Part shown: piece after piece, positions 1 to 32,817 of the stretch
Layout of the letters: every line of letters begins with the position of its first letter
Position numbering within the stretch: the first letter of the stretch is position 1
Assembly: GCA_936920195.1 (NCBI GenBank)
Contig: CAKZHE010000277.1
Coordinates: 1 to 32,817 of the forward strand
Direction: 5' to 3'
Length of the DNA: 32,817 bases
Source: an uncultured cyanobacterium
Lineage (GTDB): Bacteria > Cyanobacteriota > Cyanobacteriia > Cyanobacteriales > FACHB-T130
Notes under the pieces: model-generated
Database searches by the model: none
What the model saw: the letters and a program-made list of their open reading frames with translations, nothing else
What the model was told of the DNA's origin: nothing
Position numbers and translations under genes: made by a program

Positions 1-76
1 CCTGAGCGAAACGCAGTGTAGCGAAGGATCTCGGAGATTCTTCACTTCGCTATCGCTCCGTTCAGAATGACAGAAT
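1..76. repeat. Imperfect palindromic dispersed repeat
   Basis: The two halves are imperfect inverted copies of each other. The left arm is rich in GAGCGAA/GTAGCGAAG and the right arm in CTTCGCTATCGCTC, meeting at GATCTCGGAGATTC and ending CAGAATGACAG. This pattern is a widespread intergenic repeat in cyanobacteria and other bacteria. It lies just downstream of the glycerophosphodiesterase gene and could fold as a transcript-end hairpin. The left edge may be cut by the window. Confidence 0.6.
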
Positions 77-119
77 CCCGTTAAAGTGCGTAAGTCCTGA
101 TGATATGACGCAACATCAT

Positions 120-863
120 TTAGCTGGTAAAATCTTTGATCAAAGTATTGGTGGTGATTCGCTCAATCCCTAGTGCAACTAATTGGTGCCAGTCTTCAGG
201 ACGATCTACTGTCCAAACTGCGATATCAACTCCATGATTTCTGCTGGTAGCAATTAATTCGGGATTTTCTAGGAAAAGTTTATATAAGCTCATTATCATT
301 GCTTGGTTAGCAGCGGCTTTGGATAACTTGTCGGCATATAATTCTGGTTTGGCGACTAAATAGCCAATGGCAATTTCCTGGCTGCAATCGCGGACTCTCT
401 GGAGAAAGTCATCATCAAAGGAAATGACGATACACTTGCTTTGCCATTCTGGTTGCTGGATGATTTGAACTAGGTTGTCTATATCCTGTTGATTCCAAAG
501 ATGGGCGTTTTTGATTTCCGTATAAATATGCTTGGGAATGTCTTTCAATGCTGCCAAAGCTTCGGGCAAAGTTAAAATTTTCTGGTTGACAAATTCGGAA
601 CCAAACCAGGAGCCAATGTCGAGCGATCGCAATTCTGCTAAAGTTTGCTCCTGGACTTGTCCGCTGCCGTTGCTGGTGCGTTCTAAAGTATAGTCGTGGA
701 TAATCACAGGCACTCGATCGGCAGATAATTGGACATCAAATTCAATGGAATCGGCTTGATGTTCTAGGGCGGCGGTGAAGGCGGCAAGGGTGTTTTCGGG
801 GGCGATCGCTGAATATCCTCGATGGGCAATTTTTTCGATTTTTTTCGCTTGGGGGCTAGACAT
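120..863 (-). CDS. Glycerophosphodiester phosphodiesterase
   Basis: This enzyme hydrolyses deacylated phospholipids to glycerol 3-phosphate and an alcohol. The 247-residue length is typical of the single-domain cytosolic (UgpQ-like) family. The signature is intact: His14-Arg15 in IAHRGYSAIAPENT, the metal ligands Glu41 and Asp43 in IEFDVQLS, and the general acid/base His56 in VIIHD. Later parts (YTEIKN, WTVDRPED near the C-terminus) follow the TIM-barrel pattern of the family. There is no signal peptide. The gene stands alone, divergent from recQ across about 180 bp of AT-rich DNA that should hold both promoters. The family is secure; the substrate is not determined by sequence. Confidence 0.9.
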   Translation of the reverse strand: MSSPQAKKIEKIAHRGYSAIAPENTLAAFTAALEHQADSIEFDVQLSADRVPVIIHDYTLERTSNGSGQVQEQTLAELRSLDIGSWFGSEFVNQKILTLPEALAALKDIPKHIYTEIKNAHLWNQQDIDNLVQIIQQPEWQSKCIVISFDDDFLQRVRDCSQEIAIGYLVAKPELYADKLSKAAANQAMIMSLYKLFLENPELIATSRNHGVDIAVWTVDRPEDWHQLVALGIERITTNTLIKDFTS

Positions 864-1040
864 TTTTTACCCTCTTGACTTATAATCTAATAATGGGAAT
901 ATGTCCGTTTATAAAGCAAAATGGTCATATTTCGATTATTAAGAAGATTGTACCAAAAATTTCGGCAAAAGTCAAAACTTTTCCGATAAAATAATTTTAT
1001 CAAACTCAAAAATCATATAACTGAAAGTTTTTAAAAACCT

Positions 1041-2501
1041 ATGGAATCAGCCCAACAAATTGCCTGGGAGCGCGTCCAGTCCACATTTAAAAAAATCTGG
1101 GGATACAACGATTTTCGCCCACCCCAAGGGGAAATAGTTCGCTGTTTGCTATCCCAACAAGATGCTCTGATTGTCATGCCTACTGGTGGGGGCAAATCGA
1201 TTTGTTTTCAACTGCCAGCCCTACTTCAATCTGGACTTACCCTGGTAATTTCGCCCCTAGTAGCGCTGATGGAAAATCAAGTTCAGGAATTGCGATCGCA
1301 GCGTCTCCCCGCCGCTTTATTACATGGCGAACTTTCCACCCAACAGCGCAAACAAACTTTGCAAGCATTGGAACGGCAACAACTAAGATTGCTGTACCTT
1401 TCCCCGGAAACCCTATTAAGTGAAAGCGTTTGGCAACGACTTTGCCAACCCCAACTCCAAATCAACGGCTTAATTTTAGATGAAGCCCATTGCTTAGTCC
1501 AATGGGGCGAAACTTTTCGTCCTGCCTATCGCCGTTTGGGAGCAGTGCGAGCCGCCTTACTCCAATCTAAACCAGCGGGGACAAAGATAGCGATCGCTGC
1601 TTTTACTGCTACTGCCGATCCTACTGCCCAAAATACCATTCGCACGGTTTTAAAACTGCAACAGCCAGAAATTTTTCTGCTCAATCCTTACCGTTCCAAT
1701 TTGAGCCTGAAAGTTCAAACCGTCTGGACACCAAGATGTCGTCGCCAACAACTAATTAAGTTTATCCAAGCCAGACCAAAACAAGCTGGATTAATTTACG
1801 TTCGGACTCGCAAAGATGGGGAAGAACTAGCGGCATGGTTGCAAGCCCAAAAATATCATACTGCCGCCTATCATGCTGGCCTATCCCCCCAAGAGCGACG
1901 TACCATTGAAGCGCATTGGATTGATGGTACTATCCCCTTTGTAGTTTGCACCAACGCCTTTGGTATGGGCATTAATAAACCCAATTGCCGCTGGATTGTC
2001 CACTTTCACTTACCCTTATTACTTTCGGAATACGTGCAAGAAATTGGTCGAGCAGGTAGAGATGGTAAACCTGCCGATGCCTTAACCTTAGTTAGCGAGC
2101 CTACTGGCTGGTTATATCCCGATGACAAACAACGACGGGAATTTTTTGCCAATCAACTGCGATCGCAATATCAAAAAGCCCAACAATTAGCTGGTAAACT
2201 CCCCATTGAAGGGGAAATTAGCAACTTTAAACAATCCCCACACCATGCCATTGCCCTAGCGATTCTGCACAGTGCCGGACAACTAGAATGGAGAGATCCC
2301 TTTCATTACCTCCGTCACCCGATTAAAGGACAATCAAATGCCTTTGGTAAATTGCAAGCTGAACAAGAGCAACTGCAATCCCAGATGGTAGAGTATTTAA
2401 AAACTCGGCAATGCCGCTGGCAATTTCTCTTAAATGCCTTTGGATTTACTAAAGAGGCTGCTAATTGTCGGTGCGATCGCTGCGATAATTGTCAAAAATG
2501 A
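1041..2501 (+). CDS. recQ: RecQ-family ATP-dependent DNA helicase
   Basis: This is a superfamily 2 3'-5' DNA helicase acting in recombination and fork repair. The motifs appear in order: FRPPQGEIV (Q-motif/motif 0, residues 25-33), Walker A PTGGGKS (47-53), DEAH box (147-150), FTATADP (motif III), and the RecA-2 motifs GLIYVRTRK, FGMGINKP and QEIGRAGRDG. The C-terminus carries a Zn-binding cysteine cluster, CRCDRCDNC, preceded by another Cys about 18 residues upstream, as in RecQ. At 486 residues it ends right after this cluster and has no HRDC domain, as in short bacterial RecQ forms. A dispersed repeat follows the stop codon immediately. Confidence 0.93.
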   Translation: MESAQQIAWERVQSTFKKIWGYNDFRPPQGEIVRCLLSQQDALIVMPTGGGKSICFQLPALLQSGLTLVISPLVALMENQVQELRSQRLPAALLHGELSTQQRKQTLQALERQQLRLLYLSPETLLSESVWQRLCQPQLQINGLILDEAHCLVQWGETFRPAYRRLGAVRAALLQSKPAGTKIAIAAFTATADPTAQNTIRTVLKLQQPEIFLLNPYRSNLSLKVQTVWTPRCRRQQLIKFIQARPKQAGLIYVRTRKDGEELAAWLQAQKYHTAAYHAGLSPQERRTIEAHWIDGTIPFVVCTNAFGMGINKPNCRWIVHFHLPLLLSEYVQEIGRAGRDGKPADALTLVSEPTGWLYPDDKQRREFFANQLRSQYQKAQQLAGKLPIEGEISNFKQSPHHAIALAILHSAGQLEWRDPFHYLRHPIKGQSNAFGKLQAEQEQLQSQMVEYLKTRQCRWQFLLNAFGFTKEAANCRCDRCDNCQK

Positions 2502-2523
2502 TCAAAAATTCTGAAATAAAAAG

Positions 2524-2616
2524 AAGTTTGTAGTTGGGCTTTAGCCCTAATCCGGGTGGCTCAAGCCCAACTACGAACTTTTGCTGATAGTTATTGATTA
2601 ATGACCACCTACTTAA
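2524..2616. repeat. Dispersed inverted-repeat element, copy 1
   Basis: The core at 2524-2580 is an imperfect palindrome: TAGTTGGGCTTTAGCCC on one side and AAGCCCAACTACGAACTT on the other. Read on the minus strand, the copy continues through TTAAGTAGGTGGTCATTAAT, which also precedes the core of the copy at 6649-6739. The unit is therefore about 90 bp, not only the hairpin. It overlaps the last codon of the convergent deacetylase gene, whose TAA stop falls inside the shared sequence. It probably also serves as a transcript-end hairpin for recQ and the deacetylase. Confidence 0.75.
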
Positions 2617-3530
2617 AGGCATTTTCCGATGGTTGCCGTCACTGATTGGGCTAACTCAGGCAGAGCATAGCCTCCTTCCAAACCAAACAACACCCGCCGA
2701 GTAATTTTGAGAGCGTACTCAGTAAACAACCCAAAATCTTCCGGTTGTAAAGAAACACTTGCTAAGGGGTCAGCCGCATTCGCATCATAACCCGCACTGA
2801 CAATTAATAGATCTGGTTGAAACTGTTGTAAAAATGGCATCACTTGACTGTCAAAAGCTTCTTGATATCTAGTCACCGTGCTATTAGGAGAAATCGGAAT
2901 ATTCAGCACATTGTTATAACCGCCTCGTTCGTCGGCAAATCCCGTTCCCGGATAACAAGGGGATTGGTGCAGAGAACAATAGGCAATCTCAGCCCGGTTT
3001 TCCACAATATCTTGTGTGCCATTGCCATGATGAACATCCCAATCCAGAATGGCAACTCGCTTAATTTCCGGTTGTATGAGAGCATAATAAGCAGCGATCG
3101 CCGCATTAGAAAATAAACAAAAACCCATACCATGATTCCGTTCGGCATGATGTCCCGGCGGACGAGCTAAGACAAAGGCGGGATTATTCTCTGCCAGCAC
3201 CTTGTCAATGCCATCCATCCAAGCACTTGCAGCCAACAAAGCCACCTGATAACTGTCCGCAGAAACGGGAGTATCGGCATCCAAAAAACCGCCGCCTTTT
3301 TCTGCCACTTCCCGGACGCGCTCCAGATGATGCTGAGAATGAACTTGTTGTAACATTGGCATCAGATCCTGACGTGCTGTTACTGGTGTCGGTTGATGCC
3401 ACTCAATTTGATCTGCCCAAGGAACAGCTTGCAGAGCTTCCACAATGGCAGTGAGGCGTTGGGGTCGTTCTGGATGCAATCGACCTGTTTCGTGCTTCAG
3501 AAACTCGTCAGAATAAATTACAGGCAGCAT
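2613..3530 (-). CDS. Histone deacetylase-like (HDAC class II/AcuC-type) deacylase
   Basis: This is a Zn-dependent amidohydrolase of the arginase/deacetylase fold; bacterial members act on acetylated small amines or acyl-lysines. The substrate here is unknown. Visible family residues are PPGHHAE (tandem catalytic His127-His128), ILDWDVHHGNGTQ (Zn ligands Asp165 and His167), SAGYDANAADP (third ligand Asp254) and LEGGY (Tyr288, transition-state Tyr). The 305-residue length is normal. There is no signal peptide, so it is cytosolic. It is divergent from the SH3 lipoprotein gene, with only 27 bp between the start codons. Its TAA stop lies in a dispersed repeat, so the last residues may have been altered by that insertion. 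Confidence 0.9.
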   Translation of the reverse strand: MLPVIYSDEFLKHETGRLHPERPQRLTAIVEALQAVPWADQIEWHQPTPVTARQDLMPMLQQVHSQHHLERVREVAEKGGGFLDADTPVSADSYQVALLAASAWMDGIDKVLAENNPAFVLARPPGHHAERNHGMGFCLFSNAAIAAYYALIQPEIKRVAILDWDVHHGNGTQDIVENRAEIAYCSLHQSPCYPGTGFADERGGYNNVLNIPISPNSTVTRYQEAFDSQVMPFLQQFQPDLLIVSAGYDANAADPLASVSLQPEDFGLFTEYALKITRRVLFGLEGGYALPELAQSVTATIGKCL

Positions 3531-3557
3531 AGTTAGTTTTTAAATCTTAACAAATTC

Positions 3558-4244
3558 ATGAACCAGCGTTTATCATCAACCAATGTTCCCAGGGCGATCG
3601 CGCAAACGCAGGGCTTTGCCATTACCATCCTAATTGCTAGCCTAACTGGATGCCAGGGGACAACCCCTCCCACAACTTCAACCACCGCTGCATCTCCATT
3701 ACCTCACACTACTACAAATGTTGCAGCTAGTGCCATATCCCCTAGTCCTGCCGCTGTGCCTTCAGTTAAACCCCCAGCCGTGCCATCTCAGGTAGCCGCA
3801 GAATCCCCCCAACCTTGCCAAATTTCCGCCTATGTCATCGATCCTGACCCAAAAGGGGTAAATATTCGCTCTGCCCCCAACTCTAATTCCAAAATTATTG
3901 GTAAATTACCAAAAGTTTTGAGTACGATCGTGGATATCAGCGGCGCTCAAGGAGATTGGGTGCAAATTACTAAAGCTGATAGTGCTGGCAAAATCGCTTT
4001 TTCTGGCAAAGGATGGGTTTATGCCTCTTTGTTGGGAACTAGCACCAGGGGGTATGGTTCTAAAGGAGTTGAAGTTTATGCTAGCGCCAGCGATCGCAGT
4101 TCAGTTATTGGCAAAATCCCCCATAGCACTAATACTACCCTATTAAGTTGCGATGGTTTTTGGGCGAAAGTCTCCTACCAACAAACTAAAGGTTGGTTAC
4201 AGAGAAGTTCCCAATGTCCCAGCGATTTAACTACCTGTCCTTAA
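3558..4244 (+). CDS. SH3-domain lipoprotein
   Basis: The N-terminus (residues 1-32) has a hydrophobic stretch, ITILIASLTGC, ending in a lipobox (LTGC), so a lipid-anchored exported protein is predicted. A Thr/Ser/Pro/Ala-rich linker of about 55 residues follows. Two bacterial SH3 (SH3b) modules come next: one begins at YVIDPDPKGVNIRSAPN and continues to GKGWVYASLLG, the second runs from GYGSKGVEVYASASDRS to KGWLQRSS. SH3b domains commonly bind peptidoglycan or proteins at the cell wall. No catalytic domain is present. The gene shares a very compact promoter region with the divergent deacetylase. Confidence 0.82.
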   Translation: MNQRLSSTNVPRAIAQTQGFAITILIASLTGCQGTTPPTTSTTAASPLPHTTTNVAASAISPSPAAVPSVKPPAVPSQVAAESPQPCQISAYVIDPDPKGVNIRSAPNSNSKIIGKLPKVLSTIVDISGAQGDWVQITKADSAGKIAFSGKGWVYASLLGTSTRGYGSKGVEVYASASDRSSVIGKIPHSTNTTLLSCDGFWAKVSYQQTKGWLQRSSQCPSDLTTCP

Positions 4245-4260
4245 TTTGTCAATCATCTTT

Positions 4261-4365
4261 GTGGAAAATACCGACCTGCTGAATACAATTACTGTGGTTT
4301 TAGGCATTGTCATCTTCTTAGGGGCAATGCTGATGATGTTCACTAATTTTTGGACGGGAAAATGA
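4261..4365 (+). CDS. Putative 34-residue single-helix membrane peptide
   Basis: A GTG-initiated frame encodes 34 residues: a short polar N-terminus (MENTDLLNT), a hydrophobic stretch ITVVLGIVIFLGAMLMMF, then NFWTGK. This is the profile of small one-helix membrane proteins common in cyanobacteria. Its TGA overlaps the ATG of the next gene (ATGA), suggesting translational coupling. Weak points are the non-ATG start, the absence of a clear Shine-Dalgarno and the lack of a recognised family. An in-frame TTG at 4246 is an alternative start. Confidence 0.45.
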   Translation: MENTDLLNTITVVLGIVIFLGAMLMMFTNFWTGK

Positions 4366-4715
4366 ATTTAAGCATTATTGGCGACAAGTTGCAAATCGAA
4401 TTGGAATGGTTTGAGCAATTGTGGGCATTTTATCTCGATAAAATCATTGAGATTCCCCTAGCTCACATTATCCGAGTCACCACCGAAGAACCCGCTAGTA
4501 ATTGGGCAGAAATTCGAGCGCCGGGGACTTTCTTACCCGGAGTAATTAAAGCTGGAACCTATTACACTAAACGCGGTAAAGAGTTTTGGTATGTGACTAG
4601 CGACAAGCATTATTTGACTCTAGAACTCGACCATGAATCCTACCGCCGGATCATTTTTACCTTAGAGCAAAATGAAGCTTGGCGAGAAAGGATTGAGCAA
4701 CAAATTCAAACTTAA
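4362..4715 (+). CDS. Conserved hypothetical protein, PH-like
   Basis: The product is 117 residues starting at the ATG that overlaps the preceding small frame; an upstream TTG at 4350 is less likely. It begins MNLSIIGDKLQIELEWFEQL and contains RAPGTFLPGVIKAGTYYTKR followed by GKEFWYVTSDKHYLTLEL. This beta-rich pattern with a conserved GTFLPGVIKAGTYY core resembles uncharacterised small bacterial PH-like proteins. I know no assigned function. It has no membrane segment, but coupling to a single-helix peptide hints at a membrane-associated pair. Confidence 0.7.
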   Translation: MNLSIIGDKLQIELEWFEQLWAFYLDKIIEIPLAHIIRVTTEEPASNWAEIRAPGTFLPGVIKAGTYYTKRGKEFWYVTSDKHYLTLELDHESYRRIIFTLEQNEAWRERIEQQIQT

Positions 4716-4734
4716 AATTACCTAGATTTAGATT

Positions 4735-5820
4735 GTGAATCGCTTAGACGTTGAAAATAGAAGCATTCTGATTGCCTTGACAGGTTCGCGGGGGTACGGG
4801 TTAAATACTGATACCTCCGATTATGACTATCGCGGCGTTTTTGTGGCAACTAAACCCTATTATTTAGGGTTTTCCAAAATTGAACAAAAGGATAGGGGGT
4901 GGACAAGCGAACCCGGAAATTTTAATTATTTGGGGCGCGATACCTGTATTTACGAATTAAGGAAATTTCTGGAATTATCGGCGGACAATAACCCCAATAT
5001 CTTAGAAATGTTGTGGTTTAAAAATTATGTGCATCTAACTCCTGTCGGGGAAGAACTGTTGCGGCACAAGCAAATGTTTTTATCGACCAAGGTCAAACAC
5101 ACCTATGCTGGTTATGGTTATGCCCAAATCAAAAAGTTAGAATCCCATCGCCGTTGGTTGCTGCAACCGCCAACCAAAAAACCGTTGCCAGAGGATTTCG
5201 ACTTAGGTGCAACTCCCCCGCTGACAGTAACTCAAGTGAACGCCTTTCTGGAATACCTCTATTTATTAGTTCGGGACAGAATTCAATTTTTGGAACCAGC
5301 CCAGGAATTGTATAAGTTATTAATGGCAGATATTGACTACAAAGGAGTGTTGAAGCAATACGCCTTGCCAGAAGAGGCATTGGAATATACCAAGAAAATT
5401 ACCAACAGTTCCGATAACTTTATTCACGTCCTGCAAAAAAGCCAGCAATATCAAAATGCTTTGCGAGAATACGAGAATTATCAGCAGTGGAAGAAAAACC
5501 GCAATCCCGAAAGAGCGGCTTTGGAAGCCAAGGTAGGTTATGATGCCAAGTTTGCTATGCAAGCCATTCGACTTTTGCGAAGCGGGATAGAAATTTTAAC
5601 CACTCAACAGGTAATTGTAGACCGTCGCGAAGCTGGAGATACGGAAGAATTGCTGGCGATTAAACGAGGGGATTATAATTATGACCAGGTGATGGCGATC
5701 GCTAATCAACTTTATCAAGGTTTAGATGCCGCTTATACTCAGTCTAAACTGCCCAAAAGTGTAGACAGAGAGGCTGTAAATCAACTTTGTATCGATTTGG
5801 TTGCTCAACAAGGGTGGTAA
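4735..5820 (+). CDS. Polymerase-beta-type nucleotidyltransferase (RlaP/PF10127-like)
   Basis: The 361-residue protein starts at GTG. It opens with a polymerase-beta superfamily nucleotidyltransferase motif: GS at residues 17-18 (LTGSRGYGLNTDTSDYDYRG) and the metal-binding pair Asp29 and Asp31. The pattern is that of the family often called RlaP, the RNA-repair-pathway nucleotidyltransferase, which transfers a nucleotide to an unknown acceptor. The rest is mostly helical, with a Lys/Glu-rich segment around 220-260. It lies 19 bp after the PH-like gene and 29 bp before the SIMPL gene, so co-transcription is plausible. No RNA ligase or RtcB partner is nearby. The family call is good; the biological substrate is unknown. 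Confidence 0.75.
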   Translation: MNRLDVENRSILIALTGSRGYGLNTDTSDYDYRGVFVATKPYYLGFSKIEQKDRGWTSEPGNFNYLGRDTCIYELRKFLELSADNNPNILEMLWFKNYVHLTPVGEELLRHKQMFLSTKVKHTYAGYGYAQIKKLESHRRWLLQPPTKKPLPEDFDLGATPPLTVTQVNAFLEYLYLLVRDRIQFLEPAQELYKLLMADIDYKGVLKQYALPEEALEYTKKITNSSDNFIHVLQKSQQYQNALREYENYQQWKKNRNPERAALEAKVGYDAKFAMQAIRLLRSGIEILTTQQVIVDRREAGDTEELLAIKRGDYNYDQVMAIANQLYQGLDAAYTQSKLPKSVDREAVNQLCIDLVAQQGW

Positions 5821-5849
5821 AAACTTTTAATTTCAAGGGTGATAAATTT

Positions 5850-6572
5850 ATGATGCGTCAAAACTTATTTAGCCAATTAACGGCATTGTCTTTGGCTTTA
5901 GGAACCGCAAATTTAATTTGGGTTGCTCCGGCACTAGCAGAACAACAGCAACAAGATCGGATCTTAACAGTAACAGGACAAGGTACAGTCCCAGTACCAA
6001 CAACATTAACCCAAGTGAGTTTAGGAGTGGAGACGCAGGGAAAAAATGCTGATGAAGTGCAACAGGAGTTAGCCCAACGTTCTTCAGCCGTGGTAGAATT
6101 TCTGCGATCGCGCAATGTCAAAAAACTTACCACTACCGGAATTTCTCTGCAACCCATCTATTCTCAAGAAGATGAACGTAAAATCATTGGCTATGTCGGC
6201 AGAAACACCGTTAACTTTCGGATTAATACCAAAGAATCTGGTAAACTGATTGATGAAGCCGTCAAAGCTGGTGCAACCAGAATTAACGGAATTATATTTA
6301 TTGCCACCGAAGAAGCCATCGACACTGCCGAACAGGAAGCGATTAGAATTGCTACCTTAAACGCTGAAAAAAAAGCTCAAGCCGCTTTAGGCGCATTGAA
6401 TTTTGTCCGCCGCAATATCATTAAGATTAATATTGCTGAATCTCCTTGGCAGCAATTCCAAAATTTAGCCTATGCAGGGGTAACAAATAATGTCAGTAAT
6501 AATGTTGCCACTCCCATAGTCGGAGGCGAGCAAGAAGTCAGAGCATCAGTAACCCTGCAAATCACCTACTAG
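5850..6572 (+). CDS. SIMPL-domain (DUF541) exported protein
   Basis: I chose the ATG at 5850 because AAGGGT lies 9 bases upstream and the product then begins with a standard signal peptide (MMRQNLFSQ, hydrophobic core, cleavage after APALA, about residue 33). An upstream in-frame start would overlap the previous gene and add unrelated residues. The mature part matches the SIMPL/DUF541 pattern: ILTVTGQGTVPVPTTLTQVS at the start, an alternating-strand middle containing GISLQPIYS, and AAALGALN-like helices toward the end. These proteins are periplasmic or outer-membrane associated, with roles in stress that are poorly defined. A repeat-rich region follows. Confidence 0.85.
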   Translation: MMRQNLFSQLTALSLALGTANLIWVAPALAEQQQQDRILTVTGQGTVPVPTTLTQVSLGVETQGKNADEVQQELAQRSSAVVEFLRSRNVKKLTTTGISLQPIYSQEDERKIIGYVGRNTVNFRINTKESGKLIDEAVKAGATRINGIIFIATEEAIDTAEQEAIRIATLNAEKKAQAALGALNFVRRNIIKINIAESPWQQFQNLAYAGVTNNVSNNVATPIVGGEQEVRASVTLQITY

Positions 6573-6628
6573 AATTGCCAAATTGCCAGTCTTATCGCTA
6601 AAGATATTAACTTGGCTTGGAGACGCGC

Positions 6629-6765
6629 TATAGTCCAATATGGTTCAGTTAAGTAGGTGGTCATAAATCAAAGAATGCAAAAGTTCGTAGTTGGGCTTCA
6701 GCCCTCTCCGGATTAGGGCTAAAGCCCAACTACGAACTTAGTTAACTGAACTGTATTGCACTATA
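6629..6765. mobile_element. MITE-like element (137 bp) with 24-bp terminal inverted repeats
   Basis: Terminal inverted repeats at 6629-6652 and 6742-6765 match at 21 of 24 positions, each beginning TATAGT.CAATA and ending GTTCAGTTAA. The ends sit at TA dinucleotides, which fits the TA target duplication of IS630/Tc1-type elements. No coding sequence lies inside. The interior is copy 2 of the dispersed palindrome (6649-6739), with the AAGTAGGTGGTCAT flank also seen near 2601-2614. Coding sequence of a truncated gene resumes exactly at the right end, so the element appears to have disrupted it. Confidence 0.65.
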
Positions 6766-6842
6766 TTTTGACCTCTGATAATTTAGAAATCATGGTATAT
6801 CGCGCTGGAAATTGGGAGTTTATCAATGAAACCACAATTTGA
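6762..6842 (+). pseudogene. 3' remnant of a DUF6888-like gene
   Basis: Downstream of the MITE-like element one frame reads YILTSDNLEIMVYRAGNWEF INETTI and stops at 6840-6842. The pattern (YILTSDNLEIMVY, then GNWEFINE) resembles the C-terminus of DUF6888 proteins, which in cyanobacteria are usually encoded directly before DUF6887 genes. No start codon or N-terminal half remains, and nothing resembling it lies left of the element. The remnant overlaps the start of the next gene, as expected for a formerly coupled pair. The DUF assignment is from memory of the family. Confidence 0.55.
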
Positions 6843-7050
6843 ACAAATGACTCGAAAAGAATTGAGAGATTACGTGCGAGTACATCGGGACGATTTAGAA
6901 GCTTTAGATGCGTTGGTAAATCGCCGCAGTCCCGACGCAGAAACGATTATATTTCACCCGCCAAAGAACAAAGAAGAAGAACAAGAACAATTTGAATTAT
7001 TCAAGCGGATAGTCGATGAGAAAACCCGAAAGAAAACCGCTGAGAGTTAA
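6826..7050 (+). CDS. Small conserved cyanobacterial protein, DUF6887-like
   Basis: The 74-residue, highly charged protein begins MKPQFEQMTRKELRDYVRVH and continues RDDLEALDALVNRR, a pattern matching the short DUF6887 family. The start is supported by GGGAG 7 bases upstream. It is mainly helical, with no membrane segment. Members are normally paired with DUF6888, and here only the 3' end of that partner survives upstream. The pair may be a toxin-antitoxin-like or regulatory unit, but no function is established; if so, this copy is orphaned. Its original promoter was probably lost with the upstream part of the partner. Confidence 0.65.
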   Translation: MKPQFEQMTRKELRDYVRVHRDDLEALDALVNRRSPDAETIIFHPPKNKEEEQEQFELFKRIVDEKTRKKTAES

Positions 7051-7091
7051 AATAGACAGAGGGCGATCGTTTTTTTGGGGTAATTTGTATT

Positions 7092-7146
7092 AGTTCGTAG
7101 TTGGGCTTCAGCCCTAATCCGGAGGGTCAAAGCCCAACTACAAACT
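7092..7146. repeat. Dispersed inverted-repeat element, copy 3 (core only)
   Basis: This has the same palindromic core as 2524-2580 and 6681-6739: AGTTCGTAGTTGGGCTTCAG on the left and AAAGCCCAACTACAAACT on the right, with a CCTAATCCGGAGGG centre. The AAGTAGGTGGTCAT flank of copies 1 and 2 is absent. A further fragment, GCTTCAGCCCCTCCGGATTA, occurs at 7828-7847. The copy sits between the convergent DUF6887 and DUF2887-like genes. Confidence 0.75.
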
Positions 7147-7162
7147 TATTTGTATAATTCCC

Positions 7163-7663
7163 TCAATTCTGATCGGCTTGAGCAATAATTGCTTCCACTT
7201 CAGCCACAGGCAAATCCAAAAATGTAGCAATTTCGTCTGTAGCTAATCCCCGATTAGCCATTTTAATAATTGCAGTTTTTTCTCGTTGTTTAGCTTCAGC
7301 TTTCCCTTCGGCCTTACCTTCAGCTTTCCCTTCGGTAAAAACATCTTGATAGAATCGGGTTTGTTTTAAATCGCTGAGGTTAAACATGGCGGCAATTTCC
7401 TCTCTGTTTTTTTGGGGTAGTTTGTAGACAATGATGGTTTCTAGGAGGTTGACAAAGCTTTCTCTGACGGTGATGTTGGGAAGTTGCAGGATTGGCTGAA
7501 AGTGCAGGGGATTTTCTCTTTCCGTTTGGCGATTGGGGTAAATTACCACTAATTGCCAAGGGTAAGGCGGTTGGTATTGTCGGAGATAGATGAATAGAAG
7601 GAGAGCAAAGAAGACAAAGGGGAATTCTTGGAAGATGTTGTAAAAGATGCTATCAGTTTTCAT
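7163..7663 (-). pseudogene. Internally deleted DUF2887/Rpn-type nuclease gene
   Basis: The 166-residue frame starts MKTDSIFYNIFQEFPFVFF, the usual N-terminus of DUF2887 proteins (Rpn-type PD-(D/E)XK). It then jumps directly to IYLRQYQPPYPWQLVVIYPN. In family members roughly 60 residues lie between these blocks, including the catalytic strand with a VEVQFQ-like motif. A second jump occurs between LHFQPIL and QLPNITVRESFVNLLETI. The C-terminal tail with EGKAEGKAEGKAEAKQ and a helix-turn-helix-like end (LATDEIATFLDL) is intact. The frame is open but the nuclease core is missing, so I treat it as decayed, possibly a solo tail protein. The deletion estimate rests on recalled family members. Confidence 0.6.
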
Positions 7664-7682
7664 ATATAGCGCATCTGAATCA
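7664..7682. repeat. 19-nt terminus-like repeat (inverse copy)
   Basis: ATATAGCGCATCTGAATCA is the reverse complement, with one mismatch, of TGATTCAGACGCGCTATAT at 19340-19358. Shorter relatives occur at 6620-6631 (GAGACGCGCTATA) and 11351-11365 (TATATAGTGCGTCTG). It directly abuts the start codon of the decayed DUF2887-like gene. Confidence 0.5.
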
Positions 7683-7951
7683 TTGGTACAAATCTGTCGC
7701 GATTATCTACCATTTTGCCTTCCTTTGCGTCCTTTGCGCTCCCTTTGCGCCCTTTGCGTTAAAAAAACATTGATAATTAAGCAAGCGATCTTAAATAACC
7801 ATGCTATGCGCCAAAGTCAACAGCCTAGCTTCAGCCCCTCCGGATTAGGCAGTTGCTCGCCCCAAGTTCTGGCAAAAAAATCTCCCCTGGATAGGATGAC
7901 AGGCGAAAGTTAGTTTAGAATTAAATCTAACTTCAGACGAAATATATTTGC
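7683..7951. other. Non-coding region with CCTTTGCG tandem repeats
   Basis: This gap holds four near-tandem copies of CCTTTGCG at 7722, 7731, 7742 and 7751, a fragment of the dispersed palindrome at 7828-7850 (GCTTCAGCCCCTCCGGATTA), and no credible gene. The last 40 bases before 7952 are AT-rich and should hold the promoter of the UDP-glucuronate decarboxylase gene. Confidence 0.5.
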
Positions 7952-8884
7952 ATGAGAATCCTGGTTACGGGTGGTGCGGGTTTCATTGGCTCCCATCTCA
8001 TCGACCGCTTAATGACCGCCGGACACGAAGTCCTCTGCCTAGATAACTTCTACACCGGGCATAAGCGGAACATTCAGCAATGGCTGGGAAATCCTAACTT
8101 TGAACTGATTCGCCACGATATCACTGAGCCAATTCGAGTTGAAGTAGATCAAATCTACCACCTCGCTTGTCCAGCTTCCCCGGTACACTATCAATACAAT
8201 CCGATCAAAACGATCAAAACGAATGTCCTCGGCACAATCAATGCCCTGGGGTTAGCCAAGAGGTTGAAAGCCAGAATTTTACTGGCTTCCACCTCCGAAG
8301 TTTATGGAGATCCCGATGTTCACCCCCAAACTGAGAACTATTGGGGTAACGTCAATACTATCGGCATCCGCAGTTGCTACGACGAAGGGAAACGAGTCGC
8401 CGAAACCCTCGCCTTTGACTATCACCGCCAAAATGGGGTGGATATTCGAGTGGTGCGGATTTTTAACACCTACGGCTCGCGGATGTTGGAAAATGACGGG
8501 CGGGTAGTCAGCAATTTTGTGGTGCAAGCTTTGAAGGGCATCCCCTTAACGATTTATGGCGATGGTTCTCAAACCCGCAGTTTCTGCTATGTTTCTGACC
8601 TAGTGGAAGGGATAATTCGGTTGATGAATAGCGATCGCCTTGGACCAATGAACTTGGGCAATCCGGGAGAATACACTATCCTAGAATTAGCTCAAATTAT
8701 CCAAGAAATGGTCAATCCCGAAGCCAAGCTGAAATACGAGCCTTTGCCCCAGGATGACCCCAAACAGCGCCAACCGGATATTACTCTGGCTAAAAGCTGG
8801 TTAGGATGGGAACCAACTATCCCCTTGCGCGAGGGATTGAAACTGACGATTGATGATTTTCGCAGTCGGGTCAAAGTAAATTAA
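7952..8884 (+). CDS. UDP-glucuronate decarboxylase (UDP-xylose synthase type SDR)
   Basis: This extended short-chain dehydrogenase/reductase has 310 residues, the normal size for bacterial UXS. The NAD-binding glycine motif GGAGFIG is at residues 7-13, followed by [14 protein letters not shown]. The catalytic pair is Tyr143 and Lys147 (SCYDEGKR). RIFNTYG and [17 protein letters not shown] are characteristic of UXS rather than of dTDP-glucose dehydratases. It converts UDP-glucuronate to UDP-xylose in the cytosol for polysaccharide synthesis. The neighbouring UDP-glucose dehydrogenase supplies its substrate, so the two genes form a short pathway even though 221 bp separates them. Confidence 0.88.
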
Positions 8885-8943
8885 AAAAAACTTAAATTGG
8901 GTGGCATCAACCGCAATCCTATTTGACTTGTCAACTGCTTTCA

Positions 8944-8966
8944 CCCTCTCCCAGAGTGGGAGAGGG
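8944..8966. terminator. Perfect 10-bp hairpin after the decarboxylase gene
   Basis: CCCTCTCCCA, a GAG loop and TGGGAGAGGG form a perfect 10-bp stem. There is no U-run after it, so it may be a generic palindromic repeat rather than a strict intrinsic terminator. It lies in the 221-bp gap between the decarboxylase and ugd genes. Confidence 0.4.
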
Positions 8967-9105
8967 GAACAAGAAATATTACAACTAATTTAGGATTGCT
9001 GACATCTGAATCATAAATGTTAGATTCAGACCAATTTTGGGGAATTCCTGGTATTAGGTGCGATTTTTGGCCTTTGCTTTCGCCTTCTTTTGAGGTTTTA
9101 AACTT

Positions 9106-10494
9106 ATGCGAGTTTGTGTAATTGGGACAGGATACGTTGGTCTGGTTACGGGTGCTTGTCTCGCCCACATTGGTCATAGCGTAGTCTGCGTTGATAATAA
9201 CGAGGAAAAAGTTAAGTTAATGAAGGCTGGACAATCGCCGATTTTTGAACCGGGATTGTCAGAGATTATGCAGTCGGCGATTCAATTGGGCAATATTGAA
9301 TTCACTACTGATTTACAAGCCGGAGTCACTCACGGAGAGATTTTATTTATTGCGGTGGGAACCCCAGCTTTAGCCAATGGCGAAAGCGATACCCGCTATG
9401 TGGAAGCGGTGGCACGGGGGATTGGCTCCCACCTAGACAGTGGCTACAAAGTGATTGTCAATAAGTCTACCGTTCCCATTGGTTCGGGGGATTGGGTGCG
9501 GATGATTATCCTGGATGGGGTTGCAGAACGACATAAGGAATTAGTTACGGCTGGTGGTGGTAGCGATGCTTCATCGATTGATAATGCGCCCAAATTTGAT
9601 GTAGTTAGCAATCCAGAATTCTTGCGGGAAGGGGCGGCAATTTACGATACCTTTAATCCAGATCGGATTGTTTTGGGCAGTAATAATCCGAAAGCGATCG
9701 CTTTAATGCAAGAATTATATGCCCCCATTGTCGAGCGCAAGTTTGCCCAGGACAAATCTTTGCCCCCCGTACCTGTTTTGGTGACAGATATTAGTTCCGC
9801 CGAAATGATTAAGTATGCGGCGAATGCGTTTTTAGCCACTAAGATCAGTTTTATCAACGAAGTAGCGAATATTTGCGATCGCGTTGGCGCTGATGTCACG
9901 CAAGTTGCCAAAGGCATTGGTTTAGATTCTCGCATCGGTAACAAGTTTTTGCAAGCTGGCATTGGGTGGGGTGGTTCCTGTTTCCCCAAAGATGTTTCTG
10001 CCCTAATTCATACTTCCGACGATTACGGTTATGAAGCCCAATTATTGAAAGCTGCCGTCAGCGTTAACCAGCGTCAGCGATTAATTGCAGTGGAAAAATT
10101 GCAGCAAGTCCTAAAAATTCTCAAAGGCAAAACCATCGGTTTATTAGGTTTAACTTTCAAAGCTGATACCGACGATATGCGCGATGCCCCATCCTTGAAT
10201 TTAATTGAAAACCTCAACCGATTAGGAGCCAAAGTCAAAGCCTACGATCCCATTGTCTCCCAAACTGGTCTGCGGTTTGGTTTATCTGGAGTATTTGTCG
10301 AAACAGATCCCGAACGCTTGGCAGATGGTTGCGATGCTCTAGTAGTGGTGACAGAATGGCAGCAATTCCGCAACTTTGATTATCCCAAGATGGCAAAATT
10401 AATGAACAATCCCGTCGTCATTGATGGGCGGAATTTCTTGGATAGAAAAGAGTTAGAAAATGCTGGTTTCCACTATCTAGGTATTGGACACTAA
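9106..10494 (+). CDS. ugd: UDP-glucose 6-dehydrogenase
   Basis: This enzyme oxidises UDP-glucose to UDP-glucuronate with two NAD+. The sequence shows the Rossmann start MRVCVIGTGYVGLVTGACL, the central STVPIGSGD and NPEFLREGAA motifs, and GWGGSCFPKD with the catalytic nucleophile Cys292. The C-terminal NAD/UDP domain has IGLLGLTFKADTDDMRDAPS and YDPIV. At 462 residues it is of normal length. The ATG has GAGG 10 bases upstream. Together with the upstream decarboxylase it gives UDP-glucose to UDP-glucuronate to UDP-xylose, precursors for capsule, sheath or glycosylation. Confidence 0.95.
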   Translation: MRVCVIGTGYVGLVTGACLAHIGHSVVCVDNNEEKVKLMKAGQSPIFEPGLSEIMQSAIQLGNIEFTTDLQAGVTHGEILFIAVGTPALANGESDTRYVEAVARGIGSHLDSGYKVIVNKSTVPIGSGDWVRMIILDGVAERHKELVTAGGGSDASSIDNAPKFDVVSNPEFLREGAAIYDTFNPDRIVLGSNNPKAIALMQELYAPIVERKFAQDKSLPPVPVLVTDISSAEMIKYAANAFLATKISFINEVANICDRVGADVTQVAKGIGLDSRIGNKFLQAGIGWGGSCFPKDVSALIHTSDDYGYEAQLLKAAVSVNQRQRLIAVEKLQQVLKILKGKTIGLLGLTFKADTDDMRDAPSLNLIENLNRLGAKVKAYDPIVSQTGLRFGLSGVFVETDPERLADGCDALVVVTEWQQFRNFDYPKMAKLMNNPVVIDGRNFLDRKELENAGFHYLGIGH

Positions 10495-10542
10495 TTAATC
10501 TAACTAGGAAAGTTTCTTCGCCAACACTTCAGAAAGTGATTC

Positions 10543-10572
10543 AAAGGGGATAATATGCCAACTATCCCCTTT
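10543..10572. terminator. Bidirectional hairpin between convergent genes
   Basis: AAAGGGGATA and TATCCCCTTT form a perfect 10-bp stem with a 10-nt loop. It is placed between the stop of ugd (10494) and the convergent HNH gene (stop at 10587). The A/T-rich outer stem resembles a terminator working in both directions. Confidence 0.55.
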
Positions 10573-10586
10573 AAAATACATTATTT

Positions 10587-11033
10587 CTACTGACAAGGAT
10601 CAACTTCTGGTGGATGCCACCCCCCTTGTATCCACAACTGCCTGGATTCCTGAATAAATCCTTGATTGTGCAACTCATCATTAAAATCTAGCCGGAGACA
10701 AGTTGCTCTACCGATAGGAGTTGTCCCAAGAATTATCAGCCCATTGGCTATCCAGATAAAATGATCGCGCCATTGCTGTAAACGAGGATTGAATATGGCA
10801 ACCTCTTTTCCACTTTGAGGATCAGTGCCAGTTATGAAGTTGTAGCGCCGCTCATTACAGCGACGACAAGCCAAAGCCAAATTTGCAACTTCATCAGATC
10901 CACCCAAAGACCTCGGCATCAGGTGATCGATTGTAAAAATATCTGAACTAGATCGTTCTGGAGAATGGCAATATTCACACAAATACTTTGCTCTTTGCCG
11001 CACAAATTGCCGAGTACGTTCATTAATTGTCAC
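10587..11033 (-). CDS. HNH endonuclease
   Basis: The likely start is the GTG at 11033, giving MTINERTRQFVRQRAKYLCE; a TTG further upstream would add four residues. The HNH fold is clear: a zinc-knuckle pair Cys19/Cys22 (CEYC), IDHLMPRSLGG with catalytic Asp36-His37, and NLALACRRCNERR with Asn51, Cys56 and Cys59. The tail (QQWRDHFIW, GRATCLRLDFND, GGWHPP) is typical of a compact HNH family common in cyanobacteria. It overlaps the upstream 86-residue gene by 11 bases and is probably translated with it. It could be a mobile nuclease or part of a small accessory module; no target is implied. Confidence 0.85.
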   Translation of the reverse strand: MTINERTRQFVRQRAKYLCEYCHSPERSSSDIFTIDHLMPRSLGGSDEVANLALACRRCNERRYNFITGTDPQSGKEVAIFNPRLQQWRDHFIWIANGLIILGTTPIGRATCLRLDFNDELHNQGFIQESRQLWIQGGWHPPEVDPCQ

Positions 11034-11283
11034 GATTAGCAATCAATTTAGCATTAACAAAGGTTAGAATTCGCTCCAACTCAGAAATTCCGGCATATTC
11101 TGCTGCTTCTATAGGAGTCAGTAATTCAGATTTACGCTTTTCCAGCAATTCCTCCAAACGAGTGTGTAGCTCATCGGTAAATTTAACTAGGTTAACCCCA
11201 TCAGTTCTGGCAACAGTAATGCCAGAGCGCAGCCAGGATGAGGGTTCAATCATTGGAACTGGGGTCATGACTTGGGGAGCCAT
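11023..11283 (-). CDS. Conserved hypothetical partner of the HNH gene
   Basis: The 86-residue protein contains VNLVKFTDELHTRLEELLEK followed by LTPIEAAEYAGISELERILT. The second half looks like an all-helical module with a possible recognition element (TPIEAAEYAGISEL). Similar small proteins are, to my recollection, found directly before this HNH family in cyanobacteria, so the two probably act together. There is no membrane segment or signal peptide. The function is unknown. Confidence 0.65.
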   Translation of the reverse strand: MAPQVMTPVPMIEPSSWLRSGITVARTDGVNLVKFTDELHTRLEELLEKRKSELLTPIEAAEYAGISELERILTFVNAKLIANRDN

Positions 11284-11385
11284 AATTGTTCTAGTCTAAA
11301 AGATAGGTGCTTACATCAATATTGTAAGGGAATTTATTCATGTCGGCTAGTATATAGTGCGTCTGGCAGTCAGATTACGCAGGTG

Positions 11386-14300
11386 TTATTGAGGCAAAAT
11401 CCCAATGCCTAAATTTTGCCAATCCTGATATTTTAAAATTAACACAATGCAATTATTACTGGCGATCGCTACTGTCGTCGGTAGTTCGCCATTAGTAGGA
11501 TTGCTGAGATACTGCCCAGGTTTGAGGCGCATGGTTGCCCATTGGGAATCCCCGGCGGCGGAAAGGGAAATTTTGTTCCGAACGAGAATTCGCCCTTTAT
11601 AAAGGATATAAAAATCATTTTTAGGACTGGTTTCATCAAAAATAGTTTCGCCAGCTAAAAATTCTTGCTTTTGTAAATTCTTTTCCACTGCCAACAATTC
11701 ATCTAAAGTCAGTTTCTCTAAGAAAGACACTTGTTTGAGAAATAGCAAGCGTTGAATTAATAAATCTTCCGCTGCTAAACTCGGAGATGGCGAGAGAATT
11801 TGGGCAGCTACTTGCTGTACTAGGGGATCTGGTTCATTTTGAAAATAGCCATCATCCAAAATGAATAAAGAGGATGATAGGTGATGTTTGGCGCTGGCAG
11901 AGAGGGCAATTAAAGCCCCAATTCGCATCCAGCGATCGCCGCCAGTTAAAATCTCTAATAATAAGTTGGCAAACCCCTCATTACTAGATAATTCATCCAT
12001 TTGGCGATTATCGCGATCGCTAGGTTCATTTGTCTTGACATCAAAGCCTAAAATTAAGACTTCAAAATCAACAGTATTACGATCTTGAAAGGGGTATAAA
12101 ACTAAGTGCTTAATTAAGGGTAAAATTAAATTCACAAATCGCCGCGATTCCACTGCCATTAACCTTTCCGCTGTCTTGGCTCGCAACCCGCCATCAAGGG
12201 AATTTAACAAGTTTTTAATCTCGCCCAAAGTATTCTCATAACCCAAGCCAGCAATCACTTGCATAAACGTCTGGAGATAGCGCTGTTGGTAGTCTTGCAA
12301 AGCCAGCGCCAAAAACAAACATTCCGGCGCATCCAAGGGAATTTGCTGCCGCCAGAGGATGCTATAGAGCAACATTTGCCGTTCTTCTTTCAGGTACTGA
12401 AATAGCATTTCTTCCCCAGATCGCGATCGCATTTGTCCGATTGCCATAATTACGGAATTTGCAAGCTTTTTGGGCGAAGATGTAAGTAAGGGTTGCAACA
12501 AAGTCAAACTGCGATCGCCTCCTGCTGCGATCGCTTTTACTGCCTGTTGGCGCACTAATTGGTGGGAATCTGTTAAACCAGTAATTGCCAATTCTAACAG
12601 TTCCGATTGCTGCAAAACAATTGATAATTCTAAAGCCGCAGTCCGAACTAAAGGATCGGGATGATGAAATTGCTCGACTACTAACGGCACTAAAAAGTCA
12701 TCTTCGGGAGTTGCCAAAGCTGTTAAAGCGCTCAAACCTTCTCGCTTCACAGCAATGGCACTGGGAGAATTTTCATTTCCTAAAAAAGATGGTTCTTGCA
12801 AAGTTGCTAAAATCAGCGGTACTAATTGGTGCTTACCCATTCGGTTAACTACCCGAATAATTTCTAACTGAAAAGAACTATCTATTCCCGATGTCCAAAT
12901 TTTTCTATAGGCAGTTTGAACTTCTGGACTAAGTTGTTCTAGGGGCAAGTTGACTGATAGCAACTTTTTTTCTGCTAGTTGTTTAGACTTTTCTCTAATT
13001 TTTACTTCTGGTAATGCTTGCCAAGTGGCAGCGCAGGCTAAAGCCCGAATTTTGGGATGAGGATCTTCTAAAAAGAAGCAAAGTTGCGAGTTGGAAAGCA
13101 ACTGATCGCTAGCAATTAAAGCTTCCAAAACCACCGCCCGCAAATTATCGCTATCCGCCGCTAATTGGGTGCGAAGAAAATGGTTAAATTCTGGGCGATT
13201 GCTGGTGCTTAAAAGTTTCACAGCGGCGTAACTAACTGCGGGTTCCGCCCGGAGTAATAAATCGGGAACTTCATCTAATAATTGACTAGAAAAGGCTAAC
13301 CTTGCCGCCAACTCCAACCCTAAAAGTTGCGATTGAGAATCTTCACTTCTCAGCAGTTGCCGAACTTCATCGGCATAGTGACGGGGTAACTTGGTTAACC
13401 CTTCGCTGACATCATCAAGATTAACTGTTCCCAAGCGCAATTGCCAGAGAAGCGATCGCAAATAGCTTTTACCAATGGCATAACCCAAGATAATAAAAAT
13501 TATGCTCAGAATAATTCCGATCGCGGCTAATTTGGTAGTGGAATCTCTGACTGGGGGAAAAAGTAGGAAAACTCCGGCGATCGCTTGACAGGTAGGATAG
13601 AGCAACCCGTCAATAATTACCCGCACTCTACCGACAAACTTATGGGGAATAGCATTATAATTTAAATTCTGAACTATCGCCGAAATGCCATTACTAAACG
13701 GGTCATAATTGATATTAGCAAAGATGGCAGCCGGAAATCTAAATGCTGCTAAACCGGGCATCTGGACTAAAAAAAGTAAACTAAAGCTAATTAAGGTAGT
13801 GATGGGGTAAACTAAGTTCATTCGGCTTACGCCCCAAATCTGAATCATGGGACGAGTAAAAAAATAAGTAATAATTAAGTCTAAAATACTAAATCCCGCA
13901 CTGAGCAATCCTAGAAAACCCGTCATTTCCTCTTCTTCAGTAAAGGTTTTCGAGTAGATATTAAAAAACTCTAATTCTCCAATTGCCCACAACAACACCG
14001 CCACCAAAGTATTAATTGCTAACAAGATAATAATTGGATAGCGAGATACCAATTCCGCCAAGGTTTTCACGCTGTCAATTAATCTAGCGTCTTCCTCGTG
14101 GGTAATCGGCAAAGATTCCTTTTCACTGCTTTCAAAAAAGAAAATTTGCCCAATGGCGATCGCATATAATATTGGAATGAACAACAATAAATTTTCCGTA
14201 GAAATATATTCCGACAACCAGCGGACTCCTGTCCCCCCCAATGTCCCCCCGGTAGTCATTGCCACGGCAATTAAAGCTGTCAATCTTTCCAATTCCAAAG

Positions 14301-14715
14301 GGGTAAAATAGTCAGATATCAGCGTCCATAAAATGATATAGAACAATAAATCTAAAATACTAGAACTAACATAGATGGCATAGTAAACTGTAGCGGAATT
14401 GAGACTCAAGAGCGACCAGAGAACAACCGCAATAACCCCAGAAAGTAGTAACAAATAGCGAAAAACTTTCAGCCGAGAGTAACTATCAATAATTTGCGAT
14501 AGCGCCCCAGAGATGGGAATTGATAATAACCCCAAACAAATATAAAATATGGGGATGGACTGGGAACCTACCTTAGTCAGAAATAAAGAGGCGGCGATCG
14601 CATAGGCAAAAATATTGCTCGCTGTCAGCGTACCCGCTAAAAATAGCAGGTGCAGTAAGCGTTGTTTTTTCTTGAACTGCCAGCTAAAAGAGGGGGCGAA
14701 TAACCTTTGCAACAT
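11386..14715 (-). CDS. NTT/MFS-like 12-TM protein with HEAT repeats and C-terminal cNMP-binding-like domain
   Basis: The 1109-residue protein has three parts. Residues 20-417 form about 12 hydrophobic segments, with SASNIFAYAIA-like and YFTPLELERLTALIAVAMTT blocks reminiscent of ATP/ADP (NTT) translocase-like MFS proteins. Residues about 430-960 are alpha-alpha repeats of HEAT type, for example HHPDPLVRTAALEL and TDSHQLVRQQAVKAIAAGG. Residues about 985-1109 form a cyclic-nucleotide-binding-like beta-roll (LEKLTLDELLAVEKNLQKQ, AGETIFDE, FYILYKGRILV). The cNMP phosphate cassette with its conserved Glu and Arg is not evident, so ligand binding is doubtful. It should sit in the membrane with a large cytosolic scaffold. 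Transport of nucleotides is only a guess; a sensor or scaffold role is equally possible. Confidence 0.7.
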   Translation of the reverse strand: MLQRLFAPSFSWQFKKKQRLLHLLFLAGTLTASNIFAYAIAASLFLTKVGSQSIPIFYICLGLLSIPISGALSQIIDSYSRLKVFRYLLLLSGVIAVVLWSLLSLNSATVYYAIYVSSSILDLLFYIILWTLISDYFTPLELERLTALIAVAMTTGGTLGGTGVRWLSEYISTENLLLFIPILYAIAIGQIFFFESSEKESLPITHEEDARLIDSVKTLAELVSRYPIIILLAINTLVAVLLWAIGELEFFNIYSKTFTEEEEMTGFLGLLSAGFSILDLIITYFFTRPMIQIWGVSRMNLVYPITTLISFSLLFLVQMPGLAAFRFPAAIFANINYDPFSNGISAIVQNLNYNAIPHKFVGRVRVIIDGLLYPTCQAIAGVFLLFPPVRDSTTKLAAIGIILSIIFIILGYAIGKSYLRSLLWQLRLGTVNLDDVSEGLTKLPRHYADEVRQLLRSEDSQSQLLGLELAARLAFSSQLLDEVPDLLLRAEPAVSYAAVKLLSTSNRPEFNHFLRTQLAADSDNLRAVVLEALIASDQLLSNSQLCFFLEDPHPKIRALACAATWQALPEVKIREKSKQLAEKKLLSVNLPLEQLSPEVQTAYRKIWTSGIDSSFQLEIIRVVNRMGKHQLVPLILATLQEPSFLGNENSPSAIAVKREGLSALTALATPEDDFLVPLVVEQFHHPDPLVRTAALELSIVLQQSELLELAITGLTDSHQLVRQQAVKAIAAGGDRSLTLLQPLLTSSPKKLANSVIMAIGQMRSRSGEEMLFQYLKEERQMLLYSILWRQQIPLDAPECLFLALALQDYQQRYLQTFMQVIAGLGYENTLGEIKNLLNSLDGGLRAKTAERLMAVESRRFVNLILPLIKHLVLYPFQDRNTVDFEVLILGFDVKTNEPSDRDNRQMDELSSNEGFANLLLEILTGGDRWMRIGALIALSASAKHHLSSSLFILDDGYFQNEPDPLVQQVAAQILSPSPSLAAEDLLIQRLLFLKQVSFLEKLTLDELLAVEKNLQKQEFLAGETIFDETSPKNDFYILYKGRILVRNKISLSAAGDSQWATMRLKPGQYLSNPTNGELPTTVAIASNNCIVLILKYQDWQNLGIGILPQ

Positions 14716-15045
14716 GGTTATTGATAGGAATAGAAGAAAAGAAAATAGTGAGCCAAGTCGCTTCGCTCCAATTCAAAATTCAAAATGAAATTGTCTTTAA
14801 TTTTGAACTGATAATTTTGAAGTCAAATAGTAGGGTGTGTTAGCGCAGCGTAACGCACCATCAACTCTATATCTGGAGTGGCTGCGTAAGTCCTGTCTTA
14901 GATACAAAACCCTGAATTTATTTAGAGCAAAAAAGAAGTATTTAAGACGAGGCTGCTTGTCCTGATGTTTCAATACGTCCTGACTAGATATATTCTGAGT
15001 CTCTCAATCGTAATTGGCAAAGGCTGACTATTGCTACCAACTTCG
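14716..15045. other. 330-bp intergenic region with one palindromic repeat
   Basis: No convincing gene lies here. At 14834-14859 GGTGTGTTA and TAACGCACC form the familiar cyanobacterial GTGCGTTACGC palindrome. TGCGTAAGTCCTG at 14883-14895 also occurs at 87-99. The left part holds the promoter region of the large membrane protein gene, and the right part follows the TetR gene stop. Confidence 0.5.
14834..14859. repeat. GGTGTGTTA/TAACGCACC palindromic repeat
   Basis: Nine-base arms with one G-T type mismatch flank GCGCAGCG. This is a widespread intergenic palindrome in cyanobacteria, with no coding content. Confidence 0.6.
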
Positions 15046-16251
15046 CTAAATCTTCATATCTAGCCGGAGAGCCTGCTCTAAAGCCGCTTTGTGTCTAGCA
15101 CGACGGGCATAAGGTTCCAATTCTGTCATACTTAAGCCACTTAATACACTTAAATCCTCCAATTTCATTCCTTTAAACAGCATTTCCACGCACCAAGTAT
15201 CCCGCGCCTGTTCTATCATCGGCGGTTGTCCTTCCGGGGAAAGCATCCCCTGAGTCCACGTTTCCCAAAGCGCGATCGCCTCTAATTCCGTCATTGGCTC
15301 CCCAGCCTGATTCAGAAACAAAGCGGCAAGGCTATCTTTGCGACTTTTTAACCATTGGGTTAAGGGATTGCGGGTATAAGAACCATAACGCTTGCCCATA
15401 ATCCATTGATTCACAGGCACTTGTCGCACTGGGCGATCGTTCACTTGCAACAAATGTCCTTGGGGTTCAATAATTTGGCGTACCCGCTCCAAATTAACAA
15501 TTTCCCCCACTGTTAACCCCGCCCCAAACAACACATACGCCAGGGCATAGTCTCGCGCCCCTAGTTTTTGCGCTCGATGGAGAATGGTATGGGTTAAGGA
15601 AGCTGGCAAATCGGCAACTTTGGGCAAGTCAGTTTTTTCCTCTTTCCGCAAGGGAGATACTGCCCCCCGCAAAAATAAATCAACTAAATTATCTAAAAAA
15701 TCGTTACGGTCATCCCAAAGTTCGTGAAACTCGCTGGTAGACTCAATGGCAACATAGCCCAAGAGCATCCCATTCAGCAAACTGGCTAATTTTTCCGGAG
15801 CCAACCGCGCCTGTAAATGCCCCCGCGCGATCGCCGCCGCCAAATATTCCGCCACATAACGATTCACCCTAGTTAGCCCCCTCCCTAGGGCTTGGCGGTT
15901 TTCTACCGGATACTGCCCCGACTCCCCCACCACAGAGCGGACAAATTCTGAGACTTGTTCCAGCGCCTGCAACCGATTTTTGGCATAATCTTTTAAAGTG
16001 TCTTCTAAGCTACCAATTTGCTGAACTTGCTCCACCAGAGCCGTCCGCAATTGAGTCAACACCGTGGCATCTTCAATCGCTGCCAAAAGCAAGCCGTGCT
16101 TGCTTCCAAAATGCCGAAATAACGTCACCTCATTCACTTGGGCGACTTCGGCAATTTGGCGAGTAGTGGTTTCAGTCACTCCCTGCGCCGCAAATAACTC
16201 TAGTGCCGCCTCAATCAACCGCGCTCTAGTAGCATCTCTCTGAGAAGTCAT
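15046..16251 (-). CDS. TetR-family regulator fused to a degenerate tyrosine-recombinase-like domain
   Basis: The 401-residue protein is twice the usual TetR length. Residues 8-56 form a standard TetR helix-turn-helix (TRQIAEVAQVNEVTLFRHFG), and 57-205 the helical ligand domain. Residues about 215-401 look like the catalytic domain of a tyrosine recombinase: FGAGLTVGEIVNLE aligns with the G-R-x-S-E-L block, IEQARDTW with the HxLRHTF block, and LEPYARRA with the nucleophile region. The spacing fits XerD: position 247 to Arg350 is 103 residues (99 in XerD) and Arg350 to Tyr381 is 31 (32 in XerD). Arg-I is Thr247, the first His is Glu347 and the second is Leu373, so catalysis is unlikely. It is divergent from desC, so control of desaturation, by analogy to DesT, is plausible. 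Confidence 0.75.
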   Translation of the reverse strand: MTSQRDATRARLIEAALELFAAQGVTETTTRQIAEVAQVNEVTLFRHFGSKHGLLLAAIEDATVLTQLRTALVEQVQQIGSLEDTLKDYAKNRLQALEQVSEFVRSVVGESGQYPVENRQALGRGLTRVNRYVAEYLAAAIARGHLQARLAPEKLASLLNGMLLGYVAIESTSEFHELWDDRNDFLDNLVDLFLRGAVSPLRKEEKTDLPKVADLPASLTHTILHRAQKLGARDYALAYVLFGAGLTVGEIVNLERVRQIIEPQGHLLQVNDRPVRQVPVNQWIMGKRYGSYTRNPLTQWLKSRKDSLAALFLNQAGEPMTELEAIALWETWTQGMLSPEGQPPMIEQARDTWCVEMLFKGMKLEDLSVLSGLSMTELEPYARRARHKAALEQALRLDMKI

Positions 16252-16261
16252 AAATTTTTAA

Positions 16262-16278
16262 TGTAAGTGACACTTGCA
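16262..16278. promoter_or_regulatory. Candidate TetR operator (17-nt palindrome)
   Basis: TGTAAGTGACACTTGCA is palindromic apart from the centre and one base pair (positions 3/15). It sits 10 bp upstream of the TetR-fusion start codon, in the divergent gap before desC. TetR proteins often bind such sites in their own promoters. Confidence 0.5.
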
Positions 16279-16310
16279 TAAAAACCCAATCGTTGTTAAG
16301 CTATAAAAGT

Positions 16311-16325
16311 GCAAGTAAAGCTTGC
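16311..16325. promoter_or_regulatory. Second half-related palindrome in the tetR-desC gap
   Basis: GCAAG, a 5-base spacer TAAAG, and CTTGC. The arms share the CTTGCA/TGCAAG element of the 16262 palindrome (AGTGCAAG here against ACACTTGCA there). It could be a second binding site placed toward desC. Confidence 0.35.
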
Positions 16326-16426
16326 GTTTTCTATAGATAATTTAGCTGACTGCTTTAGGGAGTAAATAGCCCAGCCAAATTTTTTAACACCACTTTGCTT
16401 GCAACCATCCATATCAGGAAAGATTC

Positions 16427-17275
16427 ATGACAATCCAATCCCCCGCCACTGATGGCGAATCAACTCTCCGCCTCAGTTGGACAAACGTGGCATTTTTTGG
16501 GGCAATACACGCCCTAGCATTGCTGGCTCCTTGGTTTTTTTCTTGGTCTGCTCTCGGTGCAATGATCTTCATGCACTGGCTCTTTGGCAGCATTGGCATT
16601 TGTTTAGGCTATCATCGCTTGCTCACCCATCGCAGTTTGCAAGTCCCTAAGTGGTTAGAATATATTTTGGCAACCTTGGGTGCGTTGGCAATGCAAGGTG
16701 GACCCTCATTTTGGGTATCGGGACACCGCCTGCACCACCTTTATACCGAAGATACCGAAAAAGACCCCTATTCAGCGAAACGGGGATTTTGGTGGAGTCA
16801 TATGCTGTGGATTTTTTACCCCAAGGCCGAATTTTTTAATCGCGAATCCTACAAGAAATATGCGCCAGATTTAGAACGGGAACCCTATTATCGTTGGCTA
16901 GACGACAACTTTTTACTCTTGCAAATTCCCCTAGGTATCCTGTTGTATGCTTTAGGCGGTTGGTCTTGGGTGATTTATGGGGTGTTTGTGCGAGCCGTCT
17001 TCTTGTGGCACAGCACTTGGTTAATTAATTCGGCGACTCACATGAGCGGTTATCAGACTTTCTCGGTGGAAGATAATTCTCGCAATCTTTGGTGGGCAGC
17101 AATTCTTACCTATGGCGAAGGTTGGCACAACAATCATCATGCTTATCCCAATGTTGCCAAAGCTGGATTGAACTGGTGGGAGATTGATATGACTTGGTGG
17201 GCAATCAAGTTTCTGGAAATTGTTGGTTTAGCCAAGAAAGTGATTTTGCCTCCAGCAAAAGCTGAAGCTTCATAG
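16427..17275 (+). CDS. desC: Acyl-lipid/acyl-CoA delta-9 desaturase (DesC type)
   Basis: This membrane di-iron desaturase introduces the first double bond into C16/C18 acyl chains. The three histidine boxes are complete: HRLLTH (63-68), HRLHH (100-104) and HNNHH (234-238). The hydrophobic segments at about 20-60 and 160-190 fit the four-helix topology, and the 282-residue length is typical. The ATG is preceded by AGGAA at 16416-16420. The 175-bp divergent promoter shared with the TetR-fusion gene contains two palindromes, so local control of unsaturation is likely. The exact acyl position cannot be read from sequence; DesC-type delta-9 is the usual cyanobacterial assignment. Confidence 0.88.
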   Translation: MTIQSPATDGESTLRLSWTNVAFFGAIHALALLAPWFFSWSALGAMIFMHWLFGSIGICLGYHRLLTHRSLQVPKWLEYILATLGALAMQGGPSFWVSGHRLHHLYTEDTEKDPYSAKRGFWWSHMLWIFYPKAEFFNRESYKKYAPDLEREPYYRWLDDNFLLLQIPLGILLYALGGWSWVIYGVFVRAVFLWHSTWLINSATHMSGYQTFSVEDNSRNLWWAAILTYGEGWHNNHHAYPNVAKAGLNWWEIDMTWWAIKFLEIVGLAKKVILPPAKAEAS

Positions 17276-17286
17276 GATTTAATTTG

Positions 17287-17315
17287 TAGGGGCAATCCCC
17301 CCGTGGTTGCCCCTA
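17287..17315. terminator. Hairpin repeat after desC
   Basis: TAGGGGCAA and TTGCCCCTA form perfect 9-bp arms around an 11-nt loop, 12 bp past the desC stop. It belongs to the common GTAGGGGCA...TGCCCCTAC repeat type and may act as a terminator. Confidence 0.5.
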
Positions 17316-17352
17316 TTCCTAGGATAGTTGCTTAAGTTGAACGATTTGAACT

Positions 17353-17455
17353 GGTTCCTAGGCTCTGCCTGGGAACCGAATCGCGAGGCTCTGCCTCGCT
17401 TTGTCATCCGAGGCAGAGCCTCTCAATAGGCGTTCCCAGGCTCTGCCTGGGAACG
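17353..17455. repeat. Cluster of nested AGGCTCTGCCT palindromes
   Basis: Four palindromes share the AGGCTCTGCCT or AGGCAGAGCCT core: 17353-17377 (GGTTCC...GGAACC arms), 17383-17399 (GCGAGGCTCTGCCTCGC), 17410-17422 (GAGGCAGAGCCTC) and 17431-17455 (CGTTCC...GGAACG arms). The outer two are near-identical and the inner ones opposite, so the whole block can fold into a larger structure. This is a known style of cyanobacterial dispersed repeat. Confidence 0.75.
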
Positions 17456-17506
17456 AGTAAATGATCTAAGAATCCTCACGCCTTCAGGCTGAGGAGGGTC
17501 AATTTT

Positions 17507-18712
17507 CTATATTTGCCAATCTGTCGATTGTGCCATGGGATTTTGCCAATATTTGTAAGCAGTATAGGCTAAGGTGACTACCCCAGTGACGATCGCTGAT
17601 TCGTCAGCTTCAAATTGAGGATGATGCAAAGGATAGTTGGTTTTTCCCGGTTGCCCTACCCCTAGACGAAACATGGTTCCAGGGGCATACTTTAAATAGA
17701 CGGCAAAATCTTCTGCACCTAAAGAAGGTTCTAGCAAGATTTGAACGCGATCGCCTCCCCATGCTTCTTTGGCAGCAGTTTCCAGTAATTGGGTGAGAGC
17801 GGGATTATTTTGAACTGAAGGCACTCCCCGCTGATAATTGACTTGGCATTTAGCACCGTAGGTTTGGCAAATGCCTGTAACAATGTTTTCAATCCAAGCT
17901 GGTAAGCGTTCGTAGGTTTCCGGATGGAGCGATCGCACTGTGCCAACCATTTGCACTCGATCGGCAATTACATTTGATGCCCTACCGCCTTCAATCTTAC
18001 CAATGGTTAGTACCACCGGACGCAAGGAATTCTGCATTCGGCTAATGGCTTGCTGAAGAGCAGAAATTACCTGTGCGGCTACCCAAATGGCATCGACGGC
18101 TTCGTGGGGGCGAGCGCCATGACCAGATTCCCCCATAATAGTAATTTCCAAGTCATCAGAGGCGGCTGTCAAGGCTCCGTAGCGGATGCCCACCGAACCT
18201 CCGGGAATAGTCGGAAAAACGTGCAGGCTCAAAATCGCATTTACCTCTGCCATCGCCCCATCTGCCACCATCCAGCTAGCACCCTGGGCAATTTCTTCGG
18301 CGGGTTGAAACAAAAAGCGGATGTTTCCCGGCAAAGCTGCCCCCAATTGTGACAATACCATTGCCGTTCCCAAACCCACCGTGGTATGGATATCATGTCC
18401 GCAAGCGTGCATAATTCCCCGCTGATGAGATGCAAATTCTAGTCCAGTTCCCTCAATAATGGGAAGAGCATCCATATCGGTGCGAATGGCAAGTAAACGG
18501 CGATCGCTTCCTTCTCCAGTTAATTCTCCTACTACCCCTGTTTTGCCTACAGCCTCTTTGACGTGCAAGCCGCAGGAAGATAATACTCCCGCCACATAAG
18601 CCGATGTTTGATATTCTTGTCCGCTGAGTTCGGGATGGGCGTGGAAGTGACGGCGAATCTCAATTAGGCGGGGCGCTAAGGTTTGGGCTAAGTCTTTGAT
18701 TCGATCGAGCAT
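17507..18712 (-). CDS. M20-family amidohydrolase (N-acyl amino acid/IAA-amino acid hydrolase type)
   Basis: I start the protein at the ATG at 18712 (MLDRIKDLAQTLAPRL), giving 401 residues; an upstream frame adds 23 residues that do not look like the family. Visible motifs are EIRRHFHAHPELSG, RTDMDALPI, the metal-binding HACGHDIHTT (Cys104, His106), FLFQPAEE (catalytic Glu region) and ESGHGARPH. This pattern belongs to M20D dinuclear metallohydrolases that cleave N-acyl, hippurate-like or IAA-amino acid conjugates. The physiological substrate is unknown. It is cytosolic. A repeat cluster lies downstream. Confidence 0.88.
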   Translation of the reverse strand: MLDRIKDLAQTLAPRLIEIRRHFHAHPELSGQEYQTSAYVAGVLSSCGLHVKEAVGKTGVVGELTGEGSDRRLLAIRTDMDALPIIEGTGLEFASHQRGIMHACGHDIHTTVGLGTAMVLSQLGAALPGNIRFLFQPAEEIAQGASWMVADGAMAEVNAILSLHVFPTIPGGSVGIRYGALTAASDDLEITIMGESGHGARPHEAVDAIWVAAQVISALQQAISRMQNSLRPVVLTIGKIEGGRASNVIADRVQMVGTVRSLHPETYERLPAWIENIVTGICQTYGAKCQVNYQRGVPSVQNNPALTQLLETAAKEAWGGDRVQILLEPSLGAEDFAVYLKYAPGTMFRLGVGQPGKTNYPLHHPQFEADESAIVTGVVTLAYTAYKYWQNPMAQSTDWQI

Positions 18713-18823
18713 TGGTTTATGGTAGGGCGAACTAGGGTCAAATATTGCTAAATCGAATACTAAATGGCAGGCGATCGCCAAAAACCAAGTTTAATACCTA
18801 AGTATTGTTAAGTTACAATATAA

Positions 18824-18931
18824 TTGTTTTTAGAATGGGTTGATGGAGAAACATTAAGTAAAAAAGTGGCTAGTTCAGGGCGTTTGAGTGAGGATGATGT
18901 CAAAGAAATACTGGCGAATGACAAATCGTAA
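18824..18931 (+). pseudogene. Possible 35-residue gene fragment
   Basis: An open frame from a TTG encodes MFLEWVDGETLSKKVASSGR followed by LSEDDVKEILANDKS and a stop. The composition is protein-like (charged helix, no low-complexity sequence), but no ATG or ribosome site is visible and I do not recognise the family. It precedes the truncated antitoxin-like gene by 56 bp, so it may be the tail of a decayed partner gene. Confidence 0.3.
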
Positions 18932-18987
18932 TTCAAAAGGCTAGCAATAGCGTTTTTCAAATCACAACCAATCAATAGGAATTGAAG

Positions 18988-19299
18988 ATGTCAGTAGAAA
19001 CCGTTACACTCCAAATCCCAGAAATACTCTATCAGCGCTTGCTAAATACCGCTCGTGCTACACAACAACCTCTGGAAGAAGTAATGCTCTATGCCATAAA
19101 AATAGGCAGTCCTCCAGAATGGGATAATGTGCCAGCAGAATTTCAGGCTGAAATTGCCACTTTGGATAAGTTGGATGATAATACTCTCTGGCAGATTGCC
19201 CGCAGTCAAAAAACAGCAGCCGACATGAAGCGATACAATATGCTGCTAGAAGGGAACCAAAATGATACATTGACTGATGCAGAAAGCCCCGATGTGTAG
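18988..19299 (+). pseudogene. Truncated antitoxin-like gene, stop supplied by a repeat
   Basis: The ATG at 18988 has AGGA 7 bases upstream. The 103 residues begin MSVETVTLQIPEILYQRLLN, a start typical of a cyanobacterial family thought to act as the non-toxic partner of PIN-type genes. Family members continue past the LTDAE motif into a long conserved helix rich in Arg/Ala. Here the frame ends at DAESPDV, and the last two codons and the TAG lie at the edge of a palindromic repeat (19295-19327). The missing C-terminus is inferred from recalled homologues. It may still encode a shortened protein. Confidence 0.55.
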
Positions 19300-19327
19300 G
19301 GGTAGGCACGGGGGCGCTACCCCTACA
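19295..19327. repeat. Perfect 11-bp inverted repeat truncating the upstream gene
   Basis: TGTAGGGGTAG and CTACCCCTACA flank an 11-nt loop. The TAG that ends the truncated antitoxin-like frame (19297-19299) is inside the left arm. It resembles the GTAGGGGC-type hairpin repeats at 17287 and 28476. Confidence 0.7.
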
Positions 19328-19339
19328 GATTTACATAAA

Positions 19340-19358
19340 TGATTCAGACGCGCTATAT
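19340..19358. repeat. 19-nt terminus-like repeat
   Basis: TGATTCAGACGCGCTATAT matches the reverse complement of 7664-7682 at 18 of 19 bases. It lies 14 bp from the NYN-LOTUS gene stop. Confidence 0.5.
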
Positions 19359-19371
19359 CAATTAAAAATTA

Positions 19372-21084
19372 TTAATCCTTGCTGGGAAGGCTCGCTTTGG
19401 CAACTCTGTAGCCTTTGCCTGTTTTATCCAAATCAAAAATATCGCGAGACTCCAAAAACTTAGTTAAACTTGTTCCCGCTTGCAGGCGCTGAATAGTCAA
19501 AATAATCGACTCGCCATAAAGCTTTTGGAATTCAGTGCCTAAATTGGATAGGGGGAGGTAAGGATTGACAGCAGTGGTTAATTGGTCGATAATGGAAATG
19601 ACAATCTGTTCTAATTCCTCTGGAGAAGTAATTTCGGCTCCTTTGGGTGAAGAAGGAAGTGCGATCGCTACTCGATCTTCATTAGCAATATTTACCAATT
19701 TAAAAGCACTGCGAGACTGCAAAAATTTCGATAAATTTGCCCCAGCTTGCAATTGTTTAATTACCTGATTAATTGATTGTCCGTATTCTTTGTGAAATTT
19801 CGCCCCTAAGTCTCGCAGCAGAATAGAACTGCGTGAGGGTGTGGCAAGAGAATTGATAATTTTCACTAACAACCGTTCTAATTCTTCAGGAGAATTGATC
19901 GGCAAGATCTCTTGCTCTGGATCGGTTGCATCTGTTTTCTCAACTAAGGAATTAACTGCAACTTCAACCGATGTTTCTGATTCTCCTGACTGAATTTCCA
20001 GACTAGATGATTTAAACAAAGTAATATATATTTCCGACTCATCTGGTCGTTGATGAATAGCAAAAATATTGCCGTACTCTAACAGCAAATCTTTGATTTT
20101 AGTCCCTGGTTTGTGGCGATTCAGGACTTGACTAATAGTTAAAGCATATTTCTTGTGAAAAATTTGCGAGGCACTGGAAAGTTTAATCCATTGAGTGCCA
20201 TTGCTGGCTTGGACAGTTTGCACAACTTCTTGAAATTGCAGGATAAATTCTGATAGTGAGGGGATAACTACTAAAGGTTTAGGCGAGTAGAGTTGAGTTT
20301 GTCCCGTCTTGCTATTAAATATGGCCAGATTATCGGCCTGTTTGCGGACAAGATATACTGTTAAGCCATGAGTTTGCAAAGTAGTCGCCAGATGAGTCAT
20401 TACTCGGTCAGAAGAACAAACTAAAACTTCCCTAGCATTGGGATAATGGATAAAAATAGACGAACCAACCGTAGCCATTTTGACATCAGCACTGTCTTTC
20501 CCCGCCGGAACATGAATTAATTCATAGCTGCGATTGTGCAAGTCTACATCTTGCTTGCCCATATTCCGCCAATTGGCAAAGGCAATTTTAATTTGAATGG
20601 GATATTGACAGATGTTGGCTAATAGTTTTTCAGTCTTGGTAGTAATTTGCAAATTTTCGGCATCTAACAATAAAATCGCGATGCCTGATTCTGCCACCAC
20701 CGATGTTAAAGATAATTCTGGCTCGGCGGCTGAAATTACCGAGGGGCGATGAACCACTGCGGAATTAGCAGTTTTTTGAAGCTGCTGCAACAATCTTTGA
20801 AAAAAACCACTTTCAAAGAAAGCTGGCGATAGTAAGGGTTGGAGAAACTTCTGGATTCTAGAGCTTAATGCCCTGAAATTACTTACCTGACTAAGTTCCG
20901 CGTGTAATTTCTGCCGAAAAATCGCCTGATTGTGGGGATGACTCCAGGGAGTGCGGCGGTATTTCTCGACAAGCAATTCCGGTTGCTGCTGTTGAACTGC
21001 CAGCAGGGTTTGATAAGCGTAAAAGCTAATAGCATCAAGGCTTACAGCATGATTGGCTGAATTGAGACTAAGACGATCGATCAT
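19372..21084 (-). CDS. NYN-domain (PIN-like) nuclease with three OST-HTH/LOTUS domains
   Basis: The 570-residue protein has an N-terminal helical region (1-130), then an NYN/PIN-like RNase domain (about 133-255). Acidic metal-site candidates are Asp141 (ILLLDAENL), Asp197/Asp200 (GKDSADVKM) and Asp226 (VCSSDRVM). Three repeats of the OST-HTH/LOTUS type follow at about 298-358, 398-475 and 487-563. Each has a conserved pattern of the kind FHKEYGQSINQVIKQLQAG, SKFLQSR, FKLV. LOTUS domains bind RNA, including G-quadruplexes, in known cases, so this is likely an RNA-processing or RNA-silencing nuclease. It is divergent from ubiD over 105 bp. Its cellular target is unknown. Confidence 0.8.
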   Translation of the reverse strand: MIDRLSLNSANHAVSLDAISFYAYQTLLAVQQQQPELLVEKYRRTPWSHPHNQAIFRQKLHAELSQVSNFRALSSRIQKFLQPLLSPAFFESGFFQRLLQQLQKTANSAVVHRPSVISAAEPELSLTSVVAESGIAILLLDAENLQITTKTEKLLANICQYPIQIKIAFANWRNMGKQDVDLHNRSYELIHVPAGKDSADVKMATVGSSIFIHYPNAREVLVCSSDRVMTHLATTLQTHGLTVYLVRKQADNLAIFNSKTGQTQLYSPKPLVVIPSLSEFILQFQEVVQTVQASNGTQWIKLSSASQIFHKKYALTISQVLNRHKPGTKIKDLLLEYGNIFAIHQRPDESEIYITLFKSSSLEIQSGESETSVEVAVNSLVEKTDATDPEQEILPINSPEELERLLVKIINSLATPSRSSILLRDLGAKFHKEYGQSINQVIKQLQAGANLSKFLQSRSAFKLVNIANEDRVAIALPSSPKGAEITSPEELEQIVISIIDQLTTAVNPYLPLSNLGTEFQKLYGESIILTIQRLQAGTSLTKFLESRDIFDLDKTGKGYRVAKASLPSKD

Positions 21085-21189
21085 GACTATTATTTTGGCT
21101 CAATCTCTATCGAATTGGGTGCAAAGGGCGATCGCGCCGAGCTTGACCATCGATAATTAAGAAAGAGAGTTTTATATATATCCTAAATC

Positions 21190-22704
21190 ATGGCGAGAGA
21201 CCTGCGGGGATTTCTAACCCAATTGGAAGCAAAAGGACAGTTACGGCGCATCAAGGCTTTAGTCGATCCAGACTTGGAAATTGCCGAAATCTCTAATCGA
21301 ATGTTACAACGGGGCGGTCCAGGACTGCTCTTTGAAAATGTCAAAGGCTCTGCCTATCCCGTGGCGGTAAACTTGATGGGAACGGTAGAGCGGATTTGCT
21401 GGGCGATGAATATGCAGCATCCCCTGGAGTTGGAGGAGTTGGGCAAAAAGCTGGCAATTCTGCAACAACCTAAACCTCCCAAAAAGCTAGCACAAGTAGT
21501 GGAATTTGGCAAAATCCTGTTTGATGTGCTGAAGGCTAAACCGGGGAGGGATTTTTTCCCGGCTTGTCAGCAGGTGGTAGTAGCTGAGGATGGGCTGGAT
21601 TTAAATCAATTGCCGCTGATTCGCCCCTATTCCGGGGATGCTGGCAAGATTATTACCCTCGGTTTGGTGATTACCAAGGATTGCGAGACGGGTACGCCGA
21701 ATGTGGGGGTATATCGCCTGCAACTGCAATCTCGCAATACGATGACGGTTCACTGGCTGTCGGTGCGGGGCGGGGCAAGACATTTGCGGAAGGCGGCGGA
21801 AAGGGGTAAAAAGTTAGAAGTGGCGATCGCTCTCGGTGTCGATCCTTTAATTATCATGGCTGCTGCCACGCCTATCCCCGTAGATTTATCGGAATGGTTG
21901 TTTGCCGGATTATATGGCGGCAGTGGGGTACAACTCGCCAAGTGCAAAACAGTAGATTTAGAAGTTCCTGCCGATGCCGAATTTGTCCTGGAAGGCACAA
22001 TTACACCGGGGGAAATGTTACCGGATGGTCCCTGTGGCGACCACATGGGTTACTATGGCGGCGTGGAAGATTCGCCTCTGATCCGCTTCCAGTGCCTAAC
22101 CCATCGTCACGATCCCATTTATTTAACCACATTTAGCGGTCGTCCGCCCAAAGAAGAAGCGATGATGGCGATCGCCCTTAACCGGATTTATACCCCAATT
22201 CTGCGCCAACAAGTTTCCGAAATTGTCGATTTCTTCCTACCAATGGAAGCCCTCAGTTACAAAGCGGCAATTATTTCCATTGATAAAGCTTACCCCGGTC
22301 AAGCCCGTCGCGCTGCCCTAGCTTTTTGGAGTGCCTTACCCCAATTTACTTACACCAAGTTTGTGATTGTGGTAGACAAGGATATTAACATTCGAGATCC
22401 TCGGCAAGTAGTCTGGGCAATTAGTTCTAAAGTCGATCCATCCAGGGATGTTTTCATTTTACCCAATACCCCTTTTGACAGTTTAGATTTTGCCAGTGCC
22501 AAGATTGGTTTAGGCGGCAGAATGGGGATTGATGCCACTACCAAGATTCCGCCAGAAACTGAACATGAATGGGGCGAGCCTTTGGAATCAGATCCAGAAG
22601 TAGCGGCAATGGTAGATCGTAAGTGGGCAGAATACGGTTTGGCAGATTTGCAATTAGCAGAAGTCAATCCTAACCTGTTTGGCTACGATATGCCATCAAG
22701 ATAA
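21190..22704 (+). CDS. ubiD: UbiD-family decarboxylase
   Basis: This is a prenylated-FMN-dependent decarboxylase of 504 residues, the normal UbiD size. The sequence shows the start MARDLRGFLTQLEAKGQLRR, GTPNVGVYRLQ (cofactor/metal region), ARHLRKA, ATPIPVDLSEWLFAGLYGG and PDGPCGDHMGYYGG, all characteristic of UbiD. In cyanobacteria the expected role is decarboxylation of the 4-hydroxy-3-polyprenylbenzoate intermediate of plastoquinone synthesis. A UbiX-type prenyl-FMN synthase is not in the window. It is cytosolic or membrane-peripheral. A promoter region of about 100 bp is shared with the divergent NYN-LOTUS gene. Confidence 0.92.
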   Translation: MARDLRGFLTQLEAKGQLRRIKALVDPDLEIAEISNRMLQRGGPGLLFENVKGSAYPVAVNLMGTVERICWAMNMQHPLELEELGKKLAILQQPKPPKKLAQVVEFGKILFDVLKAKPGRDFFPACQQVVVAEDGLDLNQLPLIRPYSGDAGKIITLGLVITKDCETGTPNVGVYRLQLQSRNTMTVHWLSVRGGARHLRKAAERGKKLEVAIALGVDPLIIMAAATPIPVDLSEWLFAGLYGGSGVQLAKCKTVDLEVPADAEFVLEGTITPGEMLPDGPCGDHMGYYGGVEDSPLIRFQCLTHRHDPIYLTTFSGRPPKEEAMMAIALNRIYTPILRQQVSEIVDFFLPMEALSYKAAIISIDKAYPGQARRAALAFWSALPQFTYTKFVIVVDKDINIRDPRQVVWAISSKVDPSRDVFILPNTPFDSLDFASAKIGLGGRMGIDATTKIPPETEHEWGEPLESDPEVAAMVDRKWAEYGLADLQLAEVNPNLFGYDMPSR

Positions 22705-22834
22705 TCTACCATAGAGGAGAACTATAGTCATGGCGATCGCTTTTTGAGTCAAAGTGCGAGACAAGCGATCGCTTTCTGGATATAGTTATCTGGTAGCATT
22801 TTGGTATAGCTCTAACTTTTTAAAGGAATCACAA

Positions 22835-24175
22835 ATGAAAATTCGACAAATAGAAGTTACAAACTTCCGTTTTTTTGAACGGCAAGCATTTAATCTCTCG
22901 GATCAATTTACTGTATTCATAGGAGATAATGGTACTGGCAAAACGGCTATTATCAAAGCGTTGGCAACAGGTTCTAGCTTACTTTTTTTAGTTTGGCAAC
23001 TCGATAATATCTCAGCACGAGATTATCATTTTGATGTTGATGATGTTCGTTGTATTAAATATTCTCAAAATGAAACAATTGTGGTTGAGCCACAATTTCC
23101 ATTTAGGGTTAATTGCCAGGGAATTATTGATAATTATTCAGTAAATTGGGGTTTGCAAATCTCAAGCCTAAACTATTTAAATCCTGAAAAACGGGATTTA
23201 GATCCTGAAAAACGGGATTTAGAATTTTCTTCTGGTAATGCTGGTATAATTTTAAAAAAACTTGGAAAAAAAGTTAGTGACGGAGAAGATGTAGTTTTAC
23301 CTTTAGTTGCTTTATATGGAACTAATCGTTTGTGGACGGCAAACAGTCGAGATGAAATTCAGACTATTAAACCTGGTTCTAGAATGAGAGGTTACACTGA
23401 CTGCTTAAATTCAGCTTCTAATTTAAAAGGTTTATTGGCATGGTTTAAAACAATGGAGCTAGCATCGCTGCAAAGAGGCAAAAGTTTGGCGGTGCTAGAT
23501 GCTGTCAAGGCAGCAATTATTAATTGCATAGAAGAATGCGAAAGCGTTCAATATGATATTCTTGAAGATCAACTGATGGTCAAACTTAAGAATAATTCCA
23601 AACTACCATTAAAAATGTTGAGTGATGGTTTTCGGACAATGCTAGCAATGGTAGCAGATATTGCCTATCGTGCTGCAGTGTTAAATCCTCATCTGGGTAA
23701 CGAAGCGGCTCAAAAAACTCCGGGCATCGTGTTAATTGATGAAATTGACTTGCACTTGCATCCTAAATGGCAGCGTAGAGTTGTAAATGACTTGCGTCGG
23801 ACTTTTCCAGAAATCCAGTTTGTAGCGACTACCCACTCGCCATTTATTATTCAATCTCTTCGCGAAGGAGAATTAATTAATCTCGACAAGCCCGAAGCAT
23901 CAGAAGAATATAGCGATCGCAGTATTGAAGATATTGCTGAAAATGTCATGGATGTAGAATTACCGCAAAAAAGTCAGCGATATCTAGATATGATGGCGGC
24001 GGCTGAAGAATATTATCGAGTTTTAGATCGAGCCAAGGATGCTAGTGCAGAAGAAATTAAGCGATTGGAAAAAAGGTTGGACGAATTGATGCTACCATAT
24101 AGCGACGATCCAGCTTATCAAGCTTTTTTAAAAGTCAAGCGAGAAGCTGCCAGAATAGGAAAGGGGGCAAAATAA
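22835..24175 (+). CDS. ptuA: Septu-type AAA/RecF-like ATPase (PtuA-like)
   Basis: I chose the ATG at 22835, which has AAAGGA 7 bases upstream and starts MKIRQIEVTNFRFFERQAF; an upstream start would add 27 poorly conserved residues. The 446-residue protein has Walker A GDNGTGKT (30-37), the PtuA-like LPLVALYGTNRLW segment, an ABC-type LSDGFR signature and Walker B VLIDEIDLHLHP (Asp302/Glu303), then ATTHSPFIIQSL. The C-terminus is a helical tail. It is followed after 4 bp by an HNH gene, the PtuA-PtuB order of Septu antiphage systems. No reverse transcriptase is present, so it is not a retron of the PtuAB type. There is a 21-bp in-frame duplication at 23181-23222. Confidence 0.85.
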   Translation: MKIRQIEVTNFRFFERQAFNLSDQFTVFIGDNGTGKTAIIKALATGSSLLFLVWQLDNISARDYHFDVDDVRCIKYSQNETIVVEPQFPFRVNCQGIIDNYSVNWGLQISSLNYLNPEKRDLDPEKRDLEFSSGNAGIILKKLGKKVSDGEDVVLPLVALYGTNRLWTANSRDEIQTIKPGSRMRGYTDCLNSASNLKGLLAWFKTMELASLQRGKSLAVLDAVKAAIINCIEECESVQYDILEDQLMVKLKNNSKLPLKMLSDGFRTMLAMVADIAYRAAVLNPHLGNEAAQKTPGIVLIDEIDLHLHPKWQRRVVNDLRRTFPEIQFVATTHSPFIIQSLREGELINLDKPEASEEYSDRSIEDIAENVMDVELPQKSQRYLDMMAAAEEYYRVLDRAKDASAEEIKRLEKRLDELMLPYSDDPAYQAFLKVKREAARIGKGAK

Positions 24176-24179
24176 TAGG

Positions 24180-24872
24180 ATGAGGCCAATTGAGCGAGGT
24201 AATTGCCCAGCAGATTCAGACGGGGTAACTATAATATTTCACAAATATCAGGATGCTCAAGCACATCTAATTGCTAGGTTGGGTGAATATTGCTCTTATT
24301 GCGAGAGGCCGATTAGTAATGCAGATGTAGAGCATATATTGCCAAAAAGATGGCATCCTGAATGTGAAAAAGAGTGGAACAATTTTCTATTGGCTTGCAA
24401 GAATTGTAATTCAATCAAGGGCTATCCTGAGAATATGCAACTCAATAATTACTATTGGCCTGATAAAGATAATACGGCGCGTGCCTTTGTATATCGGCAA
24501 GGAGGTACTGTTGAAGTTCACCCTCAGCTTGCAGAGTTAGAGCAAGCAAAAGCCAGGAGGACAATGCAATTAACAGGACTCGATCGCCGCATTATCAATC
24601 CTTACAACAAAGACACCCGATTTAACAAAAGAAAAGAAGTATGGAAAATAGCTGAAGATCAATTAGCTACTCTTGAAGAAACTGATACCCCAAAGATTAG
24701 AGATTTAATTGTACAAGTTGCTCAAGGCAGGGGATTTTGGTCTGTGTGGATGACTGTATTTCAAAAAGATAAAGATATGCTGCGGCGATTTATAGATGCT
24801 TTTCCTGGTACTTGTCCATCTTGCTTTGACGAACAATATCGGCTTATTCCTCGCCCTGGTGGAGCATTGTAA
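24180..24872 (+). CDS. ptuB: HNH nuclease of the Septu PtuB/TIGR02646 type
   Basis: The 230-residue protein has a compact HNH domain: Cys38 and Cys41 (YCSYC), VEHILPK with Glu51-His52, WNNFLLACKNCNSIKG with Asn68, Cys73 and Cys76. The rest (ARRTMQLTGL, FNKRKEVWKIAEDQL) matches TIGR02646 proteins that pair with AAA ATPases. It starts 4 bp after the ptuA stop and should be co-translated. In Septu systems PtuB is the effector nuclease, controlled by the PtuA ATPase. The C-terminal PGTCPSCFDEQYRL contains another CxxC that could bind zinc. Confidence 0.82.
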   Translation: MRPIERGNCPADSDGVTIIFHKYQDAQAHLIARLGEYCSYCERPISNADVEHILPKRWHPECEKEWNNFLLACKNCNSIKGYPENMQLNNYYWPDKDNTARAFVYRQGGTVEVHPQLAELEQAKARRTMQLTGLDRRIINPYNKDTRFNKRKEVWKIAEDQLATLEETDTPKIRDLIVQVAQGRGFWSVWMTVFQKDKDMLRRFIDAFPGTCPSCFDEQYRLIPRPGGAL

Positions 24873-24887
24873 TCTTGCAATAGAGAA

Positions 24888-24951
24888 AATGAAAAATTAG
24901 TAACTTGCTCTACCAGAGTTTGATTGATGCCATTTTAACCAAAGCAGTTAT
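24888..24951 (+). pseudogene. Scar of a deleted hicBA locus
   Basis: Three short blocks match the intact hicBA region to the right. 24888-24907 matches 26745-26764 at 19 of 20 bases. 24908-24924 (CTCTACCAGAGTTTGAT) is identical to 27020-27036, near the 3' end of hicB. 24941-24951 (AAAGCAGTTAT) is identical to 27323-27333, just past hicA. All appear in the same order with the coding parts missing. This is best read as a collapsed hicBA copy next to ptuB. Confidence 0.5.
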
Positions 24952-25592
24952 GCCGATGCAGGTAAATATAAATTTTCACCATTTAAAATTGCTACCAGAA
25001 TACTCATCAAATCTCTGAGATCGTCAGGTACGCGGTATAAATGCAAATCTTGAATAACACTCTTTGTCTGACGATCTAACAAACCGAATTGCCAGATTTT
25101 ACCAATTGATACGGCTCCATGAATATATCTTTGTCCTTCTTCAAGAATATGAGCTAATGCCACCATCTCTACCGCTAATTGCTTAAAACCCCGCTCTAAA
25201 TTTTCATCCTTGGCTTCAATTACTAAAAATTGATGATTTTCACTATTAGATTCAATAAAATAATCTAATTCTCCCTTCAGTTGATTATTCACTGTTAAAG
25301 CATAAGCAACCTTCAATCTAGATTTGGTATAGTCAATCAAATCCATCAACACAGGGGCAATTAAAAATTCCCGCCTTGCCATTTCATTATCAAAAGTGAT
25401 ATAGGGCAAACTATTAAACAATCTTTTTTCTAGGGCAGCAACTTCTACTAATTCACAAGCACTTTTAGCAAAATTTAATAACTTCATTTCAAAAGAATAA
25501 CCAAAGTAGTTAAGAATCTCCTCTGGATAGAAATTCAGCTTGAAGTAATCTGAAAAGCTCAAGGAATCTGGTAAAGTGATATTACGAATCAT
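24948..25592 (-). CDS. Hypothetical protein with PD-(D/E)XK nuclease-like core
   Basis: The 214-residue protein has a strand-helix core, GELDYFIESN then QFLVIEAKDENLERGFKQLA. Asp110, Glu126 and Lys128 with Gln138 fit a D...ExK...Q arrangement of PD-(D/E)XK nucleases. An upstream acidic residue in RREFLIAPVL (Glu75) could be the first motif residue. Similar proteins are frequent in cyanobacteria without known function. It is convergent with ptuB and divergent from the Rpn gene. The right-hand duplicate of this region has lost this gene except for its first few codons. Confidence 0.55.
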   Translation of the reverse strand: MIRNITLPDSLSFSDYFKLNFYPEEILNYFGYSFEMKLLNFAKSACELVEVAALEKRLFNSLPYITFDNEMARREFLIAPVLMDLIDYTKSRLKVAYALTVNNQLKGELDYFIESNSENHQFLVIEAKDENLERGFKQLAVEMVALAHILEEGQRYIHGAVSIGKIWQFGLLDRQTKSVIQDLHLYRVPDDLRDLMSILVAILNGENLYLPASA

Positions 25593-26678
25593 TGGGGTGT
25601 TTCCTCCTGATTTTCAGGGCAGATTATTAGTTTAATATAATTGGCAGCGTACAGGCGATCGCGATCGCCTGCCATCCAAAAATGAAATCAATTACCAAAT
25701 GACCAACCAAGAATATGATAGCCCCTGGAAAGAAGCTATCGAAAACTACTTTCAGGAATGCCTAGAATTTTTCTTTCCCCTCGCCGCTCAAGGCATCGAC
25801 TGGCAACGAGGCTATAACTTCCTGGACAAAGAATTGCAGCAAATCGCCCCCGATGCCGAAATTGGACGGAGATATGTTGATAAACTGGTACAAGTTTGGC
25901 AGCACGACGGCGGCGAAAAATGGGTATTAATTCACCTGGAAGTCCAAAGTTATGAAGAAAGTAACTTTGCCCAAAGGATGTATGTTTACCATTATCGCCT
26001 ATTTGACCGTTACCATCGATCTATCGCCAGCTTCGCCATTTTAGGAGACGAGCGGTTAAACTGGAAACCCAACTCCTACAGCGATGAATTGTGGGGATGT
26101 GAAATCAACTTCAAATTTCCCGTCGTCAAATTGCTAGAATTTCAGGAACGATGGGCAGAATTAGAAGCTAGTAATAATCCCTTTGCTACTGTGGTAATGG
26201 CGCATTTAAAAGCCAAAGCTACCCGTCAGGATGATACTGAGCGGAAACAATGGAAATTATATCTGACCAAGCGTCTTTACCAAAAAGGCTATCAGCGAGA
26301 ACAAATCATTAACTTGTTTCGGTTCATTGATTGGGTAATGCAGTTACCGCCAGAATTGGAAATCAAATTTCAGGAAGAAATCGGTCAATACGAGGAGGAA
26401 AAGACCATGCGTTATGTGACTAGCATTGAAAGAATGGGGATTGAAAAAGGTAGAGAAGAGGGCAGACAAGAGGGCAAACAAGAGGGCAGACAAGAAGGTT
26501 TGCGGGAGGGATTGATAGCGGCAATTGAATTAGGTTTAGAACTCAAATTTGGTAGTGAAAGTTTGCAGCTTTTAACGGAAATTTCGGAGATTCAGGATTT
26601 GGAAATTTTAGAAACAATTAAAGCCAGAATTAAGATGGCAAATAATTTGCGTGAAATTCAGCAAGTCTATCAATGATT
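25580..26678 (+). repeat. Direct duplication, copy 1
   Basis: This segment of about 1.1 kb recurs at 27331-28441. The match begins TATTACGAATCATTGGGGTG and runs through the Rpn gene to just past its stop. The offset is 1751 bp up to the repetitive tail, then 1763 bp. The first 13 bases are the 5' end of the divergent nuclease gene, so this copy keeps the original context. Confidence 0.95.
25699..26676 (+). CDS. Rpn/YhgA-type putative PD-(D/E)XK nuclease, copy 1
   Basis: The 325-residue protein belongs to the recombination-promoting nuclease/putative transposase group common in cyanobacteria. The nuclease core has Asp61 (RRYVDKLVQVW) and WVLIHLEVQSYEE with Glu81 and Gln83 replacing the ExK lysine, as in many family members. 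The middle (AKATRQDDTERKQWKLYLTK) is conserved. The tail holds four RQEG/KQEG-type units before a helical end. The start MTNQEYDSPWKEAIENYFQE is typical. The second copy is identical until the tail. It may act as a mobile or genome-rearranging nuclease; direct evidence for function here is absent. Confidence 0.8.
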   Translation: MTNQEYDSPWKEAIENYFQECLEFFFPLAAQGIDWQRGYNFLDKELQQIAPDAEIGRRYVDKLVQVWQHDGGEKWVLIHLEVQSYEESNFAQRMYVYHYRLFDRYHRSIASFAILGDERLNWKPNSYSDELWGCEINFKFPVVKLLEFQERWAELEASNNPFATVVMAHLKAKATRQDDTERKQWKLYLTKRLYQKGYQREQIINLFRFIDWVMQLPPELEIKFQEEIGQYEEEKTMRYVTSIERMGIEKGREEGRQEGKQEGRQEGLREGLIAAIELGLELKFGSESLQLLTEISEIQDLEILETIKARIKMANNLREIQQVYQ

Positions 26679-26738
26679 GGCAAGCGCTGCCATTTTGGGG
26701 ATAATTGGTTTTTAGAGCGATCGCACCAAAATAATCAG

Positions 26739-26780
26739 CTTAGGAATGAAAAATTAATAACTTGATTTTTTATTCCTAAG
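26739..26780. repeat. 16-bp inverted repeat upstream of hicBA
   Basis: CTTAGGAATGAAAAAT and ATTTTTTATTCCTAAG pair with one mismatch around a 10-nt loop. It lies 47 bp before the hicB start and 62 bp after the rpn copy 1 stop. It could terminate rpn transcription or be the operator bound by HicB. Confidence 0.55.
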
Positions 26781-26826
26781 CGCTAGGCTTCCGCCAGTCA
26801 CTCCTATGTTAAGCAGGGATAAAAAA

Positions 26827-27069
26827 ATGATTCAAGCCTATTTACAAAAAGCCATGACAACAGCCCATTACGAATTACTAGAAGATAATGAGGGGTTTTA
26901 TGGCGAAATTTCCCAAGCCCAAGGAGTTTGGGCAACTGGAAAAACATTAGAAGCCTGTCGCCAGGAGTTATTGGAAGTGCTGGAGGAGTGGGTAATTTTA
27001 GGCATTTCTATGGGTCATCCTCTACCAGAGTTTGATGGTATAACTATTAAAGTTGAGTTGGTTAGTTAA
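26827..27069 (+). CDS. hicB: HicB-family antitoxin
   Basis: I chose the ATG at 26827, with GGGA about 8 bases upstream, giving 80 residues; an in-frame ATG at 26806 adds seven unlikely residues. The sequence has the HicB pattern: YELLEDNEGFYGEISQAQGV, then TGKTLEACRQELLEVLEEWV, a partial RNase H-like fold, ending PLPEFDGITIKVELV. It lacks a C-terminal DNA-binding tail, so it is the short form. It neutralises HicA by direct binding. It precedes hicA by 34 bp, the reverse of the textbook hicA-hicB order but common in cyanobacteria. Confidence 0.82.
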   Translation: MIQAYLQKAMTTAHYELLEDNEGFYGEISQAQGVWATGKTLEACRQELLEVLEEWVILGISMGHPLPEFDGITIKVELVS

Positions 27070-27103
27070 TTGAGAATATGCTAAAAAAATGGAGTAATTT
27101 TGA

Positions 27104-27322
27104 ATGCCTTCTTTCCGCCCCATTTCTCGTCGTGAATTAATTACTGGGCTACGTGCTGCTGGTTTTACTGGCCCATATTCAGGTGGCAAACATCAATATA
27201 TGCAAAGAGATACTCTGCGAGTTCGCATTCCTAATCCGCATCAAGGCGATATTAGCCAAAATTTGCTAGCAAGAATCTTAAAGCAAGCAGAAATATCCCT
27301 GGAAGAATGGGAAAATTTGTAA
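27104..27322 (+). CDS. hicA: HicA-family mRNA interferase toxin
   Basis: The 72-residue protein has the dsRBD-like HicA fold pattern: ISRRELITGLRAAGFTGPYS, GGKHQYMQ with catalytic His30, and RIPNPHQGDISQNLLARILK. The conserved Gly-Lys-His and the P-x-H-x-G-D-I block match active toxins, so the toxin looks intact. It cleaves mRNA when released from HicB. It lies between the two rpn copies, and its 3' flank AAAGCAGTTAT is shared with the scar at 24941-24951. Confidence 0.85.
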   Translation: MPSFRPISRRELITGLRAAGFTGPYSGGKHQYMQRDTLRVRIPNPHQGDISQNLLARILKQAEISLEEWENL

Positions 27323-27330
27323 AAAGCAGT

Positions 27331-28441
27331 TATTACGAATCATTGGGGTGTTTCCTCCTGATTTTCAGGGCAGATTATTAGTTTAATATAATTGGCAGCG
27401 TACAGGCGATCGCGATCGCCTGCCATCCAAAAATGAAATCAATTACCAAATGACCAACCAAGAATATGATAGCCCCTGGAAAGAAGCTATCGAAAACTAC
27501 TTTCAGGAATGCCTAGAATTTTTCTTTCCCCTCGCCGCTCAAGGCATCGACTGGCAACGAGGCTATAACTTCCTGGACAAAGAATTGCAGCAAATCGCCC
27601 CCGATGCCGAAATTGGACGGAGATATGTTGATAAACTGGTACAAGTTTGGCAGCACGACGGCGGCGAAAAATGGGTATTAATTCACCTGGAAGTCCAAAG
27701 TTATGAAGAAAGTAACTTTGCCCAAAGGATGTATGTTTACCATTATCGCCTATTTGACCGTTACCATCGATCTATCGCCAGCTTCGCCATTTTAGGAGAC
27801 GAGCGGTTAAACTGGAAACCCAACTCCTACAGCGATGAATTGTGGGGATGTGAAATCAACTTCAAATTTCCCGTCGTCAAATTGCTAGAATTTCAGGAAC
27901 GATGGGCAGAATTAGAAGCTAGTAATAATCCCTTTGCTACTGTGGTAATGGCGCATTTAAAAGCCAAAGCTACCCGTCAGGATGATACTGAGCGGAAACA
28001 ATGGAAATTATATCTGACCAAGCGTCTTTACCAAAAAGGCTATCAGCGAGAACAAATCATTAACTTGTTTCGGTTCATTGATTGGGTAATGCAGTTACCG
28101 CCAGAATTGGAAATCAAATTTCAGGAAGAAATCGGTCAATACGAGGAGGAAAAGACCATGCGTTATGTGACTAGCATTGAAAGAATGGGGATTGAAAAAG
28201 GTAGAGAAGAGGGCAGACAAGAGGGCAGACAAGAGGGCAAACAAGAGGGCAGACAAGAAGGTTTGCGGGAGGGATTGATAGCAGCAATTGAATTAGGTTT
28301 AGAACTCAAATTTGGTAGCGAAGGTTTGCAGCTTTTAACGGAAATTTCGCAGATTCAAGATTTGGAAATTTTAGAAACAATTAAAGCCAGAATTAAGATG
28401 GCAAATAATTTGAGTGAAATTCAGCAAGTCTATCAGTGATA
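27331..28441 (+). repeat. Direct duplication, copy 2
   Basis: This repeats 25580-26678. It starts within a few bases of the hicA stop and carries the first codons of the absent nuclease gene (ATTACGAATCAT in reverse), proving that the segment came from a locus with that gene upstream. It is 12 bp longer owing to one extra RQEG unit in the coding tail. Confidence 0.95.
27450..28439 (+). CDS. Rpn/YhgA-type putative PD-(D/E)XK nuclease, copy 2
   Basis: This 329-residue protein is identical to the 25699-26676 product up to the Gln/Glu/Gly/Arg tail. It has one more RQEG unit and differs at three residues after it (Gly for Ser, Gln for Glu, Ser for Arg). Core residues Asp61, Glu81 and Gln83 are kept. 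The upstream 119 bp, including a palindromic GGCGATCGCGATCGCC, is also the same, so both copies should be expressed alike. Nothing suggests inactivation of either copy. Confidence 0.8.
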   Translation: MTNQEYDSPWKEAIENYFQECLEFFFPLAAQGIDWQRGYNFLDKELQQIAPDAEIGRRYVDKLVQVWQHDGGEKWVLIHLEVQSYEESNFAQRMYVYHYRLFDRYHRSIASFAILGDERLNWKPNSYSDELWGCEINFKFPVVKLLEFQERWAELEASNNPFATVVMAHLKAKATRQDDTERKQWKLYLTKRLYQKGYQREQIINLFRFIDWVMQLPPELEIKFQEEIGQYEEEKTMRYVTSIERMGIEKGREEGRQEGRQEGKQEGRQEGLREGLIAAIELGLELKFGSEGLQLLTEISQIQDLEILETIKARIKMANNLSEIQQVYQ

Positions 28442-28475
28442 TCATGTCCGTCAGTTATTAACCATGATTGATGTA

Positions 28476-28532
28476 GGGGCGGGTTTGGGCAAGAATTTTA
28501 ATCCTTGCCAATAACCTAAATAAACCCGCCCC
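28476..28532. repeat. Nested hairpin repeat after rpn copy 2
   Basis: GGGGCGGGTTT and AAACCCGCCCC form perfect 11-bp outer arms. GGCAAG and CTTGCC (28488-28509) form a nested inner stem. This is the GTAGGGGCGGGTTT type of cyanobacterial repeat, placed between the convergent rpn and sdhB genes. Confidence 0.7.
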
Positions 28533-28590
28533 GACGCAGGTTTAAAGATTGCATGAATAATATTCCTCAAAAAGGCACAAAGTCAACGTC

Positions 28591-29811
28591 CTAGCGCCAG
28601 CCTAACCAGGTGAAGAAATCCTGATGGGTGAAAAATTCCAAAGTCAGCAATAGCACTAACCCCAACATGGCAAACCGTCCATTAATTAACTCGGCGTAGG
28701 CTGTCCAACCAAAGGCTGGTGTGGGGGGGTAAGTAGGTTCGCTGGTAACGGGTTCCACAGGTGGTTTAGGTTCGGCTGTCATAACGGTTGTTTGTACCCT
28801 TGATGAAGATTCTAACTTTTGGACGGCTTCAATCAGCGATCGCGTTTCCGTTGTCCCCGCTGAAGGCTCAAAATCCGGCGGAAATTTCCCCCGCTGTAAC
28901 ATTTTTACTCCCAAGGGAAGCAAACTAATTAAACCCTGCCAGGAATTGCCCACCACTTGTAAGCCAAATTTCCGCTCGTCAATCCAGCCTCCTTGCTTGA
29001 CTAGATCTATTAATACCTTGCGGTGGCGAATAGAGCGACTGGCAGTAGCATCTTGACGGTGGAGAATTTCCTGTTTAATTTTACCAATTTGATCCATAGG
29101 GGCAACTTCCATGGGACAAACCGTATTGCACTCATAACAGCGGGTGCAACCCCACACTCCTTGGGTTCCCTGCTGGTACTTCTCTAACCGCCCTGCCGTT
29201 TGGTCATCGCGGGAATCTGCCACCATCCGATAGGCTTTAGCTAGGGCGTGGGGACCGACAAAATCAGGATTGACGGCGGTGGCATTGCATTCAGAATAAC
29301 AAGCACCGCACAATATACAGTTACCAGTTTGGTCTAACTTTTCCCGTTCGGCAGGCAATTGCAAAAATTCTCGTTCGGGAATTTGTCGCGCCTTGGTACT
29401 CACATAGGGTTCCACCGCTTCCAAATTATCCCAAAACTTCTGCATATCCACTACCAGATCCTTAATTACTGGCATATTCCCCATAGGAGCTACAGTAATT
29501 TCTGGCAGGGAATTTCCCCCAGTCGCGGTAACTAATTGAGTCGCTGCCGCCGAGATTTCTGCCAGTTTTGCCAATTCGCTGCCAACATTTTCTTTACAGG
29601 CGAGGGCAGAACGACCATTAATCCGCATCGAGCAACTGCCACAAATAGTATTGCGGCAATTTTTCCGAAAAGCAAGGCTGCCGTCCTGCTCCCACTTAAT
29701 GCGATTAAGACATTCTAGAATTGTATTTCCTGGCTCCACATCCAGCGTATAATTCTGAATTCGAGGGGCAGAGTTTGGCTGTTGGCGGAGGATCTTAAAA
29801 ATAACTTGCAT
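28591..29811 (-). CDS. sdhB: Succinate dehydrogenase/fumarate reductase Fe-S subunit fused to a C-terminal HLIP (chlorophyll-binding) domain
   Basis: I start at the ATG at 29811 (MQVIFKILRQQPNSAPRI), the common SdhB start; a GTG six bases upstream is possible. Residues 1-105 form the [2Fe-2S] ferredoxin domain with Cys52, 57, 60 and 72. The [4Fe-4S]/[3Fe-4S] domain has CILCGACYSEC (Cys165, 168, 171, 175) and CTRCYECNTVC (Cys222, 225, 228, 232). SdhB normally ends near 330. Here a Pro/Thr-rich linker (about 338-364) leads to a full HLIP segment: FGWTAYAELINGRFAMLG with Glu374, Asn377 and Arg379 of the ExxNGRxAMxG chlorophyll motif, one hydrophobic helix, and WLGW at the end. The frame is continuous, without a stop. 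No other sdh subunit is nearby. The SdhB part should pass electrons from succinate to plastoquinone at the thylakoid; the HLIP may anchor it or bind pigment. Confidence 0.9.
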   Translation of the reverse strand: MQVIFKILRQQPNSAPRIQNYTLDVEPGNTILECLNRIKWEQDGSLAFRKNCRNTICGSCSMRINGRSALACKENVGSELAKLAEISAAATQLVTATGGNSLPEITVAPMGNMPVIKDLVVDMQKFWDNLEAVEPYVSTKARQIPEREFLQLPAEREKLDQTGNCILCGACYSECNATAVNPDFVGPHALAKAYRMVADSRDDQTAGRLEKYQQGTQGVWGCTRCYECNTVCPMEVAPMDQIGKIKQEILHRQDATASRSIRHRKVLIDLVKQGGWIDERKFGLQVVGNSWQGLISLLPLGVKMLQRGKFPPDFEPSAGTTETRSLIEAVQKLESSSRVQTTVMTAEPKPPVEPVTSEPTYPPTPAFGWTAYAELINGRFAMLGLVLLLTLEFFTHQDFFTWLGWR

Positions 29812-29817
29812 ATTCAC

Positions 29818-30770
29818 AAGTGCTAAATTTATGCTGAGGGATGCAGGAGCGATCGCCCTAATTCCGGTGCATCAACTCCACCGGGGGGATAGTTTTGCCA
29901 CTGCTGCCAGTCTCAAACTTAATTTCTTAGGCTTCAGACCAGGGTAGTTCTGTTATTTTACCGTAGGTGATGGCACGCGATCGCCTCATTTTCCATCCTA
30001 GGCCAGGGAATTATTGCCCTTAATCTAGTAAAATTTATAGATTTTTGATATTCGTTCACATTTGCGCTCAGAATCACCAAATTTCCCGGACTGACGATCG
30101 CTGACTGGGTTGCCGAAGCAGGTTTTTTTCCCTTTCCCCAGTTGCCCTAATTCCTCTTTGGGCAGTTTTGGGGTAACTATATAGATCTATTGGCACAATT
30201 TCCCCCCTACCCCTAGCCGCCGCCCCAAAATTCCGCCTTCTATCTTGATTATATAGAGCCAGATTGTCCCGGTCGTTTAATTTTAGGGAGCGCTCCATCT
30301 TCCTATTTGCCGTTCTCCCCGGCGCGGATTTACCAACCAGTCAGCAATTAACCCAGTTAATTTTACCCAGCTAGCCCCCGCTGAAGGCGATCAGGGGACA
30401 TTAATCCCCTGGTGAAGATGGTGAAAAAAATTCAGCCTAGGGGCGATCGCCATCGGCTAACTGGCAGCGATCGCTAGTCCTCAATCTGGTTATAAAAATA
30501 TCACCAACGGTTGACATCTAGCAACTACTATGGCTAACCAGCTTTTCCCCTGGGTAAAACTGGACAATGAGCAGGGATTCTACTTAACCTCAATCTATCT
30601 GAAGACTCAATCTGGAAATCGCCCCCAATAAAAATTTACCAACTTTAGAAAATATTTTCCAAAAAATTGTCACAGTTGAGGAATTTAGCTATATATTTTT
30701 TATAGGGTCAATTATTCCTCACTTGACTCAAAGTTACTATACTGGAAAACGAAGGATATTTTGTAAGACG
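29818..30770. other. Long non-coding region between sdhB and cyAbrB2
   Basis: About 950 bp without a credible gene. A 74-codon minus-strand frame (30074-30298) has Arg-rich, non-conserved-looking content. The region is rich in HIP1 sites (near 29849, 29979, 30444 and 30466), with a small CCGGTG...CCACCGG hairpin near 29865-29885. I see no tRNA or known riboswitch. The right 100 bp are AT-rich and hold the likely promoter of the AbrB gene; the rest could encode a small RNA or a long 5' leader. Confidence 0.5.
30667..30695 (+). promoter_or_regulatory. Candidate sigma-70 promoter of cyAbrB2
   Basis: TTGTCA at 30667-30672 and TATATA at 30690-30695 are separated by 17 bases. Transcription would start near 30702, giving a leader of about 70 nt before the ATG at 30771. 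This is a consensus reading only. Confidence 0.4.
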
Positions 30771-31199
30771 ATGAGTGAAACTGCAACCGCCCCACTGACC
30801 GGGAAAGCACTGCTTCAAAAAGTAAAAGAGCTTTCAAACTTACCCCGCCGAGAAACCGCCAAACGCTGCGGCTATTTCACGATCACTAAGCACGACCAAA
30901 CTCGCGTCAATTTAACCGACTTTTATGACGCAGTCCTAGCAGCTAAGGGAGTTCCCCTCGATCCAGAAGGAACAAAAGATGGTCGCGGACGCGAACCGAC
31001 TTATCGCGTCAGCGTTCACAAAAACGGTCAAATTGTTATCGGTGCCACCTACACCGAAGCGATGGGATTGAAGCCGGGAGATGAATTTGAAATCAAGCTA
31101 GGCTACAAGCACATTCACTTAATTCAAGTGGACAGCGATAAAAAAAGCCTAGTCGATGAGGAAGAAGCCGACGACGAAACTGAAGATGAGGATGAGTAA
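30771..31199 (+). CDS. AbrB-family transcriptional regulator, cyAbrB2 type
   Basis: The ATG at 30771 gives MSETATAPLTGKALLQKVKE, the conserved start of cyAbrB2 proteins; an upstream TTG would add unrelated residues. The 142-residue protein continues LPRRETAKRCGYFTITKHDQ, then GRGREPTYRVSVHKNGQIVI and MGLKPGDEFEIKLGYKHIHL. The AbrB-like DNA-binding fold is at the C-terminal side, as typical of cyAbrB. The tail is very acidic (EEEADDETEDEDE). cyAbrB2 proteins are abundant nucleoid-associated regulators of carbon/nitrogen balance and fermentative genes in cyanobacteria. This is a strong taxonomic marker. Confidence 0.92.
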   Translation: MSETATAPLTGKALLQKVKELSNLPRRETAKRCGYFTITKHDQTRVNLTDFYDAVLAAKGVPLDPEGTKDGRGREPTYRVSVHKNGQIVIGATYTEAMGLKPGDEFEIKLGYKHIHLIQVDSDKKSLVDEEEADDETEDEDE

Positions 31200-31773
31200 A
31201 CAGCCAAAACTTCTCGTCTAGGTTTGCAGGGGATCAATTGGCTAGGGGATTTTCACAGGTTCGCTAGCTAAACTGCCCCGAAAAGCTGTCAAGGGACGGA
31301 GAAGAAAAGGTAAATTGGTTAGCACTGCTACCAAGGCAACTACCCTAATTTAACGGCTAGGGTTAGTCGCGCCTTTGTCGAGACTGGAGCAAATTTATAA
31401 TTGGCCAGCAAATTCCGGCAAGCGGGGGTTCGTAAAAATTGACTGTGGAATGTCAAATTTTCTGAGTGACTTTACAAGCAGCAGAAACAAGTCCATCGAC
31501 TCCCGCACAAATTTGCTGACAGACCAACAAGAATCCTCAGAGTTTGTCCTAGGGCATGAGCGATCGCCAGTCCGGTTATGGCAAGCTGAAGATCGCAGGT
31601 GAGTTTGATAAATTCCCGGAAATAGCTTTTATGGAGTGCAATGGGTAGGGGCGAAAAATATTCGTCCCTGCCTTTGCCTTGGAATTGGGTGCAGCAGACA
31701 GATAGGAATACCCCATCTGTTCGTCTTGCAACTAGGCTCAGTCCTCAGCTAGCCATCTTGACAGCAAAATTTT
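31200..31773. other. Intergenic region with one hairpin repeat
   Basis: A TTG-initiated 75-codon frame (31375-31602) lacks a ribosome site and any recognisable pattern. At 31644-31672 GGTAGGGGCGAA and TTCGTCCCTGCC form an imperfect hairpin of the GTAGGGGCGAA repeat type. HIP1-like GCGATCGCC occurs near 31560. I see no RNA gene. The last part holds the promoter of the CPBP gene. Confidence 0.45.
31644..31672. repeat. GGTAGGGGCGAA hairpin repeat
   Basis: Twelve-base arms GGTAGGGGCGAA and TTCGTCCCTGCC pair with two mismatches around AAATA. It belongs to the same general type as the hairpins at 17287, 19295 and 28476. Confidence 0.55.
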
Positions 31774-32655
31774 ATGACTACTTTTGAGCAAACATCTGAA
31801 TTTTGGCAGCAGGTAGTCCCCACCCTACCTGCTTTAATAAAAGCGATCGCCTTTTTTGCCCTTTGGCTGATACTTTGGCTACCTTTAGCCATTCCCGTCG
31901 CCAAAAAATTGCAATGGCAGCCGCGAACACCCCTCACCAGCGCCCAAAAATTACCCTTACTAGCTTCGCTATATTTAATTGCCCCCCTGATGGTTTGGGG
32001 AACTGCCCAACTAGAGGGCAAGAATTGGGCTGATTATGGCTGGTACTGGCAGCCCCAAACCTTAATTTCCCTGGGAATAGGATGGTTATTGGGCGTACTG
32101 GGTTTAGCCTTGATGTTTGGCATTCAAGGGGTACTGGGGTGGGTAAATTGGCAACCGCCCAAACAACCTGACTCCGGAGCGGGAGAGAAAAAGTTAAATT
32201 TAACTGATGCTCTGGCAACAGTGGTTTTACCGACGCTATTAATTGCTTTATTAATAAGTGCAATTGAAGAATTAATTTTTCGGGGGGTACTGCTCAATTT
32301 ATTGCAACAAGATTATTATCCCGCGATCGCCGCCCTAATTTCCAGCTTAATTTTTGCCCTCCTGCATCTAATTTGGGAACAGCAGGATACTTTACCACAA
32401 TTGCCGGGACTATGGTTGATGGGGATCATCTTAGTTTTAGCGCGATGGGTGGCTGGGGGTAATTTAGGATTAGCGATTGGGTTGCACGCCGGATGGGTGT
32501 GGGCGATCGCTTGTTTAGATACAATGGGAGCGATCGCCTATACTGGGAAAATCTCCCCTTGGGTGACAGGGATTGGTGGTAAACCCCTAGCTGGGTTCGC
32601 CGGGATAGTTTGCTTGCTAGCCACAGGTGCGATCGTGTTCAATTTTAAGTTTTAG
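31774..32655 (+). CDS. CPBP-family intramembrane metalloprotease
   Basis: The 293-residue polytopic membrane protein has about seven hydrophobic segments. The CPBP/ABI (CAAX protease, bacteriocin-processing) motifs are complete: EELIFR with Glu165, Glu166 and Arg170, FALLHL with His198, and GLHAGWVW with His238. These residues form the metal or catalytic site in the membrane. Cyanobacterial members have few known substrates; protein processing or bacteriocin self-immunity are family roles. No bacteriocin precursor is seen nearby. The end of the protein is in frame and complete. Confidence 0.85.
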   Translation: MTTFEQTSEFWQQVVPTLPALIKAIAFFALWLILWLPLAIPVAKKLQWQPRTPLTSAQKLPLLASLYLIAPLMVWGTAQLEGKNWADYGWYWQPQTLISLGIGWLLGVLGLALMFGIQGVLGWVNWQPPKQPDSGAGEKKLNLTDALATVVLPTLLIALLISAIEELIFRGVLLNLLQQDYYPAIAALISSLIFALLHLIWEQQDTLPQLPGLWLMGIILVLARWVAGGNLGLAIGLHAGWVWAIACLDTMGAIAYTGKISPWVTGIGGKPLAGFAGIVCLLATGAIVFNFKF

Positions 32656-32721
32656 TGCTTTGGAGTCAAAAACAAGTAATTCTCTGCTGGAGAACTAAGC
32701 AAAATGAAGCAAGAATTAATT

Positions 32722-32817
32722 GTTGACACTCCCCGGCCTAAAGGCACGGGGATTCTTTAATCAATGATTCGCCTTGCCCTAGCAGGCTTTCACCAACCAG
32801 AGTAGAGGGCGAATCTC
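32722..32817 (-). mobile_element. Right end of an IS200/IS605-type element (cut by window)
   Basis: GTTGACACTCCCCGGCCTAA followed by AGGCACGGGGATTCTT is the familiar right-end hairpin of IS200/IS605-type elements: CCCCG (32731-32735) pairs with CGGGG (32747-32751), and GCC with GGC inside. The element continues to the right beyond the window. The sequence left of 32722 is the flank; in TnpB systems this flank supplies the guide of the right-end RNA. Confidence 0.65.
32738..32815 (-). CDS. tnpB: C-terminal end of TnpB (OrfB), partial
   Basis: One minus-strand frame is open from the window edge to a TAG at 32738-32740 and reads DSPSTLVGESLLGQGESLIK followed by ESPCL. The stop lies inside the right-end hairpin, the normal arrangement for tnpB genes of IS605-type elements, where the 3' coding end overlaps the guide RNA scaffold. 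Only 25 codons are visible, with none of the RuvC or zinc motifs, so the call depends on the element end. Confidence 0.5.
   Translation of the reverse strand, partial: DSPSTLVGESLLGQGESLIKESPCL

Follow-up and report, generated by a model that had tools for sequence, protein, structure and literature searches.

A TetR regulator carrying a catalytically eroded tyrosine-recombinase fold beside a second-type Delta9 desaturase gene in cyanobacteria

Cold and light tolerance of cyanobacteria rests on membrane lipid desaturation. In a 32,817-nucleotide stretch of DNA from an uncultured cyanobacterium (contig CAKZHE010000277.1, here called the window), a gene for a Delta9 acyl-lipid desaturase diverges from a gene for a TetR-type regulator whose C-terminal half resembles a tyrosine recombinase. 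An earlier note on this DNA, made from the sequence alone, had described a normal TetR domain followed by a XerD-like catalytic domain with several catalytic residues lost, and had proposed that the fusion would be a new regulator class. The open reading frame that it placed at 15046-16251 was confirmed and lies on the minus strand; the plus strand of the same interval is interrupted by stops throughout. The features of the locus are collected in Table 1.

Table 1. Features of the regulator-desaturase locus in window coordinates. Counts at single residues refer to 151 distinct orthologues having the recombinase domain.
Feature	Position	Strand	Remarks
TetR–recombinase-fold fusion regulator	15046..16251	-	ORF, 401 aa
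TetR part, residues 1-200	15652..16251	-	HTH at residues 12-58, then ligand/dimer helices
Tyrosine-recombinase catalytic-fold domain, residues 205-401, catalytically eroded	15049..15639	-	PF00589, XerA profile match, AF2 model
Arg-I position, Thr247	15511..15513	-	Ser in most orthologues; Arg in 5/151, lost in 146/151
Glu/Asp of recombinase motif, Glu250, retained	15502..15504	-	E in 145, D in 5 of 151
Beta2-beta3 catalytic Lys position, Asp272	15436..15438	-	Lys in 6/151
Arg276, invariant	15424..15426	-	151/151
Insert GKRYGSYTRNP (GKRYGSYTRNPL), residues 286-296	15364..15396	-	conserved; gap in aligned intact recombinases
First His position, Glu347	15211..15213	-	Glu 93, Ala 27 of 151; His not among the residues listed
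Arg-II position, Arg350	15202..15204	-	Gln in 113/151, Arg in 27/151
Second His/Trp position, Leu373	15133..15135	-	Trp in 75/151
Nucleophile position, Tyr381	15109..15111	-	Tyr kept in 133/151
Predicted operator 1, TGTAAGTGACACTTGCA	16262..16278		palindrome present in 102 loci
-35-like TTGCAT of putative desaturase promoter, within operator 1	16274..16279	+	17-nt spacer to TANNNT in 99/102
Putative extended -10, TG-T-TAAGCT	16294..16302	+	TG at expected offset in 93/102 loci
Predicted operator 2, TGCAAGTAAAGCTTGCG	16310..16326		just past putative transcription start
Delta9 acyl-lipid desaturase (second-type desC), divergent putative target	16427..17275	+	FA_desaturase E 4.5e-24

The N-terminal domain proved to be a normal TetR domain, as had been claimed, with TetR_N (PF00440) matching residues 12-58 at E 1.8e-14 and TetR_C_7 marking the helical ligand/dimer core after the HTH, both above cut-off; the full-length model matched TetR chains over residues 5-200 at Z of about 16-17. 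When residues 205-401 were searched alone against Pfam, PF00589 Phage_integrase was matched at E 4.3e-6 and 27.1 bits, exactly the curated cut-off, and taken alone this match is marginal. The doubt was removed by the orthologue family, since 65 of 68 representative orthologue tails matched Phage_integrase (best E 2.3e-12) and a PDB search with a profile of these tails returned the archaeal XerA of Pyrococcus (4a8e) at E 3.9e-7. An AlphaFold2 model of the domain (mean pLDDT 94.5, pTM 0.89) gave Z 20.4 against XerA over 175 residues (rmsd 3.7), 17.6 against XerH, 16.1 against an integron integrase and about 15 against Cre; the recombinase-fold repressors of phages (SroF, YopR and MrpR) matched it at Z 11-13. 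These results bear out the XerD-like catalytic domain that had been placed at about residues 215-401, and the structure predicted for residues 205-401 is clearly related to the recombinase fold, which itself spans about residues 212-398.

The architecture differs from that of the Xer recombinases in other respects. The window protein has the catalytic-domain fold and detectable sequence homology in common with XerA, XerC, XerD and XerH; unlike them, it has an eroded active site and a TetR part in place of the core-binding domain. No core-binding (SAM-like) domain precedes the recombinase fold, residues 1-200 being TetR and followed by a short, low-confidence linker. Comparison of orthologues and the full-length model (linker pLDDT about 41) both indicate that the linker is flexible and variable, and how the two domains lie relative to each other was not confidently predicted in that model (pTM 0.50).

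We gathered 103 orthologues from cyanobacteria, all full length except one cut by a contig start. In a sample of the phylum, 42 of 386 genomes matched the whole family strongly (E<=1e-60); the match spanned both parts in 41 and covered the TetR part only in one. A sample of the class, searched with the TetR part at E<=1e-24, gave matches in 197 of 390 genomes, mostly within open frames of about 390-480 aa; the two counts come from different samples and thresholds. The search that the earlier note had suggested, for TetR proteins of about 400 residues beside desC, thus found the fusion family widely, and the link to a desaturase gene was upheld: wherever the upstream DNA was long enough to judge (102 of 102 loci), the gene diverging from the regulator, at a distance of about 104-523 bp, encodes a Delta9 desaturase, and the same neighbour was seen in deep lineages. 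Both the fusion of TetR with an eroded recombinase domain and its association with the desaturase gene are strongly supported. In 60 relatives the domain profile found only the fusion and no stand-alone version, and in the source genome it matched nothing besides the fusion even at E 10. A phage origin of the domain was considered and rejected, as there was no close phage match and the one matching viral contig encodes an ordinary intact recombinase; a plasmid origin was rejected as well, the one plasmid match carrying the whole desaturase-regulator pair. PADLOC gave no match to a defence system. Two contigs of Mastigocoleus testarum BC008 (L074 and L075) have near-identical regulator-desaturase loci, either a recent duplication or an assembly repeat.

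The desaturase itself is a second copy. A universal desC copy is present in nearly all relatives at about 45-55% identity to the window desaturase, and the second-type paralogue, at 65-79% identity, comes in addition in relatives bearing the regulator. DesC1 and DesC2 types of cyanobacterial desaturase have been described (PMC4390868). Like the DesC2-type enzymes, the window desaturase is a Delta9 paralogue distinct from the universal copy, and it is probably the enzyme published as DesC2. No described regulator of the second-type Delta9 desaturase was found in the literature searched, and the present analysis names a candidate regulator, two predicted operators and a putative promoter for it. 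Second-type copies (69-73% identity to that of the window) also occur where no regulator of the family was found (G004:C33, G058:C18, G039:C9, G009:C121, G019:C200, G059:C6, G056:C1, G033:C1 and G026:C73).

The catalytic positions were fixed by alignment to XerA (GAGLR at Arg-I) and to an intact viral recombinase. Because the alignments fix these positions, the residue calls of the earlier note (Thr247, Glu347, Arg350, Leu373 and Tyr381) can be accepted, and the catalytic Lys is seen to be lost as well (Asp272). The retention of Arg350 holds for the window protein but not as a trait of the family, in which Gln prevails at this position. A complete R-K-H-R-(H/W)-Y set was found in 0/151 orthologues, and the best of them had four of the six catalytic positions. 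Across the alignment, the erosion of the active site is family-wide and old, and no defect of a single gene; as no orthologue exceeds four of six positions, catalysis was probably lost early in the family while the domain stayed under selection. Conservation is found elsewhere in the domain, both in basic residues (R256, R276, R288, R304, K305, R384 and K388) and in the family-specific insert, which ranks among its most conserved stretches.

Substitution rates and retention both bear on whether the domain still matters. In 35 independent close pairs, the median dN/dS was 0.14 for the recombinase part and 0.08 for the TetR part, and few orthologues anywhere in the phylum, deep lineages included, are without the domain; on these comparisons it is still under purifying selection. 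It is very improbable, then, that the tail is a decaying remnant of no function on an otherwise ordinary TetR regulator. The tail has been lost from one lineage and has the higher dN/dS of the two parts, but a median as low as 0.14, invariant residues and near-universal retention argue against decay.

K-mer and palindrome counts in the intergenic regions, made unaided, yielded TGCAAGTnnnACTTGCA. The predicted operator is a 17-bp palindrome, TGyAAGynnnRCTTGCA, present in two copies in the gap between regulator and desaturase: of 102 intergenic regions, 101 hold exactly two sites and the remaining one holds three, compared with 0/2,040 shuffled regions having two sites when dinucleotides were preserved. 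The spacing between the operators is 46, 47 or 48 bp in 34 of the 42 least redundant regions. A conserved TTGTTAnnnT block sits between them and reads as an extended -10 element; this geometry, together with the 17-nt spacer, would place operator 1 over the -35 and the start of operator 2 near +1. A strict scan for sigma-70 promoters came back empty, the -10 hexamer being a poor one. Operator 1 lies about ten bases before the start codon of the regulator, which implies self-control. Besides the palindrome and the promoter, no further conserved DNA element was found in the intergenic regions, and nothing there points to the recombinase part recognizing a DNA sequence of its own.

Among 60 relatives, the exact operator pattern was present in 22 of 23 genomes bearing the regulator versus 2 of 37 without it, and the two sites in the latter (G009 and G059) fall inside unrelated coding genes. 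The sole other exact operator-like site of the source genome (L189) also lies inside an unrelated coding gene and was rejected as a sign of a wider regulon. Since the off-locus sites are inside unrelated coding genes, the regulon looks confined to the desaturase locus.

Two palindromic sites flanking a promoter, and a Tyr at the nucleophile position (Tyr381) kept in 133/151 orthologues, might suggest that the protein is still active in recombination and uses the palindromes to invert or rearrange the promoter that they enclose. We give this reading practically no weight: the catalytic set is incomplete in every orthologue, the core-binding domain is absent, the palindromes have the size of TetR operators, and the promoter faces the desaturase in 102/102 loci, so that no flipped state was seen.

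A natural counterpart of the fusion was found in one complete genome (G067), where the TetR part alone (240 aa) adjoins the same desaturase, with both predicted operators 47 bp apart. A genome of the same genus (G565) has a similar TetR-only look and probably lacks the domain too, but its frame runs into a contig end, as does that of G602, and neither was accepted as a certain TetR-only case; three others (G618, G562 and G614) were rejected because the domain is still present beside the TetR part. In the tree, the TetR-only pair (G067 and G565) is nested within fusion lineages, with support at the enclosing nodes of 0.87 to 0.94 (best values, three nodes) and 0.72 at another, and the TetR-only form is therefore best read as loss of the recombinase domain. 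Because G067 keeps both operators without the domain, the operator pair does not require it, and the 46-48 bp spacing can be explained by promoter geometry alone. Such a lineage makes the role of the domain directly testable.

The explanation that we favor, with a probability of about 0.7, is that the protein is a dedicated, self-limiting local repressor of the second-type Delta9 desaturase, with the eroded recombinase fold as an accessory module. What follows on repression, on its ligand and on what the recombinase domain does is our inference. The TetR part would bind each 17-bp palindrome as a dimer. Occupation of operator 1 would cover the -35 of the desaturase promoter, with the start codon of the regulator just beyond, and protein bound at operator 2, which starts at about +1, would shut this promoter; as the intergenic region is shared, the regulator would repress itself too. 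A ligand of the TetR core would then release the repressor, most likely an acyl group reporting the state of the membrane or of the fatty acids, because DesT and MadR control desaturases in response to acyl-CoA. Both of these are TetR proteins of the usual single kind, about 200 aa long, and are not known to carry a recombinase domain.

The accessory module would most likely contact the DNA backbone and/or bridge the two bound dimers. Such action as a DNA clamp or dimer bridge is a tentative proposal drawn from analogy, to which we give somewhat less than even odds. MrpR is a repressor with a recombinase fold in which most catalytic residues are lost and the Tyr is kept and important for DNA binding (PMC10516654), and for this reason a clamp or bridge would fit Tyr381, which persists in the window protein, and its conserved basic residues. 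A bolder and unlikely version is that the dead domains of the two TetR dimers flanking the promoter pair as in a recombinase synapse and lock the host promoter shut; if true, a recombination fold would have been recruited as a bridge over a host metabolic promoter.

The domain might instead make no DNA contact and adjust the activity of the TetR part by sensing or binding a partner (a lipid, acyl-ACP, the membrane or another protein). This alternative would account for the fact that the strongest conservation of the domain takes in the insert GKRYGSYTRNPL and not the former active site, for the lack of a second DNA motif, for the operators kept by the TetR-only lineage and for the flexible, variable linker that divides the two domains. 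We hold it somewhat less likely than a clamp or bridge: the number of conserved basic residues and the persistence of the Tyr, a residue important for DNA binding in MrpR (PMC10516654), point the other way, and no ligand-binding analogue of the recombinase fold was found.

Compared with known systems, the favored local repressor combines two features met separately. DesT of Pseudomonas aeruginosa and MadR of Mycobacterium are TetR-family desaturase repressors that sense acyl-CoA (PMC8872791), and the window protein shares with them the TetR family and the association with a desaturase gene. With MrpR/YopR (SPbeta) and SroF (phi3T) it shares a recombinase fold in transcription control, with catalytic residues lost in the case of MrpR; these are, however, phage proteins without a host metabolic target, and MrpR lacks a TetR part and carries a core-binding domain of its own. 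Recruitment of the recombinase fold in phage repressors of the MrpR type happened separately. As both recombinase-fold repressors and TetR desaturase repressors are known, the proposal of a new regulator class was too strong; what appears new is the combination of a putative TetR desaturase regulator with a recombinase catalytic fold. No paper on such a fusion was found in the mostly open-access literature searched. Phage repressors are not the only proteins to have taken up a recombinase domain: here one long ago became part of a probable regulator of host metabolism that is conserved through much of the cyanobacterial phylum, and membrane-lipid control seems to have gained an old recombinase fold in this way.

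The pair is also carried by the 29-kb plasmid pP742403 of Gloeothece citriformis PCC 7424 (L244), together with both predicted operators, and its regulator is annotated merely as TetR/AcrR family. On this mobilizable plasmid the pair lies near a gene for an orange carotenoid protein N-domain and a light-harvesting-like gene of the ssl1498 type, and the gene set suggests a light-stress cassette moving as a unit.

Elsewhere in the window, the downstream neighbor of the regulator (11386-14715, minus strand) encodes a 1109-aa protein with an MFS transporter domain and HEAT repeats, whose C-terminal stretch looks like a candidate cyclic-nucleotide-binding domain; this gene is not conserved downstream of the regulator in relatives. 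A further gene on the minus strand (19372-21084) encodes an NYN nuclease domain protein with OST-HTH/LOTUS repeats.
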